Below, one piece after another: positions 1 to 64,000 of a stretch of 64,000 bases of DNA. Both the position numbers and the translations under genes were made by a program. Source of the stretch: Variovorax paradoxus (lineage in GTDB: Bacteria; Pseudomonadota; Gammaproteobacteria; Burkholderiales; Burkholderiaceae_C). The stretch lies in the NCBI RefSeq assembly GCF_030815975.1, contig NZ_JAUSXL010000002.1, positions 2,902,501 to 2,966,500 on the forward strand, read 5' to 3'. Every line of letters begins with the position of its first letter. Within the stretch, counting starts at the first letter, position 1. The notes beneath the pieces were generated by a model, which saw nothing but the letters and a program-made list of their open reading frames with translations, did no database searches and was not told where the DNA came from.

Positions 1-50
1 TGCTGTTCGGCGTGCGTTCGCGTGCGCAGCTGATCAGCAGCCTGCGTTGA
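1..50 (+). CDS. C-terminal end of a LuxR-type response regulator (partial)
   Basis: Reading in frame from base 3 gives the last 15 residues of a protein that ends LFGVRSRAQLISSLR, with a TGA at 48-50. The VRSRAQ-L pattern is typical of the last helix of a LuxR/FixJ-type DNA-binding domain. Its position directly before a hybrid histidine kinase fits a response regulator co-transcribed with that kinase. Only the tail is visible, so the receiver domain and target are unknown. Confidence 0.55.
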   Translation, partial: LFGVRSRAQLISSLR

Positions 51-61
51 GCCCGCTGCGC

Positions 62-1837
62 ATGGCCGACGCGCCGCTGAGCCAGCAGGTGCTGCGCGAG
101 CACGTGGCGTCGGTCTATTTCAACTACAACGCGACCTTCCTGGCCCGCGTCGTCTTCGTGCTGGTGCTCGGCGCGTTCATGTACCTGCAACTGGGCGACC
201 CGATGGTGCTGCCCTTCGTCGTGCTGCATCTGACGCTGTACCTGGGCATGTACTTCACGCCGCGCTGGAATCCCTCGGTTCGGGCGGCCGACAGCGCCTG
301 GTGGGCGCGCAAGATCACCCGCATCGTGACCCTGCTCGGGTTTGCCGATGCCTTGGCGCCGTGGATCTTCGTGCCCGCGGGCAACCTGCCGGTCACCGCC
401 GCGCTGATGGTGGTGATGATGGGCAACTGCGCCCGTGCCGTGCAGTCGCTGCGGCCGCTGAAGGCGGCGCTGTTCGGCCACACGCTGCCCATGATGGGCG
501 GGCTGATCATTGCCCTGGCCTGGCAGCGCGACTCCATCCATCTCTTCCTCGCGGCCTTTGCCGCGATCTACCTTTTCCTCATGCTGCGCGTCGGCGTTCA
601 GGAGCACAGGCTGCTGGCCGATTCGCTGATCCTGCGCTTCGAGAAGGAGGCCCTGGCCGTGCGGCTGGAGGAACAGATCGCCGCCACCGAACGGGCCAGC
701 CAGGAAAAGACCCGCTTCCTGGCCAGCGCCAGCCATGACCTGCGGCAGCCGCTGCACGCCATCGCGCTGTTCGGCGCCGCGCTCGAGAACGAGCTGCGCG
801 GCCGTCCGGAAGGAGTCAATGCCGAGCGCCTGATGCGCGCCGTGAATGCGCTGGGCACGTCGCTGGACACCATGCTCGACGTCTCGAAGCTGGATGCGGG
901 GGTGGTCTTGCCCGAGCTTCAGGCGGTGCAGCTCGACGGCTTGTTCCTGCCGCTCAACCACATGTTCTCGGCACGCGCCGAGCAGAAGGAACTGCAGTTG
1001 CGCGTGCGCGCGAGCGGGCTGTGGGTGCACAGCGATCCGCAGCTGTTGCATCGCCTGCTTTCCAACCTGATCGACAACGCACTCAAGTACACGGCGAGCG
1101 GCGGCGTGACCGTGACGGCCCGGGCGCGTGCAGATGCCGTCTGGATCGAGGTGCGCGACACCGGCATCGGCATCGCCCCCGAGCAGCTGGGGCGCATCTT
1201 CGAGGAGTTCTACCAGGTCGGCAATCTCGGCCGGGACCGCTCGCAGGGCCTGGGTATCGGCCTGTCGATCGTGCAGCGCCTGTCGCGGCTGCTGGACCAT
1301 CCGATGCAGGTGCATTCGCGCCCGGGCCGGGGAACCTGCTTTCGCGTGGTGCTGCCTGCGGCCGGGCCGCGGGTGGGCGCACCGCCGGCCGGCCCGATCC
1401 TCCAGGGTGTGGAAGCACATCGGCGCCGCGATGCAGCGGCACAGGCGCTGCCCGGCCGCGTGCTGCTGGTCGACGACGAAGCGGAAATCCGGGAGGCCAT
1501 GGGCCAACTGCTTCGCTCCTGGTCGATCGAGGTGCAGGCGGTGGCCGACGAAGCGCAGGCCGAAGAGGCCATGGCACAGGCGCAGGGCCGGGCCCAGCCC
1601 TTCGATCTGCTGATCTGCGACTACCGACTGGCCAACGGCACTGACGGACTCGATACCGGCCTGCGCCTGCGCCAACGCTTCGGCTCCGGCATGCCGTTGT
1701 TGCTGGTCACCGGCGAAACAGCGCCGGAACGCCTGAAGCGGGTCCGTGCATCCGGCGTCGCCGTGCTGTTCAAGCCGGTGGACGCCGGCAAGCTGTTCCA
1801 GACCCTGGCCGAACTCGCGCCCTCCGGCGCACAGTGA
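62..1837 (+). CDS. Hybrid sensor histidine kinase with C-terminal receiver domain
   Basis: Inner-membrane signalling protein of about 591 residues. Residues ~20-185 hold about six hydrophobic helices. A HisKA domain follows with phospho-acceptor His225 in SHDLRQPL, then a HATPase domain with N-box NLIDNALKY (~335) and glycine motifs DTGIGI and GLGIGLSIV. The C-terminal receiver domain has LLVDDE, phospho-acceptor Asp520 in ICDYRL, and a late Lys in FKPVD. No periplasmic sensor loop is obvious, so the stimulus is probably sensed in or at the membrane. The start is ATG 62; a TTG at 47 overlapping the upstream stop would add five residues. It is probably co-transcribed with the preceding LuxR-type regulator. 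Confidence 0.9.
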   Translation: MADAPLSQQVLREHVASVYFNYNATFLARVVFVLVLGAFMYLQLGDPMVLPFVVLHLTLYLGMYFTPRWNPSVRAADSAWWARKITRIVTLLGFADALAPWIFVPAGNLPVTAALMVVMMGNCARAVQSLRPLKAALFGHTLPMMGGLIIALAWQRDSIHLFLAAFAAIYLFLMLRVGVQEHRLLADSLILRFEKEALAVRLEEQIAATERASQEKTRFLASASHDLRQPLHAIALFGAALENELRGRPEGVNAERLMRAVNALGTSLDTMLDVSKLDAGVVLPELQAVQLDGLFLPLNHMFSARAEQKELQLRVRASGLWVHSDPQLLHRLLSNLIDNALKYTASGGVTVTARARADAVWIEVRDTGIGIAPEQLGRIFEEFYQVGNLGRDRSQGLGIGLSIVQRLSRLLDHPMQVHSRPGRGTCFRVVLPAAGPRVGAPPAGPILQGVEAHRRRDAAAQALPGRVLLVDDEAEIREAMGQLLRSWSIEVQAVADEAQAEEAMAQAQGRAQPFDLLICDYRLANGTDGLDTGLRLRQRFGSGMPLLLVTGETAPERLKRVRASGVAVLFKPVDAGKLFQTLAELAPSGAQ

Positions 1838-1918
1838 CTTTCGGCACTGGCGGGCCAACCCGCCGGGCTTTACCGTTGCACGGTCGCACACATCAACGTT
1901 TCTCGGGGGGAGATTCTC

Positions 1919-2950
1919 ATGCAAGCAAGACTCTGGATTTCGGCGCTCGCCGCAACTTTGGCTGCCTGCGGCGGCGGTGGAAATGGTGGCGGCGGCTTCG
2001 CCGGCTTGCCGGTGGCACCGGCACCGGCGCCCGCGCCCGCGCCAGCTCCTGCACCATCGCCAGCACCCGCGCCCGCTCCGGCCCCAGCTCCGGCGCCGGC
2101 GCCGGCGCCGGCCACGCGTACCTTCCTGTACGAGGCCCTGCCGCCGGTCGCCGATGCTGCGGCATTTCTCGATCAGCTCAATGCGCAAGGCGCAAGGTCG
2201 TTTCGCTTCTTCAGCGGCCTGGCCTTCACCACCAGCCTGACCAGCGTGGAGGTGGTCGAGGCTTACGTGAAGGATGCCGAGACCGCCTATGCCTTCGAGC
2301 TGCTACCGGTCGCCAGTTCCGCGGCGGAACTCCAGGACCAGCTCAACGCCCAGGGCGCCAGGGGCTTCAAATGGGGCGGGCCGTACGCGGTGGGCGGCCA
2401 GGTCCGGACGCTCTACCGCAAGGACAACAAATCCGCATCGACCTACACCTATGCCGTGCTGGCCTCGCCGGCCGACAGCGCCGGCTATCTGTCGCAGGTC
2501 AACGCCCAGGGCGGCAACGGCTACTACAGTGTCGGCGGCGGCTACATGGTGGGCGGGACCACGGTGCTGGTCTATCAGAAGGACGCGCAAGGCAACGCCA
2601 CCTACGGCTATGAAGCGCTGGGCGAGCCCGGCAGCGATGCCGACTTCCTGGCACAGCTCGAGGCCCAGGGCGCGCGGGGCTTCCGGTTCAAGACCGGCTA
2701 CGGCTTCTCGGACGGCACGAGGCTGCTCTACGAGAAAGACCTTTCGCAATCGGCCACCTTCAGCTACCTGAACCTGCAGCCCGCCGGCAACAGCGCGGAC
2801 TACATTGCGCAGGCGAATGCCGAAGGTGCCAAGGGCAACGCGCTGGTGGGCGAATACGGCCTGCCGAGCGGCCAGGTCAGGACGCTCTACATCCGGCCCG
2901 CCAACTGCACCGGCTTTCTCTGCGATACCCGTTCGCTCTTCGGCCTTTGA
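1919..2950 (+). CDS. Repeat-containing lipoprotein with Ala-Pro linker, function unknown
   Basis: A 343-residue protein with a lipoprotein signal ending in the lipobox LAAC (Cys ~18), a Gly-rich spacer, an Ala-Pro linker (~32-66), then about five diverged repeats of 50-60 residues. Each repeat has a Tyr-containing strand, an Ala-rich helix with a D/Q-LNAQGARGF-like motif, and a closing segment such as RTLYRKD or RLLYEKD. The C-terminus carries two Cys (NCTGFLCDTR) that may form a disulfide. A strong GGGGGGAG ribosome site lies just upstream of ATG 1919. I recognise no enzyme motif. The linker and repeats suggest a structural or binding module held off the membrane surface. Confidence 0.85.
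   Translation: MQARLWISALAATLAACGGGGNGGGGFAGLPVAPAPAPAPAPAPAPSPAPAPAPAPAPAPAPAPATRTFLYEALPPVADAAAFLDQLNAQGARSFRFFSGLAFTTSLTSVEVVEAYVKDAETAYAFELLPVASSAAELQDQLNAQGARGFKWGGPYAVGGQVRTLYRKDNKSASTYTYAVLASPADSAGYLSQVNAQGGNGYYSVGGGYMVGGTTVLVYQKDAQGNATYGYEALGEPGSDADFLAQLEAQGARGFRFKTGYGFSDGTRLLYEKDLSQSATFSYLNLQPAGNSADYIAQANAEGAKGNALVGEYGLPSGQVRTLYIRPANCTGFLCDTRSLFGL
2012..2115 (+). repeat. Ala-Pro codon microsatellite in the lipoprotein gene
   Basis: About 100 bases of near-tandem GC(N)CC(N) hexamers encode the Ala-Pro linker, with one Ser interruption. Copy-number change in whole hexamers would lengthen or shorten the linker without a frameshift. Confidence 0.8.
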
Positions 2951-2987
2951 GCGCCTTTGAGCGGCAGCGGGTTGCGCTGCTGGCGCG

Positions 2988-4262
2988 TCAGCCCAGCAGC
3001 GCCAGCGCGAACTCGCGCGCGTTGAAGGTTTCGAGGTCTTCCAGCTTCTCGCCCACGCCGATGAAGTAGACCGGGATCGGCCGCTCGCGCGCAATGGCGC
3101 AGAGCACGCCGCCCTTGGCCGTGCCGTCGAGCTTGGTCACCACCAGGCCGGTGAGGCCCAGCGTCTCGTCGAAGGCCCGGACCTGCGCCAGGGCGTTCTG
3201 CCCGGTGTTGCCGTCGATCACCAGCAGCACCTCGTGCGGCGCGGTGGCGTCGGCCTTGGTGACGACGCGCTTGATCTTCTTGAGCTCGTCCATCAGGTGC
3301 AACTGCGTCGGCAGCCGGCCGGCGGTGTCGACCAGCACCACGTCCTTGCCGCGCGCCTTGCCGGCCGTGACCGCGTCGAAACTCACTGCCGATGGATCCC
3401 CGCCTTCCTGGCTCACGATCTCGACCGTGTTGCGGTCGGCCCAGACCAGCAGCTGCTCGCGCGCAGCCGCGCGGAAGGTGTCGGCTGCCGCCAGCAGCAC
3501 CGAGGCACCCTCGTTGGCCAAGTGCTTGGTGAGCTTGCCGATGGAGGTGGTCTTGCCGGCGCCGTTCACGCCCGCCACCATGATCACCGTCGGTGTGAAC
3601 TGACCGATCACCAGCGGCTTTTCCAGCGGCTGGAGCAGGTCGGTGATGGCGTCGGCCAGCAGCCGCTTCACTTGCGCCGCATCGGTCGCCATCTGGCGCT
3701 TGACGCGGCCGCGCAGGTCGTCGAGCAGGAACTCGGTGGCCTTGACGCCGGTATCGGCCATCAGCAGGGCCGATTCGAGCTCCTCGTACAGCGCGTCGTC
3801 GATCTGGGCATTGACGAACACCGCCTGGATGCCGGTGCCAGTCTTGCGCAGGCCGGTCTTGAGCTTGTCGAACCAGCCCTTGCGCTCGGCTGCCATGGCC
3901 GCATCGGTGATGAGGGCGGGCAGGGGCTCGGCCAGGTCGGCGGGTGCGAGGGGTGATGCAGGCGCTGGTGCTGGTGCTGGTGTCGGTGTCGGTGTCGGTG
4001 TGGCGTTCGGCGCAGCGGGGGCGGCCGGTGGCGCAACTGCCGGCGGCGGCGGCGGCGGAGGCGCTACCGCGGGCGCTGTGGCTGGCGCTGCAGGCGGGGG
4101 CGCCGCTTCCTCCGCGGCAGGCTTCGAGCCGAACCAGCTCGACGGAGAGAACACCGAGCGTGCCGGCGCAGGCTCGGGGGCCGGTGCCGGCTCGGCGGCC
4201 GGGGGGGGCGCCGGCGCGGCCGGTGATTCGGCAGGCGGTTTTTTCTTGAAGAAACTGAACAT
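2988..4262 (-). CDS. ftsY: Signal recognition particle receptor FtsY
   Basis: A GTPase that docks SRP-ribosome complexes at the SecYEG translocon. The 424-residue protein has a short basic N-terminus, a long Ala/Pro-rich acidic region (~10-110), then the N domain and the G domain. G1 is GVNGAGKTT (~231), G3 is DTAGRL and G4 is TKLDGTAKGG. Start ATG 4262 gives MFSFFKKK, a typical membrane-contacting start. It diverges from the M16 peptidase gene, with only 29 bases between start codons, so the two promoters must overlap. Confidence 0.97.
   Translation of the reverse strand: MFSFFKKKPPAESPAAPAPPPAAEPAPAPEPAPARSVFSPSSWFGSKPAAEEAAPPPAAPATAPAVAPPPPPPPAVAPPAAPAAPNATPTPTPTPAPAPAPASPLAPADLAEPLPALITDAAMAAERKGWFDKLKTGLRKTGTGIQAVFVNAQIDDALYEELESALLMADTGVKATEFLLDDLRGRVKRQMATDAAQVKRLLADAITDLLQPLEKPLVIGQFTPTVIMVAGVNGAGKTTSIGKLTKHLANEGASVLLAAADTFRAAAREQLLVWADRNTVEIVSQEGGDPSAVSFDAVTAGKARGKDVVLVDTAGRLPTQLHLMDELKKIKRVVTKADATAPHEVLLVIDGNTGQNALAQVRAFDETLGLTGLVVTKLDGTAKGGVLCAIARERPIPVYFIGVGEKLEDLETFNAREFALALLG
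3961..4002. repeat. Tandem hexanucleotide repeat in the ftsY linker
   Basis: Seven consecutive hexamers of the form GGNGNN (GGTGCT and GGTGTC variants) lie within ftsY and encode its Thr-Pro/Ala-Pro stretch. Indels of whole units stay in frame. Confidence 0.75.
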
Positions 4263-4291
4263 CAGGAGCTTTTTACAATCGGACCCATTCT

Positions 4292-5758
4292 ATGAAACAC
4301 CCCTCGCCACGCCGTGCTGCGTCCGGTGCGGTGCTGGCAGTGGCGCTTTCCGCGCTGTGGGCCATGCCTGCGCAGGCCCAGCCCACACCGGTTTCCGCCG
4401 CTCCATCCACCGCCGCTCCAGCCGACGCTGCCGCTGCGGCGTCCACTCCCCAGCAATTCACCCTGGCCAACGGCATGACGCTGCTGGTGCAGCCCGACAG
4501 GCGTGCGCCCACCGCGGTGCAGATGGTCTGGGTTCGCGTGGGCTCGGTCGACGAGGTCGACGGCACTTCGGGCGTGGCCCACGTGCTCGAGCACATGATG
4601 TTCAAGGGCACCAAGGACATCAAGCCCGGCGAGTTCTCGCGCCGCGTGGCGGCGCTGGGCGGCCAGGAAAACGCCTTCACCACGCGCGACTACACCGGCT
4701 ACTACCAGCAGATTCCCGTGGCCAGCCTGGAGCAGGTCATGAAGCTCGAATCGGACCGCTTCGCCAACAACCAGTGGTCCGACGACGAGTTCAAGCGCGA
4801 GATCGAGGTGGTCAAGGAAGAACGGCGCCTGCGCACCGACGACCAGCCGCGCGCATTGCTCGGCGAACAGCAGAACGCGGCCGTGTTCACGGCCTCGCCC
4901 TACCACCGCCCCGTGGTCGGCTGGATGAGCGATCTCGACGCGATGACGCCCGACGACGCGCGCGCCTTCTTCCGCCGCTGGTACGTGCCGGCCAATGCCG
5001 CCCTGGTGGTGGCCGGCGATGTCGACGTGGCCCAGGTGCGTGCGCTGGCCGAGAAGTACTACGGCCGCATTCCCGCGCGCGCCGTGCCCGCGCGCAAGCC
5101 GCGCACCGAGCCCGCGCAGCGCGGCATCCGCCGCATCGAGTTCAAGGCGCCGGCCGAGCAGGCCTACGTGTCGCTCGCGTTCCGCATTCCGCAGCTGGAG
5201 AACCTCGAAGCCGCGGACAGCGACGTGTGGGCGCTCGAAGTGCTGTCGGCCGTGCTCGACGGCTACACGGGCGCGCGGCTCGACCGCGCCCTGACCCAGG
5301 GGCCCGACCGCGTGGCCGATTCGGCCGGTGCCTACTCGGGCCTGGCCGGCCGCGGGCCGCAGCTGTTCACGCTGGTGGGCGTGCCGGCACACGGCAAGAG
5401 CGCCGAAGCGGTCGAGGCCGCGCTGCGCGCCCAGGTGGCGCGCGTTGCGAAGGAGGGCGTGAGCGACGCCGAACTCGCGCGCGTCAAGACGCAATGGGTG
5501 GCCAGCCAGACCTACAAGCGCGATTCCGTGATGGCGCAGGCCCGCGAGCTCGGCAGCAACTGGGTGCAGGGGCTGCCGCTGGATACCAGCGAACGGATCA
5601 TCGCGAAGCTGCAGGCCGTCACGCCGGCCCAGGTGCAGGCGGTGGCCGCCAAATACTTCGGCGACGACCAGCTTACCGTGGCCACCCTGCGCCCCCTGCC
5701 GCTCGAAGCCAGGCCCCGCGGCCGCGGTTTTGCCGCCCCCGAAGGTGAACTGCGCTGA
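4292..5758 (+). CDS. M16 family zinc peptidase, catalytic subunit
   Basis: A 488-residue secreted or periplasmic insulinase-like protease with an N-terminal signal peptide (cleavage near AQAQP, ~30). The inverted zinc motif HVLEH sits at residues 97-101 and the distal Glu lies in EVVKEE about 75 residues later. The usual tandem M16 halves follow, with an R-Y-like substrate region towards the C-terminus. It is followed 13 bases later by a second M16 gene lacking the zinc motif, the standard pairing of an active and a non-catalytic subunit in one heterodimeric peptidase. Confidence 0.93.
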   Translation: MKHPSPRRAASGAVLAVALSALWAMPAQAQPTPVSAAPSTAAPADAAAAASTPQQFTLANGMTLLVQPDRRAPTAVQMVWVRVGSVDEVDGTSGVAHVLEHMMFKGTKDIKPGEFSRRVAALGGQENAFTTRDYTGYYQQIPVASLEQVMKLESDRFANNQWSDDEFKREIEVVKEERRLRTDDQPRALLGEQQNAAVFTASPYHRPVVGWMSDLDAMTPDDARAFFRRWYVPANAALVVAGDVDVAQVRALAEKYYGRIPARAVPARKPRTEPAQRGIRRIEFKAPAEQAYVSLAFRIPQLENLEAADSDVWALEVLSAVLDGYTGARLDRALTQGPDRVADSAGAYSGLAGRGPQLFTLVGVPAHGKSAEAVEAALRAQVARVAKEGVSDAELARVKTQWVASQTYKRDSVMAQARELGSNWVQGLPLDTSERIIAKLQAVTPAQVQAVAAKYFGDDQLTVATLRPLPLEARPRGRGFAAPEGELR

Positions 5759-5771
5759 AGGCCCGGAACCC

Positions 5772-7118
5772 ATGACAACAATGACAAAAATCCTGCGCTC
5801 CGCGCTGTTCGCGGCCGCCACTGCCTTCGCAGGCCTGAACGCCGCGCAAGCCGCGCTGCCGATCGAGCACTGGACGCTCGCGAGCGGCGCCAAGATCTAC
5901 CTGGTGTCGACCCAGGCGCTGCCCATCGTCGATGTGCAGATCGATTTCGACGCCGGCAGCCGGCGCGACCCGGCAGCCCAGGCCGGCCTGGCCAGCGCGA
6001 GCGCGACCATGGTCGAGAAGGGCGTGCGCGCCGGCAGGAACGGCGAGCCGGCGCTCGACGAGAACGCGCTCGGCGAGGCCTGGGCCGACCTGGGCGCCGA
6101 ATTCAACGCCAGCGCCGGCACCGACCGCGCCAGCTACTCGCTGCGCACGCTGTCCGATCCGGCGCTGCTGGCCAAGGTGGTGGCGCTGGCCTCGCGCGAG
6201 ATCGGCGAGCCGGCCTTTCCGGACGATGTCTGGCAGCGCGAGCGCGAACGCATCAATGCGTCGCTGAAGGAAGCCAACACCAAGCCGGCGACCATCGCGG
6301 GCCGCGCCTTCGCGCACAGCGTCTACGGCAGCCATCCCTACGGGCAGGAAGTCACCGAAGCCACGCTCGCGCGCATCGACACCGCCGCCATGCGGCAGCG
6401 CTACCAGCAGCTGATCGTGCCGTGTCGCGCCAAGCTCAGCATCGTGGGTGCCGTGACCCGCGCCGAGGCCGAAGCCATGGCCACGGCGCTGCTGTCGCGG
6501 CTGCCCGGACCCGAGGCGTGCACGCCGCTCCCGGCGATCGCACCGGTGGCCGCGCTCGGCGCGCCCAAGGACGAGCGCATTCCGTTCGCGTCGGCCCAGG
6601 CCCACGTGCTGATCGGCCAGCCCGGCTATCCGCGCAAGGACCCCGACCATTTCGCGCTCACGCTCGGCAACTACGTGCTGGGCGGCGGCGGCTTCGTCTC
6701 GCGGCTGACCAACGAAGTGCGCGAGAAGCGCGGCCTGGCCTACAGCGTCTACAGCGGCTTTGCGCCGGGGCTGGACGCCGGTGCGTTCCGCGTCGGCTTT
6801 CAGACGCGTCCCGACCAGGCTGAAGAAGCCGTGAAGGTCTCGCGCGACGTCGTCGCAAAATTCGTGGCCGAAGGCCCGACCGCCAGCGAACTCAAGGCTG
6901 CCAAGGACAACCTGATCGGCGGCTTCCCGCTGCTGCTGGACAGCAACCGCAAGCTCATCGGCAACGTGGCCAACATCGCCTGGCACGACCTGCCGCTCGA
7001 CTATCTCGACACCTGGACCGCGCGCATGAACGCGGTCACGGCGGCCGACGTCCGGGCCGCCTTCGCGCGCAAGCTGCAGCCCGATCGCATGGTGACGGTG
7101 GTAGTGGGCGGCAAGTAG
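5772..7118 (+). CDS. M16 family peptidase, non-catalytic partner
   Basis: A 448-residue M16 homologue with a signal peptide (start MTTMTKILRSALF, cleavage after NAAQAA). At the position of the zinc motif it reads GLASASATMVEKG, so the HxxEH residues are absent and it cannot bind catalytic zinc. The R-Y motif GLAYSVYSG is present near residue 325. By family analogy it completes the chamber of the upstream catalytic subunit. Start ATG 5772 was chosen because it places the signal peptide at the N-terminus; an upstream in-frame extension to 5730 would bury it. Confidence 0.9.
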   Translation: MTTMTKILRSALFAAATAFAGLNAAQAALPIEHWTLASGAKIYLVSTQALPIVDVQIDFDAGSRRDPAAQAGLASASATMVEKGVRAGRNGEPALDENALGEAWADLGAEFNASAGTDRASYSLRTLSDPALLAKVVALASREIGEPAFPDDVWQRERERINASLKEANTKPATIAGRAFAHSVYGSHPYGQEVTEATLARIDTAAMRQRYQQLIVPCRAKLSIVGAVTRAEAEAMATALLSRLPGPEACTPLPAIAPVAALGAPKDERIPFASAQAHVLIGQPGYPRKDPDHFALTLGNYVLGGGGFVSRLTNEVREKRGLAYSVYSGFAPGLDAGAFRVGFQTRPDQAEEAVKVSRDVVAKFVAEGPTASELKAAKDNLIGGFPLLLDSNRKLIGNVANIAWHDLPLDYLDTWTARMNAVTAADVRAAFARKLQPDRMVTVVVGGK

Positions 7119-7130
7119 CAGGCAGCGTGT

Positions 7131-8048
7131 TCAGCGCAGCGCGTGCGTGCCGCTTGCGGCGGCCGTGCGCACCGCCGCCTTGAGGCGTTCGAGCAGTTGC
7201 GGCGCGGCGCGCGCCTGCTGCCAGTAGAGCGGCACCTGCAGCACCGAGCCGGGCACCAGTTCCACCAAGGCGCCCGTGCGCATCGCGTCGGCCGCCATGC
7301 TGGCCGGAAGCATGCCCCAGCCCATGCCGGCGCGCGCCGCTTCGACGAAACCCTGGGCCGAGGGCAGCCAGTGCCGCGGCGTCTCGATGCTGCGATGGCA
7401 GATGCGCCGCACCCAGCGCGCCTGCAGCCGGTCCTTGCGGTCGAACACCAGGCTTGGCGCATGGGCCAAGGTGCGCGCGCCCACGCCCCTGGCGAAATAC
7501 CGCTCGACGAATTCCGGACTTGCGGCGGCCACGTAGTGCATGCTGCCTAGCGCCTCGCTGTTGCAGCCGGCCACCGGCTGCGCCAGCGCGGTGACGGCCG
7601 CCAGCACCGCGCCGCTGCGCAGGCGCTCGGCGGTGTGGTCCTGGTCGTCCACGGTCAGGTCGAGCAGGGCGGATTCTTCCTGCTTCGAGAACGCCGCGGC
7701 GGCCGCCATGAACCAGGTGGCCAGGCTGTCGGCGTTCACCGCCACCCGCACCGTGACGCGCTCGGCCATTTCACCGCTCCTGCCGCCCATGCCGAGCGCG
7801 GGAAGCGCGTCGCGCAACTCGTGTTCCAGCATGCCCACGCGCTCGATGTGCCGGCAGAGCTGCTGCCCGGCTTCAGTCGCCACGCAAGGCTGGCCGCGCA
7901 CCAGCAGCGCGCCACCCGTGCGCTCCTCGAGCAGCTTCACGCGCTGCGAGACGGCCGATGGCGTGACGTTGAGTGCGCGGGCCGCGCGCTCGAAGGTGCC
8001 TTCGCGCACCACGGCGGCCAGTGCATTCAGGGCGGCGTAGTCGAGCAT
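7131..8048 (-). CDS. argP: LysR-family regulator of the ArgP/LysG type
   Basis: A 305-residue LysR-type regulator with an N-terminal winged helix (residues ~2-60, including TPSAVSQRVKLLEE) and an effector-binding domain. The start MLDYAALNALAAVV and the SQRVKLLE helix match the ArgP/IciA/LysG subgroup, which senses Lys/Arg and activates the exporter gene next to it. It is divergently transcribed from the LysE/ArgO-type exporter, which strongly supports this assignment. It ends 12 bases past the stop of the M16 gene, with which it converges. Confidence 0.9.
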   Translation of the reverse strand: MLDYAALNALAAVVREGTFERAARALNVTPSAVSQRVKLLEERTGGALLVRGQPCVATEAGQQLCRHIERVGMLEHELRDALPALGMGGRSGEMAERVTVRVAVNADSLATWFMAAAAAFSKQEESALLDLTVDDQDHTAERLRSGAVLAAVTALAQPVAGCNSEALGSMHYVAAASPEFVERYFARGVGARTLAHAPSLVFDRKDRLQARWVRRICHRSIETPRHWLPSAQGFVEAARAGMGWGMLPASMAADAMRTGALVELVPGSVLQVPLYWQQARAAPQLLERLKAAVRTAAASGTHALR

Positions 8049-8059
8049 GGTTTCGTGTG

Positions 8060-8106
8060 AATTAGAAAAACTGAATGTGGCTTAGGAAGTTTAGTTTGAG
8101 TTAATT
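8060..8106. promoter_or_regulatory. Candidate ArgP operator in the argP/argO divergent region
   Basis: This AT-rich intergenic stretch contains an imperfect dyad: AATTA...AAACT at 8060-8072 is mirrored by AGTTT...TAATT at 8093-8106. Its position between a LysR regulator and its presumed target suits an operator. No protein binding is shown by the sequence itself. Confidence 0.4.
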
Positions 8107-8130
8107 AGGACGGGGCGGCAAGCTGGCGCC

Positions 8131-8766
8131 ATGGTCATCGAACAAATCACTGCCGCATTCGCCAACGGGCTCTTGATGAGCCTGGTGCTCATCGTTGCCA
8201 TCGGCGCACAGAACGCCTATGTGCTGCGGCAGGGCCTGCGGCGCGAGCATGTGAGCGCCGTGGTGCTGTTCTGCGCGGCGAGCGACGCGGTCCTGATCTG
8301 TGCGGGCGTGGCCGGAATGGCACAGGCGCTGGAAGGGCGGCCGGCCTTCGCCACCGCGCTGGCAGGGCTTGGGGCGCTGTTCCTCGGCGCCTACGGGCTG
8401 CGGGCACTGTGGCGTTCGCGGCAGCCCGGCGCGCTGCACGCAAAGGCCCAGGGCGCGTCGCTTTCGCGCACCGCGGTGCTGGCGCAGGCGGCGGGCTTCA
8501 CCTTGCTGAATCCGCATGTCTATCTCGACACCGTGCTGCTCGTGGGCGGCACCGGCGCCCAGTACGGCGGCTCGCTCAAGGCCTGGTTCGTCGCGGGCTC
8601 GGCGCTCGCGAGCGCGCTGTGGTTCTCGGCGCTGGGCTTCGGCGCGCGCTGGCTGGCGCCGGTGTTCGCGCGCCCGCGTGCCTGGCAGATGCTCGACGCG
8701 CTGATCGGCGGCACGATGCTGGTGCTTGCCGCGCTGCTGGCACGGCGGGCTTTCCTCGGCGCCTGA
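8131..8766 (+). CDS. argO: LysE/ArgO family basic amino acid exporter
   Basis: A 211-residue inner-membrane protein with about six transmembrane helices. The family hallmarks GAQNAYVLRQG (~28-38) and LNPHVYLDT (~127-135) are both present. LysE and ArgO export L-lysine and L-arginine to prevent toxic accumulation when peptides or Arg/Lys are abundant. The divergent ArgP-type regulator supports amino acid-induced expression. Whether Lys, Arg or both are exported cannot be told from sequence. Confidence 0.93.
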   Translation: MVIEQITAAFANGLLMSLVLIVAIGAQNAYVLRQGLRREHVSAVVLFCAASDAVLICAGVAGMAQALEGRPAFATALAGLGALFLGAYGLRALWRSRQPGALHAKAQGASLSRTAVLAQAAGFTLLNPHVYLDTVLLVGGTGAQYGGSLKAWFVAGSALASALWFSALGFGARWLAPVFARPRAWQMLDALIGGTMLVLAALLARRAFLGA

Positions 8767-8796
8767 GGTCCCGGCCGGCGGCGTTAAGCTTGCCGC

Positions 8797-9465
8797 ATGC
8801 CCCAGAAGAAAGCCGCAGCCGCCAGGCGCTCCTCCTCGACGCCGTCGCCGTCGCCGTCACCAAGATCGAAATCGCTGCCGCACGAGGTGCGCATCATCGG
8901 CGGCCTGTGGAAGCGCAGCCGCCTTTCCGTGGCCGACAAGCCGGGCCTTCGCCCCACGCCCGACCGTGTGCGGGAAACGCTGTTCAACTGGCTCGCGAGC
9001 ATCGCGGGAGTCGGTGGCGGCGAGCTGCCGGGCTGGCATTGTGTCGATGCATTCGCGGGCACCGGCGCGCTCGGCCTCGAGGCCGCATCGCGCGGCGCGG
9101 CGAGCGTGCTGCTCTGCGAGCAGGACGCCGCGCTGGTGGCCCAGCTGCAGGCCGCGAAGACGAAGCTTTCCGCCGAAGCCGTTCGCATCGAGCGCGGCAA
9201 CGGGCTCACCGCGCTCGAGCGCGCCCCCGCCGGCAGCCTGGATGTCGTGTTTCTCGATCCGCCTTTCGAGAGCATCGCGCTCTACGAACCCGCGCTGCGC
9301 GCCGCCGCGCGCGCCCTGAAAGCCGGGGGCTCCGTTTACCTGGAGGCGCCGCGCCGCTGGAACGACGAAGAGCTTGCCGCGCTCAGCCTTGTAGGTTTTC
9401 GTTACCTCAAGGCAGGGGCGGTGCACGCTCACTTGCTGCGGCAGGCCGCAAACGGGACTGCATAA
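8797..9465 (+). CDS. rsmD: 16S rRNA (guanine(966)-N(2))-methyltransferase RsmD
   Basis: A 222-residue SAM-dependent methyltransferase that modifies G966 of 16S rRNA. It shows VRIIGG at the start of the conserved core, the SAM motif DAFAGTGALGLEAASRGA, and the catalytic LDPPFE motif (~150). A 30-residue basic Ser/Pro-rich N-terminal extension (AAARRSSSTPSPSPSPRSKS) precedes the core and is probably flexible. It lies 42 bases upstream of coaD, a common pairing. Confidence 0.95.
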   Translation: MPQKKAAAARRSSSTPSPSPSPRSKSLPHEVRIIGGLWKRSRLSVADKPGLRPTPDRVRETLFNWLASIAGVGGGELPGWHCVDAFAGTGALGLEAASRGAASVLLCEQDAALVAQLQAAKTKLSAEAVRIERGNGLTALERAPAGSLDVVFLDPPFESIALYEPALRAAARALKAGGSVYLEAPRRWNDEELAALSLVGFRYLKAGAVHAHLLRQAANGTA

Positions 9466-9507
9466 TCCGCCGGACAAGCCGCACCGGCTGCATGAGGAAG
9501 AAGCACC

Positions 9508-10011
9508 ATGGCCAGCAACGTGATCGCGGTTTATCCCGGCACTTTCGATCCCATCACCCTCGGCCACGAGGACGTGGTGCGGCGTGCAACCCAGCTTTTC
9601 TCCAAGGTCATCGTCGCGGTGGCGGCGGGCCACCACAAGAAGGCGCTGTTCAGCCTGCAGGAGCGCATCGAGATGGCGCGCGAGGCCGTGAAGCCCTACA
9701 GCGACCAGGTCACGGTCGAGAGCTTCTCGGGCCTGCTGCGCGACTTCGTGGTGGCGCGCGGCGGCAAGGCGATGGTGCGCGGCCTGCGCGCCGTGACCGA
9801 CTTCGATTACGAGTTCCAGCTCGCGGGCATGAACCGCTCGCTGATGCCCGATGTCGAAACCGTGTTCCTCACGCCCAGCGACAAGTACCAGTTCATCTCG
9901 AGCACCTTCGTGCGCGAGATCGCCATGCTCGGCGGCGAGGTCCACAAGTTCGTTTCGCCCGATGTGGAGAAGCAATTGGCAGCCAAGGTGCGCAGCCTGG
10001 GTCGTGAGTAG
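9508..10011 (+). CDS. coaD: Phosphopantetheine adenylyltransferase
   Basis: Catalyses adenylyl transfer from ATP to 4'-phosphopantetheine, the penultimate step of coenzyme A synthesis. The 167-residue protein matches the usual size. Signatures are [12 protein letters not shown] (T/HxGH nucleotide-binding motif, ~5-17) and ISSTFVREI (~128-136). A GAGGAAGAAG ribosome site precedes ATG 9508. The stop overlaps the pxpB start by 8 bases. Confidence 0.97.
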
Positions 10012-10669
10012 CCGATTTCCCTTGCCGCGCCTGCATCCGCTGGGCGATGCGGCGTTGCTTTGCGAGCTGCCGCCGCCCGCCACGCTGGCGCATCAGCAGC
10101 AGATCTGGGCGCTGGGCGCCGAGGTGCAGCGGTGGGCCGGCGTGGGCGAGGTGCTGCCGGGCATGAACAACCTCACGCTGACCTTCGATCCGATCGCCAT
10201 CGGCATCGATGTGCTGATGGCGCGCGTGAACGAAGCCTGGCCGCGGCTGCGGGCCGCCACGGTCGAAGGCCGCAGGGTGGAGATTCCGGTGGCGTATGGC
10301 GGCGAGCACGGCCCCGATCTTGCCGATGTCGCGGCGCACACCGGGCTCACGCCGGCCGAAGTGGTGCGGCGCCACAGCGCGGCCGAGTACGTGGTCTACC
10401 TGCTGGGCTTCCTGCCCGGCTTCGCCTTCATGGGCGGACTGCCGCCCGAGCTCGCCACGCCGCGCCGCGCCGAGCCGCGCGCGGCGGTGCCCGCGCGATC
10501 GGTCGGCATCGGCGGCGAGCAGACCGGCATCTATCCGCTGGTGTCGCCGGGCGGCTGGCAGCTGATCGGCCGCACCTCGCTCGAACTCTTCGATCCGGCG
10601 GCCGAGCCGCCCACCCTGCTGCGCCCGGGCGACCGCGTGCGCTTCGTCGTCGAAAGCGTGCAGACATGA
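10004..10669 (+). CDS. pxpB: 5-oxoprolinase subunit PxpB (KipI family)
   Basis: A subunit of the ATP-dependent 5-oxoprolinase PxpABC, which opens 5-oxoproline to glutamate. The 221-residue protein has the KipI/allophanate hydrolase subunit 1 pattern: LGDAALL near the start, a GMNNLTL segment, [23 protein letters not shown] and [14 protein letters not shown] 10004 was chosen because it starts the conserved region and overlaps coaD by 8 bases. The gene overlaps pxpC by 4 bases (ATGA). Annotators may also label it KipI or allophanate hydrolase subunit 1, but the pxpCA context supports PxpB. Confidence 0.93.
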
Positions 10670-11664
10670 TGCTCGTGCAGAAGCCCGGCATGCTGGCCTC
10701 GGTGCAGGACCTGGGGCGGCACGGGCATCGCCAGTTCGGCATCTGTCCCGGCGGCGCGCTCGACGTGCTGGCGCTTACGCTGGCGAACCGGCTGGTCGGC
10801 AATGCCGACGGCGCGGCCGGCCTCGAGCTCACCATGGGCGGTTGCGAGATCCGCTTCGAGACCGACACGCGCATCGCGCTGGCGGGCGACGGCTTCGGCG
10901 CCCGGCTCGACGGCACGCCCATCTGGCCTTGCTGGAGCATCCCGGTGGCGGCGGGCCAGACGCTCAAGCTCGCGGGCGCCAACGCAGCTGGCGTGAAAAA
11001 AGCCGGGTTGCGCAGCTGGCTCGCGGTGGCGGGCGGCATCGACGTGCCGCCGGTGCTCGGCTCGCGCAGCACCGACCTGAAGGCCGGCTTCGGCGGCCAC
11101 GAGGGGCGCGCGCTGCGCAAGGGCGACCGGCTCCCGCTCGGCGCCGCGGCGCTCGGTGCCACCCAGCTCGCGCGGCGCCCGTTCGGCCTGCGCGGTCCAG
11201 ACTGGGGCCCCGAGGAAGGCGATTCGGCCATCGCGCTGCGCGTGTTGCCCGGCCCCGAGTTCGACCAGTTCACCGTGGCTTCGCAGTCGCTGCTCTGGAG
11301 CGAGCGCTGGCGCATCACCGCGCAGAGCAACCGCATGGGAAGCCGGCTCGCGGGCGCCGAGCTCAAGCGCCGGCGCACAGCCGACATGCTCTCGTCGGGC
11401 GTCATCCCCGGCACGATTCAGGTGCCGCCCTCGGGCCAGCCGATCATCCTGATGGGCGACGCGCAGACCACCGGCGGCTATCCGCGCATCGGCGTGGTGA
11501 TTCGCGCCGACCTGTGGAAGCTCGCACAGGCGCCGCTGGACGGCCGGTTGCGGCTGGTGCAGGTCGACATGGCCGCGGCGCTCGAGGCGTGGGCCGAACA
11601 GCAGCGCTATCTTGCGCAGGTGGCGCAAGGGCTTGCGGCAGCGGGTTGGACGAGACCGGCATAG
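10666..11664 (+). CDS. pxpC: 5-oxoprolinase subunit PxpC (KipA family)
   Basis: A 332-residue biotin-dependent-carboxyltransferase-like subunit (KipA/allophanate hydrolase subunit 2 fold) of the 5-oxoprolinase complex. Recognisable segments are [33 protein letters not shown] near the start and [14 protein letters not shown] near residue 263. The start ATG 10666 overlaps the pxpB stop as ATGATG, so the two are translationally coupled. The family partner PxpA follows about 70 bases downstream. Confidence 0.93.
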
Positions 11665-11734
11665 ACTGTGCGAGCAGCCATGCGCGCAGGCTGGGCTCCG
11701 ATGTGCCGGCTGTCTTGAAGAAGGAACCCACCCA

Positions 11735-12475
11735 ATGCAAATCGACCTGAATGCCGACCTCGGCGAAGGCGCCGGCAGCGACGAAGCGCTGCTCGGCCTC
11801 GTGAGTTCGGCCAATATCGCGTGCGGCTGGCATGCGGGCGACGCCAAGACCATGCGGCAATGCGTGCGCTGGGCCATCGAGCACGGCGTGGCCATCGGCG
11901 CCCATCCGAGCTTTCCCGACCGCGAGAACTTCGGCCGCAGCACCATGCACCTGCCGCCCGACGAGATCGTGGCCAATGTGCTCTACCAGGTCGGCGCGCT
12001 GGCCGCGATTGCCAAGGCCGAAGGCGGCCAGCTCTCGCACGTGAAGGCGCACGGCCAGCTCTACAACCAGGCCGTGAAGGAGCCCGAACTCGCCGACGCG
12101 CTCTGCGAAGCGGTGCGGCGCTTCGACCCCTCGCTCCGGTTCTTCGGCCTCGCGGGCAGCGGCATGATCGACGCCGCGCGCCGCGCCGGCCTCACGCCCG
12201 TCGAGGAGGTTTTTGCCGACCGCGGCTACATGCCCGACGGCAGCCTGGTGCCGCGCAGCCAGCCCGGCGCGCTGATCGAGGACGAAGAGCAGTCGCTGGC
12301 CCAGACGCTCTCGCTGGTGCGCGACCGCAGGGTGACGGCCATCGACGGCAGCATCGTGCCGCTCAATGCCCAGACCGTGTGCCTGCATGGCGACGGTGCC
12401 CACGCACTGGCTTTTGCGCGCCGCATCCGCGACCGCCTGCAGCAAGAGGGCATCGCGGTTCGCGCGATGGCCTGA
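11735..12475 (+). CDS. pxpA: 5-oxoprolinase subunit PxpA (LamB/YcsF family)
   Basis: A 246-residue member of the LamB/YcsF family beginning with the diagnostic [12 protein letters not shown], with [10 protein letters not shown] (~28-37) and [12 protein letters not shown] further on. It acts with PxpB and PxpC in ATP-dependent cleavage of 5-oxoproline to glutamate. A GAAGGAAC ribosome site precedes ATG 11735. The pyroglutamyl peptidase immediately downstream supplies the same substrate from peptides. Confidence 0.95.
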
Positions 12476-12492
12476 GCGACTTTGTTCAAGCC

Positions 12493-13152
12493 GTGGCGCA
12501 GCGAACGAATGTCCTGCTGACCGGATTCGATCCTTTCGACCGCGAAGCCCTCAATCCCTCATGGGAGGCCGTGCGCGCGCTCGACGGCTGGACGTGCGGC
12601 CGCGCCACCGTGCACGCGCGCCGGATGCCCTGCGTGTTCGGCCAGGCCATCGAGGCGCTGGCGAGTGCGATGGACGAACTGCGGCCCCAGTTGGTGCTGT
12701 GCATCGGACAGGCCGGCGGCCGCGCCGAGATCACGCCCGAGCGCGTGGCCATCAACATCGACGACGGCCGCATGGCCGACAACGCGGGCCGGCAACCGAT
12801 CGACGTGCCCGTGGTGCCCGGCGCGCCCGCTGCGTATTTCTCGACGCTGCCGATCAAGGCCATGGTGCGCGACCTGCGTGCGGCCGGCATTCCGGCGGCG
12901 GTCTCGAACACGGCAGGCACTTTTGTCTGCAACCACATCTTCTACGGCCTGATGCACCACATGGCCACGCATCCGGTGCCGGGGCTGCGCGGCGGCTTCA
13001 TCCATATTCCCTACCTGCCCGAACAGGCGGCGCGATTTCCCGGCGCGCCGAGCATGCCGCTGGCGACCTTGGTCGAGGCGCTGCGCATCTCGGTTGCAAC
13101 CGCGCTGGCTGTTGAAAAAGACGTGGCCGAAACCGGCGGTCAGCTCCACTGA
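12493..13152 (+). CDS. pcp: Pyroglutamyl-peptidase I (C15 family)
   Basis: Cleaves N-terminal pyroglutamate from peptides, releasing 5-oxoproline for the PxpABC enzyme encoded just upstream. About 219 residues, matching the family. Conserved features are [19 protein letters not shown] at the N-terminus, the catalytic Cys in [14 protein letters not shown] (~142) and the catalytic His in [11 protein letters not shown] (~166). No ATG is available before the conserved core; GTG 12493 is the best start, with no clear ribosome site, so coupling to pxpA 17 bases away is likely. Its 3' end overlaps the convergent hydrolase gene by 13 bases. Confidence 0.93.
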
Positions 13153-13859
13153 GCGAGCCAGGCGAGCAGCGCCGCGTTCACGGAAGCGGGCTTCTCCATC
13201 GTGAGCATGTGGCCGCATTGCGCCACCCACACCACTTCGGCATGCGGCACCAGCGCCGCGATCTCGCGCGTGCAGTCGGGCGGTGTCAGCCGGTCGGTAT
13301 CGCCGCACACCAGCAGCACCGGCGCGCGCAGCGAGGGCAGGTGGGTGCGCGCATCGGGGCGCCGCATCACCGCACGGTTCTGGCTGACGAGCTGCTGCGT
13401 GCCGGCATCCAGCACGATCTCGACATAGCGCTGCACCAGCGCCTCATCGGCGGCCTGCGTCGGATGAAAGGCGAACACGACGTTCGGCTCGATCACGTCG
13501 CGCAGTTCGCCCCGCTCGAACAATTCGATCGCGCTTTCGCGCAGTTCGTACATCTCGGGCGCCTCGGGCCGGGCGTTGGTGCCCAAGAGCGCGAGCCCCG
13601 CGATGCGTTCGGGCGCCTGCCGCGCGGCTTCCATCGCGACCATGCCGCCCATCGACGCGCCGCACAGCACGAGCGGGCCGGGGTTCTCGCGCAGCACGGC
13701 CGCGGCCATGGCTTCGATGGTGTCGTGCCGCATGTGGGCATCGGTCACGCGCGTTTCGAGCAGAGGCGCCAGCGCGGGAAGCTGGGCCTCCCAGATGCGC
13801 TCGTCGCAGGCAAGGCCGGGCAGCAGGACAAGGTGGGGCATGGCGGGATTTTGCGCCAT
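13140..13859 (-). CDS. Alpha/beta fold hydrolase
   Basis: A cytoplasmic alpha/beta hydrolase of 239 residues (ATG 13859) or 233 residues (ATG 13841, giving MPHLVLLPG). The catalytic triad is visible: nucleophile Ser in [10 protein letters not shown] (~87), Asp in [12 protein letters not shown] (~188) and His in [11 protein letters not shown] (~216). The oxyanion region is [12 protein letters not shown]. The substrate cannot be inferred: esterases, lactonases and C-C hydrolases share this pattern. It converges on pcp. Confidence 0.85.
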
Positions 13860-13968
13860 CGTCGGCGCGGGCGAGCGCGACGCTGTTCGAGCTGCAGGTG
13901 GCGGCCGTGCAACAGATGCTGCCATCGAGGTCCTGAGCGCCACGCACGCAGTGGAGAATGGGCGTTCC

Positions 13969-14661
13969 ATGCCCACGCCTCCACCCGACTCCGCGACCGA
14001 ACTCATCCTGATCCGCCACGGCGAAACCGCCTGGAACCGCGAACTGCGATTCCAGGGGCATGCCGATGTGCCGCTCAACGACATCGGCCACGAGCAGGCG
14101 CGCCGCCTCGGCCTGCGGCTGGCGAGCGAAACCGCGCAGCACATCATCAGCAGCGACCTCATGCGCGCGCAGCAGACCGCCGCGCCGGCTTCGCTTCAGC
14201 TGTCGCTGCCGGTGGTCACATCGGCGGGCTTGCGCGAGCAGTATTTCGGCATTGTCGAAGGCATGCGCGCCGACGAGATCCAGACGCTGCATCCGCGCGC
14301 CTGGGAGCAATGGCTGGAGTTCCGCGAAGACCACGCCATGCCCGAAGGCGAGACGCCGCGCGAATTCCACACGCGCATCGTCGCGGCCATCGGCGCCCTG
14401 GCGGCTGCGCACCGGGGGCAGCGCCTGGTGGTCGTCACGCACGGCGGCGTGCTCGACATGGTGTGGCGCACCGCGCGCGGGCTCAGCCTCAGCGGGCCGC
14501 GCCAGAGCGACATTCCCAACGCGGGCTTCAACCGCATCCGCATTGCCGACCCGGCCACGCCCGATGCCATCGAAATTGTCGACTGGGCCGACACGCGGCA
14601 TCTGGCCGACCTGCCGCCGCAGCCGATCTACGACCAGCGGCGGCATCTCCAGAAGAGCTGA
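13969..14661 (+). CDS. Histidine phosphatase family protein
   Basis: A 230-residue phosphoglycerate-mutase-like phosphatase. The phospho-acceptor motif LIRHGETAWN lies at residues ~13-22, DLMRAQQTA follows, and the second catalytic His is in VVTHGGVLDMVWR (~157). The family covers cofactor-dependent mutases, CobC-type alpha-ribazole phosphatases and broad phosphatases. There are no cobalamin genes nearby, so a general phosphatase is the safer label. It is transcribed away from the alpha/beta hydrolase. Confidence 0.88.
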   Translation: MPTPPPDSATELILIRHGETAWNRELRFQGHADVPLNDIGHEQARRLGLRLASETAQHIISSDLMRAQQTAAPASLQLSLPVVTSAGLREQYFGIVEGMRADEIQTLHPRAWEQWLEFREDHAMPEGETPREFHTRIVAAIGALAAAHRGQRLVVVTHGGVLDMVWRTARGLSLSGPRQSDIPNAGFNRIRIADPATPDAIEIVDWADTRHLADLPPQPIYDQRRHLQKS

Positions 14662-14691
14662 CGAGCCGGGCCATGGCCGCGGTCGCTTCGC

Positions 14692-16071
14692 TCAGGGCAT
14701 CCGCGTCGGCACGCCCCCGGCGAGCTGTCCGAGCCCGAGCCGCGCATAGACGGCTGCCGCCTGCCGGCGCAGGCGCAGCGATTCGGGCTGGCTGTTGAGC
14801 TGCTGTTGCAGCACGCCCTGCGCCGCGGCGAGCGTGGAATCGGTGCCGGCGCGCACCAGCGCATCGACGTACAACTGCTCGAACAGATCGCGCTGCGCAT
14901 GGCTGCCGCCGATCTCGATCATGCGTGGCAAGGCCGCGCCCAGGCCTTCGACGGCGGCCGCGAAATCGCCGCGCGCATGCGCGACGAGGCCGTGCGCGGC
15001 GGGCACGCAGACGCGTTGCCAGGCTGCGCGCGTGGCGGGTGGCGCGTTGGGCGCGAAAGCCTCGATGTTGCGCAGCAGCACCTCGGCTTCGGGCCGGCCG
15101 GCGCGCGCGAGACCGTAAAGGTATTGCAGGTCGAGAAAAGGCAGCACGTGGTCGGCCTGGCGCTGCCGCAGGTGGTCCGCCACGTCGCTCCAGCGCGCAC
15201 CGACGTCGATGCCCGCGAGCTCGAGCCGCGCGAGCAGCGACACCGCGCCAATCTGGTCCTGCGAGTAGTCCTTGACCACGCCCCAGGCGTGCCGGTCATA
15301 CACCGCGAGCGCTTCGGCGTCGCGGCCCAGGTCGATCAGGAACAGCGCCACGTGCCACCAGTTGTGCGTGACCATGAAGGAATTGAGCCCGGTCCAGGTG
15401 TCGCTCACGCTTTCCATGAACGCAAGGCCTTCGGCGAGCCGGCCTTCGGTGAGCATCACGTGCGCCAGCGCATGGTGCGCCCACGGCTCCTTGCGGCACA
15501 TGGCAATCGCGCAGCGCGCGCTCGCCTCGGCCTCGCGCATCAGGTGGCACTGCTCGTAGCCGAAGGCCGCCATGCCATGCACATAGGCCACGTCGGCCGC
15601 GGCGGGCAGCACCGCGAGCGCGAGCCGCAGCATGCCCGGGCAGTCGCCGGTGTTGAAGCAGTGGTACTGGCCGAGCTTGACCGAGACCAGGTCGCGTGGA
15701 TGTTCGCGCGCCTGCTCGGCATGCAGCGCAATGGCGCGGGCGATGTCCCCCGCGGCCCAGGCCTCGACGGCCGCGATGAAGCGCTGCTCGCGCGGCGTGG
15801 CACGCGCGGCGCCGGCGCGGGCTTTTTCCAGGAACGGCCGCGCGTTGGCGGCCGCCTCGCGCGACTCGGCGAACAGATGCAGCGCGGCGCAGTACGCCTG
15901 CACCATCGGGCTCGCGTCGCTCTCGGCCAGCGCGAGCAGGTTGACGGCGCGCGCCTCGGTCGAGACGAAACCCATGACGAAGTCGTCGACCAGCGGCAGG
16001 CTGGTGGCGTCATCGAGGGTGAGGGCGTTGCCGAGCCGGTCGGCAGGCGCATGCGATTTTCCGGAGGACAT
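14692..16071 (-). CDS. Tetratricopeptide protein of the TTC38 family
   Basis: A 459-residue helical, probably cytoplasmic protein. The pattern of an N-terminal helical region, then LAYVHGMAAFGYEQ-like, PWAHHALAHVMLTEGR and FMVTHNWWHVALFLIDLGR segments (~180-270) matches bacterial relatives of eukaryotic TTC38. No signal peptide or enzymatic motif is visible. The conserved His/Trp cluster in HHALAH and HNWWH is unusual for a plain scaffold and could bind a metal or ligand; this is speculation. A GGAG site precedes ATG 16071. Confidence 0.75.
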   Translation of the reverse strand: MSSGKSHAPADRLGNALTLDDATSLPLVDDFVMGFVSTEARAVNLLALAESDASPMVQAYCAALHLFAESREAAANARPFLEKARAGAARATPREQRFIAAVEAWAAGDIARAIALHAEQAREHPRDLVSVKLGQYHCFNTGDCPGMLRLALAVLPAAADVAYVHGMAAFGYEQCHLMREAEASARCAIAMCRKEPWAHHALAHVMLTEGRLAEGLAFMESVSDTWTGLNSFMVTHNWWHVALFLIDLGRDAEALAVYDRHAWGVVKDYSQDQIGAVSLLARLELAGIDVGARWSDVADHLRQRQADHVLPFLDLQYLYGLARAGRPEAEVLLRNIEAFAPNAPPATRAAWQRVCVPAAHGLVAHARGDFAAAVEGLGAALPRMIEIGGSHAQRDLFEQLYVDALVRAGTDSTLAAAQGVLQQQLNSQPESLRLRRQAAAVYARLGLGQLAGGVPTRMP

Positions 16072-16101
16072 GGTGGCATGGTGCCATGCCCCGGCGCCGC
16101 T

Positions 16102-16500
16102 TCAAACCCCGGCCTGCTGGTGGCGGTGCTCCTGGGTCTTTCCGCCATAGCCGTAGGCCGCGGCGCGCGCATCGATCACATGGATGTAGGACACCTCATG
16201 CAGGTCGGGCCGGATCCTGGCCATGGCCGCATGCACCTCGCGCAGGTAGCGCGCCTTCTCGGCCTTGGTGTTGGTCTCGTCGGTGACGCTGATGTCGAGG
16301 TGGAAGGCCGACTTGCCGAGCGAGGCCAGCGACTGCCCGCCGATGAACCAGGCGTCGGCGGCGATGTACTGCACCGTGATGGCGATCACCGGCAGCTGCT
16401 TGCCGAGCACGCTCTGGGTCAGCTCCGCGACGGTATCGACAGTCTTGCGGGTGAGGGCGGCATCGGGTTGGCCGGAGAGGTGGACGACGATGTGGGGCAT
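16102..16500 (-). CDS. Tautomerase family protein (4-oxalocrotonate tautomerase-like)
   Basis: A 132-residue protein whose initiator Met is followed by Pro (MPHIVVHLSGQ), the catalytic amino-terminal proline of the tautomerase superfamily. It is about twice the length of classical 62-residue 4-oxalocrotonate tautomerase. The C-terminal tail EHRHQQ is His-rich. It is divergent from a LysR regulator 114 bases away, which probably controls it. The substrate is unknown; aromatic ring-cleavage genes are absent here. Confidence 0.85.
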   Translation of the reverse strand: MPHIVVHLSGQPDAALTRKTVDTVAELTQSVLGKQLPVIAITVQYIAADAWFIGGQSLASLGKSAFHLDISVTDETNTKAEKARYLREVHAAMARIRPDLHEVSYIHVIDARAAAYGYGGKTQEHRHQQAGV

Positions 16501-16551
16501 GGCGGGCTCCTGGTGAGGAAATGAATGAACGATGGGGCCATTGTGGGATTT

Positions 16552-16593
16552 CGATAGCCATCGGAAAAGCGGGAAGATATGATGGAATCCATC
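16552..16593. promoter_or_regulatory. Candidate LysR operator between tautomerase and regulator
   Basis: Two short dyads lie between the divergent genes: CGAT-AGCC-ATCG at 16552-16563 and GATGG-AAT-CCATC at 16581-16593. The octamer CCATCGGA recurs at 16559-16566 and 16589-16596, 30 bases apart (about three helical turns). This spacing suits a LysR tetramer controlling both genes. Confidence 0.5.
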
Positions 16594-16614
16594 GGATAAC
16601 CGGATGGATGGGCC

Positions 16615-17484
16615 ATGCAGACCTTCGACCTCGAACAGCTTCGCACCCTGGCGGCCGTGATCGATGCAGGCAGCCTCACGGCCGCCGCGCCGCGCGTGTT
16701 CCTGTCGCAGTCGTCGGTCAGCGAGCAGATACGCAAGCTGGAGCAGCGGGCAGGGCAGTCGCTGCTCACACGCAGCAAGGCCGGCGTGGCGCCGACTGAG
16801 GCCGGCACGCGGCTCCTGGCCTATGCGCGCCGCATCCTCGCGCTCAGCGACGAGGCGTTCCGCGATCTGCATGGCGAGACGCTGCAGGGCGAACTGCGGC
16901 TCGCCGTCACCGATTACTTCCGGCCCGGCGATCTCACGCGGCTGCTCGGGCGCCTGGGCGAGAGCTATCCGCAGGTGCGGCTGCATGTGAGCATCCTCAA
17001 GAGCGATGCGCTGCGGGCCGCCTATGCGCAAGGCGATTTCGACGTGGGGCTGGCGATGAGCATCGCGGGCACAACGCCATCGCCGGAGCAGGGCGCCAAA
17101 GCCCCGGTGATACGGCGCGAATCGCTGGTGTGGCTTGGCGCCACCGGCATGCGGCTCGCGCGCGGCGAACCGGTGCGGCTGCTGGCGCTGCCGGACACCT
17201 GCTCGCTGCATCAGTACACGGTCGCGCTGCTGCGGCGTCGGCGGGTGCCCTACGTGCTGGCGCACGTGGCATCGGGCGTGGCGGGATTGCAGTCGGCATT
17301 GGCCGCGGGGCTCGGCGTGGCTTGCCTGAACGAATCCGCGATATGCGACGGCGTGGGCCGCGTGGCACCGCCGCACGGGCTGCCGGCGCTCCCGCGGGTG
17401 GCGTTCCAGTTCCTGCCCGGGCGCCGGGGGGAGACGGAGTTCGTGACGCGGGCCCGGGAGATGCTGGCAACCCACCTGGTCTGA
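16615..17484 (+). CDS. LysR-family transcriptional regulator
   Basis: A 289-residue LysR-type regulator. The N-terminal winged helix spans residues ~4-62 with recognition helix SQSSVSEQIRKLEQ; the effector-binding domain follows. It is divergent from the tautomerase gene, its likely target, and the intervening region carries repeated CCATCGGA elements. It ends 37 bases before the YitT-like gene on the same strand, so read-through into that gene is possible. The effector is unknown. Confidence 0.9.
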   Translation: MQTFDLEQLRTLAAVIDAGSLTAAAPRVFLSQSSVSEQIRKLEQRAGQSLLTRSKAGVAPTEAGTRLLAYARRILALSDEAFRDLHGETLQGELRLAVTDYFRPGDLTRLLGRLGESYPQVRLHVSILKSDALRAAYAQGDFDVGLAMSIAGTTPSPEQGAKAPVIRRESLVWLGATGMRLARGEPVRLLALPDTCSLHQYTVALLRRRRVPYVLAHVASGVAGLQSALAAGLGVACLNESAICDGVGRVAPPHGLPALPRVAFQFLPGRRGETEFVTRAREMLATHLV

Positions 17485-17521
17485 TGCCGCCAGGTGGCGC
17501 GGGATTTGCGTCAAGCCTGCC

Positions 17522-18151
17522 ATGGATGCGCCACAACAACCCACCACGCGGCCCGAACTGCTGCGCCACTCCCGCTTCGACGACGCGCAGGCCATCTTTT
17601 CGGGCACGCTGTTCGTCGCCATCGCCATGATGCTGTTCGGCCAGGCGGGGCTGCTCACGGGCGGCACGGCCGGTATCGCATTTCTCTTGCACTACGCCAC
17701 GGGCATGAGCTTCGGAAAGCTGTTCTTCCTGGTGAACCTGCCGTTCTACTGGTTCGCCTGGCGCCACATGGGCCGGGCCTTCACGGTCAAGACCTTCTCT
17801 GCCATTGCGCTGCTCTCGGTGATGACCGATTGGGCGCCGCGCTACATCTCGATCGATTCGCTGCACCCGGCCTTCGCGGCGGTGCTCGGCGGCCTGCTGC
17901 TGGGTACGGGCTGCCTGTTTCTTGCGCGCCATCGCGCGAGCCTGGGCGGCGCGACCGTGCTGACGCTGTACCTGCAGGAAAAGCGCGGCTGGCCCGCTGG
18001 CAAGGTGCAGATCGGCATCGACTGCACGGTGGTGCTGCTCGCGTTGTTGGTGATCCCGCCGCAGCGCGTGGGGTGGTCGGTGCTGGCTGCGGTGGTGATG
18101 GGGCTTTTTCTGTGGATCAACCACAAGCCTGGGCGTTACGCTGCTACTTGA
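17522..18151 (+). CDS. YitT family inner-membrane protein
   Basis: A 209-residue membrane protein with about five to six hydrophobic helices. It has the YitT pattern LLTGGTAGIAFLLHYATG near residues 43-60 and LGGLLLGTGCLFLARHRASLGGATVL (~121-146, rich in Gly). The biochemical role of the family is not established; transport has been suggested. It follows the LysR gene on the same strand by 37 bases. Start ATG 17522 gives a short cytoplasmic N-terminus before the first helix. Confidence 0.85.
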   Translation: MDAPQQPTTRPELLRHSRFDDAQAIFSGTLFVAIAMMLFGQAGLLTGGTAGIAFLLHYATGMSFGKLFFLVNLPFYWFAWRHMGRAFTVKTFSAIALLSVMTDWAPRYISIDSLHPAFAAVLGGLLLGTGCLFLARHRASLGGATVLTLYLQEKRGWPAGKVQIGIDCTVVLLALLVIPPQRVGWSVLAAVVMGLFLWINHKPGRYAAT

Positions 18152-18198
18152 GTTTGTTCAAGTGCTGGTTTGTTCAAGCGCTGTTTTGTTCAGGGCGC

Positions 18199-18294
18199 GT
18201 GCACAGGACACCGGGTACTCCCCTCCGCGAATGTCCCCCGGCCTGCGGCCTCCTCCTTGATTTCGCTGCGGGGAGCACCCGGTGCCCTGTGCAC
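18199..18294 (+). repeat. REP-like hairpin element, copy 1
   Basis: A 96-base element. Outer arms of about 25 bases (18199-18223 and 18270-18294, starting GTGCACAGG and ending CCTGTGCAC) pair with two mismatches. They enclose a core (18223-18270) that recurs, inverted, at 18366-18413 with only a few differences, all in its central GC-rich hairpin. No coding function is evident. Confidence 0.8.
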
Positions 18295-18342
18295 CTGGGC
18301 ACGCTGCTGGTGAACGGCTGATCAACGACCACTGCGCATAAC

Positions 18343-18436
18343 GCTCCCGTCGATGGGGTGCCTTGCGCAGCGAAATCAAGGAGGAGCCCGAAGGGCGGGG
18401 GACATTCGCGGAGCAAGGTACCCCATCGGGGGGAGC
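18343..18436 (-). repeat. REP-like hairpin element, copy 2 (inverted)
   Basis: A second element in the opposite orientation. Its outer arms (18343-18366 and 18413-18436, including CGATGGGGT and ACCCCATCG) pair with about three mismatches but differ in sequence from those of copy 1. The 48-base core 18366-18413 is the near-perfect reverse complement of the core of copy 1. With copy 1 it fills the 320-base gap between the YitT-like and amidase genes, where no gene is seen. Confidence 0.8.
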
Positions 18437-18471
18437 GCGCCCCGAACAGCAGCGCCCAAAAAAACAAGTTT

Positions 18472-19887
18472 TCAAGGCGCCACAGGCCAAGGCCGCTGCG
18501 GCTCCCGGATCTGCTCGAACGCACGCGACACGCGCAGCACGCCGAGGTCGTCGAACCGGTGCCCGGCGATCTGCAGCCCGATCGGCAATCCGCTCGCCGA
18601 GTACCCGCAGTTCACCGAAGACGCCGGCTGCTCCGACATGTTGAACGGCACCGTGAAGCCGATGTGCTCCAGCGGCCGCAATGGATCGTTGGTGGGCGAG
18701 GGCGCCTCGGCCGCCGCGGGCATGTTCGGCGACACCGGCGAGATCACATAGTCGAAGCGCGCGCAGGCCTGCACCGTGGCCACGCGCGTGGCATGGAACT
18801 GGCTGAAGCCGCGGAACACGTGCTCGCCGCTGAACTCGGCCGCGCTCTCGGCCCATTCGCGGATGTAGGGCAGCACCTTGGCGCGCTGGTCGGGGCGCAG
18901 GGCCTTCATGTCCACCAGCGAGCGCATGCGCCACAGATGGTCCATGCCGTCGAGCATGGCCTGCGACATGAATGGCTGCATGGGTTCGACAATTGCACCG
19001 GCCTTTTCGAACAGGCGCGCCGCATGCTCGACCGCCGCCTGGATCTCGGGCTCGACCGCAAGGCCGCAGCCCGCGTCGAGCAGCAGGCCGATGCGCAGCC
19101 CCCGCAAATGATCGGGCGATACGTCGAAGCTCTCCCAGGCTATGTCCTGTGGCGGCAGGCTCATGCTGTCGTGGGCATCGGGCTTGGCGAGCACCTGCAT
19201 CATCAGCGCCGCATCGCCGACGCTGCGCGTCATGGGGCCGGCCGCGCGGCCCATGTACGGCGGATCGATCGGAATGCGGCCCAGGCTCGGCTTGAGCGTG
19301 AAGATGCCGCACCAGCTCGCGGGCAGCCGCAGCGACCCGCCGATGTCGGTGCCGATGTGCAGCGGGCCGTAGCCCGCGGCGGCCGCCGCACCGGCACCGG
19401 CGCTCGAGCCCCCGGGGGTCCTGCTCAGGTCCCAGGGGTTGCGCGCCAGCGTGTGAAAGCTCGAGAGTCCCGAAGACAGCATGCCGTAGTCCGGCATGGT
19501 GGTTTTGCTCACGATCACCGCCCCGGCTTCCTTCAGGCGCGCGGCGGGCGGTGCATCGGCGGCCGCGGGCTTCAGGTCGACGGCGGCCGTGCCGGCCGGC
19601 ATCGGATCGCCGCGGGTGGCGATGTTTTCCTTGATGGTGGCCGGCACGCCGTCGAGCGGACCGAGCGCGTCGCCGCGCTGCCAGCGTGCTTCCGAAGCGC
19701 GTGCCTGTTCGAGCGCGGCTTCGGGCCTGAAGAGCCAGGTGGCCTGCAGCTTCGGCTCCCAGCGCTCGATGTGCGCGATGACGGCCTGCGTGACCTCGAC
19801 TGGCGACAGGCGCCGGTCGCGGTAGGCGGCGGAGAGTTCCTGGGCGGAAAGCTCGTTCAATGAGGAGGATGACACGTCGGCACTCAT
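18472..19887 (-). CDS. Amidase signature family enzyme
   Basis: A 471-residue Ser-cisSer-Lys amidase, probably cytoplasmic. The catalytic Lys is in VPATIKEN (~80), the cis-Ser in TPGGSSAGAG (~155) and the nucleophile Ser in HIGTDIGGSLRLP (~179). It acts on linear amides; related annotations include glutamyl-tRNA amidotransferase A-like and indoleacetamide hydrolase-like, but gatB/gatC are absent here. Start ATG 19887 overlaps the stop of the upstream peptide-binding protein as ATGA, making it the last gene of the peptide ABC operon, so its substrate may be imported by that transporter. Confidence 0.9.
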   Translation of the reverse strand: MSADVSSSSLNELSAQELSAAYRDRRLSPVEVTQAVIAHIERWEPKLQATWLFRPEAALEQARASEARWQRGDALGPLDGVPATIKENIATRGDPMPAGTAAVDLKPAAADAPPAARLKEAGAVIVSKTTMPDYGMLSSGLSSFHTLARNPWDLSRTPGGSSAGAGAAAAAGYGPLHIGTDIGGSLRLPASWCGIFTLKPSLGRIPIDPPYMGRAAGPMTRSVGDAALMMQVLAKPDAHDSMSLPPQDIAWESFDVSPDHLRGLRIGLLLDAGCGLAVEPEIQAAVEHAARLFEKAGAIVEPMQPFMSQAMLDGMDHLWRMRSLVDMKALRPDQRAKVLPYIREWAESAAEFSGEHVFRGFSQFHATRVATVQACARFDYVISPVSPNMPAAAEAPSPTNDPLRPLEHIGFTVPFNMSEQPASSVNCGYSASGLPIGLQIAGHRFDDLGVLRVSRAFEQIREPQRPWPVAP

Positions 19888-21371
19888 CCCCATGACAGCG
19901 CCGAGAGGTCGTTCACGAAGATCGGGTTTTCCTTCCAGAGGCCCTTCACGTTCTTCTTCGCGATGGTGGGGAACTGCGGCTGGTAGAGGAAGCCGTTGGC
20001 CGCATCGGCGGCCAGCATCTTCTGCGCCTCGCCGAGCAGCTTGTTGCGCTCGGCGGGGTTGGCCGTGGCCTTGATCTTGTCGAACAGCGTGTTGAAGGCC
20101 TTCGACTGGTAGCCCCAGTAGTAGTCGGGCTTGGCGTAGTTGCCGAGGTCGAAAGGCTCGACGTGCGAAACGATCGACAGATCGTAGTCCTTGTTGCCGT
20201 AGGTGCCGCTGAGCCACTGCGCCCACTCCACGTTCTGCACCTTGACCGTGATGCCGATCTTGGCCAACTGCGCCACGATCACCTCGCCGCCCTGGCGCGC
20301 GTAGGGCGGCGGCGGCAGCGTCATGGTGAGTTCGAGCGGCGTCTTCACGCCGGCCTCGGCCATCAGCTTCTTGGCTTTCTCGATGTCGAAGGGGTTGACG
20401 CCCGTGGTGTCGACATAGCCCGCGGCGCCCGGCACGTAGTGGCTGCCGATCGGCACGCCGAAGCCGTCGGCCGCGCCTTCGATCACGGCCTTGCGGTCGA
20501 TGGCTGCAAGAATCGCGCGGCGCACGCGCACGTCGTCGAGCGGCTTCTTTTTATTGTTGATCGAGAGAATGGTCTTGGCGCGCGAGCCGGCCAGGATCAC
20601 CTGGAACTGCGGGTTCATCTTGAACTGCGGCACCACGCGCGTGCCGATGCGCGTGAACACGTCGACGTCGCCCGCCATCAGCGCGGCGGCCTGCGCGGCC
20701 GTGTCGGAAATGAAGCGGAAGGTCACCTTGTTGATCCTGGCCGTGGCCGGGCTGCGGAAGCCCTCCCACTTGCTCAGCGTGAGCGACGAGCCCTTGGCCC
20801 AGCTGTCGAGCTTGTAGGGGCCGGTGCCGACCGGCTTGGTGGCGTTGCTGTCGGCGCTCTTGGGCTCGACGATCACGGCCGTGGCCTGGCCCAGCACGAA
20901 GGGCAGGTCGGGATCGATTTCCTTGTTGATGACCACCACCGTGTAGTCGTCGACCACCTGCGTGCTCAGGTTCGCGAAGGTGCGCTTGTCCTTGTTGGTG
21001 CTCTTCTCGCTGCCGGCGCGGTCGAAGGCGAACTTCACGGTGTTGGCGTTGAAGGGCTCGCCGTTCTGGTACTTGACGCCGCGCCGCAGCTTGAAGGTGT
21101 AGGTCTTCAGGTCGGGCGAGACTTCCCAGCTCTCGGCCAGAAGCGGCGTGACGCTGCCGTCGGCATTGATCTTGGTGAGCGTCTCGAGGATGTTGTAGTG
21201 CACCACCTCCGCGATGGCGGCCGCAGCGCCCGCGGTCGGATCCAGGCCCGGCGGCTCGAGCGCCATGCCGATCACGATGGCGTCCTTGCGCCCCTGGGCC
21301 ATGCCGGCGATGGGAGAGGCCAGCGCCACGGTGGCGCCGGCGGTGGCAAGGAGGGTGCGACGGTTCAACAT
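19884..21371 (-). CDS. Peptide ABC transporter substrate-binding protein (family 5), copy A
   Basis: A 495-residue periplasmic binding protein of the DppA/OppA family. The signal peptide has a twin-Arg start (MLNRRTLLATAG) with cleavage near GMAQG. Family segments include LEPPGLDPTAGA, the NGEPFNANTVKFAFDRA stretch and GTGPYKLDSW. It is very similar along its whole length to the upstream gene at 21574-23067, indicating tandem duplication. It is coupled to the amidase by a 4-base overlap. A GGAG site lies upstream of ATG 21371. The ligand is probably a peptide or a small amide-bearing compound. Confidence 0.92.
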   Translation of the reverse strand: MLNRRTLLATAGATVALASPIAGMAQGRKDAIVIGMALEPPGLDPTAGAAAAIAEVVHYNILETLTKINADGSVTPLLAESWEVSPDLKTYTFKLRRGVKYQNGEPFNANTVKFAFDRAGSEKSTNKDKRTFANLSTQVVDDYTVVVINKEIDPDLPFVLGQATAVIVEPKSADSNATKPVGTGPYKLDSWAKGSSLTLSKWEGFRSPATARINKVTFRFISDTAAQAAALMAGDVDVFTRIGTRVVPQFKMNPQFQVILAGSRAKTILSINNKKKPLDDVRVRRAILAAIDRKAVIEGAADGFGVPIGSHYVPGAAGYVDTTGVNPFDIEKAKKLMAEAGVKTPLELTMTLPPPPYARQGGEVIVAQLAKIGITVKVQNVEWAQWLSGTYGNKDYDLSIVSHVEPFDLGNYAKPDYYWGYQSKAFNTLFDKIKATANPAERNKLLGEAQKMLAADAANGFLYQPQFPTIAKKNVKGLWKENPIFVNDLSALSWG

Positions 21372-21573
21372 ACGTTGTGATCTCCGGAAAAACGATGGTG
21401 CGAATGGCTGCTTCCCATGCGCGGCGCGCCCCGAATGGAGGCGCGGCGGCACGAAGGAAGAACACGCAGCACGAAAGATGCCACGCGCGGCAGCGGGCCA
21501 TTCTCTCGCAGCGCAGGCTTCGGCGCCCGGCCGCGCAAGCGCTTTTTCCTCGGGACGTTCCCGGATGCCGGGC

Positions 21574-23067
21574 TCAGCTCCAGGAGAGGGCGGCAATGTC
21601 GTTGACGAAGATCGGCGTGTCCTTCCAGAGCCCGCGCAGGCCGCGCGCCGCCACCGTGATGAACTGCGGCTGGTACAGGAAGACATTGGCCGCGTCCTCG
21701 GCCAGCAGCCGCTGCGCGTCGCCCAGGTAGCGCAGCCGGTCGGCGGTGCGCGCGCTGTTGCGCGCCTTGTCGAACACCTCGTTGAACCTGGCCGACTGGT
21801 AGCCCCAGTAGTACTCGGGCTTGGTGTAGTTCACGAGGTCGAAGGGTTCCACGTGCAGGATCAGCGAGAGGTCGTAGTTCCTGTTGCCGTAGGTGCCGCT
21901 GATCCACTGGGCCCATTCGACGTTCTGGATCCGGGCGACGATTCCCACCTTGGCCAGCTGCGCGGCAATGAGCTCGCCGCCCTGCCGCGCATAGGGCGGG
22001 GGCGGCAGCACCAGCTCGAGTTCGAGCGGTGTCTTCACGCCTGCCTCGGCCAGCAGCTGCTTCGCCTTCTCGACGTTGTAGGGGTTGATGCCCGTGGTGT
22101 CGACGTAGCCCGGCGCGCCCGGCACGTAGTGGCTGCCGATGGCCACGCCGCGGCCGTCCGCCGCGGCTTCGATCACCGCCTTGCGGTCGATGGCCGCGGC
22201 GATGGCGCGGCGCACGCGCACGTCGTCGAGCGGCTTGCGCCTGTTGTTGATGGCCAGGATGGTCTTGCCGCGCGAGGCGTTGAACAGCACCTGGAAGCGC
22301 TTGTCGTTCTGGAACTGCGGCAGGCTGCGCGAGACCGAGGCGTGCGGAAACAGGTCGACGTCGCCCGAGAGCAGCGCCGTCGTCTGTGCGGCCGGCTCGG
22401 AGATGAAGCGGAAGCTCGCCTTGCGGATCTGCACCGCGTCGGCGCTGCGGTACCCCTCCCACCTGGCGAGCACGATGGCCGAACCCTTGGCCCAGCTGTC
22501 GAGCCGGTAGGGGCCGGTGCCCACGGGCTTGACGGCGTTCGTGTCCGCCGTCCTGGGCTCGACCATGATGGCCGAGGCCTGGCCCAGCAGGAAGAGCAGC
22601 TCGGGCTCGATCTCCTTGCTGATCAGCACCACCGTGTGCTCGTCCACCACCTGCGTGGCGATGTTGGTAAAGGTGCGTTTGTCCTTGTTGGTGCTGGTGG
22701 CCGCGGCGGCGCGGTCGAACGAGAACTTGACGGTGTTCGCATCGAAGGGCTCGCCATTCTGGAACTTCACGCCGCGCCGGAGCTGGAAGGTATAGGTCTT
22801 GAGGTCGGGCGAGATTTCCCAGCGCTCGGCCAGCAGGGGCGAAACACTGCCGTCGGAATTGATCCTGGTGAGCGTTTCGAAGACGTTGTAGAGCACCACC
22901 TCCGCAATCTCGGCACCGGCCTTGGCCGTGGGATCGAGCCCAGTGGGCTCCAGCGTGAGCGCCAGCACCAGCGCGTCCTTCTTTCTCTGCGCGAATGCGG
23001 TCGTCGACAGCGCGAAAGGAGCCAGGGCTGCGGCGCCGGTGGCGAGCAGGGTGCGTCGTTTGAACAT
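21574..23067 (-). CDS. Peptide ABC transporter substrate-binding protein (family 5), copy B
   Basis: A 497-residue paralogue of copy A with signal MFKRRTLLATGAAALAP and cleavage near AFAQ. Shared segments with copy A include GSHYVPGA-GYVDTTG, PPPPYARQGGE and VEWAQW-SGTYGN. Divergence is concentrated around residues 220-260 (DVDLFPHASVSRSLPQFQ against DVDVFTRIGTRVVPQFK), which may alter ligand choice. It lies between the transporter ATPase gene (133-base gap) and copy A (202-base gap). Start ATG 23067 removes an upstream extension that would block the signal peptide. Confidence 0.92.
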   Translation of the reverse strand: MFKRRTLLATGAAALAPFALSTTAFAQRKKDALVLALTLEPTGLDPTAKAGAEIAEVVLYNVFETLTRINSDGSVSPLLAERWEISPDLKTYTFQLRRGVKFQNGEPFDANTVKFSFDRAAAATSTNKDKRTFTNIATQVVDEHTVVLISKEIEPELLFLLGQASAIMVEPRTADTNAVKPVGTGPYRLDSWAKGSAIVLARWEGYRSADAVQIRKASFRFISEPAAQTTALLSGDVDLFPHASVSRSLPQFQNDKRFQVLFNASRGKTILAINNRRKPLDDVRVRRAIAAAIDRKAVIEAAADGRGVAIGSHYVPGAPGYVDTTGINPYNVEKAKQLLAEAGVKTPLELELVLPPPPYARQGGELIAAQLAKVGIVARIQNVEWAQWISGTYGNRNYDLSLILHVEPFDLVNYTKPEYYWGYQSARFNEVFDKARNSARTADRLRYLGDAQRLLAEDAANVFLYQPQFITVAARGLRGLWKDTPIFVNDIAALSWS

Positions 23068-23200
23068 GAAGCGGTGTCCTCGGAACAGGGGGCAGGCATC
23101 TTGCGCGAGGGAGGGTGGCCGCGCAACCAGATGCTTATGACCCACTCATCCTAGAACCGGTCCGCGAAGCTTCGATGTCAGGCCGCCGCCCGACGAGGAC

Positions 23201-24031
23201 TCAGGCCGCCAAGAGCGTGCCGCCGGCGGGCGTGCGCGGCACCGCGTCGAGCAGCGTGCGCGTGTAGGGATGCTGCGCATTGCGAAAGAGCTCGCCGGGC
23301 GGGCCCTGTTCGACGATCTTGCCCTTCCACACCACGCAGACCTCGTCGCACAGGTGATTCACCACCGCGAGGTCGTGGCTGATTAGCAGGTAGCTCACGC
23401 CGAACTGCTGCTGCAGGTCTTGCATGAGGTTGAGCACCTGCGCCTGCACCGACACATCGAGCGCGCTCACCGGCTCGTCGGCCACGATGAGCTTCGGGCG
23501 CGTGATGAGCGCGCGCGCAATCGCGATGCGCTGGCGCTGGCCGCCCGAGAATTCGTGCGGATACTTGTCCATGTCGGTGGTGCGCAGGCCCACGGCGGCC
23601 AGGGCCTCGGAGGCCCGCTCGCGCTGAATCGCGCGGCTTGTTTCGGCCAGCGCTTCGAGCGGCTCGGCCACGATGCGCGCGACGGTCTGGCGCGGATCCA
23701 GCGAGCCGTAGGGATCCTGGAACACCATCTGGAAGTCGCGCCGTGCTGCGCGCAGCTCGCCCCTGGGCAGCCGGTGCAGGTCGCGGCCCAGCATGCGCAC
23801 GCTGCCCGAGGTGGGCGTGTCGAGCGCCATCACCAGGCGTGCGATGGTCGACTTGCCCGAGCCCGATTCGCCGACGATGCCCAGGCTTCGGCCGGCCGCG
23901 ACGCTGAAGCTCACGCCGTTGAGCGCCTTCACGAGCGGCGGCGGCCCGAAGAGCTTCTCGCGCGGCAGCGCGTAGTGGCGCACAAGATCCGTCACCTCGA
24001 GCAAGGGCGGGGTGTTGGTGGATGGGGTCAT
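23201..24031 (-). CDS. Oligopeptide ABC transporter ATP-binding protein (DppF/OppF type)
   Basis: A 276-residue ATPase: Walker A GESGSGKST (~48), signature FSGGQRQR (~157) and Walker B LIVADEPVSALD. It begins MTPSTNTPP and has the usual RHYALP-like leader before the core. At 276 residues it is shorter than typical OppF (about 320) and lacks the C-terminal Cys-rich extension seen in its partner. ATG 24031 overlaps the partner stop as ATGA. It works as a heterodimer with the neighbouring DppD-type ATPase. Confidence 0.92.
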   Translation of the reverse strand: MTPSTNTPPLLEVTDLVRHYALPREKLFGPPPLVKALNGVSFSVAAGRSLGIVGESGSGKSTIARLVMALDTPTSGSVRMLGRDLHRLPRGELRAARRDFQMVFQDPYGSLDPRQTVARIVAEPLEALAETSRAIQRERASEALAAVGLRTTDMDKYPHEFSGGQRQRIAIARALITRPKLIVADEPVSALDVSVQAQVLNLMQDLQQQFGVSYLLISHDLAVVNHLCDEVCVVWKGKIVEQGPPGELFRNAQHPYTRTLLDAVPRTPAGGTLLAA

Positions 24032-25017
24032 GATGCGAGGGCGCCTTCCGCGGCAATTTCCTCGAGCCGGATGCAGCGCACCGCGTGCTCGTGCCGCAGG
24101 ATCGTGGGCGGCGGCCGGGTCGCATGGCAGGCATCGACCGTGTACTTGCAGCGGCCCGCAAAAGGGCAGCCCGGCGGCAGGTCGACCAGCTCGGGCACGC
24201 TGCCCTGGATGGTGGCCAGGCGAACGCCGCGCGGCGCGCCGAGCGCCGGCCGCGCCGCGAACAGGCCCTGCGTGTAGGGATGCGCGCGTTCGGCAAACAC
24301 CGTATCGGTCGGGCCGCTCTCGACCACGCTGCCGCCGTACATCACCAGCATCTTCGAAACGGTCTGCGCGATCACGCCAAGGTCGTGCGAGATCAGGATC
24401 AGCGCCATGCCGCGCTCCGCGACCAAGCCCTGGATGAGTTCGAGGATCTGCTTCTGGATGGTGACGTCGAGCGCGGTGGTGGGCTCGTCGGCAATCAGCA
24501 GGTCGGGGCCGCAAGCCAGCGCCATCGCGATGCCTATGCGCTGGCGCTGCCCGCCCGAGAACTGGTGCGGATAGGCATCGAGCCGCGAAGCCGCATCGGG
24601 AATGCCCACGCGATCGAGCAGCGCCAGCACTTCCTTGCGCGCTTCGGCGCCCGTGAGCCCGCGGTGCAGCCGCAGCGGCTCGCCGACCTGGCGCGCAATG
24701 GTGTGCACCGGGTTCAGCGCCGTCATCGGCTCCTGGAAAATCATGCCGATGCGGTTGCCGCGGATCTGGCACATGGCCTTTTCGTCGCGCCCCACGAGCT
24801 CGGTGCCGTCGAAGCGGATGCTGCCCGTGACCTTGGCGGTCGACGGCAGGAGGCCCATGAGCGACATCACCGTGATCGACTTGCCGCAACCCGACTCGCC
24901 CACAATGCCCAGCGTTTCGCCGCGCTCCAGCGTGAAGCCGATTCCGCGCACGGCCTCGGCGGGGCCGCGCTGCGTTTGCAGTTCGACGTGCAGGTCTTTG
25001 ACTTCGAGCAGTGGCAT
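24028..25017 (-). CDS. Oligopeptide ABC transporter ATP-binding protein (DppD/OppD type)
   Basis: A 329-residue ATPase with Walker [14 protein letters not shown] (~37), signature FSGGQRQR, and Walker [13 protein letters not shown]. The C-terminus has the family Cys cluster [15 protein letters not shown] (~290-305), the oligopeptide-transporter C-terminal domain that can bind an Fe-S cluster in related proteins. It overlaps dppF by 4 bases and follows dppC by 5 bases. Start ATG 25017 gives [11 protein letters not shown]. Confidence 0.93.
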
Positions 25018-25022
25018 ATCGC

Positions 25023-27691
<2,669 letters not shown>

Positions 27692-27741
27692 TTCTTTTTC
27701 TCTCCCCTTCTTTTCTCTCCCGCACTCTCGTTGCCGGCTGA

Positions 27742-28374
27742 CTAGGCGGTGGCGGGCGTGCCTCCGTCGCCGGGCTCCCGCCGCGGCGGTTTGGGCCGGG
27801 GCGGTTTGCTCGTGTGAATGATCAAGGTGGCCTTTTCCATCTCGCCCGCCACCAGCGCGGGCGCCGCATGCAGCGTGCGCACGATGGCGTCCTCGATGGC
27901 TTCGCGCTGCTCCTTCAGCGGCTTTTTGAGCACCCAATTGATGACCTCCGACTTCACGCCGGGGTGCCCGATGCCCAGGCGCAGGCGCCAGTAGTCGCCG
28001 GTGCCCAGCTGCGCATGGATGTCGCGCAGGCCGTTGTGGCCGGCATGGCTGCCGCCGAACTTGAGCTTGGCCTGGCCGGGCACCACGTCGAGCTCGTCGT
28101 GCACCACCAGGATTTCCTCGGGCGCAATCTTGAAGAAGTGGGCCAGCGCGCCCACCGATTTGCCCGACAGGTTCATGAAGGTCTGCGGCTCCAGCAGCCA
28201 GACGCTTTGCCCGTTGATGTTCGCGCGCGCCGCAAGGCCGTGATAGCTGCGCTCGGGCACGAGGTTGAGCTTCCAGTCGCGCGCCAGGGCGTCGATCCAC
28301 CAGAAGCCGGCGTTGTGCCGGGTGGCTTCATATTCAGGGCCCGGGTTCCCGAGGCCGACAAACAGCTTGATCAT
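27742..28374 (-). CDS. pth: Peptidyl-tRNA hydrolase
   Basis: Releases tRNA from peptidyl-tRNA that drops off ribosomes. The 210-residue core shows [20 protein letters not shown] (~4-23, with catalytic His) and [10 protein letters not shown] (~93). The C-terminal 15 residues are a Pro/Lys/Arg-rich extension ([16 protein letters not shown]). Start ATG 28374 gives [12 protein letters not shown]. It follows rplY after a rho-independent terminator, so it may need its own promoter. Confidence 0.96.
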
Positions 28375-28401
28375 GTGGGGAATTATCTCGCCGCCCAAAA
28401 A

Positions 28402-28432
28402 GCAGAAGGCCCGCTCGTGGCGGGCCTTCTGC
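28402..28432 (-). terminator. Rho-independent terminator after rplY
   Basis: A perfect 13-base-pair stem (GCAGAAGGCCCGC with its complement) and a 5-base loop, followed on the minus strand by CTTTTTGGG. It lies 19 bases past the rplY stop and 28 bases before the pth start. Confidence 0.85.
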
Positions 28433-28450
28433 AATGCGCGGGAAAAAGAA

Positions 28451-29125
28451 TTACTTTTTCGCGGCGGGCTTTGCCGTCTTGGCAGCCGGCTTGCCGTTGG
28501 CAGCGGGTGCTGCTGCGCCTTCGGCAGGTGCCGCGCCTTCAGCGGCAGGTGCCGGTTCTTCGGCGACCAGCGGCGGCACGGCCGACACGATGACCGGGTT
28601 CAGCTTGCCGTGGCTCACGAACTTCACGCCCTTGGGCAGCTGGATGTCGCTCACGTGCAGCGTGGCGTTCTTCTTGAGGCTCGAGAGGTCCACTTCGATG
28701 AACTCGGGGAGGTCGGCCGGCAGGCAGCTGACTTCGAGTTCGGTCATGACGTGGGTCACCAGGTTGTGGTCGAGCTTGACGGCATCGGACTCTTCTTCAC
28801 CCTTGTAGTGAAGCGGCACCTTCATGTGCAGGCGGGTCTTGGCGTCGACGCGCTGGAAGTCGATGTGCTGCACCAGCTGGCGGAACGGGTGGTATTGCAC
28901 GTCGCGCAGCAGCACCTTGCTGGCGGCGCCGGCGATTTCCATTTCGAGGATCGACGAGTGGAAGGCTTCCTTCTTGAGGGCGTGCCACAGCGCGTTGTGA
29001 TCGAGCTCGATCAGCTGGGGCTGGCCTTCACCACCGTAGACGATACCGGGCGTCTTGCCCGAGGTGCGGAGACGGCGGCTCGCACCCGTGCCCTGCTTGG
29101 CGCGCTCAAAAGCGACGAATTTCAT
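28451..29125 (-). CDS. rplY: 50S ribosomal protein L25 (CTC type)
   Basis: A 224-residue 5S rRNA-binding protein of the long CTC type: N-terminal L25 domain ([20 protein letters not shown] start) and the C-terminal beta domain (~95-185), then a low-complexity Ala/Pro/Lys tail ending in [10 protein letters not shown]. The pth-rplY-prs arrangement is standard for beta- and gammaproteobacteria. It lies about 97 bases downstream of prs. Confidence 0.96.
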
Positions 29126-29222
29126 ATCAACTCCTGTAAGAGCCCACCGCGACCAGTGCGACTCCGGTTCAACAAGGACGCCATTCCAGAAAAAGGAAGG
29201 TGGCGCCCGCTTTTTGCCCGGA

Positions 29223-30194
29223 TCAGAACAGGTTGTCCTGGTCCGAGAACAAACTCATCACCGACTCGCCCTTGGCAATGCGCTGGATCGTCTCGGCGAT
29301 CAGCGGTGCCACGGAGAGCTGGCGAACCTTTCCGCACGCCAGGGCGCTGTCGGAAAGGGGAATGGTGTTGGTCACGACCACTTCGTCGAGCGCGGAGTGG
29401 GTGATGCGCTCGATGGCCGGGCCCGAGAAGATCGGGTGCGTGCAATAGGCGTAGACGCTTTTCGCACCGCGCTCCTTGAGCACTTCGGCCGCCTTCACCA
29501 GCGTGCCTGCGGTGTCGATCATGTCGTCCATGATCACGCAGTTGCGGCCATCGATTTCGCCGATCACGTTCATGACCTCGCTCACGTTGGCCTTCGGGCG
29601 GCGCTTGTCGATGATGGCGAGGTCGCAATTGAGCTGCTTGGCCAGCGCGCGGGCGCGCACCACGCCGCCGACGTCGGGCGAGACCACGATCAGGTCTTCG
29701 TAGTTCTTCTGGCGCAGGTCGCCCAGCAGCACCGGCGACGCATAGATGTTGTCGACCGGAATGTCGAAGAAGCCCTGGATCTGGTCGGCGTGAAGGTCCA
29801 TCGTGAGCACGCGCTCGACGCCCACGGTTTCCAGCAGGTTGGCCACCACCTTGGCCGAAATCGGCACGCGGCTCGAACGCGGGCGGCGGTCCTGGCGGGC
29901 ATAGCCGTAGTAGGGAATCACCGCGCTGATCCGCTCGGCCGAGGCGCGCTTGAGCGCGTCGACCATGATGAGCAGTTCCATCAGGTTTTCGTTGGTCGGA
30001 GCGCAGGTCGACTGCACCACGAACACGTCGCGCGCCCGGACGTTCTGGTTGATCTCGACGGTGACTTCGCCGTCGGAGAAGCGTCCAACGCGCGCGGCAC
30101 CCAGCGAGGTACCGAGGTTCTGCGCGATTTCTGCGGCCAGGCCAGGATTGGCATTGCCGGTGAAAACCATGAAATCAGGGTGATTAGCCTGCAT
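29223..30194 (-). CDS. prs: Ribose-phosphate pyrophosphokinase
   Basis: Makes PRPP from ribose 5-phosphate and ATP for purine, pyrimidine, His, Trp and NAD synthesis. A 323-residue protein with MVFTGNANP near the start, [44 protein letters not shown], and the PRPP-binding loop [13 protein letters not shown] (~220-232). ATG 30194 was chosen; the internal Met 9 (MVFTGN) is an alternative. The tRNA-Gln gene is 140 bases upstream and co-oriented. Confidence 0.96.
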
Positions 30195-30302
30195 GAGCGC
30201 GTCCCGGCAGTGCGAAATGGCTTTTAGGAAGCCGCCAAAGAGTTTGATTCGTGGTGGCCCATGGGCCACCGATTATTGCAGCGGGCAGGCTGCAAAAGAA
30301 GC

Positions 30303-30324
30303 ACTGCGGCCGTTGGGCCGCAGT
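30303..30324 (-). terminator. Hairpin between tRNA-Gln and prs
   Basis: A 9-base-pair stem (ACTGCGGCC with GGCCGCAGT) and a 4-base loop, followed on the minus strand by GCTTCTTTTGC. It lies just past the tRNA-Gln 3' end and may terminate or process the tRNA transcript. The T-run is short. Confidence 0.55.
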
Positions 30325-30333
30325 TTGAATATT

Positions 30334-30410
30334 TGGCAGGGGAGAAAGGATTCGAACCTTTGCATGCTGGAATCAAAATCCAGTGCCTTAACCAGCTTGG
30401 CGACTCCCCT
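30334..30410 (-). tRNA. tRNA-Gln (UUG)
   Basis: A 77-nt tRNA. Acceptor arms AGGGGAG and CTCCCCT pair fully, discriminator G, encoded CCA. The anticodon arm CTGGA-TTTTGAT-TCCAG gives anticodon TTG. The T loop is GGTTCGAATCC. Confidence 0.95.
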
Positions 30411-30476
30411 ACACGGGTCGATGGCTTTCGCCACAAACCGATATGTCGCATCGGACCCATAACGATCCGATCATCT

Positions 30477-31367
30477 TCAGGTCGCCCATCCCCAAAGTGG
30501 ATGAACGGCCAGGTTGCTGCATTGGCGAACCTGCCAGCCCGCGGGGGCTTCGGCCAGTTCCGCTTTTTGCGGCCCTTGCGGCATTTTTGCGAAAACCGAA
30601 CTTCCGGAGCCGGTCATCCGGGCTTTCAATCCTTGGGCGCCGAGCCATTCGATGGCGTCGGTGACCGCGGGACAAAGCCGCTGGGCAACCGGCTGCAGGT
30701 CGTTGTGGCCGAAGTCGAAAACCTTGAAAGCGCTGCTTTCGAGGTTTGGAGCTTCAAGCTGTTCGCTATCTGCAGCAAAGCCCGAGATTATAGCAACAGG
30801 AGTAGCGCGTTGAAGGTCGGGCGCAGAAAAAATTAGCTTTGTATCGAGTCCCTGGGGTGGCTTGGCCACCACAAACCGTGCGGGCGGGATGTTCACGGGC
30901 CTGATTTTTTCGCCGATTCCCTCGACCCAGGCATTGCGCCCGCCCAGGAAGAACGGCACGTCGGCACCCAGTTTCACGCCGATCTCGGCCAGGCGCGACA
31001 GCGGCAGGTTCAGCTTCCACAGGCGGTTCAGCGCCAGCAGGCATGTGGCGGCATCCGAAGAGCCTCCGCCCATGCCGGCCTGCGCCGGCACCTGCTTGGC
31101 AATGCCGATGTGGGCGCCCTGGCCGGGCGCTGCATGCGCCTGGAGCGCCCGCGCCGCACGCAGCACGAGATCGTCGGGCGGCAGTTCGGTCGTCAGGTCT
31201 TCGCGGCTGAGCTGGCCGTCGCTGCGCAGTTCGACATGGAGCGTGTCGGACCAGTCGATCAGCATGAAGACCGACTGCAGCAGGTGGTAGCCGTCTTCGC
31301 GCCGGCCGGTGATGTGCAGGAAGAGGTTGAGCTTGGCCGGTGCGGGAAGGTCGTAGATCGCCTTCAT
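30477..31367 (-). CDS. ispE: 4-diphosphocytidyl-2-C-methyl-D-erythritol kinase
   Basis: Fourth step of the MEP isoprenoid pathway. A 296-residue GHMP kinase with LPAPAKLNLFLHITGRREDGYH near the N-terminus and the ATP loop QAGMGGGSSDAA (~95-106). It overlaps lolB by 4 bases (ATGA). The lolB-ispE-tRNA-Gln-prs order is common in proteobacteria and supports the call. Confidence 0.96.
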   Translation of the reverse strand: MKAIYDLPAPAKLNLFLHITGRREDGYHLLQSVFMLIDWSDTLHVELRSDGQLSREDLTTELPPDDLVLRAARALQAHAAPGQGAHIGIAKQVPAQAGMGGGSSDAATCLLALNRLWKLNLPLSRLAEIGVKLGADVPFFLGGRNAWVEGIGEKIRPVNIPPARFVVAKPPQGLDTKLIFSAPDLQRATPVAIISGFAADSEQLEAPNLESSAFKVFDFGHNDLQPVAQRLCPAVTDAIEWLGAQGLKARMTGSGSSVFAKMPQGPQKAELAEAPAGWQVRQCSNLAVHPLWGWAT

Positions 31368-31888
31368 GACCGCTCGAAGACGATGCGCAGGTCCGCCGTG
31401 GGGCCGGGATTTTCGCGGGTGGCCTGCAGGCGGCCGTTCGCGACCTGCGCCAGGTCGGGGCGCCAGCCGGGCACGCGCTCGTTGCGGCCCGCGAGCCAGC
31501 CGAAGAGCGCGCCGACCGGTATGGCCGCACCGGTGGCGGCTTCGATCAATGCATCGACCGAATCGAAGCGCCGGATTTCACTGCCATTCTTGAGCAGGGC
31601 CTCGCCGGGCGACCAGTGCAATTGAGCCAAGGTGCTGCCGATCGGGCTCGTGAGCGAGAGTTCGCCCGCTTCGGGAGAACCGCGCAATTCGAACAGCGCG
31701 GAGAAGGTCTGCACCGGCTGGCTGTCGATGCGCAGCGACATGCGGCCGCTCCAGCTGTCGGCGCTTCTTGAGGCGGAAGAGCCGCCCGCCAATTGGGCGC
31801 AGCCTGCGATCGAGAGAAGCGCAACCCCACCCGCGACCAGCAGGGCGCGGCGGCTGGCGCCGACAGGCCCGGGGGCGTGCATGTTCAC
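31364..31888 (-). CDS. lolB: Outer-membrane lipoprotein receptor LolB
   Basis: Accepts lipoproteins from LolA and inserts them in the outer membrane. A 174-residue lipoprotein with signal ending in LLSIAGC (lipobox Cys ~30) and the LolB body with WSGRMSLRI. The GTG at 31888 overlaps the TPR gene stop as GTGA; an ATG two codons later (31882) is the alternative start. It is translationally coupled to both neighbours. Confidence 0.92.
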   Translation of the reverse strand: MNMHAPGPVGASRRALLVAGGVALLSIAGCAQLAGGSSASRSADSWSGRMSLRIDSQPVQTFSALFELRGSPEAGELSLTSPIGSTLAQLHWSPGEALLKNGSEIRRFDSVDALIEAATGAAIPVGALFGWLAGRNERVPGWRPDLAQVANGRLQATRENPGPTADLRIVFERS

Positions 31889-33732
31889 GGCCTGACCCGC
31901 AGGCGCTTGAGCGTTTCCTGCAGGGTCTCGTTCTCGGCGTCGCTCAGAAGGGCTTCCTTCCAGATCGTGACCGCGCGGTCCTTCTGGCCGGTTGCCCAGA
32001 GCACTTCACCGAAATGCGCGCCGATTTCCGGATCGGGCCGGGTCTTGTAGGCCGCCTCGAGGATGCGGATGGCCTCGGTCGTGTTGCCCAGCCGGAATTC
32101 CACCCAGCCGAGGCTGTCCGCGATGAAGGGGTCTTCGGGCGCCAGCTGCACGGCTTTCTGGATCAGCGTGCGCGCCTCGTCGAGGCGGATCTTGCGATCT
32201 GCGAAGGAGTAGCCGAGCGCGTTGTACGCGTTCTGGTTCTCGGGCTTGAGCTCGATCAGCCTGCGCAGCAGCCGCTCCATTTCGTCGAGGCGGTTGAGCT
32301 TTTCGGCCACCATGGCCTGGTCGTAGACCAGGTCGCTGTCGGTCGGGGCTGCGGCGGAAGCCTGCGCCAGCATGTCGTAGGCCGCCTGGTACTGCCTGGC
32401 GTCGCGCAGCAGCTGCACTTCGGCCAGGAATTTCTGCTTCTTGTCCTCGGCGCTGCGCTCGGGCAGGCCGCGCACGAGTTCGCGCGCCTGCGGCAGCTTG
32501 CCCTGGCGCGCCAGGAGGCCCGCGCGGCGCGTCTGCGCAACGACGAGGTCGTCGGTGCTGTCCACGCGTGCGAGCCAGCGCTCCGCGGCCGTGAAGTCCT
32601 TGCGGCGCTCCGCCAGCTGCGAGAGAACGAGGTAGGCCTGTGTGGTGCCGCGCTGGCGGTCGTCCGGGTCTTTCTGGTTGGCCGACAGGTCGATGTAGCG
32701 CTTGAGAGAGGTTTCAGCCGCCGCGTCCTGCCGGGCCTGCGCCTGCAGGCTGCCCAGCAGCAGCCAGGGCTCGGCCAGTTCGGGTCGCGCGGCGGTGAGC
32801 GCCTGCAACTGCGCGGCGGAATCCGCGTAGCGGCGGTTTTCGACCAGCACCCGAGCGTAGGCGATGCGCAGGTCGGGCGGCGCCTTGGGATTGCTGGCCA
32901 GGTAGCGCGTGACGATCGGCTCCGCGAGCGGCTGGCCGGGGTCGATCATTTCGAGCGCCAGAGCGGCCGGAGCGTCGGAGGCGGGATCCATCTGCTGGCC
33001 CTTGAAGGCGGCGTCAAGGGCGCCGGAGGTGTCGCCGGCATTCAGGCGCATGCGGCCGATGGTGGCCCAGGCCAGCGCCCCGGTGGCCGGGCTCTTGAGC
33101 TCATCGGACAGCGCCTGCTCGACCACCGAAGCGGCCTGCTTCTTGTCGGAGGCGCGCGAGTAGTTGCGCGCGATCACCGCCATCAGCATCGGCTTTTCGA
33201 TCTGCGGCGTGGCCGCGATTTCGGCGCGCAGCGGCTCGACAGTTTCGCCGATGCGGTTGAGCGCAATCAGTATCTGGAGTTCGATGCGCCGTGCATCGCG
33301 CGAGTTGGGCAGCGTCTCCTGCCATGCGCGGGAGGCCGCGAGCGCCGCGTCGCCGGAGCGCGACTGCAGCGCGATCTCGACCGCGCGCTGGAACAGCTTG
33401 CCGTCGCGCAGGCGGCGGGCCGCGTCGAGCACCAGCGCGTAGCCCGATCCGGGGTCGCCGGAGCGCGCGGTCATCTCGCCCATCAGAATTTCGTAGAACA
33501 GCTCGGCCGTCAGTGCAGAGGGCTGGGCGTCGGGGTCGCTGGCCGGCTTCGCGGCGGCTGCGGCGGCGGCCGGCGCCGGCTTGGTGCCCGGACGGGACGG
33601 TGCTGGCCGTTCGATGATGGGTGCCGGGCTCTTGGGCGCGGCGGGATCGGAGGTTTGCGCCTGAGCGGCACAAGCCAGCAACACGAGAGACGCGGCCGCC
33701 GCAAGGCGGTGTCGGCGGAGCGATGGAATCAT
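31885..33732 (-). CDS. Large periplasmic tetratricopeptide protein
   Basis: A 615-residue exported protein: signal MIPSLRRHRLAAAASLVLLACAAQAQ, a Pro/Ala-rich linker (~35-60), then many TPR-like helical pairs. The C-terminal repeats are clearest (NAYNALGYSFADRK, PFIADSLGWVEFRLGNTTEAI, DPEIGAHFGEVLWATGQKD). It lies directly upstream of lolB, as in many betaproteobacteria, and probably serves in envelope assembly or secretion. Start ATG 33732 is preferred over TTG 33750. The TAG-free junction with lolB is a 4-base overlap. Confidence 0.88.
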   Translation of the reverse strand: MIPSLRRHRLAAAASLVLLACAAQAQTSDPAAPKSPAPIIERPAPSRPGTKPAPAAAAAAAKPASDPDAQPSALTAELFYEILMGEMTARSGDPGSGYALVLDAARRLRDGKLFQRAVEIALQSRSGDAALAASRAWQETLPNSRDARRIELQILIALNRIGETVEPLRAEIAATPQIEKPMLMAVIARNYSRASDKKQAASVVEQALSDELKSPATGALAWATIGRMRLNAGDTSGALDAAFKGQQMDPASDAPAALALEMIDPGQPLAEPIVTRYLASNPKAPPDLRIAYARVLVENRRYADSAAQLQALTAARPELAEPWLLLGSLQAQARQDAAAETSLKRYIDLSANQKDPDDRQRGTTQAYLVLSQLAERRKDFTAAERWLARVDSTDDLVVAQTRRAGLLARQGKLPQARELVRGLPERSAEDKKQKFLAEVQLLRDARQYQAAYDMLAQASAAAPTDSDLVYDQAMVAEKLNRLDEMERLLRRLIELKPENQNAYNALGYSFADRKIRLDEARTLIQKAVQLAPEDPFIADSLGWVEFRLGNTTEAIRILEAAYKTRPDPEIGAHFGEVLWATGQKDRAVTIWKEALLSDAENETLQETLKRLRVRP

Positions 33733-33803
33733 CGAACCATAATAATCCAAGCTTTTGAGCGAGCACCGCGTGGGGCTTCGTCGCAGCCCGGAGTTTTTAT
33801 TTC

Positions 33804-34616
33804 ATGCCTGAGCTTCCTGAAGTCGAAGTGACGCGGCGCGGTTTTGCCGAACGCATTGCCGGTGCCCGCATAGCCGCGGTCCGCATCGGCAAACCCTTGC
33901 GCTGGGCATTGATGGTGGTGCCCGAGGCGCTGGTCGGACGCCGCGTGCTGCAAGTGCGGCGGCGCGGAAAGTACCTGCTGATCGACCTGGACCGCGGCCT
34001 CTTGCTGCTGCACCTGGGCATGTCAGGCAGCCTGCGCTTCGATGCGGCGCTTCCCCCGCCGGGCGTTCACGATCACTTCGATCTCGTGACCGAACTCGGC
34101 ACGCTGCGGCTGAACGATCCGCGCCGCTTCGGCGCCGTGGTCTACGTGGAGGACGAGGCCGCGCCGTGGGCCATCAAGCTGCTCGGCGGCCTGGGCATGG
34201 AGCCGCTGGGTGACGCCTTCGACCTGGACGCGTTCCACGCCGGCCTTCGCAAGCGCCGGGCCGCGGTAAAGCAGGTGCTGCTCGCGGGCGACGTGGTGGT
34301 GGGTGTTGGAAACATCTATGCGTCGGAGGCGCTGTTCCAGGCGGGCATCCGGCCGACGCTTTCGGCCGCTCGCATCAGCCGGCCGAGGGCGGCCAGGCTT
34401 CATGCGGCCGTGCGCGAAATCCTGGCAAGGGCGGTCGAGAAGGGCGGCAGCACGCTGCGCGACTTTTCCAACGTGGACGGGCAGAACGGCTATTTCCAGC
34501 TCGAAGCAACGGTCTACGGCCGGGCCGGCGAGCCCTGTCGGGTCTGCGCAACGCCGATCCGGCAACTGCGCCAGGGGCAGCGTTCCACTTACTATTGCCC
34601 GAACTGTCAAAAATAG
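33804..34616 (+). CDS. mutM: Formamidopyrimidine-DNA glycosylase (Fpg/MutM)
   Basis: Removes 8-oxoguanine and other oxidised purines. A 270-residue protein beginning [13 protein letters not shown], with catalytic Pro2 and Glu3 after Met removal, a catalytic-type Lys in RRRGKYLL (~57), the helix-two-turn-helix region with [15 protein letters not shown] (~165-180), and the C-terminal zinc finger [10 protein letters not shown]...YYCPNC. It lies upstream of the dynamin-like gene and mutY, so two enzymes of the GO repair system flank that GTPase. Confidence 0.97.
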
Positions 34617-34679
34617 TGTCCGAGTCCCCGCGTTCGAATATCCTGCAATCGGTTGCTTCCCAGTTTGCAATGCTATATT

Positions 34680-34697
34680 TGTAAGTTATTTCTTACA
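34680..34697. promoter_or_regulatory. AT-rich dyad upstream of the dynamin-like gene
   Basis: TGTAAG (34680-34685) and CTTACA (34692-34697) form a perfect 6-base dyad around TTATTT. It lies 8 bases before the TTG start in an AT-rich patch that also contains TATATT (34674-34679). It could be a promoter-overlapping operator or an RNA hairpin at the start codon. Confidence 0.45.
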
Positions 34698-34705
34698 TAT
34701 CCCCC

Positions 34706-36670
34706 TTGAGCCGCTCTTTCAATCAACAACTCGATCAGCACGGTGCCTGGCGAAGCAATTTCGCGCACCGCCTCCAGTGGCTGTCCCGCTGGCTGACCGA
34801 GAACGAGCTGCTCGACCAGGCGGTGGCCGAGCGCCTGCGCGGGCTCGAGCTGCAGATTCGCACCAGCAAGGTCATGGTGGCCTTCGTGGCGGAGTTCTCG
34901 CGCGGCAAGTCGGAGCTCATCAACGCGATCTTCTTTGCAGCCTACGGGCGTCGCATCATGCCGGCCAGCGCCGGACGCACGACGATGTGCCCGACCGAGC
35001 TGGGCTACGACGCCGCGGTGGCGCCGAAGCTGCGGCTGCTGCCGATCGAAACCCGGCTGGAACCCCATTCGCTCACGCATTGGCGCGAGAAGGCCGCGCA
35101 CTGGACCGACATTGCCATCGATGTGGACGATGCCGACCAGTTGGCCCAGGCCATGAGCAAGGTCGCCGAGGTGCGCTGGGTCAGCAAGGACGAGGCGCAT
35201 GCGCTGGGCTTCTGGAACGAAGAGACGCCGGACGATAACCCGGTGCAGGACGCCGAAGGCCGGGTCGAGATTCCGCGCTGGCGCCATGCCATCCTGAACA
35301 TGCCGCATCCGCTGCTGGAGCAGGGGCTGGTGATCCTCGATACCCCGGGCCTGAACGCCATCGGCGCCGAGCCCGAGCTCACGGTGAGCCTGATCCCGCA
35401 GGCGCATGCCGTGGTCTTCATCCTGGGCGCAGAAACCGGCGTGACGCGGTCCGACCTGTCCATCTGGCGCGAGCACCTGGTCACCGAAAGCGAAGGCAGC
35501 GACACGCGCTTCGTGGTGCTCAACAAGATCGACACCATGTGGGACTCGCTGAGCACGCCCGCGCAGATCGAGCTTCAGATCGAGCGCCAGCGCGAGGTCG
35601 CGGCCAAGTTCCTGGAGGTTCCGCTGGTGCAGGTGCTGCCGGTTTCGGCGCAGAAGGGCCTGCAGGCAAAGATCCAGCATGATGCGCGGCTGCTCGGCGC
35701 CAGCCGCCTGCCGGCTTTCGAGGCACTGCTCGCGGAAGGCGTGCTCGGCAAGCGCGAAACCATGCTGCGGCTCGCGGTGGATGCCGGCATGGTGGCATTG
35801 CGGACCGAGGCCGAGCGCATTCTGAAAGTGCGCCAGCGCGACCTGTCGGAGCAGGCGCTCGAGCTGCAGGGCTTGCGCGGCAAGAACGTGTCGGTCATTC
35901 GCCACATGCGATCGCGCATCGACCAGGAGCAGACCGAGTTCGAGGGCAGCAACACGCGCATCCTCGCGCTGCGTTCCGTGCAGGGCAAGCTGCTGCGCGA
36001 GGTGTACGCCGTGCTCGGCCGCACCGCGCTGAAGGAAGACATGGTGCGGCTTTCGGCTGCGCTCAAGCGCCCGGGCGTCAAGTTCAACGTGCGCAAGGTG
36101 TACGGCGAAACCTTCGACTCGCTGCGCAACAACCTGCGCGAAGTGCAGGCGACGACGGCCGAGATCCAGTCGATGCTGCACGCCACGTTCCGCCAGCTCA
36201 ACGCGGAGCAGGGCTTCACCCTGCAGGCGCCCGCCGAGCCCGACCTGACGAGCTTCGAGCAGGAGCTCAGCCAGATCGAGCGCAGCCACATCCACTACCT
36301 GGGCGTCGGCAATCTGCTGAAGCTGGCGCAGGCGGACTTCTGCGACAAGCTGGTGCGCGCGCTCGCGAGCCGCCTGCGGCTGGTCAACGAAGCGGCCATG
36401 ACCGAAGTCGAGCGCTGGAGCAAGGGCGCGAGCGCGCAGATCGACGCGCAGCTGAAGGAGCGCCGCCGCAATTTCAGCAAGCGCATCGAGGCGATCGAGC
36501 GCATCCAGAATGCGGCAGGCAACCTCGACGAACGACTGCTCGAACTTGCCCAGCAAGAGAGCAGCCTGGCCGAGTTGCACCTTCGGCTCCATGAATTCAC
36601 CTCGGCCATTGCGCAACAGGGAAGGCCGGCAGCCGCTGCCGCCGTCGGCGAACTGCGTGCGGCGGCCTGA
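34706..36670 (+). CDS. Bacterial dynamin-like GTPase
   Basis: A 654-residue large GTPase. G1 is AEFSRGKSELINAIF (~52-66), a switch region has TTMCPTEL (~92), G3 is ILDTPGLNAIG (~213) and G4 is LNKIDTMW (~272). The C-terminal half (~330-640) is helical with coiled-coil character, as in dynamin stalks; no transmembrane segment is obvious. Bacterial dynamins remodel membranes, but the target here is unknown. The only upstream start is TTG 34706, with no clear ribosome site, so translation may be weak or controlled. Its stop overlaps the mutY start. Confidence 0.88.
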   Translation: MSRSFNQQLDQHGAWRSNFAHRLQWLSRWLTENELLDQAVAERLRGLELQIRTSKVMVAFVAEFSRGKSELINAIFFAAYGRRIMPASAGRTTMCPTELGYDAAVAPKLRLLPIETRLEPHSLTHWREKAAHWTDIAIDVDDADQLAQAMSKVAEVRWVSKDEAHALGFWNEETPDDNPVQDAEGRVEIPRWRHAILNMPHPLLEQGLVILDTPGLNAIGAEPELTVSLIPQAHAVVFILGAETGVTRSDLSIWREHLVTESEGSDTRFVVLNKIDTMWDSLSTPAQIELQIERQREVAAKFLEVPLVQVLPVSAQKGLQAKIQHDARLLGASRLPAFEALLAEGVLGKRETMLRLAVDAGMVALRTEAERILKVRQRDLSEQALELQGLRGKNVSVIRHMRSRIDQEQTEFEGSNTRILALRSVQGKLLREVYAVLGRTALKEDMVRLSAALKRPGVKFNVRKVYGETFDSLRNNLREVQATTAEIQSMLHATFRQLNAEQGFTLQAPAEPDLTSFEQELSQIERSHIHYLGVGNLLKLAQADFCDKLVRALASRLRLVNEAAMTEVERWSKGASAQIDAQLKERRRNFSKRIEAIERIQNAAGNLDERLLELAQQESSLAELHLRLHEFTSAIAQQGRPAAAAAVGELRAAA

Positions 36671-37739
36671 TCGTCCGGTGCCGGCTGCAGCCGTGCAGCC
36701 GCAGGCGCCGGCCGATTTTGCCGGGCGCATCGTGGCCTGGCAGCGCAGCCACGGACGCAGCGAGCTGCCGTGGCAGAACACGCAGGATCCCTATCGCGTG
36801 TGGCTGTCGGAGGTCATGCTCCAGCAAACCCAGGTTTCGACCGTGCTCGGATACTTCGCGCGTTTTCTCGAGCGCTTTCCGACCGTACGGGCGCTGGCCG
36901 ACGGCACCGAGGACGAGGTCTTCGGACTCTGGAGCGGCCTGGGCTACTACAGCCGCGCACGCAACATGCACCGCTGTGCCCAGGAAGTGGTGGCGCGCTT
37001 CGGCGGCGAGTTTCCGCGCACGGCGGCCGAGCTCGAGACCTTGCCTGGCATCGGCCGTTCCACCTCCGCGGCGATCGCGGCCTTCTGCTTCGGAGAGCGG
37101 GTCGCGATTCTCGACGGCAACGTCAAGCGCGTGCTGACGCGCGTGCTCGGCTTTGGTGGCGACATGTCTTCATCGGCACAGGAGCGCGCGCTGTGGGACC
37201 GGGCCACGCAGCTGCTGCCGCCGGCCGAGCAGAAAGAGGCCATCGCGAGCTACACGCAAGGGGTCATGGACCTGGGCGCCACAGTCTGCCTGCCGCGCAA
37301 GCCGAGCTGCATGATCTGTCCGCTGGACAAGACCTGCGTGGGCCTGCGCGAGGGCCAGCCGGAACGCTATCCCGTCAAGACCCGCAAGCTCAAGCGCAGC
37401 GCCCAGTCGCTCTGGGCGCTGCTCGCGCGCGACACGCAGGGCCGCGTCTGGCTGGAGAAGCGGCCGGCAAAAGGCATCTGGGCCGGGCTCTATTGCCTGC
37501 CCGTGTTCGAGAGCCGCGAAGAGCTGCTGGCCGCGCTGCCATCGGCGGCGCTGGCCGACACCCGGGATCTGCCGCCCTTCGTGCATGTGCTGACCCACAA
37601 GGACCTGCACCTTCACCCGGTGCTGCTGAACGGCAGCCAGCCGCAAGGCGATGCCGCGCGCTGGGTGGATGCGCAGGAGTGGGGCCGACTGGGGCTGCCG
37701 GCGCCGATGCGCAAGCTGCTGGAGAGCGGCGCGGCTTAG
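36657..37739 (+). CDS. mutY: A/G-specific adenine glycosylase MutY
   Basis: Removes adenine mispaired with 8-oxoguanine, complementing MutM encoded upstream. The 360-residue protein has the catalytic Glu in LSEVMLQQTQV (~52), HhH motif ETLPGIGRSTSAA (~130), catalytic Asp in AILDGNVKRV, and an Fe-S site CLPRKPSCMICPLDKTC (C-x6-C-x2-C-x5-C). A C-terminal NUDIX-like 8-oxoG recognition domain follows. No ATG is near the core; GTG 36657 (14-base overlap with the GTPase gene) was chosen, with GTG 36678 or 36693 as alternatives. Confidence 0.95.
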   Translation: MRRPDRPVPAAAVQPQAPADFAGRIVAWQRSHGRSELPWQNTQDPYRVWLSEVMLQQTQVSTVLGYFARFLERFPTVRALADGTEDEVFGLWSGLGYYSRARNMHRCAQEVVARFGGEFPRTAAELETLPGIGRSTSAAIAAFCFGERVAILDGNVKRVLTRVLGFGGDMSSSAQERALWDRATQLLPPAEQKEAIASYTQGVMDLGATVCLPRKPSCMICPLDKTCVGLREGQPERYPVKTRKLKRSAQSLWALLARDTQGRVWLEKRPAKGIWAGLYCLPVFESREELLAALPSAALADTRDLPPFVHVLTHKDLHLHPVLLNGSQPQGDAARWVDAQEWGRLGLPAPMRKLLESGAA

Positions 37740-37757
37740 CTTGGCGGGGGTGCGGGC

Positions 37758-38636
37758 TCAGCCCGCGTCGAGTTCGCGGTGGCGCTTGAGGGCGACCCAG
37801 CGGGTTCCGAACGCGCGCGCGAGCTGCTCGACCAGGAACACCGAGCGGTGCTGGCCGCCCGTGCAGCCGATGGCCACCGTCACGTAGCTGCGATGGTCAC
37901 GTGCCAGCGCATCGAGCCAGCGCGAGAGAAACTGCTCGATGTCGTCGTACATGCGCGCGACGTCGTCGTGCCCGCGCAGCCATTCGACCACCGGCGCATC
38001 GCGGCCCGTGAGCGGCCGCAGCGTGGGCACGTAGTGCGGATTGGGCAGCATGCGCACGTCGAACACGTAGTCGGCGTCCAGCGGCACGCCGCGCTTGAAG
38101 GCGAAGGATTCGAAGACCAGCGTCAATGCGCTGCTCTGCGGCGCGGAGATCAGCGCCTTGATGTAGCTCTGCAGCTGGGCCGGCCGTATGAGGCTGGTGT
38201 CGATCACGTCGGCGCCATCGCGCAGGTCGGCCAGCAGCTCGCGCTCGAGCTCGATGGCCTGCACCAGCACGCGCTCCTGTTCGGGCACATCGTTGCGTCC
38301 CTCCTGGCGCGACAGCGGATGGCGCCGGCGGGTTTCCGAATAGCGCCGCAGCAGCGCGTCGGTGGTCGCCTCGAGGAACAGCGAGCGCAGCGAAACGCCG
38401 TCCTGCCGCAAGGCCTCGAGCTGCTGCGGAACGATCGGCAGCGACACGCCGCTGCGCACGTCCATCGCAATGGCCACGCGCGTGGCCTGCTGCTCGTGCT
38501 GCAGCGCGATGAAAGCCGTCAGCAGTTCGGGCGGCAGGTTGTCCACGCAGTAGTAGCCGGCGTCTTCCAGCGCATGCAGCGCCACCGACTTGCCCGAGCC
38601 CGACATACCGGTGATGAGCACCAGGTCGAGGTCCAT
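37758..38636 (-). CDS. rapZ: RNase adapter protein RapZ (ATP-binding)
   Basis: A 292-residue P-loop protein. Walker [11 protein letters not shown] is near residue 7; [15 protein letters not shown] and the C-terminal [15 protein letters not shown] are diagnostic of the RapZ/YvcJ family. In E. coli RapZ guides RNase E to the sRNA GlmZ; whether that circuit exists here is unknown. The start overlaps the recN stop by 1 base (TGATG). Confidence 0.95.
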
Positions 38637-40315
38637 CACAGCGCCGCCGAAGTCTTGTGGCCCAGCATTTCGCGGGCATGCGCCAGCGAGGTCTGCGAAA
38701 GCTTCTCGCCGCCGAGCATGCGGGCGATTTCGCGGGCGCGGGTGTCGTCGTCGAGCCGCGAGACGCCGCTTTCGGTGCGCGGGCCTTCCTGGCCAATGGC
38801 CGCCGTCTGGCGCTTGGCCACCACCAGGTGGTGATCGGCGCAGGCGGCGACCTGCGGCAGATGAGTGACCGCCAGCACCTGGCGATCGCGCCCGAGTTGC
38901 TTCATGAGGCGCCCCACGGTGTCGGCCACGGCCCCGCCGACGCCGGCATCGACCTCGTCGAAGATCAGCGTCTGCGCGGCACCCAGCTGGCTCGTCGTGA
39001 CCGCAATAGCAAGCGCGATGCGCGAGAGCTCGCCGCCCGAAGCCACCTTGCCGATGGGGCGCGGCGTGCTTCCGGGATGGCCGCTCACGAGAAAGGCAAT
39101 GTCTTCGAGCCCGGCGCGGCCCGGCTGCGCCAGCGGCTGCAGCTCGACCTCGAAGCGTCCGCCCTGCATGCCAAGCCCCTGCATCGCCTGGGTGACCGCC
39201 TCGGCCAGGCGCGGTGCCGCCTGCTTGCGGGATTTGGCGAGCGCCTTGGCTTCCTTCATGTAGGCCTGTTGCGCGCCTTGCTCGGCGCGCTCCAGGCCTG
39301 CGAGATCGCTCTGCGCGTCGAGCGCCTGCAGCTCGGCCTGCCAGCCGGCCAAAAGGGCCGGCAGGTCGTCCGGCGTGCGCTTGTAGCGGCGCGCGAGCGA
39401 CATCCACAGCCCCATGCGCTCGTCGAGTTCGGCCAGGCGCTGCGGATCGGCCTCGGCGTTGCGCAGGTAGCCATGCAGCGTGTGGGCGGCATCGGAAGCC
39501 TGGGCGACGCTGGAGGCCAGCACTTCGCCGAGGGCGCGGAATTCGGGCTCGATGTGCTCGCAGTTCTGCAGCAGCGTGACGGCGCGCGACAGGGCTGCGA
39601 GCGCGCCGTTGTCGTCGTCTTCGAGCGCCTGGCTTGCGCCCTGCGCCGCGTCGATCAGCGCCTGCGCATTGGAGACGCGGGCGTGATGGGTGGACAGCTC
39701 TTCCCACTCGCCTTCGGCCGGTGCCAGCTTCATGACTTCGGCGATCTGCCATTGCAGCCGCTCGCGCTCGCGCAGCAGCGAGTCTTGCGCCGAGCGCGCG
39801 TGGTCGAGCGCGGAAAGTGCCTGGCGCCAGCTCTGCCAGGCGGCGTCCAGCGCATCGGTGCGCACGCCGGCATAGGCGTCGAGCAGGCCCCGCACGGCCT
39901 CGGGGCGCGTCAGGCTTTGCCATGCATGCTGGCCATGGATGTCGAGCAAACGGTCGCCGAGCTCGCGCAGCTGGGTGGCAGTGGCCGGACTGCCGTTGAT
40001 CCAGCCGCGGCTGCGGCCCTGCAGGTCGACGGTGCGGCGCAGCAGCAGGGCGTCGCCGTTTTCGAATCCGCCCTCGTCGAGCCAGGCCGCGAGTGCCGGG
40101 TCGGCATCGAATTCGGCGCTGACGTCGAGCCGTTCGGCGCCTTCGCGCACCGCGCCCGCGTCGGCTCGGTTGCCGAGTGCCAGTTGAAGCGCATCGATCA
40201 ATATCGACTTGCCCGCGCCGGTCTCGCCGGTCAATACCGTGAAGCCTGCCGACAGGTCGAGTTCGAGTGATCGCACGATCACGAAGTCGCGCAATGCAAT
40301 GCGTCGCAGCGCCAT
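38636..40315 (-). CDS. recN: DNA repair protein RecN
   Basis: A 559-residue SMC-like ATPase in double-strand break repair. The N-terminal half-site is [18 protein letters not shown] (Walker A ~30); a long central coiled coil (~150-370) follows. The C-terminal half has signature [13 protein letters not shown], Walker [14 protein letters not shown] and [18 protein letters not shown]. It sits between nadK and rapZ in a single minus-strand operon; the 1-base spacer to nadK implies coupling. Confidence 0.96.
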
Positions 40316-40316
40316 G

Positions 40317-41228
40317 TCAGGAGCCCCCTTCGTTCCAGTGAAGTTTCTTGCGCAGCGTGTCGAAGTAGCTCCAACCGCGCGGATGCAGAAAGCGCACGCG
40401 GAAGTCGGAGCGGCGCACCACCACGCGATCGCCGATCGCGAGCGAGGCCAACGACTGCATGTCGAAATTGGCGCTGGCGTCGCGCCCGGCCACCAGTTCG
40501 ATCACGATCTCGTCGGCGTCGGGCAGCAGCACGGGGCGGTTCGACAGCGTGTGCGGCGCAATGGGCACCAGCACCCAGCCCGGCACCGCAGGATGCAGCA
40601 GCGGCCCGCCGGCCGAGAGCGCATAGGCCGTCGAACCGGTAGGCGACGCGATGATCAGGCCGTCGGCGCGCTGGTTGGCCACGAAGTGCCGGCCGACCGA
40701 AACGCGCAGCTCGACCATGCCCGAGGTGGCGCCGCGGTTGACCACCACGTCGTTCATTGCCAGCGCATCGAAAACCGAGGCGCCGTCGCGCATGACCTGC
40801 GCATGCATGAGGCTGCGGTGGTCTTCTTCGTATTCGCCGGCCAGCATCGGGATCAGCGTGGCCTGGTAGTTGTCCAGCGGAATGTCGGTGATGAAGCCGA
40901 GCCGGCCGCGGTTGATGCCGATCAGTGGAATCCCGTAGCACGCGAGCTGCCGTCCGATGCCCAGCATGGTTCCGTCGCCTCCCACCACCAGGCCGAGATC
41001 GCAGCGCTGTCCGATTTCCTCGACGCTCAGCGGTTCGTAGCGGCCGCCGACGCTGGCGTCCGCATCGGCTTCCTCGGAAGCCGATTCTTCGACGAACACC
41101 TCGCAGCCTTGCGATTCCAGGAAGGCGCCGATGTCTTCCATCACGCCGTCGCGGGCATCGGCCTGCGCCCGGGCGCCTGAAGCCTGGTATTTGCCGATCA
41201 GCGCGACGTGACGAAAGCGGGAGGTCAT
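40317..41228 (-). CDS. nadK: NAD kinase
   Basis: Phosphorylates NAD to NADP. A 303-residue protein with the [11 protein letters not shown] motif (~70-80), [11 protein letters not shown] (~95) and [16 protein letters not shown] (~180). It is first in the minus-strand nadK-recN-rapZ operon and divergent from hrcA, with only 28 bases between start codons. This order (hrcA/nadK-recN) is common in proteobacteria. Confidence 0.96.
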
Positions 41229-41256
41229 CTACAAATTACAACACTAAAATCTTGCA

Positions 41257-42264
41257 ATGCTGGACGACCGTGCCAAGTTGCTCCTCAAGACGCTGGTAGA
41301 GCGCTATATCGCCGAAGGCCAGCCGGTCGGGTCGCGGACTTTGTCGCGCGCCCCGGGGTTGGACCTGTCTCCCGCGACCATCCGCAACGTCATGTCCGAC
41401 CTCGAGGGACTGGGGCTGATCGCCAGCCCGCACACCTCGGCCGGACGCATTCCCACCGCGCGCGGCTACCGGCTGTTCGTCGACACCATGCTCACGGCGC
41501 AGCGCGAGCAGATGAGCACGCCGAGCCTCGCGCCCGACCAGCCGCAGAAGGTGATTGCCAACGCAGCCAACCTGCTGTCCAACCTGTCGCAGTTCGTCGG
41601 CGTGGTCATGGCGCCGCGGCGGGCCTCGGTCTTCAAGCAGATCGAGTTCCTGCGGCTCTCGGACCGGCGGCTGCTGGTGATCATCGTCTCGCCCGACGGC
41701 GACGTGCAGAACCGGGTGATCTTTCCGGAGGCCGATTACACGCAGTCCCAGCTGGTGGAAGCGTCGAACTACATCAATGCCCACTACGCGGGCCTGACCA
41801 TCGAGCAGGTGCGCGACCGCCTGCAGTCCGAAGTCGAAAAACTGCGCGGCGAGATTGCCGCGCTGATGCAGGCGGCGGTCAAGGTCAGTTCCGAGGTGCT
41901 CACCGAGGCACAGGAAGACGACGTCGTGATTTCCGGCGAGCGCAACCTGCTTTCTGTCACCGATTTCTCGAGCGACATGGGCCAGCTGCGCCGGGCCTTC
42001 GAGCTTTTCGAGCAGAAGGCGCAGCTGATGCGGCTGCTCGACGTGTCGAGCAAGGCCGAGGGCGTGCGCATCTTCATCGGCGGCGAAAGCCAGGTGGTGC
42101 CGTTCGAGGAACTCTCCATCGTCAGCGCCAACTACGAAGTCGACGGGCAGGTGGTGGGCACGCTGGGCGTCATCGGGCCCACCCGCATGCCTTACGAGCG
42201 CATGATCCAGATCGTGGATATCACCTCGCGGCTGGTCAGCAATGCGCTGAGCCACCGCAAATAG
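41257..42264 (+). CDS. hrcA: Heat-inducible transcription repressor HrcA
   Basis: A 335-residue repressor of class I heat shock genes. The N-terminal winged helix includes [15 protein letters not shown] and [13 protein letters not shown] (~35-47) and [20 protein letters not shown]. The dimerisation and inserted domains follow. No CIRCE operator (TTAGCACTC-N9-GAGTGCTAA) is visible in this window, so its targets lie elsewhere and it is not obviously autoregulated. Confidence 0.96.
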
Positions 42265-42297
42265 GCGAGCACCGCGAATAGAATCGTGGCCTCTCGT

Positions 42298-42374
<77 letters not shown>

Positions 42375-42422
42375 CTTGCATTCATTTCCAAGCTTGGTTC
42401 GCCAGGGGCCAGAAATGGATGC

Positions 42423-42428
42423 TATAAT
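42423..42428 (+). promoter_or_regulatory. Consensus -10 box upstream of tRNA-Arg
   Basis: A perfect TATAAT lies 10 bases before the tRNA-Arg gene. No good -35 is at the standard distance; TTGGTT at 42394-42399 is too far upstream (23 bases). Confidence 0.5.
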
Positions 42429-42438
42429 CGATAGCTGT

Positions 42439-42515
42439 GCGGCTGTAGCTCAGTTGGATAGAGTACTTGGCTACGAACCAAGGGGTCGTGGGTTCAATTC
42501 CTGCCAGCCGCACCA
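42439..42515 (+). tRNA. tRNA-Arg (ACG)
   Basis: A 77-nt tRNA. Acceptor GCGGCTG pairs with CAGCCGC; discriminator A, encoded CCA. The anticodon arm CTTGG-CTACGAA-CCAAG gives ACG, whose A34 is normally deaminated to inosine. Confidence 0.95.
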
Positions 42516-42523
42516 CTCTCTTG

Positions 42524-42563
42524 AATGGCCTAGAAGGTTTATCCCTTCTAGGCCATTTTCTTT
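42524..42563 (+). terminator. Rho-independent terminator after the tRNA pair
   Basis: A perfect 14-base-pair stem (AATGGCCTAGAAGG and its complement, 42524-42537 and 42544-42557) is followed by TTCTTTT. It ends the tRNA-Arg transcript. Confidence 0.85.
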
Positions 42564-42701
42564 TGGGGGCGGGCCAAAACTGCCTGCCGCGGCGGCTTCT
42601 TGTTCTCCGTGGTCTCAATGGCGGCTTGTGGCTTGCGCAAGACGGGCCCGGGCGCTTTGGCGCTAGAGTCCGGCTGGTCATCATCAAACGGCACAGCGAC
42701 C

Positions 42702-43148
42702 ATGGGTATTCGGCCAAAGCAGTTTGCATTCCAGTTCCTCCTGCTGTCGCTGGCAGCAGGCTCTGTATCGGCAGGGACCATCACCTGCGTCCCGGCCGCA
42801 AGCAACGGGGCGGCAGCGCCTTTCAACCGGGTCCGCAGGATTGCGATCGATGAGCACTCCCGCACCGTCAACATGGACGTCGTGCGCTCCAGGACGAAGG
42901 ACACGGAAACCATGGGCAAGCTGCGAGCGGATCTGGTGAGCATGGAAGACAGCCAGTCCGGAGAGCCCGTCTATGTCTTCAATTCCATTCCGGCAGCAGG
43001 CGCCGAAGTCACGAGTCTTTTCAAGTTGTTCAAGGCGGCTGAGTGGCGCCTGATCAGTGCCGATGTCGCCTTCGTGAACAAGGTGCCTGCCGTGAGAGCC
43101 GTCGAGCAAGGCGTGGTCTTCGACTGCAAGCGCTCCGACATGGGTTGA
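42702..43148 (+). CDS. Small secreted protein of unknown function
   Basis: A 148-residue protein starting MGIRPKQFAFQF with signal core LLLSLAAGSVSAG and likely cleavage before TITC. The mature part has only two Cys (TITC near its start and DCKRSD at the end), which could pair. Segments such as VYVFNSIPAAGAEVTSLFKLF and VAFVNKVPAVRAVEQGVVFDC suggest a compact alpha/beta domain. I do not recognise a family. It sits alone between the tRNA terminator and greB. Confidence 0.65.
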   Translation: MGIRPKQFAFQFLLLSLAAGSVSAGTITCVPAASNGAAAPFNRVRRIAIDEHSRTVNMDVVRSRTKDTETMGKLRADLVSMEDSQSGEPVYVFNSIPAAGAEVTSLFKLFKAAEWRLISADVAFVNKVPAVRAVEQGVVFDCKRSDMG

Positions 43149-43199
43149 AGAAAATGGAAAACTGGAATTGCGAGCCTTTCTAAATTCAGGGGTTCTGCC

Positions 43200-43778
43200 T
43201 TGAGCAAAGCATTCACCAAGGAAACCGATACCGACAGCGACGACGACGGCGGCGAAAGCACGGCCCCCGCGCTGCCGAGCGGCAGCAAGAACTACATCAC
43301 GCCGGCCGGCTATGCGCGGCTGCGCGACGAATTGCTTCAACTGATGGATGAAGAGCGCCCGAAGGTCGTCGAAGCCGTGCATTGGGCCGCCAAGAATGGC
43401 GACCGCTCCGAAAATGGCGACTATCTCTACGGCAAGAAGCGGCTGCGGGAGATCGATCGGCGCATCCGTTTTCTCACCAAGCGGCTCGAAATTGCCGAAG
43501 TGACCGATCCCTCGGTCCATCACGGCAGCGACCAGGTTTTCTTTGGCGCGACGGTGCGCTATGTCGACGAGACCGGCGACGAGCGCAGCGTGACGATCCT
43601 GGGCATCGACGAGGCGGACAGTGCCCAATCGCAGGTCAGCTGGATTTCTCCGATTGCCCGCGCGCTGCTCAAGTCACGCGAAGGCGACGTGGTGAAACTC
43701 GTGACGCCGGGCGGGGTGCATGAGGTCGAGCTGTTGTCCGTGAGCTATCCGGCGCCGGGTTCGAGGCCGGCCCGGTAG
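43200..43778 (+). CDS. greB: Transcription elongation factor GreB
   Basis: Stimulates RNA polymerase to cleave backtracked transcripts. A 192-residue protein: an acidic N-terminal extension (KETDTDSDDDGGES), the coiled-coil domain from YITPAGYARLRDELLQLMDEERP (~38) through RSENGDYLYGKKRLREID (~77-94), and the FKBP-like C-terminal domain. The start is TTG 43200, preceded by AGGGG; no ATG fits. It converges on spoT with a 16-base gap. Confidence 0.94.
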   Translation: MSKAFTKETDTDSDDDGGESTAPALPSGSKNYITPAGYARLRDELLQLMDEERPKVVEAVHWAAKNGDRSENGDYLYGKKRLREIDRRIRFLTKRLEIAEVTDPSVHHGSDQVFFGATVRYVDETGDERSVTILGIDEADSAQSQVSWISPIARALLKSREGDVVKLVTPGGVHEVELLSVSYPAPGSRPAR

Positions 43779-43794
43779 TTTTCCGGCGCTCCGG

Positions 43795-46050
43795 TCAGGG
43801 CGCAGGAACCGTTCTCGCGGCGGTCAGCACCGAGGCCGTGCGCCGTGCGGCGCGCAGCACGCTGTCGAGATGGCTTCGGTCGCGCACGGCAATCACGAAG
43901 CGCAGGTCGGTCGAATCCTGCGGCGTTTCGTCGGCCATTTCGACGTGCGTGATGTCGGCTTCGGCGTCTGCCAGGGTCGCGGCCACCCGCGCCAGCACGC
44001 CCTTGTCGTTTCGCACGGTAATGACCACACCGGTTTCGAAGGTACGGGTTGGCTCGTCCGCCCATTCGACCGCGAAAAAGCGCTCGCTGTCCTTGTGGCG
44101 AAGCCGCTGGCCCACGCCGCAGGACTCGGTATGCACGACCAGGCCTTCGCCATGCCCGAGGTAGCCGACGATTTCGTCGCCCGGAATCGGCCGGCAGCAC
44201 AGCGCAAAGCGGACCGACGAGTTCTCGCTGCCATCCAGCGTGACGGCGCCCTGGGAAATGGTCTCGTGCGAGATGAAGCGCTCGCGGCTCAGCAGCAGTG
44301 CATCGGGCCGCTCGCCCAGTTCGGACAGCATGGCCACCAGCCGCTTTGCCACGATGCTGGCGATCCGCTTGCCCAGGCCGATGTCGGTGAGCAGCTCCGC
44401 GCGGGTGCGGTTGCCCGTGAAGCGCAGCAGTTTTTCCCACAGCACCTGGTGTTCGGCGTCTTCGGCCGGCAACTTGCTGAGGCCTTCGGCACGCAGTGCC
44501 TGGGCCAGCAGTTTCTCACCCAGGCCTTCGGATTCGGCGTGCGCCAGCGTCTTCAGGTAGTGGCGGATCTTGGAGCGTGCCCGGCCGGTTCGCACGAAGC
44601 CGAGCCACGCGGGGTTGGGCGTGGACACCGGCGCGGTAATGACCTCGACCACGTCTCCGTTCTTGAGCTCTGTGCGCAGCGGCACCTGGTCGCCATTGAT
44701 GCGTGCTGCCGAGGTGTGGTCGCCGATGTTGCTGTGGATGGCGTAGGCGAAGTCGACCACCGTGGCGCCGCGCGGCAGCGCCAGGATCTGGCTCTTCGGC
44801 GTGAAGACGTAAACCGCATCGGGAAACAGGTCGACCTTGACGTGGTCCCAGAACTCGGCGGCGTCGCGGGTCTCGTCCTGGATGTCGAGCAGCGACTGCA
44901 GCCACTTGGTGCCGAGCCGGTCGTTGCTGGCCGCGTTCGGCTCGGCGGCCTTGTAGAGCCAGTGCGCCGCCACGCCCGATTCGGCCACCACGTGCATGGC
45001 TTCGGTGCGCAGCTGGAATTCCACGTTCACGCCGGCCGGCCCCACTAGGGTGGTGTGCAGCGACTGGTAGCCGTTGAGCTTGGCGATGGCGATGTGGTCC
45101 TTGAACTTGCCCGGCAGCGGCTTGTACATCTGGTGCAGGATGCCCAGGCCGGTGTAGCAGGCAATCACGTTCGGCACGATCAGGCGAAAGCCGTAGATGT
45201 CGGTCACCTGGGCAAAGCTCAGGTGCTTTTCTTCCATCTTGCGGTAGATCGAATAGAGCGTTTTCTCGCGCCCCGCAATGCGCAGCGTCATGTTGGCGTT
45301 GGCAAAAGCCGTCTCGACCTCGCGCTGCACCTTCTGGATCAGATCGCGGCGGCGTCCCCGCGCCCGGGCCACGGCCTTGGACAGGGTCGCGTAGCGCCAG
45401 GGTTTCAGATGGCGGAACGACAGTTCCTGCAGTTCGCGGTACGTCTGATTCAGGCCCAGCCGGTGCGCGATGGGCGCATAGATTTCGAGCGTTTCGCGCG
45501 AGATCCGGGCCCATTTTTCGCGCGGCGCATCGTCGAGCGTGCGCATGTTGTGCGTGCGGTCGGCCAGCTTGACGAGAATGACGCGCACGTCGCGCGCCAT
45601 GGCCAGCAGCATCTTGCGGAACGATTCGGCCTGGTTTTCCTCGCGGGTATTGAACTGCAGCTTGTCCAGCTTGGTGAGCCCGTCGACCAGCTCGGCCACC
45701 GGCGCGCCGAAGCGCTCGATCAGTTCGGGCTTGGTGACCCCGCAATCCTCGATGGCATCGTGCAGCAGGGCGGCCATCAGCGCCTGGGCATCGAGCTTCC
45801 ATTCGGCGCATTGCGCCGCTACGGCGATCGGGTGGGTAATGTACGGCTCGCCGCTGTTGCGCAGCTGGCCCAGGTGGGCTTCGTCGGCGAAGCGGTAGGC
45901 ACGGCGGACCAGCTCGGTGTCTTCGGGGCTCAGGTAGTCGAGCCTGGCGGTCAGCGCGGCAAAGCTTGCGGCAGCCGCATTCAGCGCCGCCGGACTCGGC
46001 TTGGGCGTGCCCGTGGGGGCATGGGACTGATGTTTGGCAACCGCGCTCAT
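43795..46050 (-). CDS. spoT: Bifunctional (p)ppGpp synthetase/hydrolase (SpoT/Rel type)
   Basis: A 751-residue stringent-response enzyme. The HD hydrolase domain includes YITHPIAVA and LLHDAIEDCG (~85-100), so hydrolase residues are present. The synthetase domain follows (VTDIYGFRLIVPN, NGYQSLHTTL). A TGS domain (VYVFTPKSQILALPRGATVVDFAYAIH) and a C-terminal ACT domain complete the protein. The intact HD motif distinguishes it from RelA. It is downstream of yicC-gmk-rpoZ, separated from rpoZ by a terminator hairpin. Start ATG 46050 begins MSAVAKHQ. Confidence 0.95.
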   Translation of the reverse strand: MSAVAKHQSHAPTGTPKPSPAALNAAAASFAALTARLDYLSPEDTELVRRAYRFADEAHLGQLRNSGEPYITHPIAVAAQCAEWKLDAQALMAALLHDAIEDCGVTKPELIERFGAPVAELVDGLTKLDKLQFNTREENQAESFRKMLLAMARDVRVILVKLADRTHNMRTLDDAPREKWARISRETLEIYAPIAHRLGLNQTYRELQELSFRHLKPWRYATLSKAVARARGRRRDLIQKVQREVETAFANANMTLRIAGREKTLYSIYRKMEEKHLSFAQVTDIYGFRLIVPNVIACYTGLGILHQMYKPLPGKFKDHIAIAKLNGYQSLHTTLVGPAGVNVEFQLRTEAMHVVAESGVAAHWLYKAAEPNAASNDRLGTKWLQSLLDIQDETRDAAEFWDHVKVDLFPDAVYVFTPKSQILALPRGATVVDFAYAIHSNIGDHTSAARINGDQVPLRTELKNGDVVEVITAPVSTPNPAWLGFVRTGRARSKIRHYLKTLAHAESEGLGEKLLAQALRAEGLSKLPAEDAEHQVLWEKLLRFTGNRTRAELLTDIGLGKRIASIVAKRLVAMLSELGERPDALLLSRERFISHETISQGAVTLDGSENSSVRFALCCRPIPGDEIVGYLGHGEGLVVHTESCGVGQRLRHKDSERFFAVEWADEPTRTFETGVVITVRNDKGVLARVAATLADAEADITHVEMADETPQDSTDLRFVIAVRDRSHLDSVLRAARRTASVLTAARTVPAP

Positions 46051-46094
46051 GGCTACCACTTTAGCGTGACCGCTGTAGGGACGCGTCCAGACGT

Positions 46095-46124
46095 AAAAAA
46101 AGCACCGCTTTGCGGTGCTTTTTC
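46095..46124 (-). terminator. Terminator hairpin between rpoZ and spoT
   Basis: AGCACCGC (46101-46108) and GCGGTGCT (46112-46119) form a tight stem with a 3-base loop, flanked by an A-run and a T-run. It can act in either direction; on the minus strand it follows rpoZ and may attenuate read-through into spoT. Confidence 0.8.
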
Positions 46125-46150
46125 GTTGCAGGGCTGCGTCAGAGCAAAGA

Positions 46151-46354
46151 TCAGCCCGGCACCTTCTTGAGCATTTCAATGCCGATCTTGCCTTCGGCGA
46201 TTTCGCGCAGGGCGGTGACGGCAGGCTTGTTCTTGCTTTCGATCTTGGGCGCATGACCCTGGCTCAGCATGCGCGCACGGTAGGTGGCGGCCAGAACCAG
46301 CTGGAAGCGGTTGGGGATCTGAAGCAGGCAATCTTCGACGGTGATGCGGGCCAT
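46151..46354 (-). CDS. rpoZ: RNA polymerase omega subunit
   Basis: A 67-residue omega subunit beginning [10 protein letters not shown], with [19 protein letters not shown]. It assists RNA polymerase assembly and forms part of the ppGpp site in proteobacteria. The gmk-rpoZ-spoT arrangement is conserved. Confidence 0.96.
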
Positions 46355-46385
46355 GATGGGAATCTTTCGGTCAGTGAGCAGGAAA

Positions 46386-47018
46386 TCAGGGGATGTTCAG
46401 GGCGGCGAATGTGTCGGCACGTGCGCGGCGCTGTGCAGAATACCGAAGCCGCTGAGCGTGGACGATCGCCTTGAGATCGAAAAGCGCGCGCTCAAATAAC
46501 TCGTTGATTATAACGAAATCGAATTCTCCCGCCCGGGCCATTTCTTCGGCCGCATTCTTGAGGCGCAGCTCGATAACGGCGGCGCTGTCTTCGCCGCGCC
46601 GCTCCAGCCGGGAGCGCAGCTCTTCCCAACTGGGCGGCAGGATGAAGATCATGACTGCGTTGGCAAAGGTCTTGCGGATCTGGATGGCGCCCTGGAAGTC
46701 GATTTCGAGAATGACGTCGGCGCCCTGGGCCACCCGCTCCTCGATGGCTTTCTTGGAAGTGCCGTACCGGTGTCCGTGCACATGGGCCCACTCCACAAAG
46801 CCGTCCGCCGCAACCATGGCGTCGAATTCGGACGGCGAGGTAAAGAAGTACTCCCGGCCGTGCTTTTCCTGCCCGCGGGGTGGCCTGGTGGTGTGGGAAA
46901 CCGAGGGCTGGACGGCCGTGTCCAGTTCCATGAGCGCCTTGACCAGGCTCGATTTGCCGGCGCCGCTGGGCGCCGCCACGACGAAGATGTTGCCTGGATA
47001 GTCCATTCGCTCGCTCAT
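46386..47018 (-). CDS. gmk: Guanylate kinase
   Basis: Converts GMP to GDP. A 210-residue kinase with P-loop [17 protein letters not shown] (~13-29), [19 protein letters not shown] and [16 protein letters not shown] 47018 overlaps the yicC stop (ATGA); the Met at residue 5 is an alternative. It precedes rpoZ by 31 bases. Confidence 0.96.
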
Positions 47019-47929
47019 TCGATGTTCTGTACCTGTTCGCGCATCTGCTCGATCAGCACCTTCATGTCCACGCCGATGCGCGTGAGGTCCAGCGCCGCAG
47101 ACTTGGAGCCCAGTGTATTGGCCTCGCGATGCAGCTCCTGGATCAGGAAGTCCAGCCGCTTGCCGATTTCGCCGCCCTTCTTGAGCAGCCGCTCGATCTC
47201 GTCGAGGTGCGAATTCAGGCGCGTGAGCTCTTCCGCCACGTCGATGCGGATCGCGAAGGCGGTTGCCTCGGTCAGCGCCCGGTCCTGGGCCGCCTCGGGC
47301 AAGGTGCCGCCGGTCAGGCCCATGGCTTCCTGCCAGCGCTCCAGGAAACGCGCCCGCTGCTGCTCGACCAGCTGCGGAATCAGCGGTCCGGCCTGTTCGA
47401 CCAGGGTGCGCAGCTGGGCCAGATGGGCCTCCAGCATCTTGGCGAGCCGCGCGCCTTCGCGCTGGCGGGCCGACATCAGCGCATCCAGGGCCTTGCCGGC
47501 CACTTCGAGCAGGTCGCTACCCCAGTCGCCACGGGCGGCGCCGTCGCCGCCGGCCAGGCGCAGCACGTCGGCCACGCTCAGTTCGCGGGCGCCGGGCAGC
47601 CAGGCCTTGATGCCGTCCTGCACGCCGTTGAGCCGCTGCAGCAGCTTGACGGAGGGCTCGACAACGCCCGCCTGGGCGGTGTTCTCGATAGCGGCCCGCA
47701 CCTCGACCTTGCCGCGCTTGAGTTTGCCCGTGAGCAGCTCGCGCAGCGCGGTTTCATGCTGGCGCAGCTCCTCCGGCAACTTGAAGGTGAGATCGAGGAA
47801 GCGGCTGTTGACCGAGCGGATTTCGACCCCGAGCCGGCCCGCGGCGGCAGGCCGTGCTTCGGCTTCGGAGTGGCTGCCGACGGGGCCGTTCTGGCCACTG
47901 GCATAGCCGGTCATGCTGTAAACTGGCAT
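47015..47929 (-). CDS. yicC: YicC family endoribonuclease-like protein
   Basis: A 304-residue YicC/YloC family protein: [12 protein letters not shown] start, [13 protein letters not shown] (~38), and the C-terminal DUF1732 segment [21 protein letters not shown] (~255-275). E. coli YicC has been linked to RNA decay. It heads the yicC-gmk-rpoZ-spoT group, overlapping gmk by 4 bases. A shorter start at 47914 (MTGYAS) is possible. Confidence 0.92.
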
Positions 47930-48020
47930 TGCGCCTCACTGTGGTTTTGCTTGCAGGCACCGAGGCGTCGGCATGGCGTTCGCTTGCCGCACCATCGCCT
48001 TCGGGCGAAACTCCCGGATT

Positions 48021-49028
48021 ATGTCAAAGGTCAAGCCTTCGCCCCTGCTGCCCGATACGGTCATTGGCGGTTACCGCATCGTTCGCCGGCTTTCCGCAGG
48101 CGGTTTTGGCGTTGTCTACCTCGCCATAGACCCCGGCGGACAGCAGGTTGCCATCAAGGAATACCTGCCATCTTCGCTCGCAACGCGCGGGCCGGGTGAA
48201 CTGACGCCCGAAGTTGCGCCCGAAAAGCTTTCCCTCTACCGGCTCGGCCTCAAGAGCTTTTTCGAGGAAGGGCGCTCGCTCGCGCAGATTTCGCATGCCT
48301 CGGTGGTCAGCGTTCTCAACTTCTTTCGCGAGAACGAAACCGTCTACATGGTCATGAACTACCTGGAGGGTGCCACCCTGCAGGATTTCGTGGTGACCGC
48401 GCGCGACCTGAAACGGCCGAAAGTCTTCCGCGAATCGACCATCCGGTCGCTTTTCGATGAAATCCTGCGCGGCCTGCGCATCGTGCACCAGTACAAGATG
48501 CTGCACCTGGACATCAAGCCCGCCAACATCTTCGTCACCGACGAGGACCGCGCGGTGCTGATCGACTTCGGCGCCGCGCGCGAAGTGCTCAGCAAGGAAG
48601 GCATCTTCATCCGTCCGATGTACACGCCCGGCTTTGCCGCGCCCGAGATGTACCGGCGCGACTCGTCGATGGGCCCGTGGACCGACATCTACGCCATCGG
48701 CGCCTGCATCTACGCCTGCATGCAGGGCTATCCGCCCAACGACGCCCCGCGCCGCATCGAGAAAGACCGGCTCAGCCTGTCGCTGTCGCGCCTGCGCGGC
48801 GTGTACTCCGATAACCTCATCGAAGTGGTCGAATGGTGCATGTCGCTCGATCCGCTTTCGCGCCCGCAGTCGGTTTTTGCGCTGCAAAAGGAACTCAGCC
48901 GCGAAGGCGAGCGGCGCTACACCAAGCTCACCGTCGGCGAAAAGGTGCGGCTTTCATTCGACAACATCCGCTCCTTCGACAAGAAGGCCCTGCCCAGGGC
49001 GGCGGCACCTACCACGCGCCCGGCATGA
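48021..49028 (+). CDS. Eukaryotic-type serine/threonine protein kinase
   Basis: A 335-residue soluble kinase without transmembrane segment. The glycine loop is RLSAGGFGVVYLA (~20-32), catalytic Lys in VAIKEYLP, HRD-like LHLDIKPANIFV (~165, with Leu-Asp in place of Arg-Asp), DFG-like LIDFGAAR, and APE motif GFAAPEMY. It overlaps the PP2C phosphatase start as ATGA, making a kinase-phosphatase operon. In related species this pair also sits between yicC and rph. Substrates are unknown. Start ATG 48021 gives MSKVKPSP. Confidence 0.93.
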   Translation: MSKVKPSPLLPDTVIGGYRIVRRLSAGGFGVVYLAIDPGGQQVAIKEYLPSSLATRGPGELTPEVAPEKLSLYRLGLKSFFEEGRSLAQISHASVVSVLNFFRENETVYMVMNYLEGATLQDFVVTARDLKRPKVFRESTIRSLFDEILRGLRIVHQYKMLHLDIKPANIFVTDEDRAVLIDFGAAREVLSKEGIFIRPMYTPGFAAPEMYRRDSSMGPWTDIYAIGACIYACMQGYPPNDAPRRIEKDRLSLSLSRLRGVYSDNLIEVVEWCMSLDPLSRPQSVFALQKELSREGERRYTKLTVGEKVRLSFDNIRSFDKKALPRAAAPTTRPA

Positions 49029-49939
49029 AATTCTCCGTATTCCAGGTCAGCCGCAAGGGCGGCCGTCTCAAGAACGAAGACCGCATGGGCTACTGCTACA
49101 CGCGGGAATCGGGCCTTTTTGTGCTGGCCGACGGCATGGGCGGCCATCCCGAGGGCGAGGTTGCGGCCCAGCTGGCATTGCAGACCATTGCGGCCCTCTA
49201 CCAGCGCGAAGCCCGACCCACCGTCAAGGACGCCAAGGCCTTCCTGGCCGAATCGGCCATGGCGGCGCACCAGCAGATCATGCGGTACGCAAGCCACAAG
49301 GCCATGCTCGATACGCCGCGCACCACCGTCGTCGCGGCCCTGCTCCAGGGCACCACGGCCACCTGGATGCATTGCGGCGACTCGCGCCTCTACGTGGTGC
49401 GCGACGGCCGCCTGCTGACCCGCACGCGCGACCATTCGCATGCCGAGCGCCCGCGTCCGCATGGCGCCGACATGCCGGTCAACCGCAACCTGCTGCTCAC
49501 CTGCCTGGGCTCGCCGACCACGCCGCTGTTCGATATTTCGGCCCCGCTGCAGCTGCAGCGCGGCGACCGCATCATGCTGTGCTCCGACGGTGTCTGGGGC
49601 GTGCTCGACGACGCCGTCATCGTGCACACGCTGTCTTCCGACAAGCCGGTGTCCGATGCGGCACCCGACCTGGCCGAAATGGCGCTTCGCAAGGGCGGCG
49701 CGCACAGCGACAACGTGACGCTCATCGCCCTCGAATGGGAGATGCCCGACGCGGCGGGCGAAGACCGCGGCGTTTCCACCGAGACCATCGACGACGGCGT
49801 CTTTGCCTCCACCATCCAGGCCGGCATGCCTTCGGACGGCGAGCTCGATGCCCTCGATGAACTCGACGAAGACGCGATCGAGCGCTCGATTGCCGAAATC
49901 AACGAAGCCATTCGCCGCTCTGCTGCCAAGAAAATCTGA
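49025..49939 (+). CDS. PP2C-type protein serine/threonine phosphatase
   Basis: A 304-residue metal-dependent phosphatase. Metal and catalytic motifs are visible: NEDRMGY (~18), [12 protein letters not shown] (~35-46), [12 protein letters not shown] (~118), [11 protein letters not shown] (~186) and [13 protein letters not shown]. The C-terminal tail (~250-304) is acidic ([16 protein letters not shown]). It should reverse phosphorylation by the coupled upstream kinase. Confidence 0.94.
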
Positions 49940-50000
49940 TACCCGGGCTGCTTCGGCTTGCGGCTTTACCTCCGCTTTTGTTCCACATACCTCTAGAAAA

Positions 50001-50732
50001 ATGACTGCTTTCACACGAAGCGGCGGCCGTGCCGCCGACCAGCTGCGCCCGGTGCGCATCACCCGCGGCTTCACCATCCACGCCGAGGGCTCGGTGCTCA
50101 TCGAATTCGGCCAGACGCGCGTGCTGTGCACCGCCTCGGTCGAAGAGCGCGTGCCGCCGCACAAGCGCGGCAGCGGCGAAGGCTGGGTCACGGCCGAATA
50201 CGGCATGCTGCCGCGCGCCACCCACACCCGCAGCGACCGAGAGGCCGCCCGCGGCAAGCAGAGCGGCCGCACGCAGGAAATCCAGCGCCTCATCGGCCGC
50301 TCGATGCGCGCCGTGTTCGACCTGGCCGCGCTGGGCGAACGCACCATTCATCTCGATTGCGACGTGCTGCAGGCCGATGGCGGCACCCGCACCGCGGCCA
50401 TCACGGGCGCATTCGTCGCCGCGCAGGACGCCGTCAACAAGCTGCTCGCCGCCGGCACGCTGGCTGCTTCGCCCATCAGGGGCCACGTGGCGGCCATTTC
50501 GGTAGGCATCGTCGGCGGCACCCCGCTGCTCGACCTGGAATACACCGAAGATTCGGCCTGCGATACCGACATGAACGTCGTGATGACCGGCGCCGGCCAC
50601 TTCGTCGAGGTGCAGGGCACCGCCGAGGGCGCGGCGTTCTCCCGCGAGGAGATGAATCTCCTGCTCGGCCTGGCCGAAAAGGGCATCGGCGAACTGATCG
50701 TGCTGCAGCAGCAGTCCCTTGTTTCGAAGTAA
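50001..50732 (+). CDS. rph: Ribonuclease PH
   Basis: A phosphorolytic 3'-5' exoribonuclease that trims tRNA 3' ends. The 243-residue protein has [19 protein letters not shown] at its start, [17 protein letters not shown], and [20 protein letters not shown]. Precedes rdgB on the same strand, a common arrangement in betaproteobacteria. Confidence 0.96.
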
Positions 50733-50747
50733 TTGATTGATCGATTG

Positions 50748-51353
50748 ATGGCGATGAAACTGGTCCTGGCCTCCAACAACGCCGGCAAGCTTGCCGAGCT
50801 CCAGCTACTGTTTGCGGAGCTGGCCGTGACGCTCGTGCCGCAGTCGGCCTTGGGCGTGGGCGAGGCCGAAGAGCCGTTTCGCACCTTCGTCGAAAACGCG
50901 CTGGCCAAGGCGCGCCATGCCAGCGCCGCAACCGGCCTGCCGGCCATGGCCGATGACGCAGGACTTTGCGTCGACGCCTTTGGCGGCCTGCCGGGCGTCG
51001 ACACCGCGTTCTATGCCACGCAGTTCGGCTATGCCAAGGGCGACGCCAACAACGTCAAGGCCCTGCTCGAGCAGCTCGACGGCGTGGTCAACCGGCGCGC
51101 CGCGCTCGTCAGCACGCTGGTCGCGCTGCGCGGGCACGACGACCCCGAGCCCCTCATCGCAGTCGGCCGCGTGGTGGGAGAAATCACGCGCGAGCCCCTC
51201 GGCGACAACGGCTTCGGCTTCGATCCCGTCATGTACCTGCCCAGCTTCGGCAAGACCTTTGCCCAGCTGCCGCCCGAGGTGAAGAACGCCAACAGCCACC
51301 GGGGCCAGGCGGCCAAGGCCATGCTGGCGCTGATGCGCGAACGCTGGTTCTGA
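50748..51353 (+). CDS. rdgB: XTP/dITP pyrophosphatase (RdgB/HAM1)
   Basis: Hydrolyses dITP and XTP to keep deaminated purines out of DNA. About 201 residues: MKLVLASNNAGKLAELQ at the start, FVENALAKARHAS, ADDAGLCVDA, and GFGFDPVMYLP. ATG 50748 is used; ATG 50754 (MKLV) is equally likely. Confidence 0.95.
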   Translation: MAMKLVLASNNAGKLAELQLLFAELAVTLVPQSALGVGEAEEPFRTFVENALAKARHASAATGLPAMADDAGLCVDAFGGLPGVDTAFYATQFGYAKGDANNVKALLEQLDGVVNRRAALVSTLVALRGHDDPEPLIAVGRVVGEITREPLGDNGFGFDPVMYLPSFGKTFAQLPPEVKNANSHRGQAAKAMLALMRERWF

Positions 51354-51356
51354 TCG

Positions 51357-52616
51357 ATGGCCTCCGTCGTTCCCATCCAGCCCGCGCAGCCCACCGGCGC
51401 GCCGCAGGCCAACGATGTGCTGCACTGGATGCGGCCCGGCCCGCTGCAACTGGCGGCGCTGCCGCCGTTGTCGCTCTACATCCATCTGCCCTGGTGCCTG
51501 CGCAAGTGCCCTTACTGCGACTTCAACTCGCATGAGTGGCGCGCCACCAGCGAGGCCGAGGCCGAAGGCATTCCCGAGGCGGCGTATCTCGACGCGCTCA
51601 TTGCCGACCTGGACGCCGCGCTGCCGCTCATCTGGGGCCGCACCGTCCACACCATCTTCATCGGCGGCGGAACGCCGAGCCTTTTTTCGCCCCAGGCCAT
51701 CGACCGCCTGCTCGGCGACGTGCGCGCCCGCCTCAAGCTGGCGCCCGAATGCGAGATCTCGCTCGAAGCCAACCCCGGCACCTTCGAACGCAACCGCTTC
51801 CGGGCCTATCGCAGCGCGGGCGTCACGCGGCTTTCGGTGGGCGTACAGAGTTTCAACGACGAGCACCTGAAGGCGCTGGGCCGCGTGCACGACCGCGCCC
51901 AGGCCATTGCGGCCGTGGAAGAAGCCGCGAGCGCATTCGACACCTTCAACCTCGACCTGATGTATGCGCTGCCGGGCCAGACGCTCGAGGGGCTGGACGC
52001 CGACCTGACCCAGGCGCTGGCGCTCGCGCCGCCGCACATCTCGGTGTATCACCTGACCATCGAGCCCAACACCTGGTTCGCCAAGTTTCCGCCGGCCTTG
52101 CCCGAAGACGACCTGGCCTACGCCATGCTCGACCGCATCACCGAGCGAACCGCCGCCAGCGGCATGTCGCGCTACGAGGTTTCGGCCTATGCGCGCAGCG
52201 GCCATGCCTGCGCCCACAATCTCAACTACTGGCAGTTCGGCGACTACCTGGGCATTGGCGCCGGCGCGCACAGCAAGCTGAGCTTCGCGCACCGTATCGT
52301 GCGCCAAGTGCGGTTTCGCGAACCGCGCCTGTACATGAACAACGCCCGCGCCGGCGCCGCCGTGGCGCAAAGCGATGAAGTGGCGCTGGCCGACCTGCCG
52401 TTCGAGTTCATGCTCAATGCACTGCGCCTGAAGGAAGGCTTCACGCTGCCCCAGTTCAGCGAGCGCACCGGTCTGGCCATGACCAGCATCCAGAAAGGGC
52501 TGGAGGAGGCCGAACGCAAGGGCCTCGTCGCGCGCGACCTGCATCGCGTGTGGCCCACCGAGCGCGGGCTGGATTTTCTGAGCGACCTGCAGTCGCTCTT
52601 CCTGCCCGAGGATTGA
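51357..52616 (+). CDS. hemW: Radical SAM heme chaperone HemW
   Basis: A 419-residue radical SAM protein. The cluster motif CLRKCPYCDF (C-x3-C-x2-C, ~56-65) follows SLYIHLPW, and GGGTPSLF, SLEANPGTFE, RLSVGVQSF and YHLTIEPNT follow in order. The C-terminal HemN-like domain is present. It resembles HemN but lacks the extra N-terminal Cys, matching HemW, thought to carry heme to apoproteins. It follows rdgB by 3 bases. Confidence 0.93.
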   Translation: MASVVPIQPAQPTGAPQANDVLHWMRPGPLQLAALPPLSLYIHLPWCLRKCPYCDFNSHEWRATSEAEAEGIPEAAYLDALIADLDAALPLIWGRTVHTIFIGGGTPSLFSPQAIDRLLGDVRARLKLAPECEISLEANPGTFERNRFRAYRSAGVTRLSVGVQSFNDEHLKALGRVHDRAQAIAAVEEAASAFDTFNLDLMYALPGQTLEGLDADLTQALALAPPHISVYHLTIEPNTWFAKFPPALPEDDLAYAMLDRITERTAASGMSRYEVSAYARSGHACAHNLNYWQFGDYLGIGAGAHSKLSFAHRIVRQVRFREPRLYMNNARAGAAVAQSDEVALADLPFEFMLNALRLKEGFTLPQFSERTGLAMTSIQKGLEEAERKGLVARDLHRVWPTERGLDFLSDLQSLFLPED

Positions 52617-52648
52617 GGGGCCGGCATCGGCATAAAATCAGCGGTTCC

Positions 52649-52733
52649 GGAGAGTTGGGTGAGTGGTTTAAACCAGCAGTCTTGAAAACTGCCGACGAGC
52701 AATCGTCCGTGAGTTCGAATCTCACACTCTCCG
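52649..52733 (+). tRNA. tRNA-Ser (UGA)
   Basis: An 85-nt class II tRNA. Acceptor GGAGAGT pairs with ACTCTCC; discriminator G. The anticodon arm GCAGT-CTTGAAA-ACTGC gives TGA, and a long variable arm is present. The following bases are CCG, so CCA is not fully encoded and must be added. It marks the boundary to an accessory region. Confidence 0.93.
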
Positions 52734-52736
52734 CCG

Positions 52737-53125
52737 GCTGGGCTCCCCTCGCAGCGACCGGTCAATGATCCATGCGTTCGGAAGACGCTGGGTACTTTTA
52801 GCCATTGGCGATTTCCGACTACCAGCGGCGTCTCGACGTCTCGGGATGCGGTGCCGCTTTTAAAGGCTCCGTGTCGCAACGCAGGCGTGGCAACGCTTTC
52901 CCGTCGATGCGCACAGGCTTTTCCACCGTCTTATCCACCGCAATGGTGGAGAACTCGCCCTCTGTGATGGGTGGTTCGGAGGGCGGTATGGCGCAAAGTT
53001 GTACACATTTGGTAGTACATATCGGTCATAACTAACCGCGCCACGCGAGCGTTGAGCCTCAACCGCTGTCGGCTTCATTCATCACAATGCCCGGCATACC
53101 CCGCCGCGCCCTGACCCCAACCCCC
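52737..53125. other. Non-coding stretch between tRNA-Ser and a LysR gene
   Basis: About 390 bases with no convincing gene; short open frames on both strands lack known features. A small hairpin (TCCACCGCAATGGTGGA) lies near 52935-52951. A dyad TGTAC-N10-GTACA lies at 53000-53019, 107 bases upstream of the LysR start, and may be a regulatory site. Confidence 0.5.
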
Positions 53126-54019
53126 ATGAAGCTCGACTCCACCACCGTCCAACTGGTCCTGTGCATCGCCGAGGAAGGCAGCATCTCCCGGGCCGCCGAC
53201 AGGCTGAACCTGGCTGTGGCTGCCGCGTCCAAGCGCGTGAGCGACCTGGAGGCGCAACTGGGCGCCAAGCTGTTCAAGCGGGTGCCCCACGGCGTCTTGA
53301 TCACCGAGGCCGGCAGCCGGCTGATGGCGCACATCCGCCAGATCGATAGCCTCATCGGCCGGCTCGAGGGCGATGCCCAGGTGCTGAGCCACGGCCAGGA
53401 TGGGCGCATTCTCATCGGCGCGCCGAAGGCGGCCATCATCCAGTTCCTTGCGAAGGACATCGCCCGGCTGCGTGACGCCTACCCGCAGATCACGCTGAAG
53501 ATCCTGGAGGAAAACAGCAAGATCGTGCAGCAGTTGCTGCGCGACAAGGTGATCGACGTCGGCATCTACGAGAAGAAGAGCGGCTTCCTGGACCTGCCGA
53601 AGTTCGACTACCGGCAGGACAGGCTGGTGCTCGTGTACAGCCGCCGGCATTTCCGGTTTGCGGCAGAGGGGCCGGTGGGCATCGACGATTTTCTGGACCT
53701 GCCGGTCGTGAGCCTCGGCAAGGGCTCGGCGATCCTGTCCGCCTTGGAGGGGGCCTACCGCAGCCGGGGCAGATCGTTCCCGAACAACTTCTCGACCAGC
53801 GGTTTCGACACCATGCTGGCGCTGGTGCGCCACGGCCTGGGCGTGGGCCTGATGCCGCCGGAAGTGCTGCGCAGCTTCCACCCCGAGGACGACCTGGGCT
53901 CGGCCGAGATCCAGGGCGACTGGCACCAGCGCGCCTATGTGCTGTCGTGCGTCGAAGGCCATGCGCAGGAGCAGACGCTGCGCAACGTGGTGGCCCAGCT
54001 GATCGGCGCCAGCACCTAG
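53126..54019 (+). CDS. LysR-family transcriptional regulator
   Basis: A 297-residue regulator: N-terminal winged helix with SISRAADRLNLAVAAASKRVSDLE (~18-41) and an effector-binding domain. It lies upstream of and co-directional with a Bug-type binding protein, CoA-transferase and crotonase, which it probably regulates. An alternative ATG at 53087 would add 13 residues. No clear ribosome site is visible for either. Confidence 0.88.
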   Translation: MKLDSTTVQLVLCIAEEGSISRAADRLNLAVAAASKRVSDLEAQLGAKLFKRVPHGVLITEAGSRLMAHIRQIDSLIGRLEGDAQVLSHGQDGRILIGAPKAAIIQFLAKDIARLRDAYPQITLKILEENSKIVQQLLRDKVIDVGIYEKKSGFLDLPKFDYRQDRLVLVYSRRHFRFAAEGPVGIDDFLDLPVVSLGKGSAILSALEGAYRSRGRSFPNNFSTSGFDTMLALVRHGLGVGLMPPEVLRSFHPEDDLGSAEIQGDWHQRAYVLSCVEGHAQEQTLRNVVAQLIGAST

Positions 54020-54148
54020 AAAAGCAGCGTTCCTGCGGCTGCGGCTTCGCGGATCACGAAGCCAGGCATGCATTCCACGTTCTTGCGACGTCCTCTGCGC
54101 TACGTGAGAGTAGCGGCACTACTACGACAGAGACAGAGGACGCACGAC

Positions 54149-55129
54149 ATGATGAGACGCCGAGACTTCATTGCGGCCAGCGCTATCACCGCGCTGGCCG
54201 CGCCTTGGGCCGTGGGGGCCACCGAGCTGCCCAAGGGCATCGTCAAGATCTACGTGGGCTGGGCGCCCGGCGGCGGCACCGACGTGTTCGCCCGCATCGT
54301 GGGGCAGAAGCTCTCGGAGCTGTGGGGCCGCTCGGTGGTGGTCGAGAACAAGCCGGGCGCCACCGGCGCATTGGCGGCGGACTTCTTTGCGCGGACCCGG
54401 TTCACCGAGGGCGTGAACCTGCTGATGGCGCACGTCAACACGCATGCCATCTCGCCGCACATCTTCAAGGGCATCAGCTACGACCCGCTGAAGGACTTCG
54501 CGCCCGTCGCCATGGTCGGTGCCACGCCGCACATCCTGGTGACCAGCGCGAAGAATTCTGTCGGCTCGATCAAGGAGGTGGTCGAGCAGTGCAGGAAGAG
54601 CCCCGGGAAGATCAGCTTCGGCTCGTCCGGCACGGGATCGGTGCAGCACCTGGCGGCCGCGATGTTCAACATGGCCGCCGACGTCAAGAGCATCCACGTG
54701 CCCTACAAGGGGTCGGGCCCGATGCAGACGGACCTGATCGGCGGGCAGATCGACTACAGCTTCGACACCATGACGGCAGCCACGGCCCAGGTCAAGGCCA
54801 GGCGGATGACGGGCATCGTCCAGACGCGCCTGCAGCGGGCCAAGGGCTTCCCGGAACTGCCGACCATGGACGAGCAGGGCTTCAAGGGCTTCGACGTCTC
54901 CAGCTGGTATGGCGTGGTCGGCCCCAAGGACATGTCCAGGGATCTGGCCCTGCAGATCAATGCCGACATCAACAAGGTGCTGGCGCTGCCGGATGTGGTC
55001 ACGCGCTTCGATGGCTATGGCGTGGAGGACGGCGGCGGCTCCGTCGACAAGTTCGCGGCCTTCATGGCTGCCGAGTTCAGGAAATGGGGCGACGTGGTGC
55101 GCACCGCCAAGGTCACCGAGGAGGGCTGA
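54149..55129 (+). CDS. Bug/TctC family tripartite tricarboxylate-type binding protein
   Basis: A 326-residue periplasmic binding protein beginning MMRRRDFIAASAITALAA, a twin-Arg-like signal cleaved near VGATE. It has the Bug patterns VGWAPGGGTDVFARIVG (~32), VVENKPGATGALAA (~62) and YKGSGPMQTDLIGGQID (~190-206). AGAGGA precedes ATG 54149. Transporter membrane subunits (TctA/TctB) are not nearby. Expansion of orphan Bug proteins is typical of betaproteobacteria. The ligand is probably a carboxylate or its precursor to the downstream CoA-dependent steps. Confidence 0.92.
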   Translation: MMRRRDFIAASAITALAAPWAVGATELPKGIVKIYVGWAPGGGTDVFARIVGQKLSELWGRSVVVENKPGATGALAADFFARTRFTEGVNLLMAHVNTHAISPHIFKGISYDPLKDFAPVAMVGATPHILVTSAKNSVGSIKEVVEQCRKSPGKISFGSSGTGSVQHLAAAMFNMAADVKSIHVPYKGSGPMQTDLIGGQIDYSFDTMTAATAQVKARRMTGIVQTRLQRAKGFPELPTMDEQGFKGFDVSSWYGVVGPKDMSRDLALQINADINKVLALPDVVTRFDGYGVEDGGGSVDKFAAFMAAEFRKWGDVVRTAKVTEEG

Positions 55130-55130
55130 A

Positions 55131-56312
55131 ATGAACCACGCACGACAACTGCCGCTGCAGGGCATCCGGGTTTTGGACGTGAGCCAGGTCATGGCGGGCC
55201 CGTTCGCCTGCATGCTGCTGGCCGACCTCGGGGCCGACGTGATCAAGGTCGAGCCGCCGAGCGGCGACCAGACCCGCGGCGCCATGGGCTTCAAGATGAA
55301 GGGGCCGGACAGCATGGGCTTCCTGAACATGAACCGCAACAAGCGCTCGCTGACGCTGGACCTCAAGAGCGAGGAGGACCGCGCATCCTTCTACAAGCTG
55401 GCCCAGACCGCCGACGTGATCGTCGAGAACTACCGGCCCGGCGCGGTGCAGCGCCTGGGCATCGACTACGAGTCGATCAGGAAGATCCATCCGAAGATCG
55501 TGTACGTCAGCATCTCCGGCTTCGGCCAGAGCGGCCCCTGGGCCGAGCGGCCGGGCTTCGACCTGATGGCGCAGGCCATGTCCGGCGTGATGAGCGTGAC
55601 CGGCTACCCCGGCGAGAAGCCGGTCAAGGCCGGCGTGCCGGTGGCCGACATCGGCTGCGCACTGTTTGCCACCTACGCGCTGCTCGCGGCCTACATCGGC
55701 GCGCAGAAGTCCGGCGTGGGCCAGCACATCGACGCGTCGCTGTTCGACGCGGCCATGGCCTTCTCGGTCTGGGACATGTCCGAGTACTGGGGCACGGGCG
55801 TGCGGCCGACCCCGCTGGGCACCAGCAACAAGATGAGCGCGCCCTACCAGGCCGTGAAGGCGCGCGACGGCTACTTCGTGATGGGCGCGACCAACCAGAA
55901 GCTCTGGACCCGGCTGTGCGAACTGCTGCAGCGGCCGGACCTCGCCCTGCACGCGGACTACGCCAGCGTGTCGCTGCGCCTGAAGAACCGCGAGGCGCTG
56001 ATCGAGGCGCTGGAAGCGGAGTTCGGCCAGCGGGACAGCGCCGACTGGATCGACGCCATGCTGGCCGCCGGCATCCCGGCCGGGCCCATCCTGTCGTATC
56101 CGGAGGCCTTCGAAGGCGAGCATGGCACCCACCGCCGCATGTGCATGGAGATCGACCATCCGATCGAGGGCAAGGTCAAGAACATCGGCTTTCCCGTCAA
56201 GCTGCTGGGTACGCCGCAGCAGGTGCGCCGGCACCCGCCGCTGCTGGGCGAACACAACGAGGAGATCATGGCCGAAATCAACGCGCGAGCCGGCGCGGCG
56301 GTGGCCCTATGA
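55131..56312 (+). CDS. Class III CoA-transferase (CaiB/BaiF family)
   Basis: A 393-residue CoA-transferase that moves CoA between carboxylates. Conserved VLDVSQVMAGPFACMLLADLGADVIKVE at the N-terminus (residues ~12-40), a GDQTRG segment, and catalytic Asp144 in RPGFDLMAQA. Starts 1 base after the Bug gene stop and overlaps the crotonase start by 4 bases. Together they suggest uptake and CoA-activation of an organic acid. Several AGG arginine codons in this gene and its neighbour look unlike the core genes. Confidence 0.93.
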   Translation: MNHARQLPLQGIRVLDVSQVMAGPFACMLLADLGADVIKVEPPSGDQTRGAMGFKMKGPDSMGFLNMNRNKRSLTLDLKSEEDRASFYKLAQTADVIVENYRPGAVQRLGIDYESIRKIHPKIVYVSISGFGQSGPWAERPGFDLMAQAMSGVMSVTGYPGEKPVKAGVPVADIGCALFATYALLAAYIGAQKSGVGQHIDASLFDAAMAFSVWDMSEYWGTGVRPTPLGTSNKMSAPYQAVKARDGYFVMGATNQKLWTRLCELLQRPDLALHADYASVSLRLKNREALIEALEAEFGQRDSADWIDAMLAAGIPAGPILSYPEAFEGEHGTHRRMCMEIDHPIEGKVKNIGFPVKLLGTPQQVRRHPPLLGEHNEEIMAEINARAGAAVAL

Positions 56313-57067
56313 ACTTTGCCGAATGCGTGCAGCTCGGCGTCCATGCGTCGGGCGTGGCCGAGATCGTGATCCATCGCCCCGAACGCCACAACGCGATGAC
56401 GCGGGAGATGTACGAGACGCTGCTGGACCACATCGGCGCGTGTGCGCGCAATTGCGCGGTGCGCAGCCTGCTGTTCAGGGGGGCGGGCGGCAAGTCGTTC
56501 ATCTCGGGCACGGACATCACCCATTTCAAGGACTTCCGCGAAGGCAGCGACGGCATTGCCTACGAGGCTTTCGTGGAGCGCGTCATCGATGCGGTCGAGC
56601 GCATTGCGGTACCCACTGTGGCCGTGGTCGACGGCTGGGCCGTCGGCGGCGGACTTGCCCTGGCGACGGCCTGCGATTTCCGGGTCTGCAGCGACGCATC
56701 GCGCTTTGGCGCGCCGATTGCCAGGACGCTGTCCAACACCTTGTCGTCGCGCAATATCGCACGGCTGCAGGCCGCCCTGGGCGTGCCGCGCGTCAAGCGG
56801 ATGCTGCTGCTTGCCGACTACCTGACGGCACAGGAAGCGCTGGCCTGCGGCTATGTGCATGCCGCCTGCGCCCCGGGCGAACTGGATGCCGCTGCCCATG
56901 CGCTGGCAGAGCGGCTCATGGCGCTGTCGCCGGTCACGCACAAGGCCGTCAAGGAGAGCATCCGCCGCATCGTCGTCGAGCAGCGGCTGGACGACGATGA
57001 CCTGATCGAGGAGGTGTATGGCAGCCAGGCGTTTCGCGACCGAGTGGCCGCTTTCATTGGCCGATGA
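56309..57067 (+). CDS. Crotonase-family (enoyl-CoA hydratase-like) protein
   Basis: A 252-residue crotonase fold protein: N-terminal VAEIVIHRPERHNAMT, oxyanion-hole segment GGKSFISGTDITHF (~66-79) and VDGWAVGGGLALATACDFR (~107-125). The two Glu residues used by classical enoyl-CoA hydratases are not at their expected places: GGGLALA replaces GGxELA, and GAPIART replaces the GxPE region. It may therefore catalyse another crotonase reaction, such as isomerisation, decarboxylation or C-C cleavage of a CoA ester. ATG 56309 overlaps the CoA-transferase stop. Confidence 0.88.
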   Translation: MNFAECVQLGVHASGVAEIVIHRPERHNAMTREMYETLLDHIGACARNCAVRSLLFRGAGGKSFISGTDITHFKDFREGSDGIAYEAFVERVIDAVERIAVPTVAVVDGWAVGGGLALATACDFRVCSDASRFGAPIARTLSNTLSSRNIARLQAALGVPRVKRMLLLADYLTAQEALACGYVHAACAPGELDAAAHALAERLMALSPVTHKAVKESIRRIVVEQRLDDDDLIEEVYGSQAFRDRVAAFIGR

Positions 57068-57234
57068 CGGAAATATCGAATGTCTGATATCGCCCAAATG
57101 AGGTAGCCAATAGGGCAGTTTTTAAATAACGCAGCGTGTAAGCGTATTAAAAATATTAACTATGAAAGCGAAAGCCATGTAATTCTTAGGCATAACTTGT
57201 CTCAATGTCGCGCCAGATTTTTGAAGGATTCAAA

Positions 57235-58146
57235 ATGATCGGAGACATCTTATTGCCAGATGCGAGCTTGAAGCGTTCTGGAACTTACTTCGAATCCGGG
57301 CTTCAATGCCGGACCGATGCCATTACGGCCAATGCCACTTATTTCGGCAATGCGCAGTGGGCCCAGGAATACCTGGATTTCTGCCACCGCGATGCGCATT
57401 TCAAGAGCCGGTGGCTGGCGGCCGCGGGCGACTGGACGGACAAGGTGGTCATCGATCTGGGCTGCGGGCCGGGCAACATCTTTGCCACCCTGGGTGGAAA
57501 GCCGCGGCTCCTGATCGGCGTGGATGTGGCCCCCGGCTCGCTCGAACTGGCGGCCAAGCTGGGCTATACGGCGGTGCTGGCCGATGCGGCCTACACGCCT
57601 TTCCGCTCGCAGGTGGCGGACATCGTTGCCATCAATGCGTCGCTGCACCATTGCGACGACATGGCCGCGGTGCTGCGCGAAGGGGCACGGCTGGTGAAGC
57701 CTCATGGCCTCCTGGTCACCGACCACGATCCGCAGCTCACCGCGTGGGACTACAAGGGCCTTGCCAAGCTGATGTGGGATGCGCGGCTGTGGGTCTATCG
57801 GGCGATCGGGCACGGCTTCCACAAGACCGGCAGCCAGCAGTCCTGGGGGCTCCGGACCGAAGTCCATCACCAGCCGGGCGATGGGGTCACGAAGGAATTC
57901 TTCCACGCCACGCTGGAGCCGCTGGGTTTCGAGGTCCGCGTCTACCCGCACAACCACCAGATCGGTGCCGATGCGCTGCGCGGGGTGGTGGGGCCGGCGC
58001 AATGGAAATACCGGCTGGGCAACATGCTGTCCGGCCGGCGGCCTTCATCGCCGACGAGCGCGCTGTCGCTGATGTGCGTGGCAAGGCGTCGCGGCGATCC
58101 CGTATCCACTGCGCCTGCAGCGTCGCAGCAGCGAACGCCAGTCTGA
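57235..58146 (+). CDS. Class I SAM-dependent methyltransferase
   Basis: A 303-residue cytoplasmic methyltransferase. Motif I is VVIDLGCGPGNIFATLG (~70-86), acidic loop IGVDVAPGS (~93) and post-I region VADIVAINASLHHCDD (~123-138). A good AAGGA ribosome site 8 bases before ATG 57235 decides the start over ATG 57205. The substrate is unknown. It lies upstream of an envelope polysaccharide cluster, after an AT-rich intergenic patch, and could modify a glycan or lipid precursor. Confidence 0.82.
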   Translation: MIGDILLPDASLKRSGTYFESGLQCRTDAITANATYFGNAQWAQEYLDFCHRDAHFKSRWLAAAGDWTDKVVIDLGCGPGNIFATLGGKPRLLIGVDVAPGSLELAAKLGYTAVLADAAYTPFRSQVADIVAINASLHHCDDMAAVLREGARLVKPHGLLVTDHDPQLTAWDYKGLAKLMWDARLWVYRAIGHGFHKTGSQQSWGLRTEVHHQPGDGVTKEFFHATLEPLGFEVRVYPHNHQIGADALRGVVGPAQWKYRLGNMLSGRRPSSPTSALSLMCVARRRGDPVSTAPAASQQRTPV

Positions 58147-58597
58147 TGCCGGCGCCCGGCAAACCGGGCTGGACCGTGCCGGGACACGATCAGTATCGTT
58201 ACTGAATCTTCCCCACCGCGACATTCCCGCGGCTTCGCGTTCAAATGCCGAGGTGCCCGCCATGCCGGGTTGGCGGCACCCTGCGCCCCGGCCTCCCAAG
58301 GGGAAACCCGGCTCTCGCGCCCCTCTGCATGCCCAATGCAGCCTTTTGTGGTCAATTGCGCGCAATCCGACACCAATGTAGGACTTTATCCCGACCTCGG
58401 TGTTGCTGAGATGTGAATTCGGCACATCTTGTTTCGCTCCGAAGCAGTCCAGATCCGGGTTTCGACGTACCTTCATATTGCACCGCAACATGCGGACGCA
58501 GAGTTCGTGGCTCGGCGTCCGTCGTTGCGGGCGGGTCCTTCAATCTGGATGTCGTGCCGTTCGCTGCGGCGCGACGTGGTTCTCATGAGAGGTGGCT
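58147..58597. other. 450-base gap upstream of the polysaccharide locus
   Basis: No convincing gene. A short hairpin (TGCAT-GCCCA-ATGCA) followed by GCCTTTTGTGG near 58328-58353 may terminate the methyltransferase transcript. The remainder (about 58380-58597) is likely the promoter and leader of the HlyD-like operon. Confidence 0.45.
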
Positions 58598-59899
58598 ATG
58601 CGTGTGTCAAAACCGAGTTCGGTTCTCTTTTCTCAGTGCCAGCGGCGCATCGCTGGTGCCATGGGCGGCCGTGTTCCTGGCGCGGGTTGTCGGCGCCGGC
58701 AGTCGGGCGCCTTCGTCCCCAAGCTGGCGGCCTATGCGCTGCTGGCCTTCGTGCTGTGGCTGATGGTCGCAACCCTGGTGCAGCCGCTGTTGTCTTCGCA
58801 GGCCACCCGCGCCGTCTTGCAGGCGCCGGTGGCGCTGATCACCTCGCCGATCAACGGGGTGGTGTCGCAGATGGTGGTGCATGCGCGCGACAAGGTGGAG
58901 CCGGGCACCATCGTGGCCACGGTGCGCAACCCGACCGTGAGCCAGGAAATCCTCACCACCCTGAGGTCGCAGCACCTGGCGCTGCAGAGCCAGTTGGCCC
59001 AGCTGGGCAACCAGTACAAGTCCGACAACCAGGAAATGAGGTCTGTCGGGCAGGAGGCCGGCGTTCATCGCGAGGCTTCCCTGGCGCAGGCCTGGGAGGC
59101 CTGGCAGATCGCGCGGCGCCAGCGCGATGTGGCGCACAGCATGGTGGAAGAGCAGGAAAACAAGGTCAAGACCAATCAGGCGCTGCTGGAGCAGGGCGCG
59201 ATCAGCGAGCAGGTGATGAACGCCGCTGTGGCGCAGCTGAACACGGCGCGTGCCAATGCCGCGGTGGCGGAACAGTCCTTTGCCGGGCAGGCCCAGACGG
59301 TGGCGAGTGCCGGGCAGGGAGCCTTCGTGGGCACCGGGGGCAGCAACCTGTTCCAGACGCTCGCAAGCCGCCGCGAGGCGCTGCGCAACAGCGTCGGCCG
59401 CGCCCAGCAGGACGCCACCGCCATCTTCAAGCAGCTCAAGGAGGTCAGGGATCTCGAGGACGAGGAACGCCGCCGGGTGGAAAAGCTGTCCTTCTACGAA
59501 ATCAAGGCCTCGCAGGCGGGGCAGGTTCATTCCGTGCTCGCACCCGAAGGCGCGTATGTCACGGCGGGTGCCTCGCTGGTGCGCGTGACCGATTGCAGCC
59601 GGCTCGGCGTGGTGGCGGTGTTTCCTGCGCGGGTGGCCAAGCGGCTGGGCATCGGCTCCGTGCTCGACGTCAAGCTCGCCGAATCCGCCAAGCCGGTGCC
59701 GGCGCGCGTGGAGCAATTGCTGCCGGTGGCCTCGGACGCGCTGCAGAGCACCTACAGCGTGCCGTTCCCGTATGCCGAGCAGGGTTCCATCTATGCCGTG
59801 GCCCGCATCGAAGGCAAGGAACCGCAGGAGGCTCCGCCGGATGGTGGCAGCAACATGTGCGCGCCCGGCAAGGTGGTGTCGGCCAGCCTCAGGTCCTGA
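58598..59899 (+). CDS. HlyD-like membrane-fusion (periplasmic adaptor) protein
   Basis: A 433-residue protein with one N-terminal membrane anchor (~42-65, AAYALLAFVLWLMVATLV), a biotinyl-lipoyl-like half domain (ITSPINGVVSQMVVHARDKVEPGT ~80-103), a long coiled-coil hairpin (~115-280), and a second lipoyl half (KASQAGQVHSVLAPEGAYVTAG) with a beta-barrel segment. This is the layout of efflux adaptors and of adaptors such as Alg44/BgsB-like proteins in polysaccharide export. AGAGG precedes ATG 58598. It is followed by a glycosidase-like gene and the glycosyltransferase-OMF frame, and should bridge them across the periplasm. Confidence 0.9.
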   Translation: MRVSKPSSVLFSQCQRRIAGAMGGRVPGAGCRRRQSGAFVPKLAAYALLAFVLWLMVATLVQPLLSSQATRAVLQAPVALITSPINGVVSQMVVHARDKVEPGTIVATVRNPTVSQEILTTLRSQHLALQSQLAQLGNQYKSDNQEMRSVGQEAGVHREASLAQAWEAWQIARRQRDVAHSMVEEQENKVKTNQALLEQGAISEQVMNAAVAQLNTARANAAVAEQSFAGQAQTVASAGQGAFVGTGGSNLFQTLASRREALRNSVGRAQQDATAIFKQLKEVRDLEDEERRRVEKLSFYEIKASQAGQVHSVLAPEGAYVTAGASLVRVTDCSRLGVVAVFPARVAKRLGIGSVLDVKLAESAKPVPARVEQLLPVASDALQSTYSVPFPYAEQGSIYAVARIEGKEPQEAPPDGGSNMCAPGKVVSASLRS

Positions 59900-59942
59900 G
59901 CGCAGGCGCAAATGCACCACCCACCCGCATCGGAACAGAGCC

Positions 59943-61289
59943 ATGTCGGTCTTCCCCTTTTCCCGGACCCTGGTGTCCTGCGTTGCCGCACTGGCGGCCT
60001 CGGCCTTGCCGATGTCGGGGGCCTTCGCCCAGCCGTCCGGCCGGCAACCCGGCCCGCAGGCCGGCAGCGCCACGCAGCAAGCGCTTGCACGGCAAAGCTG
60101 CGAAGGGCTGCGGCGGGCGGTTGCGGAGGACCAGAAGGGCGTGGCTTCCGGACCGCTGTTTCTCACCAGCTACCGCCTCGCCGACCCGAAGCAAGGTACG
60201 CCGCTGGAACCCGCGCTGGCGGGCGCCTCCTTCACCTATGACAACGCGCTGGCCGGCATCGCGCTGCTGGCCTGTGGCGACGCGGCCTCGGCCCGGCGCA
60301 TCGGCGACGCGGTGGTGCGCGCGATGGAGCGCGACCCGAACGCGGCCGACGGGCGCGTGCGCAACGCCTACCGCGCCGGCCCGATGACGGAGGAAAAGGC
60401 CGCATTGCCGGGGCGCTGGGATGCGACGAAGAACCAGTGGATCGCCGACGCCTACCAGGTGAGCACGGCCACCGGCAACGTGGCCTGGGCCGCCTTGCTG
60501 CTGCTGAACCTGAACGAGGCCGAGCCGTCGCCCGCCTATCTGGCGGGCGCGCGCCGACTGCTCGGCTGGATCGAGCAGCGCACGCGCGCGCGCAACGCGC
60601 CCGACGGCTACAACGGCGGCTGGTACGGCTGGGACAACGCGCAGCGTGCCCAGACCTGGAAATCTACCGAGCACAACATCGACATCGCGATGGCGGCCGC
60701 CTGGGCGGCGAAGGGCACCGGCACACAGGCCGAGGCCGAGCGCCAGCAGGCGCGCACCGCGCTCGACTTCGTCGGCCGCATGTGGAACGCATCGGAGCAG
60801 CGCTTCAACATCGGCACCAAGGAAGACGGCGCCACCATCGCAACGGATGGCTCCGGCCTGGATGCACAGCTGTGGCCGCTGCTGGCGGCGCCCGAGGGTT
60901 CCTGCCCCTGGATGCGCGGGCTCGACTGGGTGGAGAAGCACCATCGCTTCGGCGAAGGCTACGGCTTCTCGCGCAGCCCCGACGGCATTTGGACCGAGGG
61001 CAGCGCCCAGGCCGCCGCCACGCTGGTGGCGCGCAAGGGCGCGGCACCCGAGGCCCTGTGGCAGCTGCTGGCCTCGCAGCGCGCCGGCAACGGCCTGTAC
61101 TACGCCACCCCCAGTGCCCGCATTTCGACCGGGCTGGCCATCGGCCCGGACTCGTCCGGGGCCGATTTCTTCTACTACCGCTGGCCACACTTGGGCGCGA
61201 CCGCCTGGATCGCGCTGGCCGCCACGGGGTTCAACCCCTTCACCGGCAAGACCGCCGCAACAGGAGCCACACCGCCATGTCCCACCTGA
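59943..61289 (+). CDS. Exported six-hairpin glycosidase-like protein
   Basis: A 448-residue exported protein: signal core TLVSCVAALAASALP with cleavage near AFAQP. The mature part has repeated helical pairs with a Trp/Tyr/Asp/Asn-rich centre (TYDNALAGIALLA ~98, GGWYGWDNAQRAQ ~222, STEHNIDIAMAAAWAA ~240, DGIWTEGSAQAAA ~345), as in alpha/alpha-barrel glycosidases. GH family and catalytic residues cannot be assigned by eye. By analogy with BcsZ in cellulose operons it may trim the nascent glucan in the periplasm. Its end overlaps the glycosyltransferase start by 13 bases. Confidence 0.72.
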   Translation: MSVFPFSRTLVSCVAALAASALPMSGAFAQPSGRQPGPQAGSATQQALARQSCEGLRRAVAEDQKGVASGPLFLTSYRLADPKQGTPLEPALAGASFTYDNALAGIALLACGDAASARRIGDAVVRAMERDPNAADGRVRNAYRAGPMTEEKAALPGRWDATKNQWIADAYQVSTATGNVAWAALLLLNLNEAEPSPAYLAGARRLLGWIEQRTRARNAPDGYNGGWYGWDNAQRAQTWKSTEHNIDIAMAAAWAAKGTGTQAEAERQQARTALDFVGRMWNASEQRFNIGTKEDGATIATDGSGLDAQLWPLLAAPEGSCPWMRGLDWVEKHHRFGEGYGFSRSPDGIWTEGSAQAAATLVARKGAAPEALWQLLASQRAGNGLYYATPSARISTGLAIGPDSSGADFFYYRWPHLGATAWIALAATGFNPFTGKTAATGATPPCPT

Positions 61290-64000
61290 TCGCCACTCCG
61301 GAGTTCCAGCTCAACGCCCTTGTTGCGGGCCTGGCACTCCTCCTGATGACGTGGGGGCGGGTCGACCGCACGTCCCACCGCGTGCTGTTCGGCGCGCTGA
61401 CCGCGCTGCTGCTGATGCGCTATGCCGTCTGGCGCGCGGTTGCCACCATGCCGCCTTCGGACCTCGGCTTCGAGACGCTGTTCGCCTGGGTGTTCCTGTG
61501 CTTCGAGCTGACGGCCATCGTCTACACGCTGATGTCCATCCACATGCTGGTGCGGCGGCGCGACAACCACCATCTGGCCGACCGCGGCGAAGCGGAGCTG
61601 CGGCGCCGCGGCGCGCAGGTGCCGGCGGTGGACGTCTTCATCTGCACGTACAACGAAGAGCTGGCGATCCTCGAAAAGACCATCATCGCCGCACAGGCCA
61701 TCGACTATCCGAACCTGAAGGTATGGGTGCTCGACGACACCCGGCGCGACTGGCTGCGCGAGTATTGCGAGCGCAAGGGCGTGCACTACGCGCGCCGGCC
61801 CGACAACAGCCATGCCAAGGCCGGCAACCTCAACAACGGCCTGCGGCTGTCGGCGGGCGTGACCAATGCGCCCTACATCCTGGTGCTCGATGCCGACTTC
61901 GCGCCGCAGCGGCAGATCGTCTACCGCATGCTGGGCCTGTTCGCGGACCGCAAGGTCGGGCTGGTGCAGACGCCGCAGTTCTATTACAACGCCGACCCCA
62001 TCCAGCACAACCTGCGCGCCACCGACAGCTGGGTGGACGAGCAGCGCGTGTTCTTCGACGTGCTGCAGCCCGCCAAGGATGCGGCCGACTCGGCCTTCTG
62101 CGTGGGCACCTCCTTCATCGTGCGGCGCGACCTGATCACCGCCGCGGGCGGCTTTCCGGTGGGCAGCGTGTGCGAAGACATCCACACCACCTACCTGCTG
62201 CTGCGGCACGGCCACATCACGCGCTGGCTCGGCGAGCGGCTGTCCAACGGCCTGTCGGCCGAGAGCATCATCGACTACATCAACCAGCGCAGCCGCTGGT
62301 GCCTGGGAACGGTGCAGCTCGCGCTGCTGCCCGACGGCCCGCTGCGCGGCCGCGGCTTCAGCTTCTCGGCGCGGATGCACTTCCTGCACGGGCTGCTGCA
62401 CTGGCTCGGCAAGCCGTTCATGGCCATGATCATGCTGGCGCCCGCGCTCTACTGGTATGCCGGGGTCTCGGTGTTCCATGCCACGCCGCAGGCTTTTGCT
62501 TCCTTCGGGCTGCCGCCGCTCATGATGTTCTGGGCCTACAGCTACTGGATCAGCCAGCGGCGCTGCCTGCCCGTGTTCAGCGAGGTGAGCCAGCTGGTGG
62601 CCGCCATGGCCGTCACCAGCACGCTGGCCAGCGCCTTGCTGCGGCCGTTCGGGCGGCCCTTCAAGGTCACGGCCAAGGGGCTGGACCGCACCAAGACCGT
62701 GGTGCACTGGAAGCTGGTCGCGATGTTCGGTGGGCTGCTTGTGGCGCTGCAGTGCGGCGGCGCGTCGGTCGCGCTGAGCGGCGAAGCGCTCACGCCCGGC
62801 GACCAGCTCAATCTGGTGTGGACCGGCATTGCGCTCATCCTCTGCCTGGCCGCGCTCATCGCCTGCGTCGACCTGCCGCGGCCGGAGCAGGAGGAACGCT
62901 TTCCCTGGCGCGCGCGCACCCGGGTGCGCACCGCGGCAGGCGAGGGCGAGGCGCGCTTCGTCAACATTGCGGCCGACGGCGCCCTGCTGGAAGCCAAGGC
63001 CCCGCTGAAACGCCTGCGCGTGGGACAGCCGCTGGAGGTCTACGTCGATCCGGTGGGATGGCTCCCGGCCCGCCTTGCCGGCAGAAGCTCCGCGGGCGCC
63101 GAGCTTCGCTTCGCCGGCACCGAGGCCCAGCGCGAGCAATTGGTGGGCCACGTGTTCAACGTGCCGCCGAGCCACGTCGCGGTTCAGGTGCGGCCATGGA
63201 AAGCCGCCTCGGCCTTGCTGGCGAGCGCGGGTTTCGGGTCTCCCGGGGCGGGCTTCGTGCGCCTCGCCCTGCGGCTGCTGCTGCTGGTGCTGGCAACCTG
63301 CGTGGTGCTGGTGGTGAGCGGATGCAACCTCACGCCGCCGCTCAAGCAGCCCGACCTCACGGTGCCTTCGCAATGGCCGGCCGGCACCATGGCGCCGAAC
63401 GCGGAACCCGTCGACTGGCGCAGCTTTGTGCAGGACGACGAACTGCGCGGGCTGATCACGACCGCCCTCGCGCAGAACCGCGACCTGCGCGCCTATGCCG
63501 CGCGTGCCCGCGAAGCCCGCGCCGTGTATGCCGGCAGCCGCGCCTCGCTGTTCCCGCAGATCGGCGTGTCGGGCCATGCCCAGCGGGCGCAGACCACCAC
63601 GCAAGGATCGCTCAGCCCGCTCGGCAACGTGCCATCCGACGGCCGGGTTTCGAACAGCTTCGACATCCAGGCCGGCGTCACGTCGTACGAGCTCGACTTC
63701 TTCGGCCGCCAGCAGAGCGCGACCCAGCAAGCCGGCTCGCTGGCCGAGGCCGGCAACAAGGACTTTGCGGCTGCGCACATGAACCTGGTGGGAGAGGTGA
63801 CGAATGCCTACCTCACGCTGCGCGCCGACCGCGCCTTGCTCGCGCTGGCCAATGCCAACGAGTCCGGCCTGGCCGCCAATGCCGACATGATCGGACGCGC
63901 CAAGGCGGTGGGCGGCGCGGCACAGCTGGACGTCTACCGCGCGCAGTCGCTGCTGCAGAACGCCCGCGTGAAGCAGGAGGAATTCCGCATGCGCGTCGCC
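61277..64000 (+). CDS. Cellulose-synthase-like GT2 glycosyltransferase with PilZ-like domain, fused in frame to a NodT-type outer-membrane efflux lipoprotein (partial, runs off the end)
   Basis: An uninterrupted frame of 908 codons to the window edge. Residues ~10-85 hold three membrane helices. The GT2 domain has VLDDT (Asp153/154), DAD (205-207), CED (299-301) and QRSRW (337-341), the processive BcsA-type D, DxD, ED and QxxRW set. Membrane helices follow (~386-410, 470-490, 515-532), then a PilZ-like c-di-GMP domain (~541-640; RTRVR and NIAADG). Residues 661-683 form a lipoprotein-like signal ending in lipobox VSGC, and from 684 on the sequence is a NodT/TolC-family outer-membrane factor (LKQPDLTVPSQW, YELDFFGRQQ, NAYLTLRADRALL). 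AGGAG precedes ATG 61277. I checked every codon across the junction and found no stop. Confidence 0.85.
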   Translation, partial: MSHLIATPEFQLNALVAGLALLLMTWGRVDRTSHRVLFGALTALLLMRYAVWRAVATMPPSDLGFETLFAWVFLCFELTAIVYTLMSIHMLVRRRDNHHLADRGEAELRRRGAQVPAVDVFICTYNEELAILEKTIIAAQAIDYPNLKVWVLDDTRRDWLREYCERKGVHYARRPDNSHAKAGNLNNGLRLSAGVTNAPYILVLDADFAPQRQIVYRMLGLFADRKVGLVQTPQFYYNADPIQHNLRATDSWVDEQRVFFDVLQPAKDAADSAFCVGTSFIVRRDLITAAGGFPVGSVCEDIHTTYLLLRHGHITRWLGERLSNGLSAESIIDYINQRSRWCLGTVQLALLPDGPLRGRGFSFSARMHFLHGLLHWLGKPFMAMIMLAPALYWYAGVSVFHATPQAFASFGLPPLMMFWAYSYWISQRRCLPVFSEVSQLVAAMAVTSTLASALLRPFGRPFKVTAKGLDRTKTVVHWKLVAMFGGLLVALQCGGASVALSGEALTPGDQLNLVWTGIALILCLAALIACVDLPRPEQEERFPWRARTRVRTAAGEGEARFVNIAADGALLEAKAPLKRLRVGQPLEVYVDPVGWLPARLAGRSSAGAELRFAGTEAQREQLVGHVFNVPPSHVAVQVRPWKAASALLASAGFGSPGAGFVRLALRLLLLVLATCVVLVVSGCNLTPPLKQPDLTVPSQWPAGTMAPNAEPVDWRSFVQDDELRGLITTALAQNRDLRAYAARAREARAVYAGSRASLFPQIGVSGHAQRAQTTTQGSLSPLGNVPSDGRVSNSFDIQAGVTSYELDFFGRQQSATQQAGSLAEAGNKDFAAAHMNLVGEVTNAYLTLRADRALLALANANESGLAANADMIGRAKAVGGAAQLDVYRAQSLLQNARVKQEEFRMRVA
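63257..64000 (+). other. NodT-type outer-membrane lipoprotein region with internal GTG start
   Basis: GTG 63257 begins VRLALRLLLLVLATC, followed by VVLVVSGC with the lipobox Cys at 63323. This is a standard lipoprotein signal of a TolC-like outer-membrane channel, in the same frame as the upstream glycosyltransferase. Either translation also starts here, or lipoprotein signal peptidase cuts the long protein before this Cys. Only a weak GGGGCGGG stretch precedes the GTG. The remaining C-terminus lies beyond the window. Confidence 0.6.

Follow-up and report, generated by a model that had tools for sequence, protein, structure and literature searches.

Introduction

To our knowledge, polyproteins are rare in bacteria. 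One example is the Bradyrhizobium cytochrome b/c1 precursor FbcH, a polyprotein in which a multi-span membrane protein is joined to an exported protein via an internal signal peptide; signal peptidase I cleaves it, and its two products stay together in one inner-membrane complex. In cellulose synthesis, the BcsB subunit belongs to an inner-membrane complex. A cellulose synthase in which BcsA and BcsB are fused has been described (PMC4443731), and for cyanobacteria a cellulose export model has been put forward that consists of XcsA, XcsB and TolC (Maeda et al. 2018, as presented in the review PMC12430437). The same review calls this model unconfirmed and describes its parts as not being encoded in one operon.

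Here we analyze a gene of Variovorax paradoxus that lies in a 64,000-nucleotide stretch of DNA (contig positions 2902501-2966500; hereafter, the window) and joins a cellulose-synthase-like glycosyltransferase in frame to an outer-membrane factor (OMF). In the literature that we searched (titles and abstract openings of the papers listed, with subscription papers and preprints sparsely represented), we found neither a synthase-OMF fusion nor a polyprotein cut by LspA.

Results

One open frame encodes a GT2 synthase, a PilZ domain and an outer-membrane factor

An earlier note on this DNA, made from the sequence alone, had described a GT2-PilZ frame that continues into NodT-like sequence with no intervening stop codon, and this reading was borne out. 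The frame starts at an ATG at 61277, stays open to the end of the window and stops in the host genome at 64682-64684 (window numbering), giving a chain of 1135 amino acids. A cellulose-synthase-like GT2 domain is followed in this chain by a weak PilZ domain and then by a complete NodT/OprM-type OMF; the part of the OMF inside the window is incomplete, and the remainder lies past the window edge. The features of the gene and of its upstream neighbors are as follows.

58592..59899 (start approximate), + strand: HlyD/RND-type periplasmic adaptor (membrane fusion protein); Pfam HlyD_3, 42.8 bits
59943..61289, + strand: probably exported protein, possibly a glycan-active alpha/alpha-barrel; chosen start, export judged by eye from the N-terminus
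61262..61266, + strand: Shine-Dalgarno-like AGGAG of the fused gene, 10 bases upstream of its start; read from the sequence
61277..62887, + strand: fused gene, part 1, cellulose-synthase-like GT2 domain with transmembrane helices (residues 1-537); profiles and motifs
62888..63157, + strand: degenerate PilZ domain (residues 538-627); Pfam, 23.2 bits against a gathering cut-off of 22.5
63158..63244, + strand: conserved tail at the synthase C-terminus (residues 628-656), homologous to the C-terminal end of unfused synthases
63245..63322, + strand: internal lipoprotein signal peptide (residues 657-682), a hydrophobic helix with lipobox VSG|C
63323..64000, + strand, continuing to the stop at 64682-64684 outside the window: OMF (NodT/OprM type) from the lipidation Cys683; outer_NodT, 293.7 bits

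Pfam and NCBIfam profiles upheld the GT2, PilZ and NodT identities that the note had read from visible motifs, PilZ marginally. The GT2 match covers residues 120-287 of the fused protein. Residues 677-1129 match outer_NodT (TIGR01845) above its curated cut-off of 210.05 bits, and a CelA-like match over residues 12-573 reaches 347.7 bits, below the curated cut-off of 699.1 (BcsA, TIGR03030). Though the TIGR03030 cut-off is missed, the catalytic motifs and gating loop of BcsA are present. D153-D154, DAD205-207, E300-D301 and QxxRW 337-341, which we take to be the catalytic LDD, DAD, ED and QxxRW motifs, and FKVTxKG 462-468, presumably the gating loop, are invariant in all 26 aligned fusions. Across these 26 sequences the mean majority identity is 0.85 for the synthase and 0.82 for the OMF, so that both halves are conserved.

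The fused gene is the sole strong match to the CelA-like profile in the host genome, in which no match to BcsB (PF03170) or BcsC (PF05420) was found at E 0.001. Going by the type of synthase, the polymer is likely a beta-glucan. Because neither BcsB nor BcsC was matched and this is the only strong CelA-like gene, the adaptor and the fused OMF would be its natural export route.

No stretch of the PilZ region on its own falls under E 0.001. Its DxSxxG motif is replaced by NxAxDG in the window, and the five Variovorax sequences listed carry NxAxDG, ExAxDG or QxAxDG; DxSxxG is kept in the 16 other sequences listed, among them both of the Pseudomonas fusions described below. DxSxxG is the motif of PilZ c-di-GMP receptors, and since it is lost in the Variovorax sequences, c-di-GMP control of the fused synthase may be altered.

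The fused frame is maintained across Variovorax

Using a query made of the synthase only, which is not biased towards fusions, we found the fusion in 34 of 101 Variovorax genomes, host genome counted, for a total of 35 copies. In every copy the synthase frame reaches the OMF lipobox. The recurrence of the fusion in these genomes and the preservation of its frame in 35/35 copies show that the fused frame is genuine, and not the result of chance or sequencing error. Linker length changed at least five times among the 35 genome copies, each time by a multiple of three, an outcome with a probability of about 0.004 were none of the changes constrained to keep the frame. (In this set, loci L015, L017 and L054 come from other scans; L054 stands for the G110 copy, with which its coordinates agree.) The linkers of database proteins show at least seven length changes; because those proteins were retrieved with a junction query, that version of the test is biased, and we prefer the figure from the genome set.

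The frame could also be an artefact or a decaying gene, owing to a missed stop, an assembly error or pseudogenization. In favor of this, one of the 35 copies (G024, locus L152) carries a frameshift inside the OMF half, from either gene decay or a sequencing error, and both Pseudomonas fusions come from single strains. However, the fusion recurs across many assemblies with both halves conserved, which already contradicts this explanation for Variovorax, and we consider it exceedingly improbable. Locus L143 runs off its contig within the OMF. Genome G087 holds two diverged fused copies (C10 and C2), with 88% and 73% identity to the window synthase.

The earlier note had called for a database search with the junction. 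This search recovered the same fusion: with 8000 candidates scored, at least 42 database proteins matched, 40 of which have both GT2 and OEP domains. A source organism is shown for eight of the junction-matched proteins among the matches listed, seven from Variovorax and one from a Ramlibacter metagenome assembly, and the fusion can be traced among many assemblies down to about 55% junction identity. A fused database protein of 1040 residues (P0042) has lost most of its PilZ region and keeps the helix and lipobox. Where fused proteins are named among the matches listed, they are called cellulose synthase or efflux transporter; either label conceals half of the protein, which matters to annotators.

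Outside Variovorax, synthase and OMF are mostly separate genes

A scan of named genomes confirmed 243 places, of which the best 80 were analyzed. Within these 80, the loci closest to the window gene are from Variovorax, at 96% protein identity; the fusion is seen in 18 Variovorax and two Pseudomonas loci. The other 60 have separate genes; among these, L107 is truncated by its contig and L114 has an interrupted synthase frame. The earlier note had held that close relatives consistently encoding two separate proteins would speak against the fusion. Within Variovorax the opposite holds, since all 35 copies are fused, whereas separation is the rule in farther relatives: outside Variovorax, 60 of the 62 named loci among the best 80 of 243 consist of two neighboring genes of one operon. 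In 18 of the 20 separate loci listed, the OMF start lies at most 50 bases from the synthase stop, with longer gaps in L102 and L103; two of the 20, L102 and L108, have no proper OMF signal peptide by pattern.

The synthase is sparsely distributed at higher ranks. With at most three candidates scored per genome, it was found in 2 of 399 genomes of a same-family sample, both Variovorax, and in 3 of 399 genomes of a same-order sample, two of them Variovorax and the third with a 770-residue frame. In a synthase tree of 79 rows, from which L107 and L114 were left out, the window synthase sits within the Variovorax clade, and strongly supported branches require the fusion state to change three times. 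The simplest reading is one gain of the fusion for Variovorax and one each for the Pseudomonas loci L060 and L063. When the tree is midpoint-rooted, Variovorax groups with Rhodanobacteraceae with moderate support (90/82). Together with the patchy presence in the family and order samples, this grouping suggests that the synthase gene was acquired by horizontal transfer.

The two Pseudomonas fusions have separate origins on the tree, each in one strain, and both keep the lipobox. Compared with its unfused relative L061, L060 lacks the stretch with the synthase stop codon and the start of the OMF. When its junction was used to search the database, six proteins of 697-716 amino acids matched, none of them fused, and among 398 Pseudomonas genomes sampled, 18 have the synthase, with a fusion-length frame only in the query genome. 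We considered these fusions as a sign of a common habit and set that idea aside, given that they are single strains and that only 1 of the 18 synthase-bearing genomes has a fusion-length frame.

The fused gene lies in a conserved operon with an adaptor and a probably exported protein

The operon has a conserved order of HlyD-type adaptor, probably exported protein, GT2-PilZ synthase and OMF. Among the best 80 of the 243 loci, the adaptor is upstream in 78, and the two misses (L107 and L118) begin inside the operon; the exported protein is present in all 80. These loci thus bring together the parts of a tripartite glucan exporter, namely a GT2 synthase, an HlyD-type adaptor (78/80) and a channel that adjoins the synthase or is fused to it.

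The gene for the probably exported protein overlaps the synthase start by 13 bases. At least 1902 relatives were found among 8000 scored candidates; among the matches listed they are mostly named 'hypothetical protein', and some 'methylaspartate ammonia-lyase'. The window copy has no Pfam family match, and 8 of 33 aligned members show weak GH127-type matches. A search of solved structures with the single sequence returned none above chance, and a profile search gave an alpha-1,6-mannanase as its best match (E 0.097); the protein also weakly resembles a C5-epimerase. With respect to an endoglucanase in the operon, this protein shows weak glycosidase-like matches and no family match.

The junction contains an internal lipoprotein signal peptide

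At the junction, a complete synthase C-terminus, as in the separate relatives, is followed by a short linker, a hydrophobic helix and a lipobox. Gly682-Cys683 is invariant in 26/26 aligned fusions, with a mean majority identity of 52% in the linker and 53% in the preceding helix. Cys683 aligns with residue 1 of six mature OMFs (three OprM sequences, OprJ, CusC and MtrE). Unlike usual NodT proteins, the OMF has no N-terminal signal peptide of its own gene; its signal is internal, at residues 657-682 of the fused frame. The residue at +2 after the lipobox Cys is Asn or Ser in all 26 and never Asp, which at this position retains lipoproteins in the inner membrane. An LspA gene is present in the host genome. 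What the sequence holds, then, is one frame for two proteins with an internal signal peptide and a cleavage motif, as in a polyprotein processed by a signal peptidase. With an intact lipoprotein signal peptide at the junction and Cys683 at the position of mature OprM residue 1, the chain is expected to be cut there into two proteins.

We compared the helix before the Cys with those of unfused proteins, counting identical junctions once. The best 14-residue Kyte-Doolittle mean is 2.79-3.73 in 26 distinct Variovorax fusions, and overlaps neither the 1.27-2.41 of 49 separate orthologues nor the 1.47-2.54 of 26 of 28 other NodT proteins with a lipobox (control loci from the host genome and its relatives, two of which gave no match). 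Given the shared origin of the Variovorax fusions, their shift represents one evolutionary event. In the Pseudomonas fusions the shift is slight: their values are 2.05 and 2.56, while 21 unfused relatives reach 2.02 at most, and the insertion energies overlap. A crude 19-residue insertion energy ranges from -2.6 to 1.3 in the fused proteins, against 3.0-11.9 in the orthologues and 1.9-13.5 in the other NodT proteins; since the signals of separate genes are often shorter than 19 residues, so that bases before the start are included, this measure is unfair to them, and we rely on the 14-residue hydropathy. L099, L107 and L116 (no lipobox by pattern) and L114 (interrupted synthase frame) were left out of the hydropathy and insertion-energy comparisons and of the start-pairing comparison below. 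The high hydrophobicity fits a helix that starts OMF export after a large cytosolic domain, and not a normal N-terminal signal.

The junction helix ranks first among the eight membrane-segment candidates in the fused chain and is as hydrophobic as an anchor, so that it could instead be an uncut anchor. In that case a single uncleaved chain would span from its inner-membrane anchor to the OMF barrel in the outer membrane, physically tying the synthase to its exit. The invariant lipobox argues against such a bridge, as does the short distance of about 40 residues from Cys683 to residue 726, where the OEP match is first seen; moreover, OprM-type OMFs are lipid-anchored at the outer membrane by their N-terminus. 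We judge an uncut bridge to be very unlikely. The earlier note had suggested that the fusion could tie glucan synthesis to export within a single polypeptide: the link between synthesis and export is plausible, whereas the intact lipoprotein signal peptide at the junction makes a single working chain that reaches from cytosol to outer membrane unlikely.

Alternatively, translation starting inside the frame, right ahead of the signal peptide as in the separate genes (GTG 63257 in the window), could supply most of the OMF, leaving the read-through chain as a by-product or simply the source of the synthase. Of 29 distinct fused junctions, 16, among them that of the window, have an ATG or GTG at a distance of 22 codons upstream of the Cys, and the best candidate start pairs with the 16S tail at a median of -5.5 kcal/mol in 35 fused junctions compared with -3.7 in 55 unfused genes (background, -2.4), so that by this measure the fused candidates pair better than the starts of unfused genes. 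However, the position of this start is not conserved: neither codon stands at -22 in the other 13 junctions, and in L015 the stretch from -40 to -14 is free of ATG, GTG and TTG, with just an ATG at -41. Internal initiation should also tolerate stops or frame breaks in the linker, which 0 of 35 copies show, and the hydrophobicity of the fused helix exceeds that of all 75 NodT signal peptides in the comparison. Even if used, an internal start would add free OMF without abolishing the fused chain, because ribosomes reading the synthase meet no stop. We therefore regard internal initiation as unlikely to be the main source of the OMF. In all 55 unfused genes, the best-scoring candidate start is an ATG 17-38 codons before the Cys. 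Shine-Dalgarno pairing failed as a discriminator between fused and unfused genes, the latter often having weak sites.

Discussion

A predicted polyprotein cut by LspA

We propose that the fused gene probably encodes a polyprotein: the chain would enter the inner membrane, receive its lipid from Lgt and be split by LspA into a synthase and an outer-membrane channel. Ribosomes starting at 61277 would read synthase, PilZ domain and OMF as one chain, as the absence of a stop codon in the sequence indicates, and the synthase part would insert into the inner membrane. Judging from its hydrophobicity, the internal signal peptide (residues about 657-682), which follows the cytosolic PilZ domain, would insert as an extra helix and carry the OMF into the periplasm. 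The intact, invariant lipobox suggests that Lgt would then lipidate Cys683 and LspA would cut before it. With Asn or Ser rather than Asp at +2, the released OMF would go to the outer membrane, and the synthase would retain the former signal peptide as a C-terminal helix tying the PilZ domain to the membrane. Adaptor, exported protein, synthase and OMF would form a synthase-adaptor-channel route by which a beta-glucan-like polymer is made and exported, and the fusion would yield synthase and channel together, in linked amounts.

In a variant of this scheme, LspA would cut slowly or under regulation. Some molecules would then remain as one chain reaching from cytosol to periplasm and would bring the synthase to its own adaptor and channel ahead of OMF release. 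We hold this to be improbable, but if true, LspA processing would be an assembly step of a synthase-channel machine; we found no such role for LspA in the titles and abstract openings of the papers listed.

Comparison with known systems

As the review presents it, the cyanobacterial XcsAB-TolC model shares with the Variovorax locus a GT2 synthase with PilZ, an HlyD-like adaptor, a further operon protein, a TolC-like exit and the absence of BcsB. In the same account, the further operon protein is an endoglucanase and TolC is encoded outside the operon, whereas in Variovorax the corresponding protein is not a recognized endoglucanase, and the channel is an OprM-type lipoprotein whose gene lies in the operon and is joined to that of the synthase. 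The fusion is genetic evidence that this GT2 synthase works with the OMF to which it is fused, and supports a synthase-adaptor-channel route of export.

Like the BcsA-BcsB fusion, as its source describes it, the Variovorax gene joins the catalytic subunit of a synthase in frame to another subunit of what would be its own complex. Unlike in that fusion, the partner is an outer-membrane lipoprotein channel, in a genome with no BcsB match. NodT, OprM and CusC share with the fused OMF the whole mature protein and the lipidation Cys, but are normally made from independent genes with their own N-terminal signal peptides, where the Variovorax OMF is fused and its signal internal. In contrast to FbcH, the chain would be cleaved at a lipobox by LspA, with products bound for different membranes. 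If the chain is cut as we propose, the lipoprotein pathway would turn out to accept more than it is known to: a polyprotein with an internal LspA site and with halves destined for separate membranes.
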